Origin: Lachnospiraceae bacterium AB2028
Lineage (GTDB): Bacteria > Bacillota > Clostridia > Lachnospirales > Lachnospiraceae
DNA: 64,000 bases
Assembly (NCBI GenBank): GCA_000621425.1
Contig: KK211275.1
Coordinates: 784,523-848,522, forward strand
Direction: 5' to 3'
The notes below the pieces were generated by a model that was not told the origin of the DNA, searched no databases, and worked only from the letters and a program-made list of their open reading frames with translations. A program made the position numbers and the translations under genes. Positions within the stretch are counted from its first letter, which is position 1. Every line of letters begins with the position of its first letter. This document shows, piece by piece, positions 1 through 64,000 of this stretch.

Positions 1-83
1 GCATTACGAGAATCTGCTACAACGATTCTGTAAAGAGGGTTCTTCTTCTTACCCATTCTTGTTAATCTGATCTTAACTGCCAT
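1..83 (-). CDS. rpsP: 30S ribosomal protein S16, N-terminal part
   Basis: The first 27 codons of S16, a small-subunit protein that binds 16S rRNA early in assembly; the rest lies beyond the left edge. The start reads [11 protein letters not shown] followed by KKKNPLYRI, the usual S16 beginning. A GGGAGG Shine-Dalgarno lies 7 nt before the ATG. It follows ylxM and ffh on the same strand with an 86-bp gap and no visible terminator, so it is probably the third gene of that transcript. Confidence 0.9.
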
Positions 84-169
84 TTTCTTTTCCTCCCGAA
101 AAATAATTAAATAATTTATATTTGTATCTATTTCAGACTCTTTCTTATCGGTCCCAAATAGTTACATTC

Positions 170-1564
170 TTAAAACCTTCTTCGGCGTCCACCGGGGAAT
201 CCGCCTCCCGGAAAACCGCCGCCCATGGGGAATCCGCCTTTTCCCATGCCCTTCATCATGCCGGGCATCTGTTTCATCATCTTCTGGGTCTGCTCAAACT
301 GCTTTATGAAACGGTTTACTACCGCTATATCCACTCCTGCGCCTGCGGCTATGCGCCTCTTACGCCTGGGATTCAAAAGCTTGGGATTGGCACGCTCCTC
401 CGGTGTCATGGAAAGAACTATTGCCTCCGTCTGCTTGAGCTGTTTTTCATTTACCACGCTGTCAAGCTCATCCTGTGATATGGACATGCCCGGCAGCATC
501 TTAAGTATGGAAGAAATGCCACCCATATTGCGCATCTGTTTCATTGATTCAAGGTAGTCGTTGAAGTCAAACTTGCCCTTTTTAAGGCGTCCGGCCATTT
601 CCTTGCCGGTCTCTTCATCTATATCGATATTTTCCTTGGCCTTCTCGATAAGGGTAAGCACATCACCCATTCCAAGGATACGGCTTGCCATTCTGTCGGG
701 ATAAAACTGCTCAAGGTCTGAAAGTTTCTCTCCCATACCTACATACAGTATAGGCTTGCCGGTAACAGCCTTTACGGAAAGTGCCGCACCGCCTCTGGTG
801 TCGCCATCCATCTTGGTGAGCACGATTCCGGTAACGCCTACTTTTTCATCAAACTCCTTTGCCACATTTACGGCATCCTGACCGGTCATGGCATCAATCA
901 CAAGCAGGGTATTGTGAACCTCTACCCGATTTTTGATCTCACAGAGTTCTTCCATCATGGACTCGTCTATGTGAAGACGGCCGGCGGTATCAAGGATCAC
1001 ATCACTGAAACCGTTCTTTGTGGCATGCTCTATGGCAGCCGCAGCGATATCGGCAGGCTTATGGTCGGTACCCATTGAGAATACCTCTACGCCCATCTTC
1101 TCTCCATTTATCTTTAACTGGTCAATAGCTGCAGGCCTGTAAACGTCGCAGGCAACAAGCAAAGGTTTTCTGCCCTTGTTGTTCTTAAGCTTACCGGCGA
1201 TCTTTGCCGTGGTGGTAGTCTTACCTGCACCCTGAAGACCGCTCATCATTATAACTGTAATAGCCTTGCCGGGCTGAAAACTGATCTCAGTGGTCTCAGA
1301 TCCCATAAGGGCAACCAGCTCATCATTTACTATATTTACAACCATCTGGGCGGAATTAAGGCCGTTTAAAACTTCGCTTCCCACAGCTTTCTCTTCCACA
1401 GATGATACAAACTGCTTTACAACCTTGAAATTGACGTCAGCCTCTAAAAGCGCCATGCGCACTTCCTTCATAGACGCCTTTACATCCGCTTCGGTAAGTG
1501 TGCCCTTGCCGCGAAGATTCTTGAAAATATTCTGTAATTTTTCACTGAGGCTCTCAAATGCCAT
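170..1564 (-). CDS. ffh: Signal recognition particle GTPase Ffh
   Basis: The protein part of the signal recognition particle: it binds 4.5S/scRNA and signal sequences on the ribosome and delivers membrane proteins to FtsY. At 464 aa it has normal length. The N domain is followed by the GTPase domain with GLQGAGKTT (109-117), DTAGR (192-196) and TKMD (250-253). The M domain begins near 300 and ends in a methionine- and glycine-rich tail closing with GGRRRRF. It lies 54 bp after ylxM and before rpsP, a common Firmicute order. The receptor ftsY is about 11 kb away on the same strand. Confidence 0.97.
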   Translation of the reverse strand: MAFESLSEKLQNIFKNLRGKGTLTEADVKASMKEVRMALLEADVNFKVVKQFVSSVEEKAVGSEVLNGLNSAQMVVNIVNDELVALMGSETTEISFQPGKAITVIMMSGLQGAGKTTTTAKIAGKLKNNKGRKPLLVACDVYRPAAIDQLKINGEKMGVEVFSMGTDHKPADIAAAAIEHATKNGFSDVILDTAGRLHIDESMMEELCEIKNRVEVHNTLLVIDAMTGQDAVNVAKEFDEKVGVTGIVLTKMDGDTRGGAALSVKAVTGKPILYVGMGEKLSDLEQFYPDRMASRILGMGDVLTLIEKAKENIDIDEETGKEMAGRLKKGKFDFNDYLESMKQMRNMGGISSILKMLPGMSISQDELDSVVNEKQLKQTEAIVLSMTPEERANPKLLNPRRKRRIAAGAGVDIAVVNRFIKQFEQTQKMMKQMPGMMKGMGKGGFPMGGGFPGGGFPGGRRRRF

Positions 1565-1618
1565 TTATTCACCCTGATCCATTTCCGGATCTTCTTTAAT
1601 ATGTCGCAACGAATTGTT

Positions 1619-1933
1619 TTACAGCTCGTCTATTATCTCATCCACAAGCTTCTTATCATCCTCGGATGAAAGCTTTTCCTTAAGCTGCTTAAGTCTCCCC
1701 CTGTTCCTGTTAAAACGTGCTATTAGCTGAAGCTTATCTTCATATCCGATAAGAATCTTATCACAGCGCTTCAGTATATCGTGAACAGCCTGTCTTGAAA
1801 CATTCTCCTGCTCCGCTATCTCCGACAGCGACAGGTTATCATATACATTTGCTTCATATATGGCCTGCTGGTGCTCGGTCAGGAGAGGTCCGTAAAAATC
1901 ATAAAGCAGACCACGCTCAACTATTTTTTCCAT
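1619..1933 (-). CDS. ylxM: YlxM/UPF0122 helix-turn-helix protein
   Basis: Small (104 aa) predicted DNA-binding protein, usually encoded just upstream of ffh and thought to modulate the SRP pathway. The N-terminal half has a sigma-factor-like helix-turn-helix with SLSEIAEQENVSRQAVHDILKR. The frame is open further upstream, but the family's N-terminus (MEKIVERGLLYDFYGPLL) fixes the start at 1933. No Shine-Dalgarno precedes this ATG. Instead a consensus promoter ends about 10 nt away, so the mRNA is probably leaderless. Confidence 0.88.
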   Translation of the reverse strand: MEKIVERGLLYDFYGPLLTEHQQAIYEANVYDNLSLSEIAEQENVSRQAVHDILKRCDKILIGYEDKLQLIARFNRNRGRLKQLKEKLSSEDDKKLVDEIIDEL

Positions 1934-1943
1934 AACAGACACA

Positions 1944-1971
1944 ATTATACTGAAAAAAAAGACGCTGTCAA
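1944..1971 (-). promoter_or_regulatory. Consensus sigma-A promoter abutting ylxM
   Basis: On the minus strand TTGACA (1971-1966) and TATAAT (1949-1944) are separated by 16 bp. Initiation 7-8 nt past the -10 falls about 3 nt before the ylxM ATG at 1933. It is probably the promoter of ylxM-ffh-rpsP. Confidence 0.8.
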
Positions 1972-2041
1972 GTATTTTTTCTTTACAGTCGTTCAGCCGA
2001 CCGCGACGGTCAAAAATAATTGTGTTTTCATTCCGTTTTCC

Positions 2042-2070
2042 TTGCAAGGGTATTCTTATTTTTGTATAAT
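2042..2070 (+). promoter_or_regulatory. Promoter of the cellobiose phosphorylase gene
   Basis: TTGCAA (2042-2047), a 17-bp spacer and a perfect TATAAT (2065-2070). The transcript would have a leader of about 45 nt with an AAAGGAGAG Shine-Dalgarno before the ATG at 2123. No operator was recognised. Confidence 0.6.
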
Positions 2071-2122
2071 TTTGTTAATTGGGTGCTTTCCCAAAAACTA
2101 ATTATTAAAAGGAGAGAAAGGT

Positions 2123-4606
2123 ATGAAATTCGGACACTTTGATGACGCCAACAGGGAATACGTCATCACAACCCCCAGGACTCCATATCCGTGGATTAAC
2201 TATCTGGGAACTCAGGGGTTCTTTTCACTGATTTCAAACACTGCAGGAGGTTATTCTTTCTATAAAGATGCCCGTCTCCGCAGGATCACACGTTACCGTT
2301 ACAACAATGTACCCATAGATATGGGTGGCCGTTATTTCTATATTAATGACAACGGCACAATATGGAATCCGGGATGGTCCCCCGTTAAGACTGAGCTCGA
2401 CGAATACGAGTGCCGTCATGGTATGGGCTATACCATCATCACCGGTAAAAAGGCTGATCTTAAGGCACAGGTTACATTCTTCGTTCCTCAGGATTTCTCC
2501 GGCGAGGTTCAGCAGGTAGTACTTACCAACGAAGGTTCATCCGAAAAGTCATTCTCACTCTTCTCCTTTGCAGAGTGGTGTCTCTGGGATGCCCAGGATG
2601 ACTCCAATAACTTCCAGCGTAATTTCTCTACCGGCCGTGTAGAGGTAGACGGTTCCGTTATCTATCATAAGACAGAGTACAGAGACCGCCGTGATCATTA
2701 CGCATTCTACTCCGTAAATGACAGCATTGACGGATATGATACCGACAGGGATTCCTTCATCGGTCTTTACAACGGTTTCAACAATCCTGAAGCTGTACTG
2801 GCTGACAAGGCTACAGATTCCTTCGCAGACGGCTGGGCTCCTATCGCTTCCCACTTTAAGAAGATCACACTTAAGCCCGGTGAGACAAAGACACTTGTAT
2901 TCGTACTCGGCTATGTTGAGATGCCTGTTGACCAGAAGTTCGAGGCTGACGGCAAGACCATCAACAAGGTTAAGGCTAAGGAGATGATCGCTAAGTACGA
3001 TACTCCCGAAAAATTCGCTGCAGGTATGGCTGAGCTCAAGGCTTACTGGGATAAGCTTCTCGGCATCCTCAACGTTGATACTCCCGATGACAAAGTTAAC
3101 CGTATGGTCAACATCTGGAACCAGTATCAGTGTATGGTTACATTCAACCTTTCCCGCTCTGCTTCCTACTTCGAGTCAGGTATCGGCCGCGGCATGGGAT
3201 TCCGTGATTCCAACCAGGACGTACTCGGTTTCGTTCACCAGATTCCTGACAGAGCTAAGGAGCGTATCATAGATATCGCATCCACACAGTTTCCGGATGG
3301 CGGCTGCTACCATCAGTACCAGCCCCTTACCAAGAAGGGTAACGCAGACATCGGCGGTGATTTCTCCGACGATCCTTTGTGGCTCATCCTTTCTGTTTCC
3401 GCTTACATCAAGGAAACAGGCGACTGGGCTATTCTTGACGAGATGGTTCCTTATGATAATGATATGTCAAAGGCTGAGACAATGCTCAGACATCTGGATG
3501 TATCCTTCTACCACATTGTAAACAACTTAGGACCTCACGGTCTGCCTCTTGCAATGCGTGCTGACTGGAACGACTGTATCAACCTTTCCTGCTACTCAGA
3601 TACACCCGGTGAGTCTTTCCAGACATACACCAATCCTAAGTTTGCAGCTGAGGGCGGCTATTCCAAGGTTGCAGAGTCTGTAATGGTTGCTACACTCTTC
3701 ACCTACACAGGACCTAACTATGTGGCTATCCTTAAGCATCTTGGCAAGGATGACGAGGCTGCAAAGGCTCAGGCTGAGATCGACAAGATGAAGAAGAACA
3801 TCATGGAATCCGCATGGGACGGCGACTGGTTCCTGCGTGCATATGATGCTGAAGGCAAGAAGATGGGCTCCAAGGAATGCGAGGAAGGCCAGATCTTCAT
3901 TGAGCCCCAGGGCTTCGCTATCATGTCCGATGTGGGCAAGGATCAGGGTACAGACCTTAAGACTCTTGCTGCTATCGATGAAAGACTTAATACCAAGTTC
4001 GGTCTCGTACTGAACAATCCTGCATTCACCAAGTACTACATCCAGTACGGTGAGATCTCCACCTATCCCGGCGGATACAAGGAGAACGCAGGTATCTTCA
4101 CTCACAACAACGCATGGATCATCTGCGCAGCTGCTTATGCAGGCCAGGGCGACCAGGCATTCAAGTATTACTCAGAGATTGCTCCTGCTTTCACTGAAGA
4201 GACTTCCGACATCCACAAGACCGAGCCTTATGTATACGGCCAGATGATCGGCGGTAAGGATGCAGGTTCAGATATCGGCCAGACCGGCAAGAACTTCGGT
4301 CAGGGCAAGAACTCCTGGCTCACAGGTACAGCTGCATGGAACATGGTAGCCATCTCCCAGTACATCCTGGGTATCCAGGCTGATTTCGACGGACTGCGCA
4401 TCGATCCTTCGATACCTTCCGCATGGGACGGCCTCAAGGCTACAAGACAGTTCAGAAACGCTACTTACGATATCAAAGTTACAAATCCTTCACACGTATG
4501 CAAGGGCGTTAAGAGCGTGACCGTAGACGGCAATGCAATCGACGGTAACCTCATCCCTGCATTCTCTGATGGAAAGACCCACAGCGTAGAAGTTGTAATG
4601 GGCTGA
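2123..4606 (+). CDS. Cellobiose phosphorylase (GH94)
   Basis: Splits cellobiose with phosphate into alpha-glucose 1-phosphate and glucose, saving ATP during growth on cellulose breakdown products; it acts in the cytosol, and there is no signal peptide. The sequence follows clostridial cellobiose phosphorylases from the start ([21 protein letters not shown]) to the end. The N-terminal beta-sandwich holds the [11 protein letters not shown] stretch. The (alpha/alpha)6 barrel carries [17 protein letters not shown] and RADWND (479-484), where the general-acid Asp of the family lies. At 827 aa it is full length. It stands alone with its own promoter and terminator, so cellobiose uptake must be encoded elsewhere. 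Confidence 0.96.
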
Positions 4607-4628
4607 GAAGAAAAGCTTAGATAAAGCG

Positions 4629-4659
4629 ACACCCCGGACAGATTGTCCGGGGTGTTTTT
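4629..4659 (+). terminator. Rho-independent terminator of the GH94 gene
   Basis: A 12-bp perfect stem (ACACCCCGGACA / TGTCCGGGGTGT) with a 3-nt loop is followed by TTTTTAT. The T-run is on the plus strand only, so it mainly ends the phosphorylase transcript. Confidence 0.93.
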
Positions 4660-4769
4660 ATATGTAAGTAATCACATAATCATATTCAGAGCACCGGCCA
4701 CAGCTGACAGCATATGACGTGCATTATCAGGGTTACGGTCATTTTTATAATGATAACCGCTGTAAGTTT

Positions 4770-5351
4770 TTACGCCCTGAACACTATCTCCCCTGTCGCT
4801 GCATCCATGGATTCCACGATTGCCAGCGAATGAAGATTTACACCTGACTCACGCAGGTTCTTTCCGCCATCCTGGAAACCTTTCTCGATAGCTATGCCTA
4901 CGCCTTCAAGAGTTGCACCTGACTCGTTTATAAGGCTTATAAGCCCCTCTATGGCACAGCCGTTTGCCAGGAAGTCATCGATTACCAGAACATGGTCTTC
5001 ATGTGAAAGATACTTTTTTGAAACTATGACATCATATACACGACCGTGGGTAAAGGACTGTATCTTGGTACTATACACGCTGCCGTCAAGATTGATGGAC
5101 TGGGATTTCTTAGCAAAAACTACTGGCGCATTATCGAAATACTGCGCAGCAATGACTGCAATTCCTATTCCGGATGCCTCTATTGTCAGTATCTTATTTA
5201 TCGGTCTGTCAGCGAAGATCCGCTTAAATTCCTTGCCCATCTCCGCAAAAAGCTCTATGTCCATACGGTGATTTAAGAACGAATCCACCTTAAGGACATT
5301 ACCTTCCTTTACGATACCGTCTTTCCTGATTCTATCTTCCAGTAACTGCAT
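4770..5351 (-). CDS. xpt: Xanthine phosphoribosyltransferase
   Basis: Converts xanthine and PRPP to XMP for purine salvage. The 193-aa length matches the Xpt family, as does the start [12 protein letters not shown]. The PRPP-binding loop [13 protein letters not shown] lies at 121-133. A GGAGG Shine-Dalgarno sits 5 nt before the ATG. It is the last gene of the transport operon, 44 bp after a permease gene. I infer that the transporter imports a purine nucleoside or base that this enzyme salvages. No purine riboswitch was seen upstream of xpt or of the operon, and no clear terminator follows. Confidence 0.93.
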
Positions 5352-5395
5352 AGAAACCTCCGATCATTATTTATCATATAATTTACAATTAAATC

Positions 5396-6382
5396 CTATC
5401 TCTCTTCCCTAAAGTACGGCAGTCCCAGTGCTGCAGGAGGCTGCTTGTCCCTGCTGTTGCGCAGGCTGGTCACTATCAGTACCACTACCGTAACTACGTA
5501 AGGAAGCATCTTGAATATCTCCTGGGAGCTCCTTGTAAGCCCCGGAATATAGAGATACAGCCAGTAAAGTATACCGAAAAGATATGCGCCCCAGATAGCA
5601 TGCTTGCTCTTCCAGGTGGTAAATATAACCAGTGCCACTGCAAGCCATCCCAGGGTCTCTATAGAGCCGTCGTTAGCCCATGTACCCTTTATATAATCCA
5701 TAACATAATACACGCCGCCAAAGCCGCAGATGCCGGCTCCTATGCATATAGCCAGGTATTTGTTCAGATTTACGTTTATACCCGCTGCATCGGCTGCGGC
5801 AGGATTCTCACCCACGGTACGGAGGTTAAGTCCCCGCCTTGTGTGGTTCATGAAAATATGGGTAAGTACTGCTATGATTATTGCAAGATAAACCATGAAC
5901 CCGTAAGAGAAGAACAGCTCACCAACTACTCCCAGCGAATCGCTGAACGGAAACGTTGTCCTGAAAGCAGCCGATGTTACAGGCACAGCGATCTGCTCAA
6001 AGCGACCTGCAAGAGTATTTAAAGAGCCGCCGAAGAAATTAGCTACACCTGAACCGAATATGGTAAGCGTAAGTCCGGTCACATTCTGGTTTGCCCTGAG
6101 GGTAATCGTCAAAAAGGCATATATGAGTCCGCCCAATGAGGATGCCACAAAAGCAGAAACAAGAGCCAGTATTACACATACTGCCTTATTCGGATTCTCC
6201 GTACTGCCCTCATAGATAAATACGCTGGAAAGGGACGCTATACCGCCCAGGTACATTATACCCGGAACACCGAGGTTTAAGTTTCCCGCTTTTTCAGTCA
6301 CGGTCTCACCTACGCAGCCAAACATTATGACAGTTCCGAAGAATACTGCAGCTCTTATCAAAGTGACGAAATTCTGCATCAT
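5396..6382 (-). CDS. Nucleoside ABC transporter permease, YufQ/NupQ type
   Basis: Integral membrane subunit (328 aa) of a BPD_transp_2 family importer with about eight to ten hydrophobic segments. The N-terminus MMQNFVTLIRAAVFFGTVIMFGCVGETVTEKAG and the LNLGVPGIMYLGG stretch are typical of the second permease in BMP/YufNOPQ nucleoside systems. Its start overlaps the stop of the first permease by 4 bp, implying translational coupling, and an AAAGGAGG Shine-Dalgarno lies inside that gene. It should pair with the 374-aa permease to form the channel driven by the double ATPase. Confidence 0.9.
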   Translation of the reverse strand: MMQNFVTLIRAAVFFGTVIMFGCVGETVTEKAGNLNLGVPGIMYLGGIASLSSVFIYEGSTENPNKAVCVILALVSAFVASSLGGLIYAFLTITLRANQNVTGLTLTIFGSGVANFFGGSLNTLAGRFEQIAVPVTSAAFRTTFPFSDSLGVVGELFFSYGFMVYLAIIIAVLTHIFMNHTRRGLNLRTVGENPAAADAAGINVNLNKYLAICIGAGICGFGGVYYVMDYIKGTWANDGSIETLGWLAVALVIFTTWKSKHAIWGAYLFGILYWLYLYIPGLTRSSQEIFKMLPYVVTVVVLIVTSLRNSRDKQPPAALGLPYFREER

Positions 6383-7503
6383 GCCACCTCCTTTTCGGAG
6401 TTCACGGCTGAAACTCTTTTTCTGAATACCAGCCTGTAATTTACAAAGAAATCTCCCGCAAGTATGAAGAAAAGTATTATACCGATTATCATGTCTGAAG
6501 CATAGTCATTTAATCCGCATTTTGATGCTATTTCATTTGCACCGCTGTCAAAGAATGCCAGCATAAGCGATATGAACAGCATGGTAGCGGAATCGAATTT
6601 AGCCAGCCACGCCACGATTATGGCCGTAAATCCCCTGCCGCCCGCAGTAGAGGTTGAAATGGTATGGGATGCGCCGCTTACTGCCAGGAAACCTGCTATA
6701 CCGCATACAGCACCGGAAAGCAGCATGGTCCTTATCAGTATCTTCCCAACATTTATTCCGGCGTATCTTGCGGTATTCCAAGACTCACCCACGACCGCTA
6801 TCTCATAACCGTGCTTAGTATATTTCAGATAAATATTCATAAGCAATGCGAGCACCAACACGATGAGCACATTCAGCATAAACTGCTGTCCGGCAATCTC
6901 CGGAAACCATCCCGCCCTGGTATTGGGATTGATTATACCCACAGTATTAGACCCCTTTGGATTCTCCCACTTGGATACCAGAAAAGCCGTAAGCTGTATA
7001 GCAATATAGTTCATCATAAGGGTAAATAAAGTTTCATTGGTATTCCACTTTGCCTTGAACACAGCCGGAACCAGGCCCCAAAGAGCCCCTGCAGCCGCAC
7101 TCAATACAAACATAAGTAAAAGCAGCACGGGCCCCGGAAGGAACGGAAGATATATCATGCAGCCGGCAGAAACTATTCCACCGATAAGTACCTGTCCTTC
7201 TGCGCCTATATTCCAGAATTTCATTTTGAAAGCCGGAGCCAGCCCTATGGCGATACAAGCAAGCATCATCATCTCACGCACTGTAGCCCACACCCTTCGA
7301 ACGGTTCCAAAAGCACCCTTTACCACCGTCAGATATACCACAAAAGGATTTAAGCCTGTGATAAAGTAAATCATTATGGCACATATTATTACGCCCACAG
7401 CCAGGACCGCAATTCTTATACCCAGCTTGGTCAGGAATGACATGTCATCCCTTTTTGCTATGCGCACCCATGGATCGTGTACATGATTCATATTTGCTTC
7501 CAT
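6379..7503 (-). CDS. Nucleoside ABC transporter permease, YufP/NupP type
   Basis: The larger permease (374 aa) of the same importer. After a polar N-terminus come many transmembrane segments, and KMKFWNIGAEGQVLIG is the conserved cytoplasmic loop of this family. The chosen ATG lies 2 bp after the ATPase stop. A second ATG four codons later (7491), preceded by GGAAG, is also possible. The gene sits between the ATPase and the second permease in a compact operon. Confidence 0.9.
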   Translation of the reverse strand: MEANMNHVHDPWVRIAKRDDMSFLTKLGIRIAVLAVGVIICAIMIYFITGLNPFVVYLTVVKGAFGTVRRVWATVREMMMLACIAIGLAPAFKMKFWNIGAEGQVLIGGIVSAGCMIYLPFLPGPVLLLLMFVLSAAAGALWGLVPAVFKAKWNTNETLFTLMMNYIAIQLTAFLVSKWENPKGSNTVGIINPNTRAGWFPEIAGQQFMLNVLIVLVLALLMNIYLKYTKHGYEIAVVGESWNTARYAGINVGKILIRTMLLSGAVCGIAGFLAVSGASHTISTSTAGGRGFTAIIVAWLAKFDSATMLFISLMLAFFDSGANEIASKCGLNDYASDMIIGIILFFILAGDFFVNYRLVFRKRVSAVNSEKEVA

Positions 7504-7504
7504 A

Positions 7505-9088
7505 TTACTCTGCGGTCTCCTCTCTTCTATTATCTTTCAATTCCGTCATAAGGAGACCAACCTCCTCTTTTCTCGCCTCAGCTCCATTTAATATCCCATT
7601 TACGTGACCGTCACAGAGTACCAGAATGCGGTCGCAGAGAGCAAGTATCACGTCAAGATCCTCGCCCACAAAGATTATTGCCACGCCCTTTTTCTTCTGC
7701 TCATTTAAAAGATCATAGATCGTGTAAGAAGTATTGATGTCCAGTCCGCGTACCGCATACGCTGTCATAAGCACAGCAGGAGCTGCCGCAATCTCGCGGC
7801 CTACTAAAACCTTCTGCACATTACCGCCTGAAAGCCGGCTTACAGGTGTCGAAATATCCGGAGTAACTACGCCAAGAGATTCCTTTATCTCTTCCGCAAG
7901 TTCCCTGGGCTTCTTTTTATCCGTAAAAAGAAGGGACTTTGATGCGGTTGAATAATCCCTGATCATCATATTCTCCGTCATTCCCATGGAGCCAACCAGT
8001 CCCATGCCCAGTCTGTCCTCCGGCACAAAGGAAAGATGTATTCCCTTTTCCCTTATCTTCTTAGGAGAAAGGCCTATCATTTCCATGCCATCAGCCTGCC
8101 CTGCATCATCTTTTTTCTTTTTATCTGAATCCGGATCATAATATACCACGGATGCACCTGTCTGTGTCTTCTGCAGTCCCGCAATGGATTCCAGCAGTTC
8201 CTTCTGCCCATTGCCCGATATACCGGCAATGCCAAGAATCTCACCGCCGAAAAGGTCAAAATTGATATCAAACAGAACCTGCTGTCCTTCGCTGTTTACA
8301 CAGTTAAGGTTCTTGACAGACAGCCTGAGCTCCTTATTCTCAATCACCGGCCTGTCTATATTAAGCTCCACATGGCGTCCCACCATGAGTTCGGTAAGCT
8401 TCTCTTCATCAGCTTCGCTGGTCTTTACAGTCTCTATGTACTTTCCCTTACGGAGTATTGCCACACGGTCACTGACAGAAAGTACTTCATGCAGCTTGTG
8501 GGTGATGATGATGACTGTCTTTCCATCTTTCTTCATGTTCTTTATTACAGAAAAAAGATGTTCGCTTTCCTGCGGCGTAAGCACCGCGGTAGGCTCATCC
8601 AGTATAAGTATATCCGCCCCTCTGTAAAGCATCTTGACGATCTCAAGGGTCTGCTTTTCAGAAACGCTCATATCATAGACTTTTTTGCCGGGCTCTATTA
8701 CAAAACCATACTTGTCACAGATTCCCTTTATTTCGTCTGCAATTTCCTTCCTGTCCAGCTTTTTGCCGGGATCAATTCCTACTATCAGATTTTCAGCCGC
8801 AGTAAAGACATCCACCAGCTTAAAATGCTGATGAACCATGCCTATCTTAAGTGCATAGGCATCCTTTGGATCCCTTATGGTAACTGGTGTCCCATTAATA
8901 AAAATCTCACCTTCGTCCGGGAAATATATACCCGAAAGCATATTCATAAGTGAAGTCTTACCGCTTCCGTTTTCACCAAGAAGAGATAGAATCTCGCCTT
9001 TATTCACTTTCATGCTGACATGGTCATTAGCGACCACGGAGCCGAATCTCTTGGTGACATTTTTAAATTCTATTGCAACATCCGCCAT
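7505..9088 (-). CDS. Nucleoside ABC transporter, duplicated ATPase
   Basis: Energises nucleoside uptake; 527 aa with two fused ABC domains, as in RbsA/YufO. The first domain has Walker A GENGSGKTS (38-46), the Q-loop GMVHQHFK, a signature-like MSVSEKQTLEI and Walker B LILDEPTA. The second has the usual reduced P-loop GISGNGQKEL and the signature LSGGNVQK. Its Walker B region reads VLMTAYAVRGLD, without the Asp-Glu pair. ABC importers of this family commonly have one reduced ATP site. The Shine-Dalgarno is GGAGG. A terminator separates it from the lipoprotein gene, so it relies on read-through or on a promoter near 9150-9180. Confidence 0.92.
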   Translation of the reverse strand: MADVAIEFKNVTKRFGSVVANDHVSMKVNKGEILSLLGENGSGKTSLMNMLSGIYFPDEGEIFINGTPVTIRDPKDAYALKIGMVHQHFKLVDVFTAAENLIVGIDPGKKLDRKEIADEIKGICDKYGFVIEPGKKVYDMSVSEKQTLEIVKMLYRGADILILDEPTAVLTPQESEHLFSVIKNMKKDGKTVIIITHKLHEVLSVSDRVAILRKGKYIETVKTSEADEEKLTELMVGRHVELNIDRPVIENKELRLSVKNLNCVNSEGQQVLFDINFDLFGGEILGIAGISGNGQKELLESIAGLQKTQTGASVVYYDPDSDKKKKDDAGQADGMEMIGLSPKKIREKGIHLSFVPEDRLGMGLVGSMGMTENMMIRDYSTASKSLLFTDKKKPRELAEEIKESLGVVTPDISTPVSRLSGGNVQKVLVGREIAAAPAVLMTAYAVRGLDINTSYTIYDLLNEQKKKGVAIIFVGEDLDVILALCDRILVLCDGHVNGILNGAEARKEEVGLLMTELKDNRREETAE

Positions 9089-9134
9089 ATATGCCTCCGG
9101 AAGTTTTATTCATATGACTGCCTTAAGCAGGTGC

Positions 9135-9151
9135 TGTCCGTAATACAGACA
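9135..9151. promoter_or_regulatory. Possible operator, 17-bp imperfect palindrome
   Basis: TGTCCGTAATACAGACA is a palindrome with one mismatched pair, between the lipoprotein terminator and the ATPase gene. On the minus strand it follows a weak promoter candidate (TTGCTG, 16 bp, TATACG near 9155), where a repressor would block initiation. It does not resemble the PurR box I know. The function is inference. Confidence 0.35.
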
Positions 9152-9211
9152 ACACGTATAATTTACCATAATTTCACAGCAATGTCATTATGATAAATCT
9201 GTATTTTTTAT

Positions 9212-9251
9212 TAAAAGAAAAAAGGGGCAGGAAATGTTTTCCCGCCCCTTT
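9212..9251 (-). terminator. Terminator/attenuator after the lipoprotein gene
   Basis: On the minus strand AAAGGGGC-G-GGAAA pairs with UUUCC-U-GCCCCUUU (13 bp plus one G-U) around a 3-nt loop, followed by TTTCTTTT. It begins 13 bp after the lipoprotein stop. Partial read-through would leave less mRNA for ATPase, permeases and xpt than for the binding protein. Confidence 0.9.
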
Positions 9252-9264
9252 GCTCATTACTTTA

Positions 9265-10542
9265 TCATTCAGCAGTAAGCTCTGTTATGCCGTCTATTCT
9301 GAGATAGAATGAAGGTGCAGCCCTGAACTCTGACTCATGGAAGTAACCGTCAAATACAGCTTCCTCATCATCATTCTGGAAATCACCGTTCATATCGATA
9401 AGTGCTGATGTAACTTCCTTGCCGTCTACAGTAAATGTTGATGTATCGAATACATGAAGTGTGCCTGCCTTGATAGAAGCGATTGCTTCATCTACAGCTT
9501 CCTGAGTACCCTCAGCACAGGATGTTCCAAGCTCTGTGATCGCAACAGCGTCCTCGTTGTAGCCCTGTGACCAGTCTGTAGGGATATCCTTGCCTTCAAC
9601 TACATCCTTGAATGCCTCTGTGTAATATACAGACCAGTTGTTTGTTGCTGATGTAAGTGCTGCAGTAGGTGCAACACTATGCATGTCAACATTGTAACCT
9701 ACAGAATAAACCTGCTTACCGGAATCAAGTGCAGCCTGAATAGCTGAAGGAGCACCGGTAGAATCAGCATGCTGACCAATTATAACGCAGCCATCAGACA
9801 TAAGTGAGTTTGCAGCCTCACCCTCTGCTGCTATATCAAACCATGAGTTTGTATAGATAACTTCCATTGATACATCGCTATATACTGACTTAGCTCCAAG
9901 ATAGAATGCTGTATATCCGGAAACCACCTCAGCGTAAGGATAAGCACCTACATAGCCCATCTTTACATTGCCGTCTGCGTCGAAATTCTCAGCAGAAAGT
10001 GCATCGCCTTCAACAAGCTCCTTGATCTTCATACCTGCTACGATACCTGAAACATAACGTGCCTCGTAAACATTTGTAAATGCGTTTGAGAAATTCTCAA
10101 GACCGCTTAAAGCTGCTGTATCACCGGTCATCGCTACGAACTGAACCTCAGGCTCCTCTGATGCAGCCTGCTGCATGAAGGACTGATGACCATAGCTGTT
10201 TGAGAATACAGCCTTGCATCCCTGATCCACAAGGTCGATAGCAGCATCATGGCAGCTCTCATCTTCGGGTACGGAATACTTCCAGATAATGTTCTCTTCA
10301 GGAATTCCTACTGCTGCTGCAGCCTTTCTTACGCCGTCAATGTGAGCATAAGAATAACCTTCGTTCTCGTCACCAACAAGGATAACACCGATCTTTACAT
10401 CGGATGCAGCCTCGGATGATCCTGCATTTTCCTCTGTTCCGTTTTCATCACCGGTAGCAGGGGTATCTGTACCGCCTGTACAAGCAGTCATGGAAACTGC
10501 TGTTGTAACAGCAAGCATAAGACCTATAAGCTTCTTTTTCAT
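9265..10542 (-). CDS. BMP-family nucleoside-binding lipoprotein
   Basis: Surface lipoprotein (425 aa) that should capture nucleosides for the importer. The N-terminus MKKKLIGLMLAVTTAVSMTAC is a lipoprotein signal ending in a lipobox with Cys21, followed by a Gly/Glu/Ser-rich linker. The body has BMP (Med/TmpC) features: KIGVILVGDENEGYSYAHIDG, the GYSYAH/DGVRKAA region, and GQHADSTGAPSAIQAA near the ligand site. The frame is open ten codons upstream, but AGGAGG lies 5 nt before 10542, which sets the start. A small GCCGC/GCGGC hairpin (10555-10570) sits right in front of the Shine-Dalgarno. Confidence 0.92.
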   Translation of the reverse strand: MKKKLIGLMLAVTTAVSMTACTGGTDTPATGDENGTEENAGSSEAASDVKIGVILVGDENEGYSYAHIDGVRKAAAAVGIPEENIIWKYSVPEDESCHDAAIDLVDQGCKAVFSNSYGHQSFMQQAASEEPEVQFVAMTGDTAALSGLENFSNAFTNVYEARYVSGIVAGMKIKELVEGDALSAENFDADGNVKMGYVGAYPYAEVVSGYTAFYLGAKSVYSDVSMEVIYTNSWFDIAAEGEAANSLMSDGCVIIGQHADSTGAPSAIQAALDSGKQVYSVGYNVDMHSVAPTAALTSATNNWSVYYTEAFKDVVEGKDIPTDWSQGYNEDAVAITELGTSCAEGTQEAVDEAIASIKAGTLHVFDTSTFTVDGKEVTSALIDMNGDFQNDDEEAVFDGYFHESEFRAAPSFYLRIDGITELTAE

Positions 10543-10621
10543 AAATTCCTCCTCGCCGCTTTCGCGCGGCATAAATTTAATTGATCACTAGACCAAAAAC
10601 AAGATGTGTGTAGAATATACC

Positions 10622-10664
10622 TAAAAAGAGTCGCTGTAAATATTAAATATTCACAAAGCGACTC
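10622..10664 (-). terminator. Terminator of the threonine dehydratase gene
   Basis: GAGTCGCT (10628-10635) pairs with AGCGACTC (10657-10664) across a 21-nt AT-rich loop. TTTTTAG follows on the minus strand. A T-run also flanks the other side, so it may work in both directions. The long loop makes it weaker than the others here. Confidence 0.7.
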
Positions 10665-10735
10665 ATTTTTTTAGCCTTTTAAGTGTAAAATTGACAAAAC
10701 TCTCAAAACAGATTGGACCATTTCCGTCCGTTACA

Positions 10736-11959
10736 TCAGATAATGGTTCTTGTAACTTTAGGTCTGTAACCGTTCTTTTCAAGCATAGAAAGAATCTGTG
10801 ACTTATGCTCAGTACCAAATGCCTCAATGGTTATGCGGAGCTCAACCGCAGACTTTCTGTTGGTAGTAACGAACTGGTTGTGCTCCAGCTTGATAACATT
10901 TCCGTTTTCATCCGCGATAACACCGGCTACCCTCTGAAGTTCGCCCGGCTTATCAGGAAGCAGCACAGAAACAGTAAATATCCTGTTCCTGAAGATAAGA
11001 CCCTGCTGAACCACGGAAGACATTGTTATCACATCCATGTTACCACCTGACAGTATGGACACTATCTTCTTACCTGCTACATTAAGTTGCTTTAATGCAG
11101 CTACAGTAAGGAGACCGGAATTCTCAACAACCATCTTATGGTTCTCCACCATATCCAGGAAGGAAACTATAAGATCCTCATCCTCAACTGTGATTATGTC
11201 ATCAAGATTTTGCTGTATATAAGGGAATATCTTCGATCCCGGAGTTTTAACAGCTGTTCCGTCAGCAATTGTGTCAACACTATCCAGTGTAACTACATGT
11301 CCTTCAGCTAAAGATGCTTTCATACATGCTGCATTTGCAGGCTCCACGCCTATAACCTTGATATTCGGTTTAAGAAGCTTAGCCAGTGTAGAAACACCGC
11401 AGGCAAGTCCGCCTCCGCCTATAGGAACAAGGATCACATCCACCAAGGGGAGCTCTTTTATAATTTCCATTGCTATGGTGCCCTGCCCCGTTGCAACAGT
11501 CAGGTCGTCAAAAGGATGTATGAAAGTATACCCTTCCTTCTCTGCCAGCTCGTAAGCCTTTTCGCAAGCCTCATCATAAACATCACCGTAAAGGACTACA
11601 TCAGCACCGAAATTCTTGGTACGGTTTACCTTAATGAGCGGCGTAGTTGTAGGCATTACGATTGTAGCCTTCATATTCTTGCACTTTGCTGCATAAGCAA
11701 CGCCCTGTGCATGGTTTCCAGCTGAAGCGGTTATGACGCCTTTTGCCTTTTCAGCATCCGTAAGTGTGCTTGATTTGTAGTATGCCCCCCTTACCTTATA
11801 AGCGCCTGTAAACTGCATATTCTCAGGTTTAAGATAAACCTTGTTTCCTGTAAGAGAGCTCAGGTACTCACTGTAAATCAGCTTTGTCTCTAGTGTAACT
11901 TCCTTTACGATTTCTGAGGCTTCCTCAAATTTTTCAAGCGTAAGCATTTCTTCTGACAT
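10736..11959 (-). CDS. ilvA: Threonine ammonia-lyase with ACT domain
   Basis: PLP enzyme that deaminates threonine to 2-oxobutanoate, feeding isoleucine synthesis or threonine breakdown. The fold-II catalytic part has the PLP lysine in GAYKVRGA (Lys55), SAGNHAQG (79-86) and the phosphate-binding glycine run GGGGLACG. A single ACT domain occupies about 325-405, giving the 407-aa short form often labelled TdcB-like or IlvA. The Shine-Dalgarno is AAGGAGAG. It lies 20 bp after ftsY and ends the ftsY-side transcript. One ACT domain argues for allosteric control, but biosynthetic and catabolic roles cannot be told apart here. Confidence 0.92.
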   Translation of the reverse strand: MSEEMLTLEKFEEASEIVKEVTLETKLIYSEYLSSLTGNKVYLKPENMQFTGAYKVRGAYYKSSTLTDAEKAKGVITASAGNHAQGVAYAAKCKNMKATIVMPTTTPLIKVNRTKNFGADVVLYGDVYDEACEKAYELAEKEGYTFIHPFDDLTVATGQGTIAMEIIKELPLVDVILVPIGGGGLACGVSTLAKLLKPNIKVIGVEPANAACMKASLAEGHVVTLDSVDTIADGTAVKTPGSKIFPYIQQNLDDIITVEDEDLIVSFLDMVENHKMVVENSGLLTVAALKQLNVAGKKIVSILSGGNMDVITMSSVVQQGLIFRNRIFTVSVLLPDKPGELQRVAGVIADENGNVIKLEHNQFVTTNRKSAVELRITIEAFGTEHKSQILSMLEKNGYRPKVTRTII

Positions 11960-11979
11960 CTTCTCTCCTTCCGCCGCTT

Positions 11980-13230
11980 TCAGGCTTCAGCTGTTTCTTC
12001 TTTATCTCTTTCAAAAAGTGCTTTCACATAAGCTTTTTCGTCAAATTTCTGCAGGTCTTCAATCTTTTCACCAACACCTATATACTTCACAGGAACATGC
12101 AGGCTTGACTGTATGGCTACGGCTATGCCGCCCTTTGCGGTTCCGTCCATTTTAGTAAGTATAATTCCCGTAAGGTCGGACACCTCATTAAACGCAAGTG
12201 CCTGCTGCAGTGCATTCTGCCCTGTAGTAGCATCAAGCACGATAAAATTCTCCCTATGAGCTTCAGGATAATTCTTGTCGATTATCTTATTCATCTTGGA
12301 AAGCTCGTTCATAAGGTTCTTTTTATTATTAAGACGACCGGCAGTATCTACCAGAAGTATGTCTGCCCTCCTGGCCTTTGCTGCTGCCACTGCATCAAAA
12401 AGCACACTTGATGGATCTGCGCCTTCTTTGCCGGATATAAGCTCACAACCTGCCCTGTCAGCCCAGACCTTCAGCTGGTCGCCTGCTGCCGCCCTGAAAG
12501 TATCCGCAGCGGCTATTATAACCCTTTTTCCGTCATTCTTAAACTGGGAAGCCAGCTTACCAATGGATGTGGTCTTTCCGACACCATTTACGCCTATGAC
12601 AAAAATAACAGATGTTTCCTTTTCGAAAACATATTCATTCTCGTCGACGTGCATCAGCTCCTCTATTGTAGCCACAAGAAGTTCCCTGCACTCATCCGGC
12701 CTTACTATATGCTTTTTCGATACATTCTCCTTGAGACGATCAAGGATTTCTTCCGTAGTCTGTACGCCTATATCACCGGTGATAAGGATTTCCTCAAGGT
12801 CGTCATAGAAGGCATCATCGATTTCCTCAGCGCCTTTGAAAACAACATCGAGATTATATACGAAATTATCCCTGGTCCTCTTAAGGCCCTGCTTGAGCTT
12901 TGCAAAAAAGCCGGTTTTTGCCGGTGCTTTTTCTGCATCAGCAGGAACAACTTCTTCCGATGCGTCCACTGAAGCTGTCTCCATAGAAACAGAGCCGTCC
13001 GCAGCAGGATTTTCGTATGTTCCGCTGTCCATCCCTGCAGAAATATCATCAGCTGACATATCATTTGCTGATACATCCGCCAGATCTGCAATATCTTCCC
13101 CAGCAACATCCATAGCAGGATCAGCTGATGCTTCACTCCCATCCACATTCAGGCTCTCTGTCTCAGCAACAGCTTCTGCAGGTGTTTCTGCCTCTTTATT
13201 TACTTTCTCTTTCTTCTTAAACCACAGCAT
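11980..13230 (-). CDS. ftsY: SRP receptor FtsY
   Basis: Membrane-associated GTPase that docks the SRP-ribosome complex at the translocon. The first ~105 residues form a long acidic, Ala/Ser/Asp-rich A region typed by low complexity. The NG domains follow with GVNGVGKTT (213-221), DTAGRL, and TKMDGTAKGG. Total length is 416 aa. It lies 25 bp after smc, the common Firmicute order rnc-smc-ftsY. AAGGAAAC serves as Shine-Dalgarno. Confidence 0.96.
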   Translation of the reverse strand: MLWFKKKEKVNKEAETPAEAVAETESLNVDGSEASADPAMDVAGEDIADLADVSANDMSADDISAGMDSGTYENPAADGSVSMETASVDASEEVVPADAEKAPAKTGFFAKLKQGLKRTRDNFVYNLDVVFKGAEEIDDAFYDDLEEILITGDIGVQTTEEILDRLKENVSKKHIVRPDECRELLVATIEELMHVDENEYVFEKETSVIFVIGVNGVGKTTSIGKLASQFKNDGKRVIIAAADTFRAAAGDQLKVWADRAGCELISGKEGADPSSVLFDAVAAAKARRADILLVDTAGRLNNKKNLMNELSKMNKIIDKNYPEAHRENFIVLDATTGQNALQQALAFNEVSDLTGIILTKMDGTAKGGIAVAIQSSLHVPVKYIGVGEKIEDLQKFDEKAYVKALFERDKEETAEA

Positions 13231-13255
13231 AAACTGTTTCCTTGGTCACCGTTCC

Positions 13256-16200
13256 TTAATCATCCAGCTGGTCATCTATCAGGTTCACCGATACAAGGGT
13301 GGAAATACCCTTTTCCTGCATGGTAATACCGTAAAGCCTATCAGCCTGCTCCATGGTACCCCTCCTGTGGGTAACAACTATAAACTGGGTATGCTTTGTA
13401 AGCTTGTGGAGATAACTTGCATATCTTCCTACATTAGATTCATCAAGTGCAGCCTCTATCTCATCAAGCAGACAGAAAGGTGAAGGCTTGAGATTCTGAA
13501 TCGCAAATAAAAGCGCAATAGCTGCCAAAGCCTTCTCACCACCGGAGAGCTGCATCATATTCTGGAGTTTCTTTCCGGGGGGCTGTGCATTTATACGGAT
13601 ACCTGCTTCCAGGATGTCCTCATCCTCAACGAGCTGAAGCGTACCTGTACCGCCGCCGAAGAGTTCCTTGAATACCTTATCAAAGGCCTTCCCGATCTCC
13701 TCAAACTTCTGGGTGAACTGGTCACGCATTGCAACATCCAGTTCCGTTATGATGCCCTGCAGCTCCTCCGCTGCCTTGATCAGGTCATCATGCTGGTTCT
13801 TTAAGAATGTATAACGCTCCATCTGGGTCTTGTAATCCTCAATGGCATTTACATTTACATCCCCCAGTTTCTTTATTGCATCCTTAAGGGCATCCTTATC
13901 CTTTCGGATTTCCTGCAAGTCAGTAAGTTCAGGATCCTTTAACTCTTCCGCATCACTCATGGTAAGCTCATACTCTGACCACATGTAACCGGCGAGTCCT
14001 ACCAGTTCCTCTTCTATTCTCTGTTTCTGGTCACTTAACCTGTTCTTTTCGTTCGTAAGGTCTATTATTACCTTACCCATAGCCTCACGCTGGTCAAAGA
14101 AACTCTTGTTCTTTGCACTGAGTTCTTCCTTCTTAGCTATCTTTTCATCAAGAAGCTTATGGGAATCATTCTCAGCGCTAAAGGAAGCTTCTATGGTCGC
14201 TTTTACTTTTTCAATATTGGTCTTTCTATCCTCTATGGTTTGCTTTGCATTTTCAACTGTGGCAGCAGCCTCTTCTTTTTCACGGATAAGATTTTCAAGT
14301 TCGGCAGCGATTCTTGAAACATTACTCTGCTCAAATTCCTGTTTCTGCAGAACTTTTTCCAGAAGTACTTCCTGCTCTGTCACTTTCTGGGACTGTTCAA
14401 GCTCCTCGTCACGCAGACCTTCTAACTGCTCCTGAGCCTTTTCCATACGGGCATTTATTTCAGATTCTTCTACGGCAGATGACTTTAGTTCTTTATCAAG
14501 ATCCTCCTGATTCTGCTTTATATCAACTACCTGCTTCTCAATCTCTGCCTGCTCATTATTAAGGTCACCTACACCCTTGGCAGTCTCATCGATCTTCTCC
14601 TGTGCTTTCTGAAGGTTCAGGTTTGCAGTATTAAGCTTTATATACTGTCCCTGTATCTTGGACTTGACTTCCTCAAGTTCCAGACGCAGTTTATTTCTTT
14701 CCTGCTTTGTATTCTCTATCTCAGACATAAGGGCATCGATCTTTTTAAGCGCATCTTTGACCCTCTTTTCCAGTTCTTCCATCTCACGGCGTCTTCCCAG
14801 GAGATTGGAATTGTTTTTAAATCTACCGCCGCTAATTGCACCACCGGGAACCAGAAGCTCGCCCTCAAGGGTAACCATCCTGATGCCGTAGTCATACTTG
14901 GCAGCAATCTTTAATGCATGGTCCATTGTATCCACTACAAGTATCCTGCCCAGCATGCTCTTTGCAACATTGCGGTACTCATCCTTGGTAGTTACTATGG
15001 AATCAGCCAGACCTATAACGCCCACTTCTGAAAGTGATTCCGGCTGCTTGAATTCCTGGGGCCTGGTAAGAGATGTAAGAGGCAGGAAAGTGACACGGCC
15101 GCCCTTTACCTGTTTAAGGTGATTTATCATTCTCTTAGCAGTTTCTTCATCCTCTGTAACCACATTCTGGATGTTTCCGCCCAAAGCTATCTCTATGGCC
15201 GTTTCGTACTGTTTCTCAGTCTTTATGATATCCGCAACTACACCAACTATGCCGGACTCTTCGCTCTTCTTTTCCATTATAAGCTTTACGGCACCGCCAT
15301 ATCCTTCATAGCGTTCCGTAAGATTTGAGATAGCATCCAGCTTACTCTTATCCTCATGGAAACTTACCTGAGTCCTCCTGAGCTCACCGTCCTTATCCGT
15401 CAGCTCATCATGGATCTCATTTAAGCGTTCTTCTTTCTTCTTCTGGTCATAATTAAGGTCTTCCAGCTCTTTATTTATTTTGTCGAATTCCTGCTGCAGT
15501 TCCTCAATGATGCTCTTCTGCTCTTCCTCATTGGATTTAGCCTGAAGGAACCTGGAATTAAGCTCCGCCCTGCGAAGCTTGGTATTTTCCAGCATTGTAT
15601 CATAACGCTCTTTTGAAGAACGGATATCAGCCCTTTTGTTCAGAAGGTTTATTATGCCGGTCTTGTCGTTTTCTATGCTGTTATTGATTTCCTCAATGAC
15701 AGCCTGTATCTTGTCAAGCTTAGCCTTTTCCTCGTCCTTCTTTTCCTGTATGCCATGGAGTTCTTCGTCCACACCGGACTTGCTCTTGTCAATGCCCGCC
15801 TTTTCTTCTTCCTTTTCGGCTATGCTTTTTGCAAGAGTCTCTATTCTTGATGTAAAGTGCTCTATATTGCCCCGGGCAGAGTTTATCTGCTCCTCGAAGA
15901 CTCTTATCTCGCCTTCGAGCCTGGTACGGGTAGCACCTGTATTTGATATGGTATTCCTGGTCTCTTCTATCTCTTTGTCCAGAGTTTCGATGCTGGCAGC
16001 TATCTCATCATATTCAACCTTGATGCCGGCAAACTTTTCTTCCTGTTCAGCCAGGTCGTTTGATGCAATATCAAGCTTCTTCTCGGTTTCAGCCTGAACA
16101 CCTTTTTTTCTTTCCGTCTCTAAAAGGAAGAAATTTACATCCAGTCTTTTCAGGTCTTCCTTTTTCTTAAGATAATCCTTAGCCTTCTCCGCCTGTTTCT

Positions 16201-16816
16201 CAAGCGGCCCTACCGTCCTTTCCAGTTCGGAAAGAATATCATTTACACGGGTAAGGTTATTCTTCTCGTTTTCCAGTTTCTTTACAGCAGTCTCTTTGCG
16301 CCTCTTATACTTTACGATACCTGCAGCCTCATCAAAAAGCTCCCTGCGTTCTTCAGGCTTTCCCGAAAGGATACGGTCAATCTGACCCTGTCCAATGATG
16401 GAATAGCCTTCCTTACCTATACCTGTATCGTAAAACAGCTCATTTATATCCTTCAGCCTGCATGTATTTCCATTAAGAAGATACTCACTCTCACCGGAAC
16501 GGTAGAGCTTTCTGGCAACTGTCACTTCCTCGTAATCAACTGCCAGTGAATGGTCAGAATTATCCAGGGTAATGGCAACATAAGCAAAGCCCATGGGTTT
16601 GCGCATTTCCGTACCTGAAAAGATGACATCCTGCATGGATGAGCCTCTGAGCTGTTTAATACGCTGCTCACCCAGAACCCATCTGACTGCATCTGCCACA
16701 TTAGACTTACCGGAACCGTTAGGTCCCACTATTCCCGTTATTCCCTCATGGAACTCAAATCGGATCTTATTTGCGAAAGACTTGAATCCATGAATTTCAA
16801 TACTTTTTAAATACAT
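13256..16816 (-). CDS. smc: Chromosome partition protein SMC
   Basis: Condensin ATPase that loads with ScpA/ScpB near the origin and compacts and separates sister chromosomes. At 1186 aa it shows the full layout: Walker A GPNGSGKSN (32-40), a first coiled coil to about 500, a hinge at roughly 510-680 with EIALGGNIQNVVT, a second coiled coil, and the C-terminal head with LSGGEKALAAIALLFA and LLDEIEAALD. The start overlaps the end of rnc by 10 bp, with GGGAG as Shine-Dalgarno inside rnc, suggesting coupling. ftsY follows after 25 bp. Confidence 0.98.
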   Translation of the reverse strand: MYLKSIEIHGFKSFANKIRFEFHEGITGIVGPNGSGKSNVADAVRWVLGEQRIKQLRGSSMQDVIFSGTEMRKPMGFAYVAITLDNSDHSLAVDYEEVTVARKLYRSGESEYLLNGNTCRLKDINELFYDTGIGKEGYSIIGQGQIDRILSGKPEERRELFDEAAGIVKYKRRKETAVKKLENEKNNLTRVNDILSELERTVGPLEKQAEKAKDYLKKKEDLKRLDVNFFLLETERKKGVQAETEKKLDIASNDLAEQEEKFAGIKVEYDEIAASIETLDKEIEETRNTISNTGATRTRLEGEIRVFEEQINSARGNIEHFTSRIETLAKSIAEKEEEKAGIDKSKSGVDEELHGIQEKKDEEKAKLDKIQAVIEEINNSIENDKTGIINLLNKRADIRSSKERYDTMLENTKLRRAELNSRFLQAKSNEEEQKSIIEELQQEFDKINKELEDLNYDQKKKEERLNEIHDELTDKDGELRRTQVSFHEDKSKLDAISNLTERYEGYGGAVKLIMEKKSEESGIVGVVADIIKTEKQYETAIEIALGGNIQNVVTEDEETAKRMINHLKQVKGGRVTFLPLTSLTRPQEFKQPESLSEVGVIGLADSIVTTKDEYRNVAKSMLGRILVVDTMDHALKIAAKYDYGIRMVTLEGELLVPGGAISGGRFKNNSNLLGRRREMEELEKRVKDALKKIDALMSEIENTKQERNKLRLELEEVKSKIQGQYIKLNTANLNLQKAQEKIDETAKGVGDLNNEQAEIEKQVVDIKQNQEDLDKELKSSAVEESEINARMEKAQEQLEGLRDEELEQSQKVTEQEVLLEKVLQKQEFEQSNVSRIAAELENLIREKEEAAATVENAKQTIEDRKTNIEKVKATIEASFSAENDSHKLLDEKIAKKEELSAKNKSFFDQREAMGKVIIDLTNEKNRLSDQKQRIEEELVGLAGYMWSEYELTMSDAEELKDPELTDLQEIRKDKDALKDAIKKLGDVNVNAIEDYKTQMERYTFLKNQHDDLIKAAEELQGIITELDVAMRDQFTQKFEEIGKAFDKVFKELFGGGTGTLQLVEDEDILEAGIRINAQPPGKKLQNMMQLSGGEKALAAIALLFAIQNLKPSPFCLLDEIEAALDESNVGRYASYLHKLTKHTQFIVVTHRRGTMEQADRLYGITMQEKGISTLVSVNLIDDQLDD

Positions 16817-17502
16817 TTCAAACTCCCGACAGCTGCTTTGGCCGCATTCTTCTCCGCTGTCTTTTTATTCCTTCCTTTTCCGGTGCCGTAAACCTTATCG
16901 TTTATGAGCACATCCACCGTATATTCCCTGGCGTGCTCAGGTCCCGTCTCATCAGTCACCTTGTATACTATAGGGCCCAGTTTATTTGCCTGCACATATT
17001 CCTGCAGGGCTGACTTCGGGTCTGATGCTTCCGAATGCTTATCTACATCATTCAGCACATGCTCGTCAATGAACTTTTTGGCAGTTTCCATCCCCCCGTC
17101 CAGATACAGGGAGCCTATCACGGCCTCAAAAGCATCTGATGTCACTGAAGGCTTATTCCTACCGCCACAGTGTTCCTCACCGACACCTAAAAGTATCAGC
17201 TCTCCCAGGCCTATGTTCGCCGCGCTCTCCGACAATGAGCCCTCGCATACCAGGTCAGCACGCAGCCTTGACATCTTGCCCTCAGGCATTTCCGGATAGT
17301 TTCTAAATATATAGTCACTGGTGACAAGCTCTAAAACCGCATCCCCAAGATACTCCAGCCTCTCATTACATGCGATTTTATTAAGCTTTCTTTCATTAGC
17401 ATATGAACTGTGGGTCAGTGCTTCGACAGCAAGGTTCCTGTCACTATATTTATAAGCTATAACTGTTTCCAATCGGTCCACATTCTGCTGTATATTATTC
17501 AT
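16807..17502 (-). CDS. rnc: Ribonuclease III
   Basis: Double-strand-specific endonuclease for rRNA maturation and mRNA turnover. The catalytic signature NERLEYLGDAVLELV starts at residue 46, with Glu50 and Asp54 as metal ligands. A dsRNA-binding domain occupies about 160-228, ending in KTAEKNAAKAAVGSL. Length (231 aa) is normal. The ATG is preceded by GGTTTTTTAAATTATAG, which has no Shine-Dalgarno. The nearest AGGAGG lies 38 nt upstream, on the far side of a terminator-like hairpin. No better start exists downstream. How it is translated is therefore unclear. Confidence 0.95.
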   Translation of the reverse strand: MNNIQQNVDRLETVIAYKYSDRNLAVEALTHSSYANERKLNKIACNERLEYLGDAVLELVTSDYIFRNYPEMPEGKMSRLRADLVCEGSLSESAANIGLGELILLGVGEEHCGGRNKPSVTSDAFEAVIGSLYLDGGMETAKKFIDEHVLNDVDKHSEASDPKSALQEYVQANKLGPIVYKVTDETGPEHAREYTVDVLINDKVYGTGKGRNKKTAEKNAAKAAVGSLKCI

Positions 17503-17511
17503 CTATAATTT

Positions 17512-17531
17512 AAAAAACCCCGTTTCGGGGT
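17512..17531 (-). terminator. Terminator-like hairpin between acpP and rnc
   Basis: On the minus strand ACCCCG-AAA-CGGGGT is followed by TTTTT, a compact intrinsic terminator 27 nt after the acpP stop. Its T-run ends only 9 nt before the rnc ATG. It may end most acpP transcripts, leaving rnc-smc-ftsY to read-through. Confidence 0.8.
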
Positions 17532-17557
17532 CGCTCCCTCCTAAATCACGGCTGCCG

Positions 17558-17812
17558 TCAGGTTTCATTTTTTCCTGCTGAAACCACGCATGCCTGCTTA
17601 ATGACCTTAAGCGCATCCCCTACCGTCACAATACCTGACATATCCTTTATATCAAGGCTGATGCCAAGTTCCTTCTCAACACAGCCGAATATCTGTGCCA
17701 TATCTATTGAATCTGCACCTAGCTCCGTAGCAAACTCCACACTTGCGGATATCTCTTTGCTATAGACATGCAGAACCCTCTCTATGCATCGCTTTAATAC
17801 TTCGTATTCCAT
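17558..17812 (-). CDS. acpP: Acyl carrier protein
   Basis: Carries growing acyl chains on a phosphopantetheine arm during fatty acid synthesis. The 84-aa product has the attachment serine in GADSIDMAQ, close to the usual DSLD motif, with acidic helices around it (CVEKELGISLDIKDM). The frame is open 14 codons further upstream, but AAAGGGTATGGA before 17812 and the family length favour this start. It lies upstream of rnc as in most Firmicutes, but with its own promoter, a structured leader and a terminator. It could be a secondary ACP, since the motif is DSID rather than DSLD. Confidence 0.88.
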   Translation of the reverse strand: MEYEVLKRCIERVLHVYSKEISASVEFATELGADSIDMAQIFGCVEKELGISLDIKDMSGIVTVGDALKVIKQACVVSAGKNET

Positions 17813-17823
17813 TCCATACCCTT

Positions 17824-17864
17824 TTGTGCGGTGTATTTTGGAAAGCCGGGGCAAAACCGCACAA
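17824..17864 (-). promoter_or_regulatory. Structured leader of acpP
   Basis: The acpP 5' leader folds into a two-part hairpin: TTGTGCGG (17824-17831) pairs with CCGCACAA (17857-17864), and inside it TTTTG (17836-17840) pairs with CAAAA (17852-17856) around an 11-nt loop. The stem ends next to the AAAGGG Shine-Dalgarno. No T-run follows, so it is not a terminator. The role is unknown. Confidence 0.55.
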
Positions 17865-17872
17865 CATTAGTA

Positions 17873-17901
17873 ATGATATAATAAATTCAAGGGAGTGTCA
17901 A
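17873..17901 (-). promoter_or_regulatory. Promoter of acpP
   Basis: Perfect -35 TTGACA (17901-17896), a 17-bp spacer and TATCAT (17878-17873) on the minus strand. It would give a leader of about 55 nt that includes the hairpin at 17824-17864. Confidence 0.75.
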
Positions 17902-17950
17902 AATTTTTTTATTGCAGACCAGCTCGTCATCCGGATCAGAAATCATCGCG

Positions 17951-17985
17951 CACTAAAATAGGTATGCCAAAACGGCATACCTATT
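17951..17985 (-). terminator. Terminator of rpmF
   Basis: A 12-bp perfect stem (AATAGGTATGCC 17957-17968 with GGCATACCTATT 17974-17985) and a 5-nt loop, followed on the minus strand by TTTAGTG. It lies about 45 bp after the rpmF stop. The T-run is short. Confidence 0.8.
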
Positions 17986-18029
17986 CTTTGACTCTTTAAA
18001 CAATCCAAAAGCAAGACATTGTCTTAAGA

Positions 18030-18215
18030 TTATTCACCTACGGCAATGATCTCTTTTTTATTGTATGCTCCGCAAGCCTTGCAGACACGATGGGGCATCA
18101 TTAAAGCACCACATTTGCTGCACTTTACAAGCGTAGGAGCTGACATCTTGAAATTAGCTGCTCTTCTCTTGTCTCTTCTCGCTCTGGAAGATTTATTCTT
18201 GGGACAAATTGACAT
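18030..18215 (-). CDS. rpmF: 50S ribosomal protein L32
   Basis: Small large-subunit ribosomal protein (61 aa) with a CxxC...CxxC zinc ribbon (KCSKCGALM and HRVCKACGAY) and the usual basic N-terminus (MSICPKNKSSRARRDKRRAA). It keeps the zinc-binding cysteines. The usual upstream partner yceD (DUF177) is absent. Instead rpmF has its own consensus promoter and a terminator, so it is a single-gene unit. Confidence 0.96.
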   Translation of the reverse strand: MSICPKNKSSRARRDKRRAANFKMSAPTLVKCSKCGALMMPHRVCKACGAYNKKEIIAVGE

Positions 18216-18253
18216 CTTTCACACCTCCCATCTGTCTTAATCACACGAATGTT

Positions 18254-18283
18254 ATTATACGCTTTTGTTTTTTGCTTTGTCAA
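18254..18283 (-). promoter_or_regulatory. Promoter of rpmF
   Basis: TTGACA (18283-18278), an 18-bp spacer and TATAAT (18259-18254), both perfect, on the minus strand. The -35 lies just past the stop codon of the peptidase gene. The Shine-Dalgarno GGGAGG precedes the rpmF ATG. Confidence 0.85.
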
Positions 18284-18290
18284 CAACTTT

Positions 18291-20906
18291 TTATTCTTTC
18301 TTGTCAGTCCCCGCTGAACCGCCCTGCGGAGGCTGATTCTCAGCTGGCTGATTCTCAGTCGGAGCCGCTGTCTGCGCAACCTGAGCATCTGCCGAAGGCG
18401 CCTCCGTTGCCTGCCCCTGGCTTTCCGCCGGATTTGAATCTGCCGGAGCTGACTGGGTTCCTGCATTGGCTGTTTCTGTCTGAACAGGAGTCTCCGTTGT
18501 AACTGATGCTGTCTCAGGCATTGCATTCTCCTGCGTGCCAGCTACATTATTCTGTACCTGCCCGTCCTGCCGGGTAACATTATCCTGCACATTAACTGCC
18601 TGAACACTGACCGGTCCGTTCTGCATCGACTGTGCATTCATCCCCCCCTGCATAGGCTGACCGTTCATACCACTCTGCATAGGCTGACCGTTCATTCCGT
18701 TCATTCCGCCCTGCATTGGCTGACCATATCCGCCTGGTCCTGCATTCAACCTAGCCTGTTCATACTGTGTCATGGCTGCCGCCGCGAGTTTTTTCTTCTT
18801 ACTGCCTTTTACAATGAGCACTATTATAACTATAAGAAGAATAAGTACGATCAGTCCGGCTCCTGCTAAAATGAATACAATTGCAACTATCAGACCTACA
18901 TTCTTTTCTATCGTATCCGGATCAAGGTCAGCATCCCCATCATCATAGTCATCCACACCATCGTCGTCATAGTCACCTTCGTCAACTAAATCATCATCTT
19001 CAGAATTATCATCAGGTTCGGTCGTATCATCATCTCCGCCGTTATCCATATCAGAATAGTCTTTGTGGCCCTGGAGTGGAAGTCCGAGAGACGCCCTTAC
19101 ATCATCAGCATAGAGATCAAATCTGGGATTTGCTATAGGGTTATTGAGACCTGCAGCAACAACAGTGGCCTGGAAGTCATCCTGGAATTCTCTGTCTACT
19201 AAATCCAGATATGTATCAATTGCCGCATCACGGTCAGTGCTTATGCCGTCATAAAGCTCATATACAGCTGCGGCAGATACAGAATAGCTTATGTAATACT
19301 CCGGCGACTGGAACGTATGTGGAATTTCAACCCACTCATAAACAGAATCAGGTTCAAGTACTCCATACATTCCTAAATAATAGCTATTATAATTCTCGGC
19401 ATCTCCGTATTCATTACATACCTCGTAGTACAACGCATTAAGGCTCTCTACAGTCAGTCCATCGGGATTCTCATATACCCTGTGCTGGAATTCATCTTCC
19501 TTGCAGCCGTCTACAGTCGCTCCTACAAGACCATAGTGAAGCATTGCTGTCATGACATCAGAATAATCCCCGAAAATATCATCATAATAGTCCACATAGA
19601 GCATTTCCAGGCCCTGGGAATGAATCTCTGCAAGGTCAAGGTTCTGTTTATTGTATTTCCAGGTTTCTGCCGACTGATAGTACATCTCATTATAATGACC
19701 AAACTCATGGATCATGGTCTTCATATCCATGGGAGATCCATCCGAGTCATTAAACATGAGCGGCGCGTTATACATCTGCACGCCGGTAGTAAAACCGTTC
19801 GGTGCTTTGTGTTCACTTACTGAAAAGTCACACAGATTATGGTCTACCATATAATTATATGAAACCATAAGGTCATTTGAGATTTCAGGAAGATGAGCCG
19901 CAAGATTATCAAGGCACTCCTGCTCCGTCATTGGTTCCTCCAGCATCTCAAAATAGCGGTCCAGCATATCATTACGGATCATTTGCAGTATCTCCTGGTT
20001 AAGGGGAACAAAGTAATCCTTTACCATCTGTCTGTAATTGTCCATATCATCATATGAGTAATCCCTCTGATAATTCTCTTCATAGGCATACTCATTGAAA
20101 CTGTTGTAGCCGTAGCTCTTAGCTAACTGATCACGGACTTCCACCATTTCAATGTAGAGTTCGGCCATATCCTTATTTTTGGCCTCTATGATTTCTCCAA
20201 GACCTAACAGATATTCAGAATAATCTACGTTGCCGTTCCCATAAGCTTCATCCAGACTATCCGCATCATACTTAACACCGTTAATTTCCGTCTCATATGC
20301 CTTAAGGCTTAAGTCATTATACTGCTGCACAAGTTCAGAATCTTTGTTCTTAAGGTCCTTCTGCTCCTGTGTCATGGGAACGTAGTCCAATATGTACTGC
20401 CACTCATGATCATCATGAATATAGTCCTTCAGCACATCGCTGCAGGCACTGTTTGCGATCATATAAAACTTGGTATAGTAAAGATCGGAAACATCATTGT
20501 ACAGCTCGGTATAGAACTGGTACTCCTCATCATAGTGATCATCGTCAACATACTGATATGAATAGAATTCGGCAAGACACCTGTCTTTTTCCATCTCCAG
20601 CCTGAAGTCATCCATTGCCAGTATGATATCAAGCACTTCATCACCATTGGCCGCATCCTGGCAGAGTTCGTCAAGGCCATCAATGATCTTGTCAAAATCT
20701 TTTGCATCGACTCTCTTATATTCATAATCCTCAAACTTAAGATCTGTATGAGTCGCACGGTCTGTGAGTACATTATCATGCAATCCTGCTGCAGAAGACG
20801 ACATTGTAAAAAAAGGCGTGAGGACAGTAGCTGACACAACTGCAGTCAAAGCTCCCCTAAAACACCTTATTACTGTTCTTTTTCTTTTTGAATAATGTTT
20901 TTTCAT
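18291..20906 (-). CDS. Membrane-anchored M3-like metallopeptidase with low-complexity tail
   Basis: Probable surface zinc peptidase related to oligoendopeptidase F (M3); the substrate is unknown. A basic N-terminus and hydrophobic stretch to about residue 40 form a signal peptide. The catalytic domain has HEFGH (His400, Glu401, His404) and, 23 residues on, LAEIHSQGLE, whose Glu427 is the likely third zinc ligand. Residues ~619-667 are very rich in Asp. A single transmembrane helix spans ~668-700, followed by KGSKKKK. The last ~165 residues are a Gln/Asn/Gly/Met- and then Ala/Thr/Pro-rich tail with NGQPMQ repeats. Positive-inside topology puts the peptidase outside and the tail inside. M3 enzymes are usually cytosolic and untailed. 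GAGGGAG precedes the ATG. Confidence 0.8.
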   Translation of the reverse strand: MKKHYSKRKRTVIRCFRGALTAVVSATVLTPFFTMSSSAAGLHDNVLTDRATHTDLKFEDYEYKRVDAKDFDKIIDGLDELCQDAANGDEVLDIILAMDDFRLEMEKDRCLAEFYSYQYVDDDHYDEEYQFYTELYNDVSDLYYTKFYMIANSACSDVLKDYIHDDHEWQYILDYVPMTQEQKDLKNKDSELVQQYNDLSLKAYETEINGVKYDADSLDEAYGNGNVDYSEYLLGLGEIIEAKNKDMAELYIEMVEVRDQLAKSYGYNSFNEYAYEENYQRDYSYDDMDNYRQMVKDYFVPLNQEILQMIRNDMLDRYFEMLEEPMTEQECLDNLAAHLPEISNDLMVSYNYMVDHNLCDFSVSEHKAPNGFTTGVQMYNAPLMFNDSDGSPMDMKTMIHEFGHYNEMYYQSAETWKYNKQNLDLAEIHSQGLEMLYVDYYDDIFGDYSDVMTAMLHYGLVGATVDGCKEDEFQHRVYENPDGLTVESLNALYYEVCNEYGDAENYNSYYLGMYGVLEPDSVYEWVEIPHTFQSPEYYISYSVSAAAVYELYDGISTDRDAAIDTYLDLVDREFQDDFQATVVAAGLNNPIANPRFDLYADDVRASLGLPLQGHKDYSDMDNGGDDDTTEPDDNSEDDDLVDEGDYDDDGVDDYDDGDADLDPDTIEKNVGLIVAIVFILAGAGLIVLILLIVIIVLIVKGSKKKKLAAAAMTQYEQARLNAGPGGYGQPMQGGMNGMNGQPMQSGMNGQPMQGGMNAQSMQNGPVSVQAVNVQDNVTRQDGQVQNNVAGTQENAMPETASVTTETPVQTETANAGTQSAPADSNPAESQGQATEAPSADAQVAQTAAPTENQPAENQPPQGGSAGTDKKE
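18648..18694 (-). repeat. Short tandem repeat in the peptidase tail
   Basis: Two near-identical copies of CTGCATAGGCTGACCGTTCA (18648 and 18674 onward), flanked by diverged copies, encode the NGQPMQ(G/S)GM repeats. Such in-frame repeats can change copy number by slippage without breaking the frame. Confidence 0.7.
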
Positions 20907-20977
20907 AAACTCCCTCTCTCATTTCTTTTATAAAACTGTTAACGTTTGTTTACTGTAACAAATGCCAATAATCATTA

Positions 20978-21015
20978 ATTATAACACAATTGTCGAATAA
21001 CATCCTTGTTATAAT
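20978..21015. promoter_or_regulatory. Divergent extended -10 promoters (peptidase / tmcAL)
   Basis: ATTATAACA (20978-20986) and TGTTATAAT (21007-21015) are exact inverted copies, each an extended TGnTATAAT -10 element facing outward. The left one would drive the peptidase gene on the minus strand, the right one tmcAL on the plus strand with a leader of about 150 nt. No good -35 is visible for either. Confidence 0.55.
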
Positions 21016-21174
21016 ACAAAATGTAACAAAAAAACGCCACAAAAATTGCTGTTTTGCCACAAATACACCATTGCTACATATTTTTCCTTGCTGTAAAATA
21101 CCCCAAAATATAATTATCAGATTAAAAACAACCGGCAGTACAGCTGACTATCCGGCTTTAGAAAGGAGCAGACC

Positions 21175-22320
21175 ATAAAAACCTGCGGAATAATAGCTGA
21201 ATACAATCCTTTTCATAACGGACATCACAGGCTCATTGAATATGCAAAAACAGAACTTGGCGCAGACCGTATTGTAGTGATAATGAGCGGGGACCATGTG
21301 CAGCGTGGAGAACCTGCCGTAATGGATAAATATGCCCGCACTGAAGCCGCACTAAAATCCGGTGCTGACCTTGTGCTGGAGCTTACCGTTCCCTTTGCCA
21401 CCGGCAGCGCCCAGTACTTTGCAAGGGGCTCCGTCTCTGCCCTGCTGAATACCGGAGTATGCGACATGCTGCTCTTCGGCTCGGAAACCGGAGACCTGGA
21501 TACATTAAAGCATCAGGCCGGTTCAGCCACTGACCTTGCGGAACTAACAGCCAATCCACCGCTGCCCAATGACATACTGGGACTGGAATACCTGAAAGCA
21601 CTTAACTACTTCAAAAATGAGTCAGTCACGCCTTATACATTAAAAAGAGACGGAGCCGGCCATGATGCACCCTCCCCCCTCGGCGATACTGCCAGCGCAT
21701 CCTACCTGCGGGGAGTACTTAGAAAAGATGACGAGTACGATACATACAAGTCGTTATCCGCTTATATGCCCCAGCCTGCATTTGATGTATGTGAGAAATA
21801 CTTTGTTGAACACAGGCCCGTGTCACCATCAGACTACTCCGACTTCCTTTTTTACACCCTTATGATGCAGAAGGAAAACGGCTATTCCGAATACTTTGAT
21901 GTATATGACAACCTGTCAGACAAGATATATAACAGCCTGCAGGATTACGATAATTTCCCCGGCTTTATTACAAGATTAAAATCAAAGGAAATCACCTACT
22001 CACATTTAAGCCGTGCCCTGCTGCATATACTCCTTGATATAAAAAAGAGCGAGGTATCGATACTTATTGAGAAATATTCCTACTGTCCTTATCTCCGTCC
22101 CTTAGGATTCAGAACGGATGTAAGCGACCTTCTAAAAGCAATAAAGAATAACTGTGACAGGCCGTTTATTTCAAAACTTGCAGATGCAGAAAGCATACTG
22201 GATGCCGACAGCCTTCATTCATTAAAAAAGGACATCCTGGCTTCGGAAATATATGCAAAGAACTCGCTGCGAAGCGGTACGCCAGTTTCAGAATACAGGC
22301 GTACAATTATAACGATCTAA
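21175..22320 (+). CDS. tmcAL: tRNA-Met cytidine acetate ligase, apparent AUA start
   Basis: TmcAL (YlbM) uses ATP and acetate to make N4-acetylcytidine at position 34 of elongator tRNA-Met. The nucleotidyltransferase motif HNGH lies in GIIAEYNPFHNGHH (residues 5-18), followed by MSGDHVQRGEPAV, both hallmarks. The homologous region begins at codon 21175, which is ATA. AGAAAGGAG lies 6 nt before it. An in-frame TGA at 21145-21147 is followed by no ATG, GTG or TTG before the motif. The next ATG (21277) would delete the active site. So either AUA is the start codon or the gene is damaged. From 21175 the product is 381 aa, normal for the family, and the rest of the frame is intact. Confidence 0.8.
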   Translation: MKTCGIIAEYNPFHNGHHRLIEYAKTELGADRIVVIMSGDHVQRGEPAVMDKYARTEAALKSGADLVLELTVPFATGSAQYFARGSVSALLNTGVCDMLLFGSETGDLDTLKHQAGSATDLAELTANPPLPNDILGLEYLKALNYFKNESVTPYTLKRDGAGHDAPSPLGDTASASYLRGVLRKDDEYDTYKSLSAYMPQPAFDVCEKYFVEHRPVSPSDYSDFLFYTLMMQKENGYSEYFDVYDNLSDKIYNSLQDYDNFPGFITRLKSKEITYSHLSRALLHILLDIKKSEVSILIEKYSYCPYLRPLGFRTDVSDLLKAIKNNCDRPFISKLADAESILDADSLHSLKKDILASEIYAKNSLRSGTPVSEYRRTIITI

Positions 22321-22322
22321 TA

Positions 22323-22360
22323 AAAATAACTGTTGCGGATAAGCTCCGAACAGTTATTTT
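22323..22360. terminator. Bidirectional terminator between tmcAL and the PFL gene
   Basis: AAAATAACTGTT (22323-22334) pairs with AACAGTTATTTT (22349-22360), with CGGA/TCCG nested inside. T-runs occur on both strands, fitting the convergent genes on either side. Confidence 0.92.
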
Positions 22361-22390
22361 TTCATATTCCTTAATTTTTCCTGATATATA

Positions 22391-23755
22391 TTAGTTCTTA
22401 AAGCTATGTACCGGTGCAGGGATCCTGCCCTTCCTATTGATGAAATCGTCACAGCCAAAACTATTCACAGGCATTACAGGTGCATGTCCCAGAAGGCCTC
22501 CGAATTCCACATTGTCGCCAGGTTTCTTGCCCACCGCAGGTATTATCCTCACTGCAGTAGTCTTCTGGTTAATCATGCCGATTGCCATCTCATCGGCAAT
22601 TATTCCTGACAGAGTTGTCGCCTTTGTATCTCCCGGTACAGCTATCATATCCAAGCCTACCGAACATACACAGGTCATTGCCTCAAGCTTTTCAAGACTA
22701 AGAGCCCCTGCTTCCACCGCATTTATCATTCCCTGGTCCTCACTGACAGGAATGAAGGCACCGGACAGGCCACCCACATATGATGATGCCATTATGCCGC
22801 CCTTCTTGACCTGGTCATTAAGCAGTGCCAGAGCTGCCGTTGTTCCGGGGGCACCGGCATATTCAAGACCAATCTCGCATAGTATGTCAGCCACGCTGTC
22901 ACCGATCGCAGGCGTAGGTGCAAGGCTTAAGTCAATTATTCCGAAAGGAACGCCCAGCTTTTCAGAAGCTTCCTTTGCCACCAGCTGTCCGACTCTTGTT
23001 ATCTTAAATGCAGTCTTCTTTATCGTCTCGCACAATACTTCAAAGCTTTCTCCACGTACAGACTCAAGAGCTGTCTTTACAACACCCGGGCCGCTGACAC
23101 CAACATTAATAACCGCATCAGCTTCTGTTACACCATGGAAAGCACCTGCCATAAAAGGATTGTCATCAGGTGCATTACAGAATACCACCAGCTTTGCACA
23201 CCCTAATGAATCATTGTCTTTAGTATACTCAGCTGTCTGTTTGATTATCTCACCCATAAGACGCACTGCATCCATATTTATGCCTGTCTTTGTAGAACCC
23301 ACATTTATGGAGCTGCACACTCTATCTGTTGTGGCAAGAGCTTCCGGTATGGAACGGATAAGCAGCTCATCAGCCGCAGTCATCCCCTTTGAAACCAGTG
23401 CACTGTACCCGCCGATAAAATTAACGCCTACTTCTTTTGCGGCATCATCAAGGGTACGTGCGATCTTTACAAAATCCTTTGTTTCCTTACAGGAGGCACC
23501 GCCCACAAGTGCTATGGGGGTTACGGAAATACGCTTGTTTACGATAGGGATCGCATATTTCTTCTCTATCTCCTTGCCGGTCTTTACAAGGTCCTTTGCA
23601 ACGGTAGTGATCTTCTTATATATTTTGTCGCATACGACATCCACATCACCGTCGATACAGTCCAGAAGACTGATTCCCAGTGTTATGGTCCTGACATCGA
23701 GATTTTCCTTCTCGATCATCTTATTTGTTTCTATTACTTCGGATATGTTTATCAT
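22391..23755 (-). CDS. PFL-like UPF0210 (DUF711) protein
   Basis: Conserved cytosolic protein of 454 aa, distantly related to pyruvate formate-lyase/ribonucleotide reductase barrels but without the glycyl-radical motif; its reaction is unknown. Recognised from [30 protein letters not shown] and the long conserved body ([33 protein letters not shown]). The upstream neighbour is an ACT-domain UPF0237 gene, the partner it nearly always has, so the ACT protein may act as its ligand sensor. The 174-bp spacer is unusually long for this pair and contains palindromes. GAGG lies 11 nt before the ATG. Confidence 0.9.
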
Positions 23756-23820
23756 TTAATGTTTACCTCTGTTTAATGAATTTACATCAAATACTATACA
23801 CTCTATCTTATGATGACTAC

Positions 23821-23918
23821 GGATTGCTCCGTTGCTTCTCAACTCCCGCAATCCTACGAACATTTGCAATCCGCTGAACCACTTGATTAATCAAGTGGTT
23901 CGCTACTCGCTCATGTTC
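23821..23918 (-). repeat. Palindromic hairpin cluster in the ACT-PFL spacer
   Basis: Between two co-directional genes lie: a perfect 26-bp palindrome (23876-23901, half-site GAACCACTTGATT) enclosed by GAACAT (23858-23863) and ATGTTC (23913-23918); and a second two-part hairpin, GGATTGC (23821-23827) with GCAATCC (23848-23854), enclosing GTTG/CAAC. No T-run follows, so these are not simple terminators. The form resembles REP-type palindromic units or IS200/IS605 end structures, but no identity is claimed. Confidence 0.65.
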
Positions 23919-23929
23919 CGGCGGTTTCA

Positions 23930-24202
23930 TCATATCCTGTGCATTGAATCAAAAATCTCTTCCCTCTGGCATTTGATGATAACGCCTATCTCTTCGCCAA
24001 TCTGCGCCAGCTCATCAGACACAGTATCAAAAGCCTTTTCTGAAGACTGCAGGTCCACAATCATCATCATATTGAAGTATTCCTGTACTATGGTCTGTGA
24101 AATATCCAGAATATTAATCTTATTATTTGCAAGGTATGTGCATACTTTTGCAATGATGCCCACCGTATCTTTTCCGACTACCGTTATTATTGTTTTCTTC
24201 AT
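23930..24202 (-). CDS. ACT-domain protein, UPF0237 family
   Basis: A 90-aa stand-alone ACT domain starting MKKTIITVVGKDTVGIIAKV, the typical GKD-x-GI loop that binds small ligands such as amino acids. UPF0237 proteins are usually encoded directly before a UPF0210 gene, as here. AAGGAG lies 8 nt before the ATG. I infer a regulatory subunit; the ligand is unknown. Confidence 0.92.
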   Translation of the reverse strand: MKKTIITVVGKDTVGIIAKVCTYLANNKINILDISQTIVQEYFNMMMIVDLQSSEKAFDTVSDELAQIGEEIGVIIKCQREEIFDSMHRI

Positions 24203-24232
24203 AGTTTTATGCTCCTTATTTATTATTTACTG

Positions 24233-25030
24233 TCACAGTTCCAATGTCATTCCCGGCATATCACGCCTTGCGATATCTATAGGAAAATCGTCACCCCTGT
24301 ACTCGTTATCCGCCAGCTCTATCTCCAGCCTTACAGCCTCATAGGCAAGCTCCGGCAGGTTGTTTTCCCTGCTCAAATGGCTTAAGAAAACATGCTTCAT
24401 ATCGTTATTCAGAAGTTCTGACAAAAGCCTTCCGGATGACTCATTTGATAAATGTCCGCGCTTTCCCAATATCCTCTGTTTCAGCGGATATGAATACCTT
24501 CCTGTCTCAAGCATCCTTATATCATGGTTAGCCTCAAGGTAGATTGCTGAGAGCCCCTGCATCCTTTCTACGATCCTGTCATCGTAGGTTCCCAGGTCCG
24601 TAAGGATGGCAGTCTGGATACCCCCGCTTGAAAAATGATAAGCCACAGGATCTGCCGCATCATGTGAAATGCTTATGGAACTAACTTCTATATCATCTAT
24701 ATTAAAGCATTCATCGTTTCCTATAACATGGAGCAGACTCCTGTCAAACTCACCTAAATTAGACATCCGGTTTATTGCATCAACAGTCCCCTGTGTTGCA
24801 TATACCGGTACGCAATATTTCCTTAAGAAAACACCCAGCCCCGATACATGGTCGCTGTGTTCATGGGTTATAAGTATGGCCTTCAGATCATCTCCGCAAA
24901 GATCAAGCTCGCTTAAACCGTTTTCTATTTTCTTTCTGCTGATTCCCACATCTACCAGGATGTGAGTATCATCCGTACCTACATAGATCGAATTGCCGCT
25001 GCTTCCGCTGGCAATACTCTTCATTCTCAT
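24233..25030 (-). CDS. Metallo-beta-lactamase-fold hydrolase, YycJ/WalJ type
   Basis: Cytosolic metal-dependent hydrolase of 265 aa. It begins MRMKSIASGSSGNSIYV and has the metal motif THEHSDH near residue 55, as in YycJ/WalJ/VicX. These are linked to cell-wall and replication coordination near walRK in other Firmicutes, but walRK is not here. The ATG lies 1 bp after the FtsA-like gene's stop and uses GGGAG inside that gene, so the two are translated from one mRNA. Confidence 0.9.
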   Translation of the reverse strand: MRMKSIASGSSGNSIYVGTDDTHILVDVGISRKKIENGLSELDLCGDDLKAILITHEHSDHVSGLGVFLRKYCVPVYATQGTVDAINRMSNLGEFDRSLLHVIGNDECFNIDDIEVSSISISHDAADPVAYHFSSGGIQTAILTDLGTYDDRIVERMQGLSAIYLEANHDIRMLETGRYSYPLKQRILGKRGHLSNESSGRLLSELLNNDMKHVFLSHLSRENNLPELAYEAVRLEIELADNEYRGDDFPIDIARRDMPGMTLEL

Positions 25031-25031
25031 T

Positions 25032-27365
25032 TTAATTCTCCCACTTTATGACCAGACGGTCACCGGAATTCAATTGTTCCATATACATTGCAGGCCTGCC
25101 GTTCAGCTCAGTCACCACCCTGCTGCCCTGCACATTCTTAAGGTCAAAATTAATCCTATCGAACACATCAACAAACACATAAGAATCCTTGCCTTCAAGC
25201 TTCACATCAGACCCGTTTACATTGACTATTATAGTCCTTGGAATTGCAGGTGCCTCTTCTTCCTTTTTCTCTGGCTCTTCCCTGACAGGACGCTTTATCT
25301 CTTCCGCACCGTCATCATCCGGAAGGTTATCGAAACTGTCAGCCATTGCATCTCCCTCTGTCTTTTCCGAATCAAAATCATCTTCCTGTTCTTCCTCAGG
25401 CACGCTTTCTGAAGACTCAGCCTCTGCTGCCTTACTTGCGGCATTCCGCTCAGCCTCTTCCTGGGCTGCGGCATTCTTAGCCTTAATCTCTTCGTAGTCC
25501 TTAAGTATCTGCTCTTTGATGCCCCACTTTATATTAAAGTTCTCAAAGACCTTTGTATCATCGTCTGCAGGCTCATTGTTCACAAGAACTGCCATTGACT
25601 CATCCAATATTACATCCATGAATTCACGTACTTCCTTCAAGGTGTAATAGTTTCTCATCACGATCTCGTCACCGTCTTCTATCTCATAGAACCCTGTCTT
25701 TATCTCACCATTTACTTCCGCGAATTTAGGCAGAAGTATCTTGCTCTGATTTGTGTTGACGGTAATCATGGACTTGAATTCAGGCAGTTCAGAAAGAGTA
25801 ACTTTGGCTTTTGCACCTACCGTCGATTCCTTAACCCTTATTACGTCATTTGCCCTTATAGGAGTATGCATATCAGCTTCTTCACCATTAACAGTTATGA
25901 CTGCAGGATCACCGGGAAGGCCGCGTTTCATTGCCTGCTTGCCGTTTATCCGGTAATTGATTGCTTCGCCCCGCTTAGGGAAAAGTCCGTCATTGGGGAA
26001 ATCCGCATGCATGGCCGCATCCACTACCGCAAGGTTTCCGCCGTCATAGAGCTTTATATGCTGCTCATTGAATGTCACATATATGAAATTGCTGCTCTGG
26101 TCATAATAATTAAGGCAGATACCCACAGGTGTAACCAATCTGGAATCCTTCTTCACATCATCCGTATAAATGATGTGTCCCATTACTTCTTCACCCCTTA
26201 CGGCTACACGCTCTGCCATTATGCCAAGATGTTCGGACAGTTTCTTTGTATAGCCTTCCACAGTTCCGCCGCCACCGACTACAAAGACAGCACTGACAGG
26301 CTTTCCGCCGTTAAGTTCCTTGAACTTTTCAGCCACAAGATCTGCCATTTCCTCTATCTGGGGGTCCAGAAGCTTAAGAACTTCATCGCGTCCCACCTTC
26401 TGCGGCAGTCCCATGATATCCTTATACTCAACTGTCTCCGAATCAGAAATGCCACACTTGATGGTCTCTGCCGTGTTGAAATCAACAAGGTAATTCTGTG
26501 CTATTATCTCTGTGAGCTTATCGCCGGCAACAGGTATCATGCCGTAGGCCACCACGCAACCGTCCTTGGTTATGCAGATATCACTGGTTCCCGCGCCCAC
26601 ATCCACAAGTCCGATATTGAGCATCCTGTAATTTTCGGGAATGGCAACACTGATGGCTGCAATAGGCTCCAGCGTCATATTGATAACCCTGAGCCCCGAC
26701 ATCTCCACTGCTTTGTAAAGGCCGTCCACAACATCCTCCGGAAGGAAAGTTGCTATCATATCACAGCCTATAGCATGTGCTTTATGATTTTCAAGATTGC
26801 CTATCTGGTAACCGTTTAAATAGTACTTTATGACTGATGAACCGACACAGAAAAACTTAAGTCCCGTATCATTTTCCTTAAGGAAACGCTCATAGGCCTG
26901 CTCCACGCCCATTGCCGTAAGCCTTGCCACATCCTCGGCGCTGATGGTCTTCTCTTCATCCAGCTCCAGGTTTACTGATACGACTTCCGTCTTCAGCACT
27001 CTGCCGGCAGCAGCAATGCAGACATTCGAAAGAGTTATATCCAGCTTTTCTTCAAGCTTGTGCTTTACATACACTATTGAATTGCTGACAGCGCCTATAT
27101 CGTGTATCTGACCGTCGAGCATGGCACGGGTCTCGTGTTCCTTCGACTCCTGTCCCAGCACATGGAAATAATTACCCTCACGGTAGCCTACCGTACCGAC
27201 TATACTCCTGGTGCCTATATCCAGGCCGAATACCAGCTTGTCTGCATCTATGCTTTTTGATGCATTTTTGACAGTCTTATCCGTTACCGTATTCTTTTCC
27301 GTTTCTGTCTTCTTCACGCTTCTTGTCTTCTTTGCCTCGTTTGTCTGTTCTGTTTTCTTAGCCAT
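25032..27365 (-). CDS. FtsA-like actin-fold ATPase with long C-terminal extension
   Basis: A protein with the FtsA/PilM/MreB ATPase fold: FGLDIGTRSIVGTVGY near residue 45, LVDVGAGTSDICI, and FVVGGGGTVEGY as the third nucleotide motif. FtsA proper is about 420 aa; here ~350 further residues follow, including an Ala/Glu/Asp-rich acidic linker (SSESVPEEEQEDDFDSEKTEG) and a final beta-rich segment. There is no FtsA-type C-terminal amphipathic helix. The frame is open further upstream, but MAKKTEQ at 27365 has AGGCGG at the right distance. Neighbours are coaE/polA and the YycJ gene, not ftsZ. I would call it a cell-division-like protein of unproven role. Confidence 0.75.
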   Translation of the reverse strand: MAKKTEQTNEAKKTRSVKKTETEKNTVTDKTVKNASKSIDADKLVFGLDIGTRSIVGTVGYREGNYFHVLGQESKEHETRAMLDGQIHDIGAVSNSIVYVKHKLEEKLDITLSNVCIAAAGRVLKTEVVSVNLELDEEKTISAEDVARLTAMGVEQAYERFLKENDTGLKFFCVGSSVIKYYLNGYQIGNLENHKAHAIGCDMIATFLPEDVVDGLYKAVEMSGLRVINMTLEPIAAISVAIPENYRMLNIGLVDVGAGTSDICITKDGCVVAYGMIPVAGDKLTEIIAQNYLVDFNTAETIKCGISDSETVEYKDIMGLPQKVGRDEVLKLLDPQIEEMADLVAEKFKELNGGKPVSAVFVVGGGGTVEGYTKKLSEHLGIMAERVAVRGEEVMGHIIYTDDVKKDSRLVTPVGICLNYYDQSSNFIYVTFNEQHIKLYDGGNLAVVDAAMHADFPNDGLFPKRGEAINYRINGKQAMKRGLPGDPAVITVNGEEADMHTPIRANDVIRVKESTVGAKAKVTLSELPEFKSMITVNTNQSKILLPKFAEVNGEIKTGFYEIEDGDEIVMRNYYTLKEVREFMDVILDESMAVLVNNEPADDDTKVFENFNIKWGIKEQILKDYEEIKAKNAAAQEEAERNAASKAAEAESSESVPEEEQEDDFDSEKTEGDAMADSFDNLPDDDGAEEIKRPVREEPEKKEEEAPAIPRTIIVNVNGSDVKLEGKDSYVFVDVFDRINFDLKNVQGSRVVTELNGRPAMYMEQLNSGDRLVIKWEN

Positions 27366-27439
27366 GTTACCCCGCCTGTCTTTCGCCATCATTAACTGCC
27401 GGTTACTCAAACATCTGTCACTTTTACGGCCATATCTTA

Positions 27440-28027
27440 TTACTGACCTATCAGTTCATCGATCTGCCTGTAAGTTTCTGACAGATCATTACCGTTATCT
27501 ATCACATATCTGCAGTGCTCCCTGAATTCCTTTTCAGACAGCTGTGCAGCGAAAATACTGTCTATTTTCTCGTCACTATAGCTGCGGCTTGCTTTCAGCC
27601 TACTTCGTCTTATTTCTTCCGGCACATATATATACCAGAGTTCATCAAGTACTTCATCGTAATGCTCTTCTATAAGAAGCGCCGCCTCTACAACAAAATA
27701 CCTGCAGCCGTTTTTTTCTTCCTTTTCCATTTCCGAAAGTATATATTTTTTTACCTCCGGATGGACTATGGCATTCACTGCAGCCAGTTTCTTCTCATCA
27801 GAAAAAATAGCCGACGCAAATTTTTTATTATCGAAATGCCCATCAATTCCAAGCACTTCCCTGCCCAACAACTCCAACAGTTCATTATAACAAGCCTCAC
27901 CCGGTTCTTCAAGCTGACGGGCCACTTCATCCGCAACTATAAGCCTGGCGCCATAGTGATCTCGCAGGTATTCCAGTATCACTGATTTTCCGGAGCCTAC
28001 GCCCCCTGTCACGCCTATAGACCGCAT
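27440..28027 (-). CDS. coaE: Dephospho-CoA kinase
   Basis: Last step of CoA synthesis: phosphorylates the 3'-hydroxyl of dephospho-CoA. The P-loop GVTGGVGSGKS lies at 5-15, then VADEVARQL and IVHPEVKKYI, which are typical of the family. Length 195 aa is normal. The ATG overlaps the polA stop by one base and uses GAGG inside polA. The polA-coaE order is common in Firmicutes. Confidence 0.95.
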   Translation of the reverse strand: MRSIGVTGGVGSGKSVILEYLRDHYGARLIVADEVARQLEEPGEACYNELLELLGREVLGIDGHFDNKKFASAIFSDEKKLAAVNAIVHPEVKKYILSEMEKEEKNGCRYFVVEAALLIEEHYDEVLDELWYIYVPEEIRRSRLKASRSYSDEKIDSIFAAQLSEKEFREHCRYVIDNGNDLSETYRQIDELIGQ

Positions 28028-30693
28028 TACTTTGCCTCGTACCAGTCCTTTCCGGTATGCGCCTCTGCCGTCAGCATCACAGGGAGATCAGCCGCCCCCT
28101 GCATTTCTTCTTTCAAAATATTCAGTACGGCATCCTTCTCATCCCCTGCCGTCTCCACCAGGAGTTCGTCGTGGATCTGCAACAAAAGCCTCGATTTCAG
28201 TCCTTCCCGCTCCAGCCGGTTATAGACCTTTATCATCGCAATCTTTATTATATCCGCAGCGGTTCCCTGCACGGGCGCATTCATAGCCACTCTTTCCCCG
28301 AACTGCCTCTGCATGAAATTGGAGGATTTAAGCTCAGGGATAGGCCTGCGCCTTCCGAACATCGTTACCGAGTATCCGTCTTTCTTCGCATTTTCCTTTG
28401 CATTATCAAGGAAAGCCTTCACACCGGGATAAGTGGCAAAGTATTCTTCAATATATGCTTTAGCCTCATCCTTGCTGATGGACAGATCCTGGCTGAGACC
28501 AAAGGATGATATACCGTAGACAATCCCGAAATTTACTGCTTTTGCATTTCTGCGCTGTAAATCCGTAACCTCATCAAAAGGCACATGGAAAACCTTTGAT
28601 GCCGTTATTCTGTGGATATCCTCTTCCGAACGATATGCTGCGATAAGTTCAGCATCCCCAGACATGGATGCAAGTATCCTTAATTCTATCTGCGAATAAT
28701 CCGCATCCGCAAAAATATATCCGTCCTTCGGCAGGAATACCTTTCTTATCCTGCGGCCAAGTTCGTATCTCATGGGAATATTCTGCAGGTTAGGCTCCGT
28801 TGACGAAAGCCTTCCGGTAGCAGTCACAGTCTGGTTAAAGTTCGTATGTATCCTTCCATCCCCTGCAATATATCCGGCAAGTCCGTCTGCATATGTAGAT
28901 TTTAATTTTGCATAAGTCCTGTACTCAAGTATGTCATTTACAAAAGGATGCTCTGCTGCCAGCTTTTCCAGGACATCAGCTGCCGTAGAATACCCGGTCT
29001 TTGTTTTCTTCCCCCCTTTGATACCCATTTTTTCAAAAAGGATCACTCCCAGCTGTTTCGGAGAATTGATATTAAATTCCTCACCGGCCGCTTCATATAT
29101 CTTTTTCTCAAGTTCCTTTATTGTCTTATCAAGATCAGCACTGTATTCAGCCAGGGCTTCAGCTGATGCAGCAATTCCCTCTGTCTCCATCCTGAATAGA
29201 ACGAAAGAAAGCGGCATCTCCATTTCACGGTAAAGCTTAAACATTTCCGCGGATTCAAGCCTCTTTTTAAGTTCAGCATTCAACGCCCTTATATCGCAGG
29301 CTGTCTGTCCCATATAATCCTTTAAGCCGTCGTCACCCGCGCTGACAGTGAGTGCCCCCTTCTTTATGAAAAGCTCCTCAAAGCCCTTTCTGGTTTCAGA
29401 CAGGAATATGCCTGCCATATCTTCAGGTTTATAGCTTCCCTTTGTGGGATCCAGGAGATACGCCATGAGCATCACATCATCTGCATTTGCTGACATCTCT
29501 TCCGCACTTTTGCCCACACAGCCATCGGCACTGCATAAAATAGGATACAGCGCTTTTATATCATAGGTGACAACATTCAATCCTGCAGAATAATGCTTAC
29601 CCAGAATGTCGCACAGTTCTTCATATGAAACCTTCGAACTGTCGGTACAGTACGCTTTTTCATCCTCATAGGAAAATGAAACAGAATACTCTTCACCATT
29701 GAGTTTCCGGAAATAAACAGCAAGTTCTGCCTTAATGGCCTGTACGCTTTCAAGCAGCCCTTCGAGACCGCTTTTATCCAGAGTTACAATCTCTGCTTTT
29801 TTACTCTCAGCACCTGCCCCGGTGACAGCATCATCAAACCTCTTGTAGAAGCTCTTCAGCTCAAGCTTCCTGCAGAGTTCATATGCTTCCTTTGTATAAA
29901 ACTCAGGAACCGGCGCATCATTAGGATGGACATCCAGCTCACAGTCAGTCTTGATGGTAGCAAGCTTAAGGCTTAAGTCTGCTAATTCCCTGTTTTCCCT
30001 TAAGCTCTCCCTTATTGAATTCTTCTTTATCTCATCTATATGCTCATAGATAGCATCAATGGAACCGTACTGCACCATAAGCTCTGTTGCAGTCTTTTCT
30101 CCGACCTTGGGCACGCCGGGAATATTGTCTGCAGTATCCCCCATCAGCGCCTTTAATTCTATAAACTGCGCAGGAGTAAGCTGATACAGTTCCTTAACAT
30201 CCGACGCCTTGTAATTTTCTATCTCCGTCCCGCCTTTTTTTGTCTTGGGAATCCTTATCATGATGTGTTCTGACGCAATCTGGAGCAGGTCCCTGTCGCC
30301 TGATATGACGGCAACCTCCATTCCAAGCCTCTCGCCTTCCTTGGCCAGAGTCCCCATCAGGTCGTCTGCCTCAAGTCCCGGCTTAGATATAACAAGCACT
30401 CCCATGGCAGAAAGCATTTCCTTCATGACCGGCACCTGGGACCTAAGTTCCTCCGGCATCGGTTTCCTCGTCCCTTTATATTCCTTTAACATCTCATGCC
30501 TGAAGGTCGGAGCATGCTCATCAAATGTAACTATGAAATAATCCGGCTTTTCCTCATCCAGAATATGGAACATTATATTCAGAAAACCATATATAGCATT
30601 CGTATGAAGGCCTTCGGAATTGGTGAGATCAGGCACACCGTAAAAAGCCCTGTGAATAATACTGTGACCATCAATAAGTACTAATTTATCCAT
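28027..30693 (-). CDS. polA: DNA polymerase I
   Basis: Repair and Okazaki-fragment polymerase, 888 aa. The 5'-nuclease domain (about 1-290) starts MDKLVLIDGHSIIHRAFYG and has the helix-hairpin-helix GVPKVGEKTA. The middle 3'-5' exonuclease fold (about 300-470) lacks the Asp-x-Glu metal site, so proofreading is probably absent, as in Bacillus and Thermus enzymes. The polymerase domain has motif A DYSQIELRILA, motif B RRNAKAVNFGIVYG and motif C QIHDELLVE. AAGGGGAT is the Shine-Dalgarno. The upstream membrane-protein gene overlaps its start by 13 bp. Confidence 0.97.
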   Translation of the reverse strand: MDKLVLIDGHSIIHRAFYGVPDLTNSEGLHTNAIYGFLNIMFHILDEEKPDYFIVTFDEHAPTFRHEMLKEYKGTRKPMPEELRSQVPVMKEMLSAMGVLVISKPGLEADDLMGTLAKEGERLGMEVAVISGDRDLLQIASEHIMIRIPKTKKGGTEIENYKASDVKELYQLTPAQFIELKALMGDTADNIPGVPKVGEKTATELMVQYGSIDAIYEHIDEIKKNSIRESLRENRELADLSLKLATIKTDCELDVHPNDAPVPEFYTKEAYELCRKLELKSFYKRFDDAVTGAGAESKKAEIVTLDKSGLEGLLESVQAIKAELAVYFRKLNGEEYSVSFSYEDEKAYCTDSSKVSYEELCDILGKHYSAGLNVVTYDIKALYPILCSADGCVGKSAEEMSANADDVMLMAYLLDPTKGSYKPEDMAGIFLSETRKGFEELFIKKGALTVSAGDDGLKDYMGQTACDIRALNAELKKRLESAEMFKLYREMEMPLSFVLFRMETEGIAASAEALAEYSADLDKTIKELEKKIYEAAGEEFNINSPKQLGVILFEKMGIKGGKKTKTGYSTAADVLEKLAAEHPFVNDILEYRTYAKLKSTYADGLAGYIAGDGRIHTNFNQTVTATGRLSSTEPNLQNIPMRYELGRRIRKVFLPKDGYIFADADYSQIELRILASMSGDAELIAAYRSEEDIHRITASKVFHVPFDEVTDLQRRNAKAVNFGIVYGISSFGLSQDLSISKDEAKAYIEEYFATYPGVKAFLDNAKENAKKDGYSVTMFGRRRPIPELKSSNFMQRQFGERVAMNAPVQGTAADIIKIAMIKVYNRLEREGLKSRLLLQIHDELLVETAGDEKDAVLNILKEEMQGAADLPVMLTAEAHTGKDWYEAK

Positions 30694-31010
30694 AATATCC
30701 CCTTCAGTATAAAAATGACCGAAATGATCAATGCGAGTATAGACAGTTCAACAAAAGCCCGGCGTATGATGCCTTCCCGCCGGCAGCGCTTTGTTTCCTG
30801 CTTTATAAGTTCTTCATATTCAGGTATAGGGGGATCCCCCTCCTTAAGATCTATCTTGCGAAGGCCGCTTATCATAATATACTGGCTGTGCAGGTCTGCG
30901 TCACAGTCCTTGCACTGGCTGACATGAGACAGAAGTGTCTTTGTCTCCTTGTAGTCCAGCTCGTTATTTATAAAAGAATTAAAGTATTTATGGTACTCCC
31001 TGCATTCCAT
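30681..31010 (-). CDS. Small zinc-finger membrane protein (zf-HC2-like)
   Basis: A 109-aa protein. The N-terminal half has MECREYHKYFNSFINNELD and then HVSQCKDC (H-x3-C-x2-C), the anti-sigma-factor zinc-finger pattern. The C-terminus is one transmembrane helix ([19 protein letters not shown]). The architecture is that of membrane-anchored anti-sigma factors, but no sigma gene is adjacent. The start at 31010 is chosen by homology to zf-HC2 starts; the best Shine-Dalgarno (GGAAGGGA) is about 18 nt away, so the start is uncertain. It is sandwiched between the EAL gene and polA. Confidence 0.65.
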   Translation of the reverse strand: MECREYHKYFNSFINNELDYKETKTLLSHVSQCKDCDADLHSQYIMISGLRKIDLKEGDPPIPEYEELIKQETKRCRREGIIRRAFVELSILALIISVIFILKGILWIN

Positions 31011-31024
31011 GCTGTAACGAAGTT

Positions 31025-34000
31025 TTAGTCCCTTCCTGCGACACCGTATACAACGATATCGCCGCATTCAACGGTATGTGCTATGCTGCATCCTTTTTCA
31101 GAAAGCACAGACGAACAATCTTTTGATCCCATGAGCACACCGTCACCACATGCTGAAAAGCTGATCTGTGTATCCGTAAAATCCATTTCTGCCCTTCCGG
31201 ACAGGCAGCCTATACCACAGAGTTTCTCGCCCTGCAGCTCGACATTTACATCGCTTTCGGAAACGCTTATCTTCTGGTCGTCTGCGGACAGGGCACCGAT
31301 AGCAACCACGCTTTCACCCTTAATCTGCATTTCATATTTTCCATGCTTAATCTCAAGCTTTTCAGCTCCCAGTCCTGCGCCTATTCCTATAGCCGCTCCG
31401 CCGCTGCTCTTCGACTTGATCGATATAACACCTGCAGTATCTATCACTATGGAGCCGCATTCCCTGTCTGTACCTGCACCTATGCCAAAGCAGTCGTCAA
31501 ATTTTCCCTGAACTTCAAGGGTTCCATCACCCTCAATATTAAGAGAGCCACCCTTAGCCACATATATTCCGCCCTTAAGATAGTTATGGCCTGTAAGGAC
31601 AAGGATTACCGAACAGCCTTCCGCAATAGATATGCCATATGCTTCTGACTCTGAAAATCCCAGGCCGCAGTTTTCAAGGGTTATGGTTCCATGATAGCCG
31701 TTAAGCACATCTACGGTAACAGGGCTCTTCATTCCGGGAGCACCTGCAACAGTAAAGTCGATGAAGGTCATTTCCTTCCTGCTTACAGAAATCCTTTCCG
31801 TACCTTCCTCTTCCAGCTTGGATAAAAGTACTCGTCCGTCCCTTCCCGGTATATATACACCAACCGAAGATGACAGTGCACTCTTCTTCAGTTCAACTAT
31901 CTCACGCTTGATATCATCAGGCGTATCAGCAAGCAAAGTTGCCGAAGGACGGGCTGTATAATATCCCTGTATAAGGTCAGCTCCAAGCTTTATAACGGTC
32001 TTTAACTCGTCGTGAGTCTCAACCCCCTCTGCCAAGGCAAGTATGCCGTTGTCATGCGAAAAGCTGATTATATCCTTTACAAAGTGCTGTTTCTGCGGGC
32101 TGTTCTGGATGTCTGTTATAAGTGAACGATCTATCTTCACATAATCAGGCATATATCTCAGAAGATTTACCACATTGGAATAGCCCGTGCCGTAATCATC
32201 AACAGCCGTTCCGGCGCCCATGTTGGCATACACAGCCTTAACCTCTGCCAGCTCCTCGTCAGAAAGCTCCGTCTGCTCAGTAAGCTCTATGACAATATTT
32301 CCCGAAAATTCCCTTATTGAAGATTCTACAAAATCAAGTTCATCCCCCTTCAAATGTTCTCCTGGAATTGAATTGATGAATACCTTGCGGTTATTCTCCG
32401 TGAACACAGGCTCTTTTGCCAATCGGTTAAGGACATTGACGAAAGTTGCCTTCTCCACATCATAAAGCCTGTCAAGGAAATCCGCATACTTAAGCACAAC
32501 AGGCGGAGCAATATAGGGCTCCGTATCCGGCCGCATAAGAGCCTCATAAGCATAAATATCACCGTTTGCGGAACTGATGATAGGCTGGAAATGATAATTG
32601 AATTTATTGTTATCCAGCACATCCATTACCCTGCCTGCAAGCTTAACTTCATCCTCATCAAGCATGGAATAATCCTTCTTGGAACGGGAGCCGAACTTAA
32701 AGCCGTTCTTCCTGCTTATGGCCACGTTTACTATACGTTCCAAAGCTGCAGCATTTTCGGGATATCCGCTCTCATGCCCGTGATACAGTTCTGTCTGGGA
32801 TATTACATCCGGATCGGCATTGAATATCTTCATTGCCTCCTTGAATTCTTCACAATAACGCTTGAAAGTCTCACCATTTTCAAGCGCAGAGAAATACATC
32901 ACCACGAACTCTCCGCTTCCGGTATAGCAGCTGTAGCAGTCAGAACCATTAAAAACAGACTGGAGTGTCGTAGATATGCCCACGATCACGCGGTCACCCG
33001 CATCCCTTCCCCTCAGATCATTAAACTGCGCAAGACCGCGGATATCATATGCGATAACATCTACATAGCCGCCTGCTTCACGGATTTTTTCCATAAGGGA
33101 ATCCACGTCATTGAGCATGCCTTTGTAATTTGGAAGACCTGTAAGGGCATCATAGTTGGTTCCCATTTCAACGAGTCTTCTGCTGCTGTCCAGCTCACTG
33201 GAACGCCTGAAAGCCTCCAGGCCGAACATAACAGATCTCATCCACACCCTGACACCGGCAGAAAAAGGACAGTACCTGTCCACAAAGCCCAGTGCCGCAT
33301 AGCCAAGACTCTCATCCTCAAAAAACAGCGGAAGGAAATAAAACAGGCGTGGCTTGTCGCACTTTTCCAAAAGTGCAGGCAGCATGACCGATTTGTCAAA
33401 ATAATCATCCAGGTCAACACTGTCCTTACTGTCATCGGTACGGTTGCAGTCTATAGCCCGCAGCACCCTTGCCGTATAGGTGGTCCTTGGCATCATCCAT
33501 CCTTCATTAAGGCAGACGGTAAATGTATCATAATTGCCTATCTGATAAACATAAGAATAAATAGTGGTAAGCAGTCCGCGGAATGCAGTCTGCAGCATCA
33601 TATCTTCATTAAAACCGCTGAATACAGAACTGAAAGAATTCTCCGAAATTGCGGTATCCCATTCAGGCCTTACCTCATAGACAGCCTTCATGCTGTCACC
33701 GTCACAGCCGCAGGTCTTTCCGATGAACATCTCCACATCAGCCTCAAAAGGCTTGTTTTCCTTCCCTGCCATGAGATTCAGCATGGTTTCTGCCGAGTAT
33801 TCTCCAAAACTCTCAAAAGGAAGCGGAGCGCTGGTAATGGGGATAGGCGCATGCATACCCTCTTCATTACAATCATAGCCCATAACTGCAACATCCTCAG
33901 GAACCCTGATTCCTCTTGCTATAAGTGTCTTTGCAAGGCCTATGGCCATACAGTCATTTGCGCAGGCCACTGCTTCAGGCAGATCGCCTGACCTTATAAG

Positions 34001-34573
34001 CTTCTCTGCCGTATTCTCGCCGCTGGTATACCAGAAATCGCCGTAAAATACACGGTCCTCACGAACTTCCAAACCATGCTCAGCCATACAGTCCCTATAT
34101 GCCTGCAGACGCTTCTTGGAATGATCGTGCCAGGACTTACCTGTGAGATAAGCTATATCCTTATAGCCATGTTTCTCTATCAGATGGGATATCATCTTTT
34201 TTATAGGAGTATAGTTATCCTGAAGTACATAAGGGAAACCTTCCACTTCTTTTTCTACGAAAAGAACTGTGCCTTTGTATTCTCTTTCAAGAGTTTCGAT
34301 CAGGGACTCAACTACACCGGGAGTCTGGATGGAATCTGCCATAATGCATATTCCGTCAAAAGAAGATACATCGATCAGGGAAAAGATATTGCTCTCGCCT
34401 TTTTCGCGGTTGGGCGAATCCTGGAATTTCCGGAACATGGCAAATACGCAGATATCAAAGTTCTCCTTGAACATCCTGCCGTAAAAGCCTTTGATAAATT
34501 CCTCCTGACAGTATTCCTCCGGCTGTCCCACCAGAAGTGCCAGTCTCTTCTTACCCCCTGAATTCAAACCCAT
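31025..34573 (-). CDS. LacI-type sensor / degenerate GGDEF / EAL / beta-solenoid protein
   Basis: Likely cytosolic, sugar-responsive c-di-GMP phosphodiesterase of 1182 aa. Residues ~6-290 look like the ligand-binding half of LacI regulators (CANDCMAIGLAKTLIARGIRVPEDVAVMGYD) without the DNA-binding helix-turn-helix and without a signal peptide. Residues ~300-465 are an unassigned region. A GGDEF-like domain (~472-630) has GSGEF (552-556) in place of GGDEF, so cyclase activity is unlikely. The EAL domain (~655-895) keeps E677-A-L, ELTEQ, DDYG (792-795), Lys813, AEGVE (Glu849) and Gln869. The last ~250 residues are Gly-rich repeats resembling a beta-solenoid carbohydrate-binding domain. The ATG at 34573 has GGAGAG 5 nt before it. 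Confidence 0.85.
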   Translation of the reverse strand: MGLNSGGKKRLALLVGQPEEYCQEEFIKGFYGRMFKENFDICVFAMFRKFQDSPNREKGESNIFSLIDVSSFDGICIMADSIQTPGVVESLIETLEREYKGTVLFVEKEVEGFPYVLQDNYTPIKKMISHLIEKHGYKDIAYLTGKSWHDHSKKRLQAYRDCMAEHGLEVREDRVFYGDFWYTSGENTAEKLIRSGDLPEAVACANDCMAIGLAKTLIARGIRVPEDVAVMGYDCNEEGMHAPIPITSAPLPFESFGEYSAETMLNLMAGKENKPFEADVEMFIGKTCGCDGDSMKAVYEVRPEWDTAISENSFSSVFSGFNEDMMLQTAFRGLLTTIYSYVYQIGNYDTFTVCLNEGWMMPRTTYTARVLRAIDCNRTDDSKDSVDLDDYFDKSVMLPALLEKCDKPRLFYFLPLFFEDESLGYAALGFVDRYCPFSAGVRVWMRSVMFGLEAFRRSSELDSSRRLVEMGTNYDALTGLPNYKGMLNDVDSLMEKIREAGGYVDVIAYDIRGLAQFNDLRGRDAGDRVIVGISTTLQSVFNGSDCYSCYTGSGEFVVMYFSALENGETFKRYCEEFKEAMKIFNADPDVISQTELYHGHESGYPENAAALERIVNVAISRKNGFKFGSRSKKDYSMLDEDEVKLAGRVMDVLDNNKFNYHFQPIISSANGDIYAYEALMRPDTEPYIAPPVVLKYADFLDRLYDVEKATFVNVLNRLAKEPVFTENNRKVFINSIPGEHLKGDELDFVESSIREFSGNIVIELTEQTELSDEELAEVKAVYANMGAGTAVDDYGTGYSNVVNLLRYMPDYVKIDRSLITDIQNSPQKQHFVKDIISFSHDNGILALAEGVETHDELKTVIKLGADLIQGYYTARPSATLLADTPDDIKREIVELKKSALSSSVGVYIPGRDGRVLLSKLEEEGTERISVSRKEMTFIDFTVAGAPGMKSPVTVDVLNGYHGTITLENCGLGFSESEAYGISIAEGCSVILVLTGHNYLKGGIYVAKGGSLNIEGDGTLEVQGKFDDCFGIGAGTDRECGSIVIDTAGVISIKSKSSGGAAIGIGAGLGAEKLEIKHGKYEMQIKGESVVAIGALSADDQKISVSESDVNVELQGEKLCGIGCLSGRAEMDFTDTQISFSACGDGVLMGSKDCSSVLSEKGCSIAHTVECGDIVVYGVAGRD

Positions 34574-34638
34574 AAATCTCTCCAATTAAAAATCCATATT
34601 GTACGCAGATACAATAACCGCATTTTCTTATAAATTGA

Positions 34639-34647
34639 ATTATATCA
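34639..34647 (-). promoter_or_regulatory. Extended -10 promoter of the LacI-EAL gene
   Basis: TGATATAAT on the minus strand, an extended -10, about 65 bp before the ATG. No convincing -35 is visible. Confidence 0.45.
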
Positions 34648-34668
34648 GATTTTGGTGGAATTATATAT

Positions 34669-34696
34669 AAAAGAAAAAGAAAAAGAAAAAGAAAAA
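34669..34696. repeat. AAAAAG simple repeat after tRNA-Pro
   Basis: Just over four copies of the hexamer AAAAAG. On the minus strand it reads as C-interrupted T-runs directly after the tRNA 3' end. It may act as the transcript end for the tRNA, but no hairpin other than the tRNA itself precedes it. Confidence 0.75.
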
Positions 34697-34697
34697 C

Positions 34698-34771
34698 TCG
34701 AGGTGACAGGATTCGAACCTGCGACCCCCTGGTCCCAAACCAGGTGCTCCACCAAGCTGAGCCACACCTCG
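34698..34771 (-). tRNA. tRNA-Pro (UGG)
   Basis: 74 nt with full cloverleaf: acceptor CGAGGTG/CACCTCG, D-arm GCTCAGCTTGGTGGAGC, anticodon stem CTGGT with loop containing TGG, and T-arm CAGGTTCGAATCCTG. The discriminator base is A. The CCA end is not encoded. It is a single-gene unit. Confidence 0.97.
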
Positions 34772-34783
34772 AGAACAAAAGAG

Positions 34784-34812
34784 ATTATAAACAAAGCACC
34801 GGATTATGTCAA
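34784..34812 (-). promoter_or_regulatory. Consensus promoter of tRNA-Pro
   Basis: TTGACA (34812-34807), a 17-bp spacer and TATAAT (34789-34784), all perfect, placing the start about 6 nt before the tRNA 5' end. Confidence 0.92.
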
Positions 34813-34852
34813 TTCTGTATAGCATTTAGGTACATTTTGTTTTTCATACTTA

Positions 34853-34881
34853 TTCAAATCAAGGAACATATATGCTATAAT
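34853..34881 (+). promoter_or_regulatory. Promoter of the REC-EAL gene
   Basis: TTCAAA (34853-34858), a 17-bp spacer and an extended -10 TGCTATAAT ending at 34881. It gives a leader of about 100 nt. TATAGCATTT occurs twice nearby (around 34817 and 34889) and TGCTATA forms its inverse. Confidence 0.6.
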
Positions 34882-34909
34882 TTTAGCGTATAGCATTTTA
34901 CAAAGAATC

Positions 34910-34961
34910 ATCTGCTGTCTTTTCCTGACCGAAAGGACACTTGTGCGGTCATACAGCAGAT
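34910..34961 (+). promoter_or_regulatory. Structured leader of the REC-EAL gene
   Basis: ATCTGCTGT (34910-34918) pairs with ACAGCAGAT (34953-34961), enclosing TGACCG (34926-34931) with CGGTCA (34946-34951) around a 14-nt loop. There is no T-run. It does not show the GEMM c-di-GMP riboswitch core. The function is unknown. Confidence 0.5.
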
Positions 34962-34988
34962 CTGTAATTCATCATGGGGGTATACTTT

Positions 34989-36686
34989 ATGGACGCGACA
35001 GATAAAAAGTACCTGTTGATAGTTGACGACAGCAAGACGAACCGTGCGATTCTGCGCGGCATATTCGAAGAAGAGTATTCCATCGTTGAAGCTGCTGACG
35101 GACTGGAAGCAAAAGAGCTTTTAAAGCGCGTCAAGTTTGCGGTCATTATTCTCGATCTCAACATGCCCCATGTGGACGGTTTCCAGCTGCTTGATTTCAT
35201 AAACAGCGACAAGGACTTACGCAAAATCCCAGTTGTTGTAAATACTCAGTTTGGCCAGGAGGAAAACGAACTCCGTGCCCTGTCAAAAGGTGCCGCAGAT
35301 TTCATCACAAAGCCTTACAATGTTGAAATCGCACGCCACAGGGTTACCAATGTAATCACCACCAGAGAACTGCAAAAGCAGATGGTGGAGGCCGAAATAG
35401 AAAAAGTTAGCTATGAGCGTATGCGTAAGCTTGCTGAAACCGATTCTGAAACAGGTATTCTCTCTGAATTCGGTTTCTGTAACAGCGCCTCAGTGATCCT
35501 GCAAGGGAATCCTGATACTCCATACAGCCTGTTACTTCTTGACATAGATCATTTCGAGGCAGTGGCAGAACTTTTCGGTAATGACAAATCCAAGGAAGTC
35601 CTTAAATCATGTGCTGAATACTTGAAATCAACCCTTGGCGGAAACGGAATATGCGCAAGGATATATAACGATGTTTACGTTGCAATGTTCCCCACCGACA
35701 GGTTTAAACCGTCAGAACTCGTTGAAGAACTCGAAACCCGCATAGCAGCTCTTATAAACGGCTACAAGATTCTTTTCTATAGCTGCGTCTATGAAATTGA
35801 CGAGCGTAACCTCCCTGTAAAGCTCATCCTGGACCGTATGAGCATGGTCATACAGACCGTCAAGGGCAATCTGTTAAGCCGTCATATTGAGTACAACAGT
35901 GAAGTAAAGAACAAGATCATGCTTGACTTAGAGCTCGTAAATGATACCGAAGATGCAATAAAGCGTGGTGATTTCTGCATACATGTACAGCCTATCTATG
36001 ACATGCGCACCGGCAAGGTAGTTACTGCCGAAGCACTTGTCAGATGGAAACACCCTACCCAAGGCCTGCTTCCCCCCGACAAGTTCATACCGCTCTTTGA
36101 GAAAAACGGCATGATCGCAAAGCTTGACCATTATGTGTGGGAGTCAGCCTGCAAACTTTTAAAAAAAATCCGGGAAACCGGCGACCACCAGATTCCCATC
36201 AGCGTCAATGTTTCAAGGGTAAACCTTTTCCAGCCTTCCCTAAGCAGCGACCTGAAAAAGCTTATGGCAACTTACGGTGTTACTTCAGATGAACTCCGGC
36301 TTGAAATAACAGAAAGTGCCCGTGTTGAAGACATCAGACGCTCCTATGAAGCTGTGGAAAACCTGAAAAAAGCCGGTTTTATCATCGAGATGGACGATTT
36401 CGGCATAGGATACTCATCACTGAAGGCCCTTCAGGACATGTCCATAGATGTCGTAAAAATCGACATAAGCTTTATCTCAAAATTATCCACATCCAACAAA
36501 TCCATGGTCATTGTACGCCACATGGCACAGATGGCAAAGGAACTAGGAATGAAAGTGGTTGCTGAAGGCGTTGAAACAAAGGAACAGCTTAAACTCCTTC
36601 AGGATTTTGATTGTGACATGATACAGGGATACTACTTCTCCAAGCCCCTGCCGGAGGAAGATTTCATAAAACTCTTACAGGGATAA
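34989..36686 (+). CDS. Response regulator with degenerate GGDEF and EAL domains
   Basis: Probable c-di-GMP phosphodiesterase controlled by phosphorylation; 565 aa. The receiver domain (1-~120) has DDS, the acceptor Asp56 in ILDLNMPHVDGF and KPYN. The GGDEF-like domain (~150-290) has YNDVY where GGDEF should be, so it is not a cyclase. The EAL domain has E348-A-L-V-R-W-K-H, ISVNVSR, LEITES, MDDFGIGYSS, VVKIDISF, AEGVE and QGYYFSKP, so the catalytic set looks intact. The start at 34989 (MDATDKK) has GGGGG 9 nt upstream; an ATG at 34974 has nothing. No histidine kinase is adjacent. The 3' end overlaps the convergent membrane-protein gene by 12 bp. Confidence 0.9.
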   Translation: MDATDKKYLLIVDDSKTNRAILRGIFEEEYSIVEAADGLEAKELLKRVKFAVIILDLNMPHVDGFQLLDFINSDKDLRKIPVVVNTQFGQEENELRALSKGAADFITKPYNVEIARHRVTNVITTRELQKQMVEAEIEKVSYERMRKLAETDSETGILSEFGFCNSASVILQGNPDTPYSLLLLDIDHFEAVAELFGNDKSKEVLKSCAEYLKSTLGGNGICARIYNDVYVAMFPTDRFKPSELVEELETRIAALINGYKILFYSCVYEIDERNLPVKLILDRMSMVIQTVKGNLLSRHIEYNSEVKNKIMLDLELVNDTEDAIKRGDFCIHVQPIYDMRTGKVVTAEALVRWKHPTQGLLPPDKFIPLFEKNGMIAKLDHYVWESACKLLKKIRETGDHQIPISVNVSRVNLFQPSLSSDLKKLMATYGVTSDELRLEITESARVEDIRRSYEAVENLKKAGFIIEMDDFGIGYSSLKALQDMSIDVVKIDISFISKLSTSNKSMVIVRHMAQMAKELGMKVVAEGVETKEQLKLLQDFDCDMIQGYYFSKPLPEEDFIKLLQG

Positions 36687-38108
36687 GCCTGTGTCAGACC
36701 AGACCGGTCTTTCCAGGTAAAGAGGATAAACCTCTGCATAGACATAAATAACAAACATCAGTATCACGAAGGCAGATATGATAAACGGAGTATATTTTTT
36801 TACAGATTCCAGTTTTATCATGTCTGCTATTTTTTTATACCCGTTTGCCACATAATACATCAGGACAAAAACAACAGGCATCACATACCTGCCCTGTGGC
36901 TGCATGTCTACAAAATAGCAGTACACGAACCAAATACCGAAAGTGACAATCGAAAACGCAACGCCCCCCCATTCCAGCACCTTTTCTTCCATACTTCTGT
37001 TTTTTATCCGGCCAATACATGCTATAACGCCTGCAAGTGTCCCAGCTCCAATAAACAGAAGATACAGAACATAATACACATCCCCTGCCCACAAGGACAT
37101 TGAACCATACATAGCCACAAATGAAACCGGAATGTCCTTAAGCACGGTAGTCTGAGTCAGAAACTGCATTATGTTCATGCTTTCCGCAGGAATATTCTTT
37201 ACAGACTCCCCCCGCTCTACTGCCAGCTGCTGCGCTATCGAAAGCGACCTGAGTCCCAGTATGTCACCGTCCAGCACAAAATAGCATCTCACGAACCACC
37301 AGCCTGAAAACAGTGCCACAAAGATGATTTCCAAGACCGCATACTTCATAAAAGACCTGCTGTCAAACTTTCCCTTTTTGAAAAAACATAATACAAACAG
37401 AGGAACCGACACGAGCAGTATGCCGTATCCCATATAGTATGACAGGGCGCAGATGCTTATGCCCGCCGCCAGCAGCAGCACCCTTATGAAATTCATCCCC
37501 TTTTCGTAAATATCGAGAAAAACATACAGGATCACGGACACTGACATAAGACAGAAGGCATCAGTATTCACATAAGTATAAAGAAAAAGATGCTGTGGAA
37601 GGAACATTGTAAACAACGAAAAAACAAACGAATAAACATCATTCTTAAACAGTTTCTTTCCCATAAGGAATACAAAGAACGCAGTAAGAATGCCTGCCGC
37701 AACATTCACGCTCCGCGCAGCATATAAAAGCATTAGGCCACTTCCGCCAGCCATGCTGACCACACGCATAAGATAGCCCATAACAATATAGGGAAATACA
37801 TTATAGAAAGCATAAGACCCGCCGTAGGTCTGAATGGTAACCTCCGGCTCAAAACCTGTAGGCAGCTTTCCGTTCTCGCAGATGTATGTGGGAACCAGAA
37901 AACGGTCCGCTTCATCCGGCGGGTTTATGAAAGGTTCAACGCTTTTTAACGGCTGAATTACGGCTATGGATATCACAGCCGCAGCGAATAATATGATATA
38001 TGCAAGAAAAACGATTTTTTCTTTGTCAGACGGTTTATTTCTTTCCATGCGAAAATGAAAATTTTTATATAACGCGTTCTGCGGCAGAAAATCTGCCACA
38101 GAACTCAC
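36675..38108 (-). CDS. GT-C/DUF2142-like polytopic membrane protein
   Basis: Integral membrane protein of 477 aa with about ten to eleven hydrophobic segments. The first outside loop has INPPDEADRF, an acidic motif in the position of the catalytic Asp/Glu of GT-C glycosyltransferases and close to the DUF2142 motif. A sugar transfer to a cell-envelope acceptor from a lipid-phosphate donor is inference. The GTG at 38108 lies 6 bp after the hisS stop and GGGAA precedes it; an ATG at 38048 lacks a Shine-Dalgarno. It seems to be co-transcribed with hisS. Confidence 0.65.
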   Translation of the reverse strand: MSSVADFLPQNALYKNFHFRMERNKPSDKEKIVFLAYIILFAAAVISIAVIQPLKSVEPFINPPDEADRFLVPTYICENGKLPTGFEPEVTIQTYGGSYAFYNVFPYIVMGYLMRVVSMAGGSGLMLLYAARSVNVAAGILTAFFVFLMGKKLFKNDVYSFVFSLFTMFLPQHLFLYTYVNTDAFCLMSVSVILYVFLDIYEKGMNFIRVLLLAAGISICALSYYMGYGILLVSVPLFVLCFFKKGKFDSRSFMKYAVLEIIFVALFSGWWFVRCYFVLDGDILGLRSLSIAQQLAVERGESVKNIPAESMNIMQFLTQTTVLKDIPVSFVAMYGSMSLWAGDVYYVLYLLFIGAGTLAGVIACIGRIKNRSMEEKVLEWGGVAFSIVTFGIWFVYCYFVDMQPQGRYVMPVVFVLMYYVANGYKKIADMIKLESVKKYTPFIISAFVILMFVIYVYAEVYPLYLERPVWSDTGLSL

Positions 38109-38114
38109 ATCTTA

Positions 38115-39476
38115 TCAGTTCCCGCTTATCACACACTTTTCAGTGCCGCGCTCAGACTTTCCTGACCTTATGATGTCAGCAGCCTCCGGAATTGCGTACA
38201 TATCCTGCTCACCCTTAACCATATCCTTAAGGGATACTTTCCCCGCCTTGATCTCATCCTCGCCGATGATCACTACATAAGGGATGCTAAGCTTATTGGC
38301 ATATTCCATCTTCTTCTTGAACTTCTTCTGCTCACCATAAAGCTGTACGCTTACGCCTTCGTTCCGCAGATCTGAAGCTATCTTCGCAGCACCTGCAATA
38401 TCGTCAGTCATAGGAAGTACCAACGCGTCTGCCGGTGCAGAAACCGACTTATTAAGAAGATTCTTTTCATTAAGTATATAGAACAGTCTGGTAAGACCTA
38501 TGGACATACCAACACCCGGAAGAGGCCTGTCAATAAAGTAGCCTGCCAGGTCATCATACCTTCCGCCGCTGCATATGCTTCCTATGGAAGGATCCGGAAG
38601 GTAACAGGTCTCAAACACTGTTCCTGTGTAGTAGTCGAGTCCTCTTGCAATGCTCAGGTCTACCTTGAAATTCTTTTCCTGGCAGCCAAAGCCCTTCATT
38701 ATCTCAGTCACCTGTTTCAGATCACTTACGCCATTGTCAAGAGTCTCATTCTTTCCTGCAAGGGTATTAAGCTTTGCAAAAACTTCAGCATCGCTTCCAT
38801 CAAAAGTGACAAAATCCAGAAGCGCATTGGCATTCTCTTCCGATACTCCCAGTTCCTTAATACCAGCAATGACATTGTCCCGTCCGATCTTTTCATACTT
38901 GTCTATCTCACGCATCACTTCCATGGAGCGCTCGCCCACTCCATAGATTTCAAAAAGACCGTTAAGTATTTTTCTGTTGTTAAGCCTGATGCAAAACTCT
39001 TCTATCCCAAGCGCACGAAGGGCGCTGCTCATTACACTGGGACACTCAGCTTCATTTATGATTCCCAGAGAACCGTCACCTATTATGTCGATATCACACT
39101 GATAGAATTCCCTAAAACGCCCCTTCTGGCTACGCTCACCCCTATAAACCTTTCCTATCTGGTATCTCTTGAACGGGAATGAAAGATCCGAATAGTGCAT
39201 TGCCACATATCTTGCAAGCGGCACTGTCAGGTCATAGCGCATGGTTATGTCAGTATCGCCCCTGTCAAACCTGTATACCTGCTTTTCGGTCTCGCCTCCG
39301 CCCTTTGCAAGCAGTACGCTTGAACGCTCAAGCACAGGCGTATCCAAGCCATAAAAGCCATAGGAAGCAAAAACCTCCTCCAGCACTCTCTTCATATCAT
39401 CAAAAACCCTCTGTTCATCCGGCAGAAGCTCCATAAATCCTGAAAGAATGGATGGTTTAATTATATTGTTGCCCAT
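38115..39476 (-). CDS. hisS: Histidine-tRNA ligase
   Basis: Charges tRNA-His; class II synthetase, 453 aa. Motif 2 is in QIGKVYRGERSQKGRFREFYQCDIDI, the histidine-specific ARGLDYYTG follows, and SGGRYDD forms motif 3 region. A C-terminal anticodon-binding domain (ADALVLPM onward) rules out the HisZ regulatory paralogue. The N-terminus (KPSILSGFMELLPDEQ) is not the usual MITKIKGTQD, suggesting a divergent HisRS subfamily. The Shine-Dalgarno is AGGAG. No T-box was found in the short leader. Confidence 0.93.
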   Translation of the reverse strand: MGNNIIKPSILSGFMELLPDEQRVFDDMKRVLEEVFASYGFYGLDTPVLERSSVLLAKGGGETEKQVYRFDRGDTDITMRYDLTVPLARYVAMHYSDLSFPFKRYQIGKVYRGERSQKGRFREFYQCDIDIIGDGSLGIINEAECPSVMSSALRALGIEEFCIRLNNRKILNGLFEIYGVGERSMEVMREIDKYEKIGRDNVIAGIKELGVSEENANALLDFVTFDGSDAEVFAKLNTLAGKNETLDNGVSDLKQVTEIMKGFGCQEKNFKVDLSIARGLDYYTGTVFETCYLPDPSIGSICSGGRYDDLAGYFIDRPLPGVGMSIGLTRLFYILNEKNLLNKSVSAPADALVLPMTDDIAGAAKIASDLRNEGVSVQLYGEQKKFKKKMEYANKLSIPYVVIIGEDEIKAGKVSLKDMVKGEQDMYAIPEAADIIRSGKSERGTEKCVISGN

Positions 39477-39537
39477 AATCGTCTCCTAAAATCAGTAATA
39501 ATAGTATGCGCGTCAAAAAGTAAAGCACACGGAATGA

Positions 39538-39546
39538 ATTATAACA
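39538..39546 (-). promoter_or_regulatory. Extended -10 promoter of hisS
   Basis: TGTTATAAT on the minus strand, about 65 bp before the hisS ATG. It is identical to the two extended -10 elements at 20978-21015. The -35 is not clear. Confidence 0.45.
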
Positions 39547-39650
39547 TAATTCTCTTAATAAAAAACTATTCTCCTTTTTTCTGTGAATGATGTATAATAT
39601 ATCTCAAATTCTTTTGTGTGATATTTTTCTTTGTGCAGGAGGTGTTGACC

Positions 39651-40766
39651 GTGAGCAGACAGGAATTCGAAACACTGGACGAAAGGATCATCGAGACCAC
39701 TTCAGCAAATCTATGCCATCTGATAGAGCGGCTTTCCACGACACGGGAAAGATTTGCAGACCGCCTTGACTACCCTATTGACATAATAAATGACTACTGC
39801 GACGGCAAAGCTATTCCTGACTACAAATTCCTTCTTGCACTTAAGGACAAATTCGAGATTTCAATTGATGAATTCCTGACGCGTACAGACAGTCCCGAAG
39901 ATATCTACTTTGAAAAGATGCGCGAACAGTCCGGAATAAACACCTCATCAGATGAATTCAGGGGACAGTTCGAAAGCGAAAGCCCTGAAGAGCTCAGCAG
40001 GCTCTGCGGAAATTTCTTCTGCTATTATCTCGACACGGAGAACTACAAGGGCAAGGACATGAACCCTGCTGACGCAGCCATGAACTACGGCCTCCTTTCA
40101 ATAATAGAAACCGGTACCGTAACCGGCAAGCCCACATATGACTGTGTTGCCATGTTAGGCAAAAAAGACAGAGAGCTTATTAGAAAAATAAAAAAGAACT
40201 TAGACGGATGCAAATCCATCGACGAGATTATCGGCTGTCTTACTGATGAACATCTCAGCAAATATATCTATTACGGAAAGATCCGCACGTCAAGCGACCA
40301 CTATTATCTTTCCCTCGCTCATGAGAATGAAGACAAGATTGCTATCATACTCCACCGCCCTAACAGCAGAAAGCCTAAATATATCGGCGGAATAGGCACC
40401 GTTAATTCCGTTTCCCGTGGAAGACAGCACATGCCTACAGTCCAGTTCGTCGGATTTTCCCGCTATGCGCTCAATATGTCAGAAGAAGACATCTATCATA
40501 CCATGCTTTTGAACTATCCTAACTATCATGCAACTCAGGAAACTGAGGAAATGATAAGGACCTTCAAAAACCTTTACATGAATGATGAAAACACCGGCTT
40601 TTCTTTCACTGAATCCCAGCGTCAGATCCTCATCCAGTCCAATATAGAAAGGATCATCAAGGAAAGCCTTACAAGAAACCTTATGCGATATGCCAAGGTT
40701 TCCGAGGTGGACGATGACGATTGGTACCATATCATAAAGTATTACGGAATAAAGACTGAAGAATAA
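39651..40766 (+). CDS. HTH protein of unknown function, partner of the RSH gene
   Basis: A 371-aa protein with an XRE-like helix-turn-helix at about 15-65 (LIERLSTTRERFADRLDYPIDIINDYCDG ... ALKDKFEISIDEFL). The remaining ~300 residues match no family I recognise. They include a conserved-looking RPNSRKPKYIGGIGTV stretch and are probably alpha/beta. The GTG at 39651 has AGGAGG 9 nt upstream and beats the upstream in-frame ATG. A TATAAT sits at 39593-39598. The RSH-like gene starts 41 bp after its stop, so the two are likely co-transcribed. I infer a DNA-binding regulator linked to alarmone turnover; this is unproven. Confidence 0.7.
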   Translation: MSRQEFETLDERIIETTSANLCHLIERLSTTRERFADRLDYPIDIINDYCDGKAIPDYKFLLALKDKFEISIDEFLTRTDSPEDIYFEKMREQSGINTSSDEFRGQFESESPEELSRLCGNFFCYYLDTENYKGKDMNPADAAMNYGLLSIIETGTVTGKPTYDCVAMLGKKDRELIRKIKKNLDGCKSIDEIIGCLTDEHLSKYIYYGKIRTSSDHYYLSLAHENEDKIAIILHRPNSRKPKYIGGIGTVNSVSRGRQHMPTVQFVGFSRYALNMSEEDIYHTMLLNYPNYHATQETEEMIRTFKNLYMNDENTGFSFTESQRQILIQSNIERIIKESLTRNLMRYAKVSEVDDDDWYHIIKYYGIKTEE

Positions 40767-40807
40767 TTACTTTTGCGGATTGAGAGTGCCCGGCACGGAG
40801 GCTCACT

Positions 40808-42340
40808 ATGCATGAAAAAAGCAGGACAATAAAAAAATTTCTCGAGAAGATGGACAATTACGAGACCGACTGCAGCTTTGAAAAGGTGCTGGAAGAGGTT
40901 CGTGAACACCATAAATTTTTTGATGAGGAAATGCTGGTTCGCGCCTATAACTACGCTGCCAGGATGCACGAAGGCGTATTCAGAAAAAGCGGCGAGCCCT
41001 ACATCATCCACCCTTTAAGGGTGGCTTATACCGTTGCCCTTTGCGGCGCTGACGCTGATACCGTAGCAGCAGCTATACTCCACGATGTGGTGGAAGACTG
41101 CAAGGAAAAAGGAGCTTCCCTTACAGTCCTTTCAGCCGACTATGGACAGTCTGTAGCAGACATAGTAAATGCCGTAACCCAGCTGGACAGCCAGACCGAC
41201 CCCGACCTTTCCAAGGCAGAGCTTGATATCATGTCTGAAGTAAAGATGCAGAGCGTAATGAATCCCAGGGGATTGTTGGTAAAAGCTGCTGACCGCATCG
41301 ACAATCTTAACACCATCGATGCAATGCCAGAGGAAAAGCAGCTCAAGAAGGCACAGCGTACCCGTGAGATCATCCTTCCCATGATAAGGGACGTGGGCGC
41401 TTACATGCTGGCTGACATTCTTGAAGAACTCTGCTTTAAGACAGTTTATAAGAGTCTCTACGGAAAGATAAGCGAGAGCTATGACCAGATCCTGGACATG
41501 AGCAGCTACAGCACTGACAAGACTTTAGAGCTCATGCGCAAGTGTTTCAATAAAGATGAAATCTCCACCCAGGAAAAATACCATACGGATGCTTTCTGCG
41601 GAAGGATAGCTGATTTCAGCGTTGACAAGAGATACATGATCTCCGTATTCCGATACCTGCAGACCATAAGTGACAATGTTAATGACATCTTAGACAGCGG
41701 TGTCATGAACCGACGTAATGTAGCGCTCTACGACCTGATGCTCATACTGGATGATTCAGTTGCAATTAACAACTCCACTGTTTCCAAGCAGGACCTGTTC
41801 TTTGCTTACCTTCAGAATGCGCTGATTCCTAATGATATCTATGCAATAAAGATAAAGAAGACCACAAATGATGTGTCCTCATATTTCAAGCTCCAGGACA
41901 GTTCTCTCAACTCTTACAGACTCTTTGTCCGTACAGAGTCAGAGTATTATGACTACTGTTTTGGAAAGATAATGATTGATGACGACTCAGTGCTTAATTA
42001 TGATGTAAATGAGATTGAGCCCAGGGACACTTATGTTCCCCGAATCACGGTATTCCGAAAAAATGGCCTCCGAGACACTATCGAGGCAGGTGCATCAGTT
42101 TTGGATTTTGCATTCCAGGTACATACGGACATAGGGCTCCACTTCTCATACGCCCTTATAAACAATTCAAAAACCCAGATGGGTGCATATACCAGAGTAA
42201 ATGAGAATGATACCATCGAGATTGTCTGCAATATGAATGTCAGGCCTTCCATAGAATGGTTTAGATATATTACTACCAGTAAGGCTAAAGATAAGCTAAT
42301 ACGCTATTTCCAAATGAATCATCTGATTGTGGGGGAATGA
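40808..42340 (+). CDS. RelA/SpoT-like HD hydrolase with eroded synthetase and TGS domain
   Basis: Probably a (p)ppGpp hydrolase without synthetase activity; 510 aa. The HD domain keeps the RSH hydrolase residues: RKSGEPYIIHP (Arg59, His68), LHDVVED (His92, Asp93, Glu96, Asp97) and KAADRIDNL (Asp162, Asn166). The middle region still aligns with the synthetase at its edges (YDLMLILDDS and VRTESEYYDYCFG), but the central catalytic stretch with YQSLHT is gone. A TGS domain follows (ITVFRKNGLRDTIEAGASVLDFAFQVHT), then PSIEWFRYITTSKAKDKL as in Rel. The C-terminal zinc and ACT domains are missing. It follows the HTH gene closely. Confidence 0.85.
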   Translation: MHEKSRTIKKFLEKMDNYETDCSFEKVLEEVREHHKFFDEEMLVRAYNYAARMHEGVFRKSGEPYIIHPLRVAYTVALCGADADTVAAAILHDVVEDCKEKGASLTVLSADYGQSVADIVNAVTQLDSQTDPDLSKAELDIMSEVKMQSVMNPRGLLVKAADRIDNLNTIDAMPEEKQLKKAQRTREIILPMIRDVGAYMLADILEELCFKTVYKSLYGKISESYDQILDMSSYSTDKTLELMRKCFNKDEISTQEKYHTDAFCGRIADFSVDKRYMISVFRYLQTISDNVNDILDSGVMNRRNVALYDLMLILDDSVAINNSTVSKQDLFFAYLQNALIPNDIYAIKIKKTTNDVSSYFKLQDSSLNSYRLFVRTESEYYDYCFGKIMIDDDSVLNYDVNEIEPRDTYVPRITVFRKNGLRDTIEAGASVLDFAFQVHTDIGLHFSYALINNSKTQMGAYTRVNENDTIEIVCNMNVRPSIEWFRYITTSKAKDKLIRYFQMNHLIVGE

Positions 42341-42391
42341 CTGCTATCTGCTTGTTCAGCGTATAACCGACCAAAGCCCTTACACGTTGCA

Positions 42392-43192
42392 TTAGCTTAG
42401 GAGCAGTTTGTCTATATAATCCACATACGCCTCTACCACATCAATATCTGTATATTTATACAGCATCCTTGAACCGACCACATCCTCTATCTCATTAAAG
42501 ACCGGTTCTCCCTTATCAAATATGAAATCTATACCGCAGTGACCTATATCAAGGCCTTCAGTCAGTCTTTTTACCATTTCTGTTTCTTTTGCTGAGAGCG
42601 TATAGACAGACGCAGTTCCTCCTAAGGAAAAGTTGCTGCGGAAATCATTTTCTGATATGCGGAGCATAGCTGCCGTTATAATATTGCCGGTTATGTATAC
42701 ACGCAGATCTTTACCTGTGTCTGATGCAACCTTCTGGTATATCCAGCTATTATTATCTGTATGAACTGCTGCCAGATCATCTTCATTATTTATCAAAAAA
42801 ACCTCTTTACCGCCGTGACCAGCCCTGCTCTTCATTACAAAAGGGAATTCTATACCTTCTGCATTCTCAAATGTCGGCATCACCCTAACACCCTTTGCCT
42901 TAGCATAATTTACAGCCGCAAGTTTATCATTTCCCAGCATGCATACCTGTGAGTTATTAAATACGGGAATGCCCAGTTTTTCGCACGCATACGCCACATT
43001 AACGTCCCTGGAACGGTTTATTACAGCATCTGCACCAAAACCTTTAACCGAATTTTCCGGAACATCCAAAAAAGCATCTGGTGTGATCAGGTCCAGATGT
43101 ACATTTCTTTTAGCACATGAACGGAAATACATATCTATGTATGCCCGGTTATAATCTATATCCTCTTTTTGATAGATAAGGTACCAGTTCAT
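42392..43192 (-). CDS. RimK-like ATP-grasp ligase, second of a tandem pair
   Basis: ATP-dependent carboxylate-amine ligase fold, 266 aa; substrates unknown. ATP-grasp motifs: FPFVMKSRAGHGGKEVFL (Lys and Gly loop), IYQKVASDTGKDLRVYI and FNEIEDVVGSRML as the metal-binding strand, where the usual E-x-N is E-I-E. The ATG at 43192 (MNWYLIYQKED) has AGGA 8 nt upstream and gives the same N-terminal layout as its neighbour; an earlier ATG at 43234 overlaps the neighbour's stop. The adjacent gene is a paralogue. The pair ends convergent with the RSH gene. Confidence 0.8.
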   Translation of the reverse strand: MNWYLIYQKEDIDYNRAYIDMYFRSCAKRNVHLDLITPDAFLDVPENSVKGFGADAVINRSRDVNVAYACEKLGIPVFNNSQVCMLGNDKLAAVNYAKAKGVRVMPTFENAEGIEFPFVMKSRAGHGGKEVFLINNEDDLAAVHTDNNSWIYQKVASDTGKDLRVYITGNIITAAMLRISENDFRSNFSLGGTASVYTLSAKETEMVKRLTEGLDIGHCGIDFIFDKGEPVFNEIEDVVGSRMLYKYTDIDVVEAYVDYIDKLLLS

Positions 43193-43233
43193 TCTTCGTC
43201 CTAACGAACAAATCTCCCATTCTGTGTTATGCA

Positions 43234-44106
43234 TCACACGCTTTTTTTAATATGTCTTATTATATACTCCGCAGCATTGATTCCGGTACAATCGTACAGA
43301 TTCTTAAAGTGTGCATTAGAATTAACCTCGCAAAGCACCGGACCATCTGCACCAAAAAGTATATCCACTCCGGCAAAATCAAGCTGCAGTACACGACAGG
43401 CCGCTAAAGCCATTTCTTCCATTTCCACAGACGGTTCAAAAGGTTCCATGCTACCGCCATTTGTTATGTTTGCCCTGAAATCATTTTTGTTATAACGTTT
43501 CATTGCCGCGATCACTTCATTGCCGACCACCTGCAGTCTGGTATCCCTTCCTTTTGATGAAGCTATATACTCCTGCAGTAAATATGGTCTGTCACCGGTC
43601 TCAATAATCTTCTTTTCAAGCTCCACCGTGGTATCTATCAAATAAACCTGTGCACCGAATGAACCGAGACACTCTTTCATTATCATAGGGAATCCCAAAC
43701 TGTCACCTGCACTTTTTACAAGCCTTTCCGGAAGAAGACCGTCTGCATGAAATTTTTTTGGTGAAATAAAGGTACGCGGCTGCTTTATGCCGTTGTCCTT
43801 AAGCCTAAGATAGGTCAGTGATTTATCGTCACAATCTGCTATGGCGGACGCCTTGTTAAACAGCCTTAAGCCTTCCCTCTCCAGCTCATATGCAAGCTTT
43901 ATGTCCTTGTCCCAGAACAAGATAAAATCAGGTCTGTCAGCCAGCTTAAGATTATATTCACTTACCGCGAGCTTTTCCCATACAGCCGCGTTTGATACAC
44001 ATTCAAGCTCTATGCTCTCTTGCAATGCAGCAGCCCCGAGCATTTCAAAAAGCTCCCTGAATTTATCACTTTTTATGAATTCATTTACTACCAGCCACCC
44101 CTTCAT
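43234..44106 (-). CDS. RimK-like ATP-grasp ligase, first of a tandem pair
   Basis: A 290-aa ATP-grasp protein of the RimK/LysX group. MKGWLVVNEFIKSDKF is the N-terminal domain. FPMIMKECLGSFGAQVYL holds the ATP-binding Lys and Gly loop, then LQEYIASSKGRDTRLQVVG, and GPVLCEVNSNAHFKNL carries the canonical E-x-N metal ligands. AAGGAG lies 8 nt before the ATG. Members of this group add amino acids to proteins, peptides or cofactors; which applies here is unknown. It shares a transcript with the second ligase and is separated from the sirtuin gene by a terminator. Confidence 0.82.
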   Translation of the reverse strand: MKGWLVVNEFIKSDKFRELFEMLGAAALQESIELECVSNAAVWEKLAVSEYNLKLADRPDFILFWDKDIKLAYELEREGLRLFNKASAIADCDDKSLTYLRLKDNGIKQPRTFISPKKFHADGLLPERLVKSAGDSLGFPMIMKECLGSFGAQVYLIDTTVELEKKIIETGDRPYLLQEYIASSKGRDTRLQVVGNEVIAAMKRYNKNDFRANITNGGSMEPFEPSVEMEEMALAACRVLQLDFAGVDILFGADGPVLCEVNSNAHFKNLYDCTGINAAEYIIRHIKKSV

Positions 44107-44146
44107 TGATTGCTCCTTTTCGCAGTACATTTTAATCAGGATAATG

Positions 44147-44184
44147 AAAAAAGCGGATAACCACGCTTAACGCAACTATCCGCT
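44147..44184 (-). terminator. Terminator after the sirtuin gene
   Basis: AGCGGATA (44152-44159) with TATCCGCT (44177-44184), followed on the minus strand by TTTTTTC. It ends the transcript arriving from aspS and the sirtuin gene, about 65 bp after the stop. Confidence 0.85.
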
Positions 44185-44249
44185 CTGTTTTAATTACATT
44201 GATCTTTAAGCCGAAAAAAGTTGTAACTTAAGCGATATCCTATACCCGG

Positions 44250-44993
44250 TCACACATGAAGCTGTGAGAATATCTCGCCTATCTTTCCGTGGAAAACATA
44301 ATCAGCTACAGAGTCCCTGTCGGTAGGATCACGGTTTATAAGCACCAGTTTCTTGCCCCTATAGTAGTCAACCAATCCGGCAGCCGGATAAACCACCAGC
44401 GATGTCCCGCCAATTATCAGCATGTCAGCATTAGTTATAGCCCTTATCGCCCCCTGCATAACATCCATATCCAGACCTTCCTCATAAAGCACAACATCAG
44501 GCTTTATATCGCCGCCGCAGGTACATTTAGGCACTCCCTGTGATGTGAATATCTCCTCTGCCGAATGCTGCTTGTGGCAGCTTAAACAGAAATTTCTCAG
44601 CACCGATCCATGCAGTTCATATACGACTTTTGAACCGGCTGACTGATGCAGTCCGTCAATATTCTGGGTAACCACAGCCTTAAGCTTTCCTGCAGCTTCC
44701 AGCTCAGCCAAGAACTTATGGGCAGCATTAGGCTCTGCCTTAGGAACATCAGGAGTTCCTACCACCTTAAGTAAGAGCTTATCCCGATAAAACTCATAGA
44801 ATTCTTCCTTATGCGTCACGTAGAAACTATGGGAAAGCATGGTCTCAGGCGGATATTTGAATTTCTGATGGTAAAGGCCGTCCACGCTCCTAAAGTCAGG
44901 TATTCCGCTTTCAGTTGAAACTCCGGCACCACCGAAAAAAACTATGTTATTTGAACTGTCTATCAGTTCCTGCAGTTTTTCAATATCCAACAT
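44250..44993 (-). CDS. NAD-dependent protein deacylase (sirtuin)
   Basis: Removes acyl groups from lysines using NAD; 247 aa. The NAD site GAGVSTESGIPDFR lies at 22-35, TQNIDGLH follows, ELHGS holds the catalytic His, and a zinc ribbon has CLSCHKQ and CTCGG. No residues that would mark a desuccinylase were checked. GGAGGG precedes the ATG. It follows aspS by 33 bp and is last in that transcript. Confidence 0.95.
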   Translation of the reverse strand: MLDIEKLQELIDSSNNIVFFGGAGVSTESGIPDFRSVDGLYHQKFKYPPETMLSHSFYVTHKEEFYEFYRDKLLLKVVGTPDVPKAEPNAAHKFLAELEAAGKLKAVVTQNIDGLHQSAGSKVVYELHGSVLRNFCLSCHKQHSAEEIFTSQGVPKCTCGGDIKPDVVLYEEGLDMDVMQGAIRAITNADMLIIGGTSLVVYPAAGLVDYYRGKKLVLINRDPTDRDSVADYVFHGKIGEIFSQLHV

Positions 44994-45026
44994 GCGTAAC
45001 CCTCCTCTACATTTTTTGCCTTGCTT

Positions 45027-46790
45027 TTACTCTTCCTCTACATCCTTTACAGCAATATGAATCTCGTCAAGCTGTTTCTGTTCTACTGTCGCAGGTGCGC
45101 CCATCATTATATCCTGGGCCTGCTTGTTCATAGGGAAAGGAATAATCTCCCTGATGGAATCCTCACCCACAAGAAGCATTACCATCCTGTCAACACCGGG
45201 TGCGATACCTGCGTGAGGTGGAGCACCGTAGCAGAATGCGTTATACATAGCAGGGAACTTAGCCTTCACATCATCCTCGCCAAGTCCCACAAGCTTAAAT
45301 GCCTTAACCATTATCTCCGGATCATGGTTTCTCACAGCACCGCTGGAAAGCTCTACGCCATTGCAAACCAGGTCATACTGGTATGCCAATATGCTTAATG
45401 GATCTTCAGCATCAAGTGCCTCAGCTCCGCCCTGGGGCATTGAGAACGGATTGTGGCAGAACTCAAGCTCACCTGATTCCTCACCGATCTCATACATAGG
45501 AAAATCCACTATCCAGCAGAATTCATAGCATTCCTTGTCAAAGTGGCCTTCTGACGCCTGACCGAGAACACGTCTCAGTACGCCTGCAGTCTTTATCGCT
45601 GCGCCCTTCTTGCCAGCACTTACAGCAATAAAGCTGCCGGGCTTTAATCCCAGCTTTTCATTAAGCTCAGCCTTGATGTCTGCAAGGAACTTTGAAATTC
45701 CGCCTACATACTCGCCGTTTTCATCTACCCTGAACCAATATGACTTGTTACCGCTCTCAGTCTCAACATCAGCGATCATCTTGTCGATTTCTTTACGGGT
45801 AGCCTTGTATCCGTCAGTAACAACAGCCTTTATAACAGCATCCTTAAAAGGCTCAAACTCAGTACGTCCAAGAAGCTCTGTCACATCCTGAACGATCAGG
45901 TCGATACGCAGGTCAGGCTTGTCCGTACCGTATTTCTCCAAGCTCTCAAGATAAGGTATTCTCTTGAAAGGAACCTGGGATGCCCTGTTGTACGTTCCGT
46001 ATTTCTCAAATACAGGAGGAAGAACCTTTTCAATAACGCTGAACACATCCTCCTGTCCTGCAAAAGCCATCTCCATATCCAGCTGGTAAAACTCTCCCGG
46101 GCTCCTGTCGGCCCTGGCATCCTCATCCCTGAAACAGGGAGCAATCTGGAAATATCTGTCAAAGCCTGATGCCATAAGAATCTGTTTGAACTGCTGGGGT
46201 GCCTGGGGCAACGCATAAAAATGTCCCGGGAACTTTCTTGAAGGTACGAGATAGTCTCTTGCCCCTTCCGGCGATGAACAGGTAAGTATAGGGGTGGTTA
46301 TCTCGGTAAAATCCTCTGCATTCATGCGGTTTCTAAGCTCAGTTACTACCTTGCTCCTAAGAATTATCCTGTCCTTAACCTCAGGATTTCTTAAGTCAAG
46401 ATATCTGTACTTTAACCTAAAATTCTCATCAGCATTTCTGGATTGTCTTATTTCAAAAGGCAACTCATTGTATATGCACTTTCCAAGAATCTTTACTTCT
46501 GTGGGAACTACTTCTATATCGCCGGTGGCAAGCTTGTCCGTCTTGTTGGAACGCTCCCTTACCACGCCGGTAATCTGAATAGTAGACTCCTTATTTATAC
46601 CATCCAGCTTTGAGAGCATTTCCTCGTCCTCGAATACCAGCTGGGTCACTCCATAGAAATCCCTGAGTATCAGGAATGCGAGATTTTTGCTCACCTGTCT
46701 TAAGTTTTCATACCATCCGGCAAGGGTTACTGTCTTTCCAACATCGGAAAGTCTCAGTTCATTACAGGTGTGTGTTCTTGATTGTATCAT
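45027..46790 (-). CDS. aspS: Aspartate-tRNA ligase
   Basis: Class II synthetase for Asp-tRNA, 587 aa, bacterial type. The N-terminal OB fold binds the anticodon (VTLAGWYENLRQVSKNLAFLILRD). Motif 2 is FRDEDARADRSPGEFYQLD. The bacterial GAD insertion lies in the middle, and motif 3 is in PHAGIAPGVDRMVMLL. GGGAG precedes the ATG. Whether it also makes Asp-tRNA-Asn cannot be read directly. A nested hairpin occupies the leader. The sirtuin gene follows. Confidence 0.97.
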   Translation of the reverse strand: MIQSRTHTCNELRLSDVGKTVTLAGWYENLRQVSKNLAFLILRDFYGVTQLVFEDEEMLSKLDGINKESTIQITGVVRERSNKTDKLATGDIEVVPTEVKILGKCIYNELPFEIRQSRNADENFRLKYRYLDLRNPEVKDRIILRSKVVTELRNRMNAEDFTEITTPILTCSSPEGARDYLVPSRKFPGHFYALPQAPQQFKQILMASGFDRYFQIAPCFRDEDARADRSPGEFYQLDMEMAFAGQEDVFSVIEKVLPPVFEKYGTYNRASQVPFKRIPYLESLEKYGTDKPDLRIDLIVQDVTELLGRTEFEPFKDAVIKAVVTDGYKATRKEIDKMIADVETESGNKSYWFRVDENGEYVGGISKFLADIKAELNEKLGLKPGSFIAVSAGKKGAAIKTAGVLRRVLGQASEGHFDKECYEFCWIVDFPMYEIGEESGELEFCHNPFSMPQGGAEALDAEDPLSILAYQYDLVCNGVELSSGAVRNHDPEIMVKAFKLVGLGEDDVKAKFPAMYNAFCYGAPPHAGIAPGVDRMVMLLVGEDSIREIIPFPMNKQAQDIMMGAPATVEQKQLDEIHIAVKDVEEE

Positions 46791-46811
46791 TTTGTTTCTC
46801 CCTATTTTCCT

Positions 46812-46844
46812 AACTGTACTGACCGTCCGCCGGTCCCCACAGTT
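46812..46844 (-). promoter_or_regulatory. Nested hairpin in the aspS leader
   Basis: AACTGT (46812-46817) with ACAGTT (46839-46844) encloses GACCG (46821-46825) with CGGTC (46831-46835) around a 5-nt loop; a symmetric 3x3 internal loop lies between. It is about 20 nt before the aspS ATG, with no T-run and no T-box features. Confidence 0.5.
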
Positions 46845-46887
46845 ACATTATTAACTTGCATCAGTTCTGACAGCTGAATAAACCTAT

Positions 46888-47343
46888 TCATCGCAGATTA
46901 TCAATCTTTATGATAATGTCATCATTCTTCTGGAAAACAGTAATGTTTCCGCCTTCTATGACAGTCACCAGTTCATTTTTATTAAATATCCTGACTTCAT
47001 CCGTAAACTGGAACCTTAACAATATACCTTCCGCAGATCCTAACCTATATTTTATATCTTCAGTAGGACGCAGAATAAATGCCGTATGAGGGGTGTCCCT
47101 ATCTATAATAGTCCATATCTTAGCAGTAAGTTCGCCGCTTTTTCCGACAAATATCAGATAATCATCACCGGGCATTGATATCGGAATCTGTTCTTCCGCA
47201 TCACGGTAATGCCTATAATCAACCTTGGAAAAAGAAGACTCCTCCATCCATTTGTCAAGGTCCTCCCGGCTAAGAGTCCTTCTCTCTATCTGCTTGTGTG
47301 ACATCGGCCTACGGCCTGAAAAAACATTTTCATTATCACTCAC
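46888..47343 (-). CDS. Uncharacterised 151-aa protein
   Basis: No family recognised. The product is soluble and beta-rich by appearance, with a charged N-terminus (SHKQIERRTLSREDLDKWMEESSFSKVDYRHYR) and a C-terminal half of alternating hydrophobic strands (GGNITVFQKNDDIIIKIDNLR). A GTG at 47343 has GGAGGGG 6 nt upstream and is preferred to the ATG at 47358, which has none. It lies between recU (45 bp upstream) and aspS (97 bp downstream), probably in one transcript. Confidence 0.65.
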   Translation of the reverse strand: MSDNENVFSGRRPMSHKQIERRTLSREDLDKWMEESSFSKVDYRHYRDAEEQIPISMPGDDYLIFVGKSGELTAKIWTIIDRDTPHTAFILRPTEDIKYRLGSAEGILLRFQFTDEVRIFNKNELVTVIEGGNITVFQKNDDIIIKIDNLR

Positions 47344-47388
47344 AATATACCCCTCCATACTGATTGCGACCGATTAATTATAGCATAA

Positions 47389-47928
47389 TTAAGGGACTTC
47401 TGCTATATTCAGATACTTGTCTACCATATCAAGATACGGAACAAACAGATCCCTCCTTTTAGGCAGTATCCATTCAGGATCCAATTCGTCAAAACGGAAA
47501 CTCTTCCTCCCGCCATTCTTTGCCCTCTCCCAGAAAGGCATAAGTGCATCTATGCTCAGATAATAATAAATATCCCTCTTGGAATAATTGATCAGAAAAA
47601 AAGCCACCCCATTCTGCCGCTTAAAGTCCAGCATAAAATTTACCTGATGTTCATGGATATTCTGCAATGAAAAAGTATCCGTAGCAGATTCCTTTGCATC
47701 AAAGCAGATTGGATACCCCTGAACCACGCCAATATAATCCACCGTACTTTTCTGGTCAAAATAAGCAAGGGTGATGTGGCTGGTTTCTTTATCAATTTTT
47801 ATCGGAGTAATAGGCGTGGGAATCTTCTGCACTAGTGCAAGACCACCATCCCTATATTTTTCATTTGTCCGATTGATCATATCCTCAAAGGCCGAGCCTC
47901 TGAGGCCTCTTGATGACCAGGTTGCCAT
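47389..47928 (-). CDS. recU: Holliday junction resolvase RecU
   Basis: Firmicute resolvase that cuts four-way junctions in recombination and chromosome segregation; 179 aa. It begins WSSRGLRGSAFEDMINRTNEKYR and has STVDYIGVVQGYPICFDAKES, containing the Asp...Glu-x-Lys metal site. GGGAGG lies 6 nt before the ATG. In Bacillus recU pairs with a penicillin-binding protein gene; here it sits between a patatin-like gene and an unknown gene. Confidence 0.92.
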   Translation of the reverse strand: MATWSSRGLRGSAFEDMINRTNEKYRDGGLALVQKIPTPITPIKIDKETSHITLAYFDQKSTVDYIGVVQGYPICFDAKESATDTFSLQNIHEHQVNFMLDFKRQNGVAFFLINYSKRDIYYYLSIDALMPFWERAKNGGRKSFRFDELDPEWILPKRRDLFVPYLDMVDKYLNIAEVP

Positions 47929-47940
47929 CCGTAACCTCCC

Positions 47941-49023
47941 TTAAGCAAGGTATGCCTTGAGTCTATCAAGCGCATCCTCAGTCTCTTGATACCCCTGCCA
48001 GTACAGAGCTTTTATCTTTTCCATATCCGACTCAAGCCTGCCTATGGTTACAGGTGTTTTGGGTTCAAGGAGCATGAGTCTCCCCGCTTTTTCAAGCCGC
48101 TCCAGCTCCTCACACTGTGCGTTGTACTGCTCATTGCTGACAGTTGCAGACCTTACAAAATCCGGGAACTTTCTATACACTGTTTCAAGAGCCCTTCTTT
48201 CTGCCTTACTTATTGTTTTCTTACGGTATTCACGCTCCCTTGTCCTGATGACCACGATTTTTTCAAACCCCTGCTCAAGAGCCCAGTCATAAGGAATCTT
48301 ATCCGAACATCCACCATCCAGATACGGAACTCCGTTCATCACCACCGGCTTAGTTACTAACGGCATTGACGCAGACGCTCTTACCGCACGCTTTATGCTG
48401 CGGCACTTTCCTCTTTCAAAAAACGCCGGCTTTCCGGTATGCATATCCGTTGCCACAGTAATAAACCGTCTTGACTTACGCTTGAAAAAATCTTCGTCAA
48501 AGGGTTCTATTTCATTGTACGTATCATACAAGAACGAAAAACCAACTAAGCTCTTATCATTATAAAGAGCCTTGTATCCCACATACCTGGGATCATGACG
48601 GAAACCGATATTGAGCCTTGCAGAACGTCCTATCTGGCCCGACATGTAATCAAGGCCTGTGATAGCACCGGCCGATACACCCAGAACGCATTGAAAGTTA
48701 ATATCATTTACCATCAGGCAATCAAGCACACCGCTGTCATAGGCACCGCCCCTGAAAGCACCGCCTTCTATTACAAGACATCCTTCGGTTATCTTTTCTG
48801 ATGCATGCCCCTCAGGAATCGGTCTTTCACCGCCTGTGACTTCCACAGCGAAAACCCCGTCATTGAACCTGTCCGCCAGCCTGTCAATTTCAGACTCCTC
48901 ACAGTCTTTTGTCTGTTTTAATAAGTCTTCAAGACCATGAATCCTATCTGACAGGATTTTTTCCTCCTGTCTTAATTCCGATATTCGTTCCGCAATGTCC
49001 TGTATCAGTTCTTCCCTTATCAT
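47941..49023 (-). CDS. Patatin-like phospholipase with coiled-coil N-terminus
   Basis: Predicted acyl hydrolase (YjjU group), 360 aa. After ~55 coiled-coil residues (IAERISELRQEEKILSDRIHG) the catalytic domain has the oxyanion loop EGGAFRGGAYDSG, the nucleophile in GVSAG and DGGCSDKIPY, which supplies the Asp of the dyad. The start has GGAGAG 8 nt upstream. A terminator-like hairpin lies immediately before it, with no space for a separate promoter. The coiled-coil extension is not usual for YjjU. Confidence 0.88.
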   Translation of the reverse strand: MIREELIQDIAERISELRQEEKILSDRIHGLEDLLKQTKDCEESEIDRLADRFNDGVFAVEVTGGERPIPEGHASEKITEGCLVIEGGAFRGGAYDSGVLDCLMVNDINFQCVLGVSAGAITGLDYMSGQIGRSARLNIGFRHDPRYVGYKALYNDKSLVGFSFLYDTYNEIEPFDEDFFKRKSRRFITVATDMHTGKPAFFERGKCRSIKRAVRASASMPLVTKPVVMNGVPYLDGGCSDKIPYDWALEQGFEKIVVIRTREREYRKKTISKAERRALETVYRKFPDFVRSATVSNEQYNAQCEELERLEKAGRLMLLEPKTPVTIGRLESDMEKIKALYWQGYQETEDALDRLKAYLA

Positions 49024-49044
49024 CCGATATTCTCTCCGACTGTA

Positions 49045-49073
49045 AAACGCCTCCCGCTTTACGGAAGGCGTTT
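49045..49073 (-). terminator. Terminator-like hairpin before the patatin gene
   Basis: AAACGCCT (49045-49052) pairs with AGGCGTTT (49066-49073), with CCG/CGG inside. Only TTTT follows on the minus strand, so termination is probably partial. It is 21 nt before the patatin ATG and 48 bp after the upstream stop. Confidence 0.7.
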
Positions 49074-49120
49074 ATAATAGTTAAACCGTTATCCAACGAA
49101 TACTGCTTGCAGAGTCACTC

Positions 49121-49729
49121 TCATTCAGTTACTCCGTTTGACTCCTTGTACTTATCGAAAAGATCATGCACTGCATCACGTGTCTTCTGGCTAATCTCAG
49201 GGAGATCACCACCCCATGCTGATGTAGCCTGCTTGAAACCCTTATCAAATGCTGCACGCATCTCTTCCATCTTTTCCGGATCTCCGCCTGTCAGAGCCAT
49301 AGCGAAATCAAATATCCTCTCAGATGTCTGCTTTACGCCATAGTATCCGTCCTCGGAAATATCCTGCTGTGCCTGCGCCCTTGTAGCCTCGTCTACCTCA
49401 AGATTTGCAAAGAAATCCTTAAGATTACCGGTAGCCATCGAAAAAGCCTTGCCTTGGCCGGAGATAAGCTTATTAACTATATCCTCCAGCTGCTGGGTGC
49501 GCGCTAAATTCTCCTGCTTGAGTTTAGCTACAAGTTCTGTGTTCTGTGTGTAAGTCTTCTTAGTCGATTCAGCATTAGTCTCTTCACTGCGCTCATAAAC
49601 AACGCCTTCAGATCCTGTTGCTGATGTGAGAGCACTCTTCTCATCGGTGCCCTTCGCAGACTTAGTGCTGTCATATGCATACTGACTCTGCACTGATACT
49701 GCATTAGCCGTAATTCCGTTTACGCTCAT
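49121..49729 (-). CDS. Conserved protein of unknown function, 202 aa
   Basis: Soluble, highly charged protein. The first ~60 residues are Ser/Thr-rich and probably disordered, then a helical core (VAKLKQENLARTQQLEDIVNKLI). The segment FDFAMALTGGDPEKMEEMRAAFDKGFKQA ... GGDLPEISQKTRDAVHDLFD looks like a recurring bacterial motif I associate, from memory only, with DUF5610-like proteins found near flagellar genes. No flagellar gene is adjacent. It has a consensus promoter, so it is probably well expressed. Confidence 0.7.
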   Translation of the reverse strand: MSVNGITANAVSVQSQYAYDSTKSAKGTDEKSALTSATGSEGVVYERSEETNAESTKKTYTQNTELVAKLKQENLARTQQLEDIVNKLISGQGKAFSMATGNLKDFFANLEVDEATRAQAQQDISEDGYYGVKQTSERIFDFAMALTGGDPEKMEEMRAAFDKGFKQATSAWGGDLPEISQKTRDAVHDLFDKYKESNGVTE

Positions 49730-49781
49730 AATTCACCAATCCTTTCTGAATAAAAATGCAGCAACCTACAGTTACAGTCAC

Positions 49782-49810
49782 ATTATAACAAAATGAGCTA
49801 TTTGTGTCAA
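49782..49810 (-). promoter_or_regulatory. Consensus promoter of the 202-aa protein gene
   Basis: TTGACA (49810-49805), 17-bp spacer, TATAAT (49787-49782) with TG at the extended position, on the minus strand; the leader is about 45 nt. Confidence 0.9.
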
Positions 49811-49823
49811 ACCGGCTTGTCAC

Positions 49824-49855
49824 AAAAAAGGGACTGAATAATCATTCAATCCCTT
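49824..49855 (-). terminator. Terminator of the liv operon
   Basis: AAGGGA-C-TGAAT (from 49828) pairs with ATTCA-A-TCCCTT (to 49855); the mismatch is a G-U pair on the minus-strand RNA. TTTTTT follows. It lies about 70 bp after the livF stop. Confidence 0.88.
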
Positions 49856-49923
49856 GGTAATTTCAATAATATTTAACTACTCCCGGCGCATAATTTTGTA
49901 AACAACACCAGCAGCCGCTCTGA

Positions 49924-50634
49924 TTAGTCTCCCAGATAAGCCTTCCTAACCGAATCATCATGGAGTAACTCTTCGCCGGTACCTGAATTAACTATCCTGC
50001 CGGTTTCAAGCACATATGCCCTGTCAGCGATAGAAAGAGCCATCTGCGCATTCTGTTCTACCAGAAGTATGGTAGTACCGTCTTTATTGAGCGCACTAAT
50101 TATATCAAAAATCTGCTCTACAAGTATAGGTGCAAGTCCCATAGAAGGCTCGTCAAGCATCATAAGCCTGGGCTTGCTCATAAGTGCTCTTCCCATGGCA
50201 AGCATCTGCTGCTCGCCGCCTGAAAGGGTTCCTGCGATCTGTTTCTGTCTTTCCTTTAGCCTTGGAAACTGCTCAAAGACCTTTTCTATAGTTTCCAGAG
50301 CCTCTGCATTATTTCTTGTATATGCACCCATCTCAAGGTTTTCCTTAACGGTAAGCTGCTGGAATATACGTCTGCCTTCAGGGCAGAGAGCCATGCCCTC
50401 ACGAAGTATCTTATGGGCAGGTGTTGTTGTCAGATCCTTGTCACAGAATTTAACGCTGCCGCTTTTTGCTTTCAGCAGACCGCCCACGGTATTGAGCGTC
50501 GTAGACTTTCCGGCACCGTTTGCACCGATAAGCGTAACAACCTCACCTTCGTTTACCTCGAAGGATATCCCTTTTATCGCATGTATGCTTCCGTAAAATA
50601 CATTCAGATCTTTAACTTCAAGCATTGCTGCCAT
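49924..50634 (-). CDS. livF: Branched-chain amino acid ABC transporter ATPase LivF
   Basis: One of two ATPases powering Leu/Ile/Val uptake; 236 aa. GANGAGKST (Walker A), LSGGEQQM (signature) and MLDEPSMGL (Walker B) are intact, and EGRRIFQQLTVKENL is the LivF-type Q-loop region. GGAGG precedes the ATG. It lies 13 bp after livG and is the last gene of livJHMGF. Confidence 0.95.
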   Translation of the reverse strand: MAAMLEVKDLNVFYGSIHAIKGISFEVNEGEVVTLIGANGAGKSTTLNTVGGLLKAKSGSVKFCDKDLTTTPAHKILREGMALCPEGRRIFQQLTVKENLEMGAYTRNNAEALETIEKVFEQFPRLKERQKQIAGTLSGGEQQMLAMGRALMSKPRLMMLDEPSMGLAPILVEQIFDIISALNKDGTTILLVEQNAQMALSIADRAYVLETGRIVNSGTGEELLHDDSVRKAYLGD

Positions 50635-50647
50635 ATCTTGTCCTCCG

Positions 50648-51514
50648 TCACTCGTCCTTCTTTGATCCGAGATAAGCCTCTATAACCTGCGGATTGTTCT
50701 GTATCTCAACAGGTGTACCCTTGGCGATTATCCTTCCGAAATTGAGTACCGCGATAGTTTCGCATATACCCATTACCAGTTTCATATCATGCTCAATAAG
50801 CATTACGGCAATACCGAATTCATCCCTTATCTTGCGGATGTTCTCCATGAGCTCCTCAGTTTCCGAAGGGTTCATACCTGCTGCGGGCTCATCAAGCAGA
50901 AGGATCTTAGGCTCTGTTGCAAGTGCCCTGACGATCTCAAGTCTCCTCTGCGCACCGTAAGGAAGCGAATCTGCCTGTACATCAGCCTGATCTGCCATGC
51001 CGAATATATCAAGCAGTTCCAGTGCCTTTTCATGAGCCTTCTTTTCTTCTTTCCAATAAGAAGGCAGTCTGAAGATACCGCTCATCATACTGTAATTGAT
51101 ATGGTTATGAAGACCTATCTTTACGTTTTCCTCTACGGTCAGCTTATCAAAAAGCCTTATATTCTGGAATGTTCTGGCAATACCCGCTTCGTTGACAGCA
51201 GCAGGAGTCATACCATGGGTATCCTTGCCGCATAAGAGTATTGTACCTCTGGTAGGCTGATAAACCTTTGTGAGCAGGTTGAAAATGGTAGTCTTGCCGG
51301 CACCGTTCGGTCCAATAAGTCCCATTATCTCTGTGGCACCTACGCCTATATTGAATTCATCAACTGCAGTAAGTCCGCCGAAGTCTATTCCCAGGTGTCT
51401 TGTCTCAAGAACAAGGGGCTTGTCCATATCCCGCTTGTTTATGATGGTATCACTGGGGAGATTCACTATATTGCTTTCAGAGGCAGTTTTCTTCTCATTT
51501 GTATCAGACATCAT
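50648..51514 (-). CDS. livG: Branched-chain amino acid ABC transporter ATPase LivG
   Basis: Partner ATPase of LivF; 288 aa. Walker A is GPNGAGKTT and Walker B LLDEPAAGMN. The signature reads LPYGAQRRLEI, the normal LivG form. An N-terminal ~30-residue Asn/Ser/Lys-rich extension (MMSDTNEKKTASESNIVNL) precedes the fold. Its ATG overlaps the livM stop by 4 bp with AAAGGAGG as Shine-Dalgarno, indicating coupling. Confidence 0.95.
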   Translation of the reverse strand: MMSDTNEKKTASESNIVNLPSDTIINKRDMDKPLVLETRHLGIDFGGLTAVDEFNIGVGATEIMGLIGPNGAGKTTIFNLLTKVYQPTRGTILLCGKDTHGMTPAAVNEAGIARTFQNIRLFDKLTVEENVKIGLHNHINYSMMSGIFRLPSYWKEEKKAHEKALELLDIFGMADQADVQADSLPYGAQRRLEIVRALATEPKILLLDEPAAGMNPSETEELMENIRKIRDEFGIAVMLIEHDMKLVMGICETIAVLNFGRIIAKGTPVEIQNNPQVIEAYLGSKKDE

Positions 51515-52605
51515 GCCACCTCCTTTGTTTCATTATTACTCTTCTTTTTGTTGAAGATACCGGCCAGGATAGCCTTTACCTTTTCATTGTTCGTAAGCAG
51601 CATTACAAGTATGAGAACGATAGCATATACTAACATTCTGTAATCCTGGAAGTCTCTCAACATCTCGGGAAGTACCGTAAGCACTGCCGCTGCGATAAGG
51701 GCACCTGTCATATTTCCTATTCCGCCAAGCACAACGAATACCAGTATGAGTATCGATGTGTTAAAGTCAAATTTCTTAGGCACTATTGTCGAATAGTTTA
51801 GGGCATAGAGAGCACCTGCAGCACCTGCCAGTGCAGCTGATGTAACAAAAGCCATCATCTTATATTTAGTGATATGCAGACCAGAAGCCTCAGCCGCTAT
51901 ACGGTTATCCCTGATGGCCATTATGGCCCTTCCGGACCTTGAATTAACAAGATTCTGTACGATCACCAGTACTACCAGCAACAGAACAACGCCTGCCGCA
52001 AAGATTGAGATCTTCTTAATGGATGTGGCACCCATGGGACCGTTCAAAACGGTTGTACCGGTCAGCGCGCCGGGATCCAGTGAGAAATGAAGGCCCGTAT
52101 CATCTATATAAATATACAGACAGTAAAGCAGGTTCTTTATTATCTCACCGAAAGCAAGAGTAACGATAGCCAGATAGTCACCGTTTAGCCTGAGCACCGG
52201 GATACCGATAAGAACACCGGCAACTCCTGCAATAATGGCACCTGCCACTATTGATGCCACAAGTATCAGGATCTGCAGTCCGATATTCTTTGAAAGGGTT
52301 GCTGCCGCAGGTGAATTGGACAGTATCACAGCCTCTACAACCACTCCGGTGAAAGCTCCTATAGACATAAAGCCTGCATGTCCGAGACTCAGCTCACCAG
52401 ATATACCAACTACCAGGTTCAGTGATACGGCCATTATCATGTATGAAACCACAGGTATCAGCTGACCTTTAAGTGAGTTGCTGAGTATCCCTGTAGATGA
52501 CAGTGTCTGGAATATCACGAAAAACGCCAATACGATTCCATAATTTAAGAAAGCATTCTTTGAAGCTTTGCTCATTTTCTTTTTTGCCATTTTTTCTTCT
52601 GCCAT
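51511..52605 (-). CDS. livM: Branched-chain amino acid ABC permease LivM
   Basis: Membrane channel subunit, 364 aa, about nine hydrophobic helices. The conserved GELSLGHAGFMSIGAF and the cytoplasmic EAA-like loop SGLHITKYKMMAFVTSAALAG identify LivM. The N-terminus is Lys/Met-rich (MAEEKMAKKKMSKASK). It lies 15 bp after livH with a strong AAAGGAGG. Confidence 0.94.
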   Translation of the reverse strand: MAEEKMAKKKMSKASKNAFLNYGIVLAFFVIFQTLSSTGILSNSLKGQLIPVVSYMIMAVSLNLVVGISGELSLGHAGFMSIGAFTGVVVEAVILSNSPAAATLSKNIGLQILILVASIVAGAIIAGVAGVLIGIPVLRLNGDYLAIVTLAFGEIIKNLLYCLYIYIDDTGLHFSLDPGALTGTTVLNGPMGATSIKKISIFAAGVVLLLVVLVIVQNLVNSRSGRAIMAIRDNRIAAEASGLHITKYKMMAFVTSAALAGAAGALYALNYSTIVPKKFDFNTSILILVFVVLGGIGNMTGALIAAAVLTVLPEMLRDFQDYRMLVYAIVLILVMLLTNNEKVKAILAGIFNKKKSNNETKEVA

Positions 52606-52620
52606 TATCTGCCTCCTTTC

Positions 52621-53529
52621 TCAGACCTTTTCCCTGATCTGCTTACCGAGCAGTCCGCTCGGCTTAACCAGAAGGACAATGATAAGCACTGCGAATACGA
52701 ATATATCGGAAGGCACCGAAGGAACAAGTGCCCTTGCGATTATCTCTATCACACCAAGAAGGATACCGCCCAGCATGGCCCCGGGTATGGAACCTATGCC
52801 GCCGAATACCGCTGCAACAAAGGCTTTGATACCGGGCATAGCGCCTGTAGTAGGCACCAGATTGGGATATGCGGTACAGAGCAGCACGCCTGCTATCGCA
52901 GCAAGACCCGAACCTATAGCAAAGGTCATTGATATTGTAAAGTCAACATTTATTCCCATAAGGGTTGCAGCGCCCTTATCCTCTGATACGGCACGCATGG
53001 CCTTACCCATCTTGGTCTTATTTGTGAAGAGAGTCAGGCCTACCATTATAGCGATATTTACAAGTATGGTGATAAGCGTCGTAGCAGATATAACTATGCC
53101 GCCGCTCTCCGTTCCGTCAGCAGCCACTTCAGCATGACCTATAACCAGGGGCGGAATGGATGCAAATATGTCAGGGAAAACCTTAGGGTTGGAAGTCCAT
53201 ATGAGAAGCGCCGCATTCTGCAGGAAATATGACACACCTATTGCCGTAATGAGCACCGCAAGGGATGTGGCATTACGCAGGGGCTTGTATGCCAGTCTCT
53301 CAACAACAATACCCAGTATGGTGCATACAATCATTGAGAAAAGCACTGCAAGCGCAGGCGGCCATCCAAGATATGTCATGGTACAGAAGGAAGCATATCC
53401 TCCCACCATTATGACATCACCATGTGCGAAATTCAGCATTTTAGCAATACCGTAAACCATGGTATAGCCAAGAGCTATTATCGCATAAACACTTCCCAGG
53501 CTGATTCCGTTTATTAAATAAGTCAGCAT
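52621..53529 (-). CDS. livH: Branched-chain amino acid ABC permease LivH
   Basis: Second channel subunit, 302 aa. MLTYLINGISLGSVYAIIALGYTMVYGIAKMLNFAHGD is the classic LivH start, and the EAA loop reads SEDKGAATLMGINVDFTISMTFAIGSGLAAIAGVL. The frame is open 15 codons upstream, but GGGAG lies 7 nt before 53529. A 389-bp stretch with a terminator and hairpins separates it from livJ. Confidence 0.94.
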   Translation of the reverse strand: MLTYLINGISLGSVYAIIALGYTMVYGIAKMLNFAHGDVIMVGGYASFCTMTYLGWPPALAVLFSMIVCTILGIVVERLAYKPLRNATSLAVLITAIGVSYFLQNAALLIWTSNPKVFPDIFASIPPLVIGHAEVAADGTESGGIVISATTLITILVNIAIMVGLTLFTNKTKMGKAMRAVSEDKGAATLMGINVDFTISMTFAIGSGLAAIAGVLLCTAYPNLVPTTGAMPGIKAFVAAVFGGIGSIPGAMLGGILLGVIEIIARALVPSVPSDIFVFAVLIIVLLVKPSGLLGKQIREKV

Positions 53530-53689
53530 AGCGTTCTCCCTGTCTAATAAGTATCTTTCTGTTACAAAATCCACATCTTACGATAGATTATTTTCCGTAA
53601 ATGTGGTGAAAAAGCACTCAACAAGTTTCTATTCTACTACATTCCCTGCACTAAATCGAGTACATTTTCATCACATCTACTCTATTTTA

Positions 53690-53725
53690 AAGAATAAGGG
53701 ACTGCCCTATTTCCGGACAGCCCCT
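53690..53725 (-). terminator. Terminator/attenuator between livJ and livH
   Basis: On the minus strand AGGGGCTGTCC pairs with GGGCAGTCCCT (11 bp, two G-U pairs) around a 7-nt loop, followed by TTATTCTTT. It lies about 190 bp after livJ and would lower livHMGF relative to livJ. Confidence 0.8.
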
Positions 53726-53773
53726 GTAAGATTAAAGTCTAAAAAATCAGTCGGTTCCGGTCTGTATTACATA

Positions 53774-53855
53774 CCGTAACTGTTCAGAACCCTTCGTGTT
53801 CTTCCAGTTACGGCAGCCTGCAATTAAAGGTTTGCTTTGCAAACAGCAGGCTGCC
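53774..53855 (-). repeat. Double nested hairpin in the livJ-livH spacer
   Basis: The 389-bp livJ-livH gap (53530-53918) has no gene. Besides the terminator it contains two adjoining two-part hairpins: CCGTAACTG (53774-53782)/CAGTTACGG (53805-53813) enclosing AGAAC/GTTCT, and GGCAGCCTGC (53812-53821)/GCAGGCTGCC (53846-53855) enclosing GTTTGC/GCAAAC. The stems share two bases. Neither has a T-run. The remaining sequence up to 53529 is AT-rich with nothing I recognise. Confidence 0.7.
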
Positions 53856-53918
53856 ATTCCAGAATCCACTCATTCGTACGCCTTCAGCAGCAAGTGCTTC
53901 AGGCTATCCTGACAGTTA

Positions 53919-55193
53919 TTACATACCTACATATGCACCGTTCTGGATAACAACAGCCTTAGGAGCCTTGTTTACCTCACCGGTGCTGTTCCATACCATA
54001 CCTGCACCTGTGATACCGTCAGCTGAGAAGTTAGGATCTGTAAATACAGATATAAGGATCTCACAAAGCTCTTCGTGAGACATACCTGTTACATCAAGAC
54101 CACCGTTATTTGCTGCATAGTACTGAAGAGCACTGTAGATAGCGTAAGGGCAGTCATAACCGTCTGCAGCGAACTGTGAAGGTACTTCGTTGTAGTTCTC
54201 ATTGTACTTTGCTACGAAGTTCTGTGTCTTCTCGTCAGCAGCGTCAGCTGAGAAAGGTGTAAGAAGGATTACGCCCTCTGCAAGAGATGTATCGAATCCC
54301 TCAAGAGTAAGGATACCGTCCATACCGTCAACACCGAACATCTTAGGTGAATAACCCATCTCTGAAGCCTGTCTTAAGATCAGAGAAGCAGGCTGATAGT
54401 AGATAGGAAGGAAAAGGAGATCTGCTCCTGCATCCTTAGCAGCACCAAGCTGTACCTTGAAGTCTGTAGCAGTATCATCAGTGAATGTTGTCTCTGAAAC
54501 AACCTCAAGACCAAGCTCCTCAGCCTTTGCCTTGAATGTCTGATAGATACCTGATGAATAAGCATCACCATTGTTGTAGATGATAGCAACCTTTGTTGCA
54601 AGTGCATTGTCAACGATGTACTGAGCTGATGCAGAACCCTGGTTAGGATCTGAGAAACAAAGCTGGAATACGTTGTCCTTGCCCTCTGTAACAGTAGGTG
54701 AAGAAGCTGAAGGTGTAAGCATGAATACACGATCAGAATTAGCCTCTGCTGAAACAGCTACGCAGGGAGAAGTAGTAACAGTACCTACTATAACCTGAAC
54801 GTCGTTATCAAGCAGTGTGTGATATGCGTTTACAGAGATTTCAGGATCATGTACATCATCCTGAGGATTAAGAGTCATCTGGAAACCTGTGCCCATTGCG
54901 TTGATCTCGTCAACAGCGATTGTAGCACCGTTCTTTACAGCTGTTCCGTAGATAGCAGCTGCGCCTGTCATAGGTCCGATAACACCAACATTAAGAGTAC
55001 CGGTAAGCTCACCGCCCTCACCTGTTGTCCCGGTCTCTGTGCCTTCAGTCTCAGTTCCCTCAGTCTCTGTACCTTCGGTCTCAGTTCCTTCAGTCTCTGT
55101 GCCTGTTGTCTCGCCGCTTCCTGATGTACATGCAGTAAGAGCTGTTACTGACATAACACCTGCAAGAAGCATGCCCAAAAGTTTCTTTTTCAT
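53919..55193 (-). CDS. livJ: Branched-chain amino acid binding lipoprotein
   Basis: Surface solute-binding protein for the Liv importer, 424 aa. MKKKLLGMLLAGVMSVTALTAC is a lipoprotein signal with Cys22 in the lipobox. An unusual linker of TETEG repeats (about residues 28-55) joins it to the periplasmic-binding fold (LNVGVIGPMTGAAAIYGTAVKNGATIAVDEIN). AGGAGG sets the start at 55193; the frame is open 19 codons upstream. It is the first gene of livJHMGF. No T-box, CodY box or leader peptide was recognised upstream. The specificity (Leu/Ile/Val or another small ligand) is by family only. Confidence 0.93.
   Translation of the reverse strand: MKKKLLGMLLAGVMSVTALTACTSGSGETTGTETEGTETEGTETEGTETEGTETGTTGEGGELTGTLNVGVIGPMTGAAAIYGTAVKNGATIAVDEINAMGTGFQMTLNPQDDVHDPEISVNAYHTLLDNDVQVIVGTVTTSPCVAVSAEANSDRVFMLTPSASSPTVTEGKDNVFQLCFSDPNQGSASAQYIVDNALATKVAIIYNNGDAYSSGIYQTFKAKAEELGLEVVSETTFTDDTATDFKVQLGAAKDAGADLLFLPIYYQPASLILRQASEMGYSPKMFGVDGMDGILTLEGFDTSLAEGVILLTPFSADAADEKTQNFVAKYNENYNEVPSQFAADGYDCPYAIYSALQYYAANNGGLDVTGMSHEELCEILISVFTDPNFSADGITGAGMVWNSTGEVNKAPKAVVIQNGAYVGM
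55032..55109 (-). repeat. 15-bp tandem repeat in the livJ linker
   Basis: About five in-frame 15-bp units encode TETEG. Alternate units are more alike, giving a 30-bp higher-order period, a sign of duplication of a two-unit block. Copy number could vary without frameshift. Confidence 0.85.
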
Positions 55194-55601
55194 AATTTGC
55201 CTCCTTTTTTTACGCAGATTACTCTGCCTCCCATTGACCAAGTGCCCCAAAATTAAAAAATTTCAAAGACAGGACAAATGCCCTATACTTTGAAACCCCC
55301 TTGTTTCAGTACATTTGATCTATGAGTTATGTTACCACTCAATTTGTCATAATTCAAGATATTTCATTTGTGTAATGTGTACAAAATTACGCAAAAAGCA
55401 AGCCTTGTGGATACAATTTTTCACAATCCGGGATCTTTCACCCTATACACATCTTACTATATCTTGTATTTTCCATATACTGTTGTATTATTACTACACT
55501 GAGTTTTTTCGGTATGGATTCAGTAGTTTTTAACGTCCCCACACCGATAGCTCACCTGACGGTAGGGACCTTCAGGTAAATAGACCGATGGAGAGAAAAT
55601 C
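55194..55601. other. Intergenic region between livJ and the HAD gene
   Basis: A 408-bp AT-rich divergent region without a convincing gene. For livJ a weak candidate is TTGAAT-17-TAACAT on the minus strand (within 55330-55365). For the HAD gene a candidate is TTGTAT (55464-55469), 16 bp, TATTAT (55486-55491). The HAD leader has stem candidates at 55535-55577. A 72-codon open frame (55315-55533) has no ribosome-binding site and is not called. Confidence 0.5.
55535..55577 (+). promoter_or_regulatory. Competing stems in the HAD-gene leader
   Basis: GTCCC (55535-55539) can pair with GGGAC (55565-55569), and ACCTGA (55554-55559) with TCAGGT (55572-55577). The two stems interleave. The 2-nt link between the 3' halves makes a pseudoknot hard, so they are more likely alternatives. 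The element ends about 15 nt before the Shine-Dalgarno. It is not a class I can name. Confidence 0.35.
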
Positions 55602-56207
55602 ATGATCAAAAACATCATCTTCGATATTGGCATGGTACTTGCTGACTTCAGATATGAAGCATATATGCGTGACGACTTAGGATTCGATGACGAAACAATA
55701 AGAGTATTTAAGGAGCGCATAGTAGAAAATCCTCTCTGGAATGAAATTGACAGAAGTGCTATTCCACTTGATGAAGTTATAAAAGAAATGAAATCCAGGG
55801 TTCCGGAATACCATGACCAGGCCGAAAAATTCTTTGACCATGTGGTGGATATCATAGCATCCTATGACTACAGCAGGCCCTGGATCGAAGAATTAAAATC
55901 AAAGGGATACAGAATCTATCTTCTTTCCAATTATTCAAAGGATTATTTTGAACTTCATAGAAAAACAAAATTTACATTTGTTGACCTGGCGGATGGAATG
56001 GTAATATCCGGCATTGAAAAAATAAACAAACCAGAGCCCGAGATTTACCAAATTCTTTTAGACAGATATTCCCTTACCCCTGAAGAATGTGTCTTCATGG
56101 ATGACCGTGAAGTCAATGTCGCAGCAGCAAAAAAGCTCCGCATACATGCCTTCGTTTTCAAAGGCTACGAAGATGCACATGCGAAGCTTGATACTCTGCT
56201 TTCTTAA
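55602..56207 (+). CDS. HAD-superfamily hydrolase, YihX-like
   Basis: Small phosphatase of 201 aa. Motif I is FDIGMVLADF (nucleophile Asp8), motif II LLSNYS, the Lys of motif III is in INKPEP, and motif IV is FMDDREVNV. The D-x-G form of motif I is that of the YihX/epoxide-hydrolase N-terminal subgroup, some of which act on glucose 1-phosphate; the substrate here is unknown. GGAGAG lies 7 nt before the ATG. It is a single-gene unit, convergent with the next gene, with no terminator seen. Confidence 0.88.
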   Translation: MIKNIIFDIGMVLADFRYEAYMRDDLGFDDETIRVFKERIVENPLWNEIDRSAIPLDEVIKEMKSRVPEYHDQAEKFFDHVVDIIASYDYSRPWIEELKSKGYRIYLLSNYSKDYFELHRKTKFTFVDLADGMVISGIEKINKPEPEIYQILLDRYSLTPEECVFMDDREVNVAAAKKLRIHAFVFKGYEDAHAKLDTLLS

Positions 56208-56264
56208 TAACAAAAATATTCAATTTATCTTACAATACGGAAATCCTGTTCAATATCGTTTCAT

Positions 56265-57632
56265 TTACACAGGATTCCCCCCCTGTCCATTTCCGAATGT
56301 ATTGTTATTTCCAAAAGTATCTGCATTACCGAAAGGATCAGTGTTTCCCTGTACTGATGTAGTATTCTGCGGTGTTCCATATAATCCTGTACCGGGATTA
56401 TTACCAAAGGAATTCATACTATCATAATTCTGCGACAGACCGTTTCCTGAAAAAACATTCGCTGCAGGCTGCTGGGCAGCACCCCCAAGAATCGGATCCA
56501 TGGACATTCCGCCGCCAGGAATCTGGGACTGAAGCCCATTACCATTAAGTCCTGTAGTCTTGTTTTCAAAAGTGTTAACAGGCTGCGGTGCACCACCGCC
56601 CAAATAAGAATCCATACTTCTGCCTGCAGACTGCGCAAAAGGATTAGGATTGTTTACAGGCTGACTTTCAGTAGCGGCACCTATTATTTCTGGTGCAACA
56701 GCCTGATTCCCAAACATGGGATTAACATTTTTCAGTGCATCCGGGGTATCCGTCGGTGCAGTCTGGGGTGTGAAATTCTCAGCCGACTTGCCATAAGCTG
56801 TAACAGCACCGCCATGAGCAGCAAATCCAGCTGATGCTGCAGCGGCATCCACCTTAGCGGAGCTTGAAAAAGCTGAGCTGACATTTGAAACATTAAAGTC
56901 ATCCTGATCATTGCCCTGAGGACCATAATACTCTCTTGCAGCCTTAGGTGCCATGGAATTCATAAATCTCTCATCCTTACGCTCTTTTATGAAAAGGGCT
57001 AAGAACAGCAAACCTACCACCGTAGAAACAACACCAATTATAAGTGTAGTTCGATGCTGTCCCTTATCCTGAACCATATAATAAGGCGAAAAATATGCAA
57101 GAGTTTCTTCGCGTGAAAGTGAAAGACCGGTGTCCTCATTATATTCCATGAGCAACTCTATATCTTTATCTGAAAGTTTCCTAAGTATTCCCTCTGCTTT
57201 AAATAAAGTGGTAGGCATATTATCATATGCGCAAAGACTGCTTTCATACCAGTTCCAAGTCTTATCCATCTGACTTTCAAGCTGGGAATACTGTGACTTT
57301 CCTGCAGCAATGATAACGGAATGATCCCAATTCATCTCTCCATTGCTGTCCTGATATATTATGGGGATTTCAAAATAACCGGAAGTCTCCGTCTCAGAAG
57401 TAACCACACCGAAAGTCTTTCTCTGGGATATAACAGAAATCGGCTGCCCCCATACGCACCTGACATCCATTGTAACATGTTGACCATTTTTCAGTGCTGC
57501 AAAACCGGCATCATCTATCTCAGTTAAATCCACGGCAGGTTTGGAAAGTGCGATAAGATCCCTTGCTGAAGGAATAGTCATTACCAAACCTATTACCAGA
57601 AATATCAGCATCAATTTTAATTTCATACTCAT
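56265..57632 (-). CDS. Membrane protein with Asn/Gln/Gly-rich tail, unknown function
   Basis: 455 aa, no family recognised. An N-terminal helix (5-20) and a second transmembrane helix (~195-215) flank an outside domain of about 170 residues. After FIKERKDERF comes a ~235-residue low-complexity tail rich in Asn, Gly, Gln, Pro and Phe, ending with repeated FGN units. Topology by charge puts the tail in the cytosol. The layout resembles the tail of the metallopeptidase at 18.3-20.9 kb. GAGG precedes the ATG. It lies 48 bp after the PTS-like gene. Confidence 0.75.
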   Translation of the reverse strand: MSMKLKLMLIFLVIGLVMTIPSARDLIALSKPAVDLTEIDDAGFAALKNGQHVTMDVRCVWGQPISVISQRKTFGVVTSETETSGYFEIPIIYQDSNGEMNWDHSVIIAAGKSQYSQLESQMDKTWNWYESSLCAYDNMPTTLFKAEGILRKLSDKDIELLMEYNEDTGLSLSREETLAYFSPYYMVQDKGQHRTTLIIGVVSTVVGLLFLALFIKERKDERFMNSMAPKAAREYYGPQGNDQDDFNVSNVSSAFSSSAKVDAAAASAGFAAHGGAVTAYGKSAENFTPQTAPTDTPDALKNVNPMFGNQAVAPEIIGAATESQPVNNPNPFAQSAGRSMDSYLGGGAPQPVNTFENKTTGLNGNGLQSQIPGGGMSMDPILGGAAQQPAANVFSGNGLSQNYDSMNSFGNNPGTGLYGTPQNTTSVQGNTDPFGNADTFGNNNTFGNGQGGNPV

Positions 57633-57680
57633 AATGTAACCTCAATATTGTGTTTAAACTATACTCTCACAGCGAAAAAA

Positions 57681-58787
57681 TTAATCCAGCTTAAGGTCTC
57701 CATCCTTTACCCAGCCTAACTTCCTGCACACCACATTGATAAGCGGCGCAATAATTGCCGGCAGCACAATTGATATCAGTATAAGTCCTATCCACTCCCA
57801 TGCCCCAGGAGTTATTGCTGTTGCCCCCTGTGCAAGAGCAGCTTCACTGGGATTTGTCCAGCCGGTAAATACACCTATCTGCCCCACTAAACCACAGGTT
57901 CCCATACCGGATGATACAGGTGCACCGTTCATCTGAAGCTTAAACACACACGTAGCAAGAGGGCCTGTAATGGCACTGGTCAATATTGGAGCAATCCATA
58001 TACGGGGATTCTTTATAATATTAGGCATCTGAAGCATAGAGGTACCTATTCCCTGAGAAACTATGCCACCCCATTTATTCTCCTTAAAGCTCATAACCGC
58101 AAAACCTACCATCTGGGCACAGCAACCAGCCACAGCAGCGCCACCGGCAAGGCCTGTAAGACCAAATGCTGCACAGATTGCAGCTGAAGATATAGGAAGT
58201 GTAAGTGCAACACCTACCAGCACGGAAACCAGTATACCCATAAGGAAAGGTTGAAGTTCCGTTGCCCACATAATGAGATTTCCTGTCCACATTGCAGCAC
58301 GACCGAGAGGAGGTGCCACAAGAGCTGACAAACCTACACCTACGCCAATCGTTACAAGTGGCGTCAACAATATATCAACCTTAGTCTCCTTTGACACAAG
58401 CTTTCCAATCTCAGCGGCAAAAATTGCAACAACCAGCACCGCCAGAGGACCGCCCGCACCGCCAAGTGCATTAGAAGAAAATCCGACTGCGATAAGTGAA
58501 AATAATACAAGCGGCGGACACTTCAGTGCATAACCGATCGCAACAGCCATGGCAGGTCCGCTCATTGCACTCGCAAGTCCACCTACCGTATATTCCTTCT
58601 CAGCTACGGTCGCGACAGTTTGCGTAAGAAAACCTATGTGGAACTGCTTTCCTATTGTATCTATTATTGTACCTATGAGCAGTGAACAGAAAAGTCCCTG
58701 CGCCATTGCCCCCAGCGCATCAATACCGTACCGTTTCAACGATATCTCGATATCCTTCTTTTTCAAAAAATCGCTTACTTTACTCAT
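57681..58787 (-). CDS. PTS IIC-like permease, PfoR/COG3641 type
   Basis: Polytopic membrane protein (368 aa, about ten helices) of the PTS_EIIC_2 group to which PfoR belongs. Recognised from the start MSKVSDFLKKKDIEISLKRYGIDALGAMAQGLF and GTCGLVGQIGVF. No IIA or IIB domain is fused or adjacent, and no His/Cys phosphorylation site is expected. It may transport without phosphorylation or use general PTS proteins; the substrate is unknown. GGAGG lies about 10 nt before the ATG. Confidence 0.85.
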   Translation of the reverse strand: MSKVSDFLKKKDIEISLKRYGIDALGAMAQGLFCSLLIGTIIDTIGKQFHIGFLTQTVATVAEKEYTVGGLASAMSGPAMAVAIGYALKCPPLVLFSLIAVGFSSNALGGAGGPLAVLVVAIFAAEIGKLVSKETKVDILLTPLVTIGVGVGLSALVAPPLGRAAMWTGNLIMWATELQPFLMGILVSVLVGVALTLPISSAAICAAFGLTGLAGGAAVAGCCAQMVGFAVMSFKENKWGGIVSQGIGTSMLQMPNIIKNPRIWIAPILTSAITGPLATCVFKLQMNGAPVSSGMGTCGLVGQIGVFTGWTNPSEAALAQGATAITPGAWEWIGLILISIVLPAIIAPLINVVCRKLGWVKDGDLKLD

Positions 58788-58914
58788 TGTCCTCTGCCTC
58801 CGGTGTTTTAATTGAATATAATTGTTTCAAAAATTTGTAATCATAGTTATGACAACGGGTTATTTTTATCTTAAAACCCCTATTCTGTCAAGAGAATAAT
58901 TTTATGAAAAGACT

Positions 58915-58944
58915 TAAAAAGACTGACAGCCTAAACTGTCAGTC
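58915..58944 (-). terminator. Terminator of the prepilin gene
   Basis: GACTGACAG (58921-58929) with CTGTCAGTC (58936-58944), loop of 6 nt, then TTTTT on the minus strand, about 35 bp after the prepilin stop. Confidence 0.93.
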
Positions 58945-58977
58945 CTGCTTTGTAAATATTTCAGATAATTACCATCT

Positions 58978-59526
58978 TTAGTGTATCGAAATAACCTTTG
59001 AAGCATCATTATCGGGATCTTCAAGAGCCCGCCACGCATTAGCCCCGGATGTTGCCGGCCCTGCATAATGCCTTTTCTTGCCGGTATTATCAGTATCGCT
59101 TATCCACATTGCAAGCGGATTGTCAGCAGACCCCTTGTACTGAACATATATGGTACTGCTTGGCGAATGAGCCGACTGTATTAATTCAACATAGTCTGCC
59201 TGGGAAAAGCTATCCCATCCTAACGTATCCAAAGCCTCCTTGCCGAAAAGAGTGGTCATATCGATATCTTCAAGTTTCATAGGATCATCTACCATCTTTT
59301 CGATTTCTGTCATGGAATCCATCTCCTGCACAACATCAGGATCAGAAGCCGCATAAGCCAGCGCCGCATACACAGAATCAAGCATTTTTATATCGGCTGA
59401 TATTCTGGCTTTTTCAACATATCTCAGCAATATCGGTGCCATGATAGCAACCAGAATAGCCATTATAGCAATGACGATAATAAGTTCTACCAGCGAAAAA
59501 CCTTTATTCTTTGCATTCTTCTTCAT
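58978..59526 (-). CDS. Type IV prepilin-like protein
   Basis: 182 aa with a class III-style short leader: KNKG|FSLVELIIVIAIMAILVAIMAP, cleavage after Gly9, Glu at mature position 5 (Glu14) and a hydrophobic helix that would anchor and assemble it. The C-terminal domain is acidic with little Cys. No prepilin peptidase, assembly ATPase or platform gene is nearby, so it needs machinery from elsewhere. It could be a major or minor pilin or a pseudopilin. GGAAGGA precedes the ATG, and it has its own terminator. Confidence 0.88.
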   Translation of the reverse strand: MKKNAKNKGFSLVELIIVIAIMAILVAIMAPILLRYVEKARISADIKMLDSVYAALAYAASDPDVVQEMDSMTEIEKMVDDPMKLEDIDMTTLFGKEALDTLGWDSFSQADYVELIQSAHSPSSTIYVQYKGSADNPLAMWISDTDNTGKKRHYAGPATSGANAWRALEDPDNDASKVISIH

Positions 59527-59692
59527 AATTCTTTATCCTTCCCACTCCCGTAAATGCCATTTCCAGTGACTCTTTACATAAAAAAACCGATTCAGCCTTC
59601 TCCGGCCACCATCGGCCTCCCTTGGCTTCCTCTTAATCAAAATATACCACCATGGTAGACATAATAAAAGATTTCTTTATATCTCTTTTTTC

Positions 59693-59721
59693 TTGACTCA
59701 TGGAATAAATGCCCTTAAAAT
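59693..59721 (+). promoter_or_regulatory. Promoter of thrH
   Basis: TTGACT (59693-59698), 17-bp spacer, TAAAAT (59716-59721). The leader of about 65 nt has a small TGCGG/CCGCA hairpin. Confidence 0.7.
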
Positions 59722-59791
59722 ACCTATGTTGTTGCGGTACATCCGCATAAATGAACTCTATCAAAATAAGATAATCCGTAGGAGGAATACC

Positions 59792-60394
59792 ATGAACATT
59801 GTTTGTCTGGATCTTGAAGGCGTACTTGTACCAGAAATATGGATAGCATTTTCTGAGGCAAGCGGCATACCCGAATTAAAGCGCACCACCAGGGATGAAC
59901 CTGACTATGACAAACTTATGAAATGGCGTCTGGGTATTCTTAAAGAGCACGGTCTCGGACTCAAAGAAATCCAGGATGTTATCGCCACCATTGATCCTCT
60001 TCCCGGAGCAAAAGAGTTTCTTGATGAACTTAGGAGCTTAACCCAGGTCATTATTATTAGTGATACATTTTCTGAATTTGCCACTCCTCTTATGAAGAAA
60101 CTGGGATGGCCTACTATTTTCTGTAATTCTCTTGAAGTAGCTGCTGACGGTGAGATTACCGGATTTAAGATGCGAATCGCAGATTCAAAACTTACTACAG
60201 TAAAAGCACTTCAGTCCATAGGATATGACACCATAGCAAGCGGAGACAGCTACAACGACCTGGCAATGATAAAAGCAAGCAAGGCAGGTTTCCTTTTCAG
60301 GTCTACTGAACAGATTATCGCTGACAATCCGGAACTTCCTGCTTTTGAAAGCTATGACGAACTTCTTGGTGCAATAAAGAAAGTTCTACAATAA
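59792..60394 (+). CDS. thrH: Phosphoserine phosphatase / homoserine phosphotransferase ThrH
   Basis: HAD phosphatase of 200 aa resembling ThrH, which dephosphorylates phosphoserine and can pass phosphate to homoserine. Motif I is CLDLEGVLVPEIWIAFSE, motif II IISDTFSEFATPL, and motif IV region ASGDSYNDLAMI. The DLEGVLVPE form separates it from SerB (DMDST). AGGAGG lies 6 nt before 59792; the frame is open 33 codons further upstream but without signals. No serine or threonine pathway gene is next to it. Confidence 0.88.
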   Translation: MNIVCLDLEGVLVPEIWIAFSEASGIPELKRTTRDEPDYDKLMKWRLGILKEHGLGLKEIQDVIATIDPLPGAKEFLDELRSLTQVIIISDTFSEFATPLMKKLGWPTIFCNSLEVAADGEITGFKMRIADSKLTTVKALQSIGYDTIASGDSYNDLAMIKASKAGFLFRSTEQIIADNPELPAFESYDELLGAIKKVLQ

Positions 60395-60502
60395 TAAAAA
60401 AACATCAAATTCGTACATACTTTTCCTTTGATTTTGTGGTAAAATATAACTGTTTTATACACCCTGGTTTTTAGGAGAAAAAGAAAAGGAAGGTATGTGC
60501 TT

Positions 60503-62266
60503 ATGAAGTTATTAGACAACATCAGTGTACGTGGGAAGCTTTTACTTATCTCGCTGCCACTGGCATTTGCTTTGATCATCTCTGTTATATTCATGGCCGT
60601 AGAGATCAACAGCACAGAAAAAGAAGTAGCCGGAGTTTACTACGATACCCTCTACACAGTTAACAGCAATCTTCTTAATGCTGACCGCGATTTTTACCAG
60701 TCTATGAAGGGGGCCATGCAGTATTATGACTTCGCTAACGGTTTTACTGATGCCCCTCCCGAATTCGCAGCATCCCAGATGCCGGGATCTCTGGACGATT
60801 ATGATTCCAACAAACAGCAGGTATATGACAATGTGCGTGCAGCTATAGAAGCTGCAAAGACAAATGACGAGCTTTTCAATAAGACATTGTCTGCAGACGG
60901 TACCACTTTTGCCGATGAAGCCGGCACATTTGAATCCGATATGGCCGCATGGGAAGCAGCCTACAACATAAAGGATAATACCGGTGACTGGGAAGCTTTC
61001 CATAACACCTTCTCTACCGCAAGAAATTCCTTAAATAACATGCAGGAGATTACCGAAGCCTGGGCTGAATCCGAGCACAAGGCCCTCGTACTTGAGATCA
61101 GGATCAAGATCATAGTTATCTCCCTGCTCTTTGCTGCACTGATCATCGTACTCGCAATACTTGTTCTTCTTGTTATGCACGGTATCCGTACCGGCATCAA
61201 GAGAGTTACTGACGACCTTGACGAGCTTGCAAAGGGAAATCTTACCATTGCCTTCCCCGATGATTCGAAGATAGGAAGAGACGAAATCGGCAAGATCACA
61301 AAGAGCGCAAAAATGCTTACTGCAAAGCTCCGCGATGTTATGGCTCAGAGCCATACAATGTCAGGCGAAGTAACAGACACCAGCACAGAACTTGCAGACA
61401 GCTCATCTCAGGCAGTTCAGGCTTCCGGCCAGGTAACCGATGCCGTAACAGAGATTTCCAAGGGTGCTGTATCACAGGCTGAAAGCGTTGAAAGCGCAGC
61501 CAACAATACAGACGATATCGGAAGAAATATCGAGAATATAACCGAAGCAGTCAGCGAAATGGACCGTTATGCCGAGGAAATGAAGGATGCCTGCGATAAG
61601 TCCATGAGCTCACTTGACAAGCTGATCCGTCAGAGCGAAGAGGTAACCGCATCCGTAAAGGATATCGGAGATACCATCAATTCAACCAACGACTCTGCTA
61701 AGTCAATATCCGAGTTTACTCAGGCGATCACGGATATCGCAACACAGACCAACTTGCTTTCACTGAACGCTTCCATTGAAGCAGCCCGTGCCGGTGACGC
61801 AGGACGGGGCTTCGCAGTCGTAGCCGACGAGATCCGTCAGCTTGCTGACCAGTCCAGCGACAGTGCCGAAAAGATCAAGTCCATCGTTGAGCAGCTGCTT
61901 GAAGATTCCGCATCTTCCGTAAGCGTACTTGAAAAGCTGAATGAAAGCTTCAGCGTACAGGCGGAACAGCTCGACTCCACCAAGAGCAACATGGAGATAA
62001 TGTCCGGCAATGTAGCAAGCGTTAAGGATACGTCATCAAGTATTTCCAGACAGGTTATGTCACTGAATGATGCAAAGAACGGACTTATGGAAATAATTTC
62101 CGATCTTTCCGCAATCTCCGAAGAGAATGCAGCATCCACTGAAGAGACCAACGCTTCCATGGAAGAGCTTAATGCAACCTTCACGATAATAAGCGAATCA
62201 GCCGGAAGACTGCAGACACTTGCAGAAGAACTGAAAGATAATATCAGCTACTTCAGAGTAGAATAG
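60503..62266 (+). CDS. Methyl-accepting chemotaxis protein
   Basis: Transmembrane chemoreceptor of 587 aa, implying motility. TM1 lies at about 11-33, a ~165-residue outside sensor domain follows (probably helical, ligand unknown), then TM2 ([23 protein letters not shown]), a HAMP domain ([23 protein letters not shown]) and the signalling coiled coil with the tip [34 protein letters not shown]. No CheR-tethering pentapeptide is seen. AAGGAAGG lies 10 nt before 60503; a GTG two codons earlier is also possible. It is followed by a strong terminator. Confidence 0.95.
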
Positions 62267-62282
62267 TTAAGAACTATGATTT

Positions 62283-62312
62283 AAGGCGTTGCTGAAAAGC
62301 AACGCCTTTTTT
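62283..62312 (+). terminator. Terminator of the chemoreceptor gene
   Basis: AAGGCGTTGC (62283-62292) with GCAACGCCTT (62299-62308), loop TGAAAA, then TTTTTT. It touches the trmB stop codon, so it can end only the plus-strand unit efficiently. Confidence 0.95.
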
Positions 62313-62965
62313 CATCTTCTTTCTAGAATATATTTACATATAGGATTTCCTATGGATGAAAACTTCTCTTCGTATTCGGTCATCACATTTCCCTGCACCA
62401 TATCCTTATCCGCATGCAGGTCGTATGAAAGGGCCGTTATCTTAAAGGTGCTTGCCTCCACTTCTTCAACCGCAAAGTCAAACAGCGCCCTATTGTCAGT
62501 CTTGAATTCTATCCGGCCGTCTTTTTTTAGTATCCGGTCATAGCGTTCCAGGAACTGTCTGCTCTCAAGCCGTCTCTTGGCATGACGGTCTTTAGGCCAT
62601 GGATCAGAAAAATTAAGATAGATCCTATCTACTTCCCCCTCTTCAAATACATCGCAGATATACTCCGCATCCATTCTGATAAAACGGACATTAAGATCTT
62701 CACCTTTTTCCGTCCGTTCTTCCATCTTCTGTATAGCACGTAAGAGTACGGAAGAATACTTTTCAATTCCCAGATAATTTGCTTCAGGATATTTCTCTGC
62801 CATATCCATTATAAAGCGGCCCTTCCCCATTCCGATCTCTAAGCGTATGGGAAGGTCGTTACCGAAAACATCCTTCCATTTTCCCTTTTGTTTAGCCTCG
62901 TCATGAATGACGAAATCACTCTCTGCAATTATATTTCTTGAACCTGTAATATTTCTTAATCTCAT
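62312..62965 (-). CDS. trmB: tRNA (guanine-N7-)-methyltransferase
   Basis: Methylates G46 of tRNAs using S-adenosylmethionine; 217 aa. SAM site LEIGMGKGRFI, then GIEKYSSVLLRAIQK, the signature NFSDPWPKDRHAKRRL and TDNRALFDF. MRLRNITGSRNII is a typical start. AGGAG precedes the ATG. It lies 42 bp after the transglutaminase-like gene and is probably co-transcribed with it. Confidence 0.95.
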   Translation of the reverse strand: MRLRNITGSRNIIAESDFVIHDEAKQKGKWKDVFGNDLPIRLEIGMGKGRFIMDMAEKYPEANYLGIEKYSSVLLRAIQKMEERTEKGEDLNVRFIRMDAEYICDVFEEGEVDRIYLNFSDPWPKDRHAKRRLESRQFLERYDRILKKDGRIEFKTDNRALFDFAVEEVEASTFKITALSYDLHADKDMVQGNVMTEYEEKFSSIGNPICKYILERR

Positions 62966-63007
62966 ATATGCTCCTGTTTAATATTATTTGTTCCAGCAAT
63001 AAGCCAC

Positions 63008-64000
63008 CTAAAACATTGTCCAGAACAGTCTCAGTCTTTTCTTAAACCCTAACGACCTGATGTGTGTCCTAAGCTCCGTATTCGCTTTCTGCAAACGTTC
63101 CACGTCCTCCTGCTCCGGAACGGTTCCCTTGTAAAGGTACTCCTCATAGGCCGGTATAAATCCAAGTAGCTCAGCCGGCATTACCTTTTCAGCCCTGTGC
63201 ATGAATTCCGCTATAGTCTCACCCGATTCCATGTCCAAGCCAAGGATACGCAGCAGGTTCATATTTCGCCCAAACATTGTAACAAATTTCTTCTCATCAT
63301 TCATTAAAAAATATTGCAGTCTGCGTATCAGCAATATTATGATCATCAGCAGAAACGTTACAACGACTGTTATTACTGCAATTACAGCAGCATAGAACAA
63401 GAGACTTCTGTTGTTATTCTTCCCATCCCCCCCCAATTCATCTGCAGCATCTGAAGAAACCGAGTCTTCGGAAACAGTATAGTTGAAAGATACGCTTTCA
63501 AGCTCTGCTATATCAGTATCATCCGCAGACTGCCAGTACCTGCCCACTTTATAGCCAGGTGTCGGCTCAAATGTAATCCAGCCTATGCCACTGATATAGC
63601 ATTCCGGCCAGGCATGGGCGGAATTGCCGGTCACCTCAACAGTTTTGTATTTTTCAGGAATCACCATGAACCCCTGCACATATCTGGCAGGTATTCCTTC
63701 ATATCTTGCAAGCAATACAAAGGCAGTAGCATAATACACACAGTATCCCGTTCTCTTTTCAAATATTAGGTGATCCAGGAATTCCTCGGTTGTATCTATC
63801 TCTGGAGGCATTGCTCCCGGATTAACAGAATATTCCATAGATGACAAAAGCCCTTCGATTCGCTTTAGTTTTTCCATGTCGCTATCTGCGCCTTCCATCA
63901 GTTCATCAAGAAGATGCTCCATCCGCTCAGACACCTTTGTTTCGGGCAGATATACGGATTCCATCCGTTCCCTGTATGCCAGATAGCTGTCATAACTGTA
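63008..64000 (-). CDS. Membrane transglutaminase-like protein, C-terminal part
   Basis: The frame runs off the right edge, so at least 330 residues are present and the N-terminus is missing. The transglutaminase core has Cys in GYCVYYATAFVLLARYEGIPARYVQGF and His in NSAHAWPECYI; the third position reads WITFEPTPG, Glu where TgpA-like proteins often have Asp. A transmembrane helix follows (FYAAVIAVITVVVTFLLMIIILLI) and then a ~95-residue cytosolic domain of the type seen after the helix in TgpA/DUF4129 proteins. The full protein probably has several N-terminal helices. Its substrate is unknown. Confidence 0.85.
   Translation of the reverse strand, partial: YSYDSYLAYRERMESVYLPETKVSERMEHLLDELMEGADSDMEKLKRIEGLLSSMEYSVNPGAMPPEIDTTEEFLDHLIFEKRTGYCVYYATAFVLLARYEGIPARYVQGFMVIPEKYKTVEVTGNSAHAWPECYISGIGWITFEPTPGYKVGRYWQSADDTDIAELESVSFNYTVSEDSVSSDAADELGGDGKNNNRSLLFYAAVIAVITVVVTFLLMIIILLIRRLQYFLMNDEKKFVTMFGRNMNLLRILGLDMESGETIAEFMHRAEKVMPAELLGFIPAYEEYLYKGTVPEQEDVERLQKANTELRTHIRSLGFKKRLRLFWTMF

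Follow-up and report, generated by a model that had tools for sequence, protein, structure and literature searches.

In Escherichia coli, infC starts at AUU. The closest described counterparts of the locus reported here are in Staphylococcus aureus, in which ribosome profiling mapped AUA starts for infC, ccpN, and citZ and an AUU start for cvfC1 (PMC13009471). The available sections of that report give reporter outputs of ≈10% of AUG for ccpN, citZ, and cvfC1 in poor medium, with ccpN rising to as much as 30% in rich medium, name IF3 as a modulator of AUA starts, and mention the autoregulation of infC in E. coli (PMC13009471). AUA also figures in what is described of TmcAL: the available sections of a second report state that the enzyme discriminates by nucleotides 32 and 38, that ac4C34 blocks the reading of AUA, and that AUA is generally rare in bacteria (PMC12514573). 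Here we describe a tmcAL gene that itself appears to start at AUA, in a 64,000-nucleotide stretch of DNA from Lachnospiraceae bacterium AB2028 (the window; genome G000). Our reading, to which we assign a probability of about 0.6, is that the AUA at 21175 is a true but weak start that limits the output of TmcAL and is possibly exposed to IF3 discrimination.

The predicted coding region runs from 21175 to 22320 on the plus strand of the window, with 381 codons from the ATA and a TAA stop at 22318–22320. Its proposed initiation codon, ATA at 21175–21177 (+), is assigned by its position, by the presence of ATA in relatives, and by a match to solved chains from residue 2. It lies downstream of the Shine-Dalgarno sequence AGAAAGGAG (21160–21168, +), with a spacer of 6 nt counted from the last base at 21168; the core of this sequence, AAGGAGCA, is common to three species. 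As read from the sequence, the frame is closed upstream by an in-frame TGA (21145–21147, +), which is followed by CTA TCC GGC TTT AGA AAG GAG CAG ACC and then the ATA. Read codon by codon between this TGA and a GTG at 21277–21279 (+), the first canonical in-frame codon, the frame holds no ATG, GTG, or TTG. After the ATA come AAA ACC TGC GGA ATA ATA GCT GAA TAC AAT CCT TTT CAT AAC GGA CAT, the last four of these codons encoding an HNGH motif at residues 14–17 counted from ATA in G000, G031, and G005. The preliminary description of this locus had placed the ATA, the Shine-Dalgarno sequence 6 nt before it, and the stretch devoid of canonical starts after the TGA exactly where we find them. It had also stated that the next ATG would remove the active site; that loss is real, but the next canonical codon is the GTG at 21277, and the next ATG lies at 21283. 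The program-made list of open reading frames gives this GTG as the only start of the gene (347 aa), and a start there cuts 34 residues, so that the HNGH motif is lost.

When genes are scored with heuristic starts, a Shine-Dalgarno match of at least 9 nt occurs in five of 246 G000 genes, tmcAL included. A candidate promoter, TTGCTA-17-TAAAAT, is located at 21071–21099 (+) by a consensus scan whose total number of hits is 5, against 3.9 (sd 1.9) in shuffles and thus not clearly above them; TGCTGTAAAATACCCC is common to the three species. The long open reading frames that adjoin tmcAL in the list, 18291–20906 and 22391–23755, which we take to be genes, are both on the opposite strand, and therefore no upstream gene is evident to which tmcAL could be coupled. 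By eye, the 871-aa product of the first of these frames (18291–20906, minus strand) has a signal-like N terminus, a membrane segment, a Gln/Pro-rich tail, and an HEFGH motif, which we take to be zinc-peptidase-like. At the tmcAL start itself, a four-pair hairpin (GCAG/CUGC, GCAG-loop-CTGC in the DNA, at 21168–21186) would place the ATA in the loop; it was rejected as an element for having too little covariation, with a single pair disrupted in one of the three species. A search for an RNA element returned one sub-threshold Rfam match only (E 0.7).

The identity of the gene, named as tmcAL in the preliminary description, is borne out. Its product reaches 342.3 bits against the Pfam family PF05636 (HIGH_NTase1), for which the cut-off is 27, carries the HxGH motif, and matches solved TmcAL chains (5y0p, E 4.2e-45; 5y0r, E 7.6e-40). 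These chains belong to the TmcAL structures 5y0n–5y0q and, from T. maritima, 5y0r–5y0t, and represent a homologous enzyme; the alignments start at residue 2 of the query, which pairs with residue 2 of the T. maritima chain, so the ATA at 21175 occupies the position expected for Met1. Compared with 5y0p, the product is shorter by ≈30 residues in the segment from query position 111 to 129. The NCBIfam equivalog PRK13670 (nucleotidyltransferase) scores 279.3 bits, below its cut-off of 360, and the assignment therefore rests on the Pfam family and the solved chains. On these sequence matches, the gene, present in one copy in G000, is tmcAL, and its product is predicted to acetylate C34 of elongator tRNA-Met.

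A tmcAL match is present in 34 of the 35 genomes of the genus, and the start region is readable in 33; G013 has a C-terminal piece only, and G020 (72% complete) has no match. Residue 1 is encoded by ATG in 23 of the 33 and by GTG in two, and four more have an ATG 3–6 codons upstream, which gives a canonical start in 29. The other four, G000, G031, G005, and G018, have ATA and no canonical in-frame start. Since 29 of the 33 genomes have a canonical start, weak initiation is not generally required, and the gene needs no loop through AUA. The ATA start is common to G000, G031, and G005, three separate assemblies; G031 and G005 are two other species of the genus, with 88–89% identity. An ATG at this position in relatives had been proposed as the observation that would speak against the AUA start; the two nearest species with a readable gene both have ATA. 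The same four genomes stand alone among 205 tmcAL loci as the only ones read without a canonical in-frame start. These loci comprise 30 from the genus, the best 80 of 583 confirmed loci on named contigs, and 95 from genera of the family, the 80-locus and 95-genera sets sharing some genomes; the 95 are drawn from the matches listed outside the genus that begin at query residue 5 or earlier, a match being present in 288 of 299 genomes. The motif located 178 of the first 190 loci, three of which are ATA without a canonical start, and the remaining 12, read by tblastn, yielded 11 canonical starts and one ATA (G018). All of the last 15 loci have canonical starts.

In G000, G031, and G005, the coding region has the same length, 1143 nt, and zero indels, and over 381 codons the pairwise dS is 0.95–1.31 and the dN/dS 0.05–0.07. 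On our reading, an AUA start can outlast large synonymous divergence. Between G000 and G005, A-to-G change affects 30% of two-fold sites and 17% of four-fold sites, and given these per-site frequencies the fact that the third base has stayed A argues only weakly for selection. Codons 2–11 (21178–21207, +) are the same nucleotides in all three species, for which the gene's own rate gives p ≈ 1.6e-4. At least 10 identical codons follow the start in 28 of 217 G000/G005 pairs, tmcAL included, a comparison with rough starts and two species only, and we accordingly give the frozen block of codons no weight as a special signal.

Upstream of the gene, the Shine-Dalgarno core AAGGAGCA and the block TGCTGTAAAATACCCC are common to all three species, and between them, just upstream of the Shine-Dalgarno sequence, are indels of 4 nt and 1 nt, which argue against coding there. 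No canonical start is found in any of the three frames leading into the ATA in G005 or G018, and frameshift entry from a canonical upstream start is therefore excluded in those two genomes. Frame +1 contains two TTGs in G000 and one GTG in G031, with the frames ending at a TAA that overlaps the ATA; G005 has no such start, so no upstream open reading frame is common to the three species. Upstream coding and frameshift entry are thus disfavored both by the indels and by the lack of canonical starts in three frames in G005 and G018.

To place tmcAL within its genome, we compared 400 kb of G000 with 400 kb of G005, a sample of 247 ortholog pairs that does not include infC. In 41 of these pairs, at least 10 aligned codons precede the first shared canonical start. 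In 19 of the 41, at least one species of the pair has a canonical codon either upstream of the alignment or less than 10 codons into it; the remaining 22, among them tmcAL, have their first canonical codon at least 10 codons into the alignment in both species. The longest such stretch among the 22 is that of tmcAL, at 38 codons, and only tmcAL combines a pN/pS below 0.4 in this stretch with more than four changes; for the other pairs, pN/pS is at least 0.42 or the changes are too few to judge. Nine of the 41 pairs, beside tmcAL, were read codon by codon, and a few short noncanonical cases among the 247 may exist. A second sample of 75 pairs, scored by a slightly different rule, flagged eight and added no case, as on reading these proved to be leader or Shine-Dalgarno translations, overlaps with upstream genes, or antisense frames. 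Across the 322 pairs (247 + 75), tmcAL is the one clear noncanonical start.

On a tmcAL tree with 33 rows, the ATA clade of three species (100/100) joins G001 and G017, both ATG, and G018 joins G023 and G010, both also ATG (95/81). The ATA label requires two changes on this tree, and an AU test rejects a single clade (p 8.3e-6). An SMC tree (30 of the 35 genomes, with G001, G004, G007, G014, and G021 absent, and SH-aLRT support only) also separates G018 from the three-species clade. On the SMC tree, the row closest to G000 is G020, and the tree gives two changes with G020 and G013 unlabeled and three if both are counted as not ATA. The ATA start was fixed before the three species diverged and arose again in the lineage of G018. 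In G018, where tmcAL is on the minus strand, the upstream gene ends with the TGA in TGAGGAAAGATC-ATA, and three codons only separate this TGA from the ATA, with ATC just before the ATA. The motif of this copy is HNAH in place of HNGH, the sole H-x-A-H among 195 motif matches, of which 193 are HxGH and one is H-x-T-H. The copy may thus be relaxed or decaying or encode an altered enzyme, and the support that G018 lends as a second case is therefore weaker.

Among the G000 tRNA genes read, three kinds have a CAU anticodon, which we take, by their general features, to be the initiator, a tRNA-Ile2-like species, and elongator tRNA-Met. The anticodon loop of the initiator tRNA-fMet is CUCAUAA (C32/A38) and that of the elongator is UUCAUAC (U32/C38). 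The initiator must read the AUA, and its loop differs at positions 32 and 38. TmcAL therefore lacks an obvious direct means of acting on its own start, and the same nucleotides speak against feedback by acetylation of the initiator tRNA. No tRNA with a UAU anticodon is seen among the genes read, a set that is incomplete, as tRNA-Ala and tRNA-Ile(GAU) are absent from it; their genes may have dropped out of the assembly together with collapsed rRNA operons. AUA makes up 44% of Ile codons in 246 G000 genes (3071/6935) and is the commonest Ile codon of the genome (3078, against 1828 AUU and 2040 AUC), and ac4C34 should therefore matter. The tmcAL gene is not notably enriched in AUA (13 of 22 Ile codons, rank 183 of 224). 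Codons 6–7 of the gene are AUA AUA in G000, G031, and G005 and ATC ATC in G018. A gene for tilS is present in the first three of these genomes, with ATG available as its start, and a TmcA backup was not found in four genomes.

Initiation at AUA, attenuation, and a dependence on IF3 are what we infer from a locus at which the position and conservation of the codon, the purifying selection on the gene, and the lack of alternative starts are directly observed. The initiator fMet-tRNA would read the AUA at 21175 as the true initiation codon of tmcAL, and the good Shine-Dalgarno helix would compensate for the weakness of the codon. TmcAL would then be produced at a small part of the rate that AUG would give, with an output dependent on how strictly IF3 rejects AUA. 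By analogy with the S. aureus AUA starts, the codon is expected to lower the expression of tmcAL and to make it sensitive to IF3. We regard attenuation as the best reading and simple tolerance as its main rival. On the latter, AUA is the true start and is merely tolerated, ATG having changed to ATA once per lineage while a good Shine-Dalgarno sequence maintained sufficient expression, with no selection on dose and no regulation. At 17–30% A-to-G per site, the A could plausibly have persisted neutrally in three species, the identity of the early codons is ordinary, and HNAH in G018 suggests a relaxed need there. Tolerance is harder to reconcile with a dS near 1, at which a one-step return to ATG was open on several branches and is seen on none, with a Shine-Dalgarno core kept in three species, and with the standing of tmcAL as the sole clear case in 247 pairs; we consider it possible but on balance unlikely.

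A more elaborate proposal would tie the start to the function of the enzyme. A drop in ac4C34 would let AUA be misread, which would disturb decoding or the stringency of initiation and lead to more initiation at the tmcAL AUA. The prevalence of AUA among Ile codons in G000, the AUA AUA at codons 6–7 in the three-species clade, and the unseen TmcA backup are in its favor. The C32/A38 loop of the initiator against U32/C38 in the elongator, the ordinary AUA content of tmcAL, the ATC ATC of G018, and the 29 of 33 readable genomes that manage without AUA weigh against it, and such feedback seems decidedly improbable. A homeostatic loop in which an AUA start gained twice links a loss of AUG/AUA fidelity to raised tmcAL initiation through IF3 stringency, not through direct binding, likewise appears improbable. 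The preliminary description had suggested that the rare start limits the enzyme or that TmcAL autoregulates: limitation is plausible in light of the ccpN and citZ reporters, and autoregulation by TmcAL is unsupported, given the initiator loop and the canonical starts of most of the genus. That translation begins elsewhere, at the GTG at 21277, as in the list of open reading frames, or farther upstream, by way of a frameshift or an unrecognized start, is very unlikely: the 34 codons before that GTG are conserved and encode the HxGH motif, indels and stops occur upstream of the ATA, and G018 leaves three codons only between TGA and ATA. A base error or a recent inactivating lesion in the strain, also raised in the preliminary description, is refuted for the three-species clade and has a negligible probability, as we found no support for it and the same ATA recurs in G031 and G005 in separate assemblies under purifying selection.

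A precedent in gene type is infC, which serves the fidelity of translation and begins at an AUN codon, as tmcAL appears to do. We found infC in seven of eight genomes of the genus and then in four of five; in all 11 genomes read, an ATT follows a G-rich Shine-Dalgarno sequence (GGAGG or AGGGGG) at a conserved position. A GTG, TTG, or ATG overlaps that Shine-Dalgarno sequence five codons upstream in six of the 11, and a TTG lies four codons downstream of the ATT in every one. ATT is likely the infC start in the genus, and the precedent is clearest only in G023 and G009, in which a TAA lies just upstream of the ATT. For IF3-type control of tmcAL, the infC ATT in the genus is circumstantial support only. 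IF3 acts directly on start selection, whereas the substrate of TmcAL is an elongator tRNA, and the enzyme is not known to act in initiation. No paper on IF3 autoregulation was found in our literature search, and none on tmcAL start codons in the literature searched by title and the start of the abstract, with subscription papers mostly outside that search.

In the S. aureus genes infC, ccpN, and cvfC1, an extended Shine-Dalgarno sequence is combined with a noncanonical AUN start, as in tmcAL, and the ccpN start is conserved between S. aureus and B. subtilis, much as the tmcAL ATA is common to species (PMC13009471). The available sections of that report mention no tmcAL among the AUN-start cases, and the weaker output of ccpN, citZ, and cvfC1 relative to AUG was established there with reporters (PMC13009471), whereas tmcAL is known here from its sequence. 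The features of a conserved AUA start are present at this locus: AUA at the Met1 position, a Shine-Dalgarno sequence at normal spacing, no canonical in-frame start, and occurrence in several species. A gene caller limited to ATG, GTG, and TTG would truncate tmcAL, with loss of the active site, and such starts may therefore be undercounted. If the AUA start does tune TmcAL, start-codon stringency would be linked to the fidelity of AUG/AUA decoding. Conserved AUA starts are already known elsewhere, as described in the available sections of the S. aureus report (PMC13009471), and to these tmcAL, as read from its sequence, adds a translation-fidelity enzyme.
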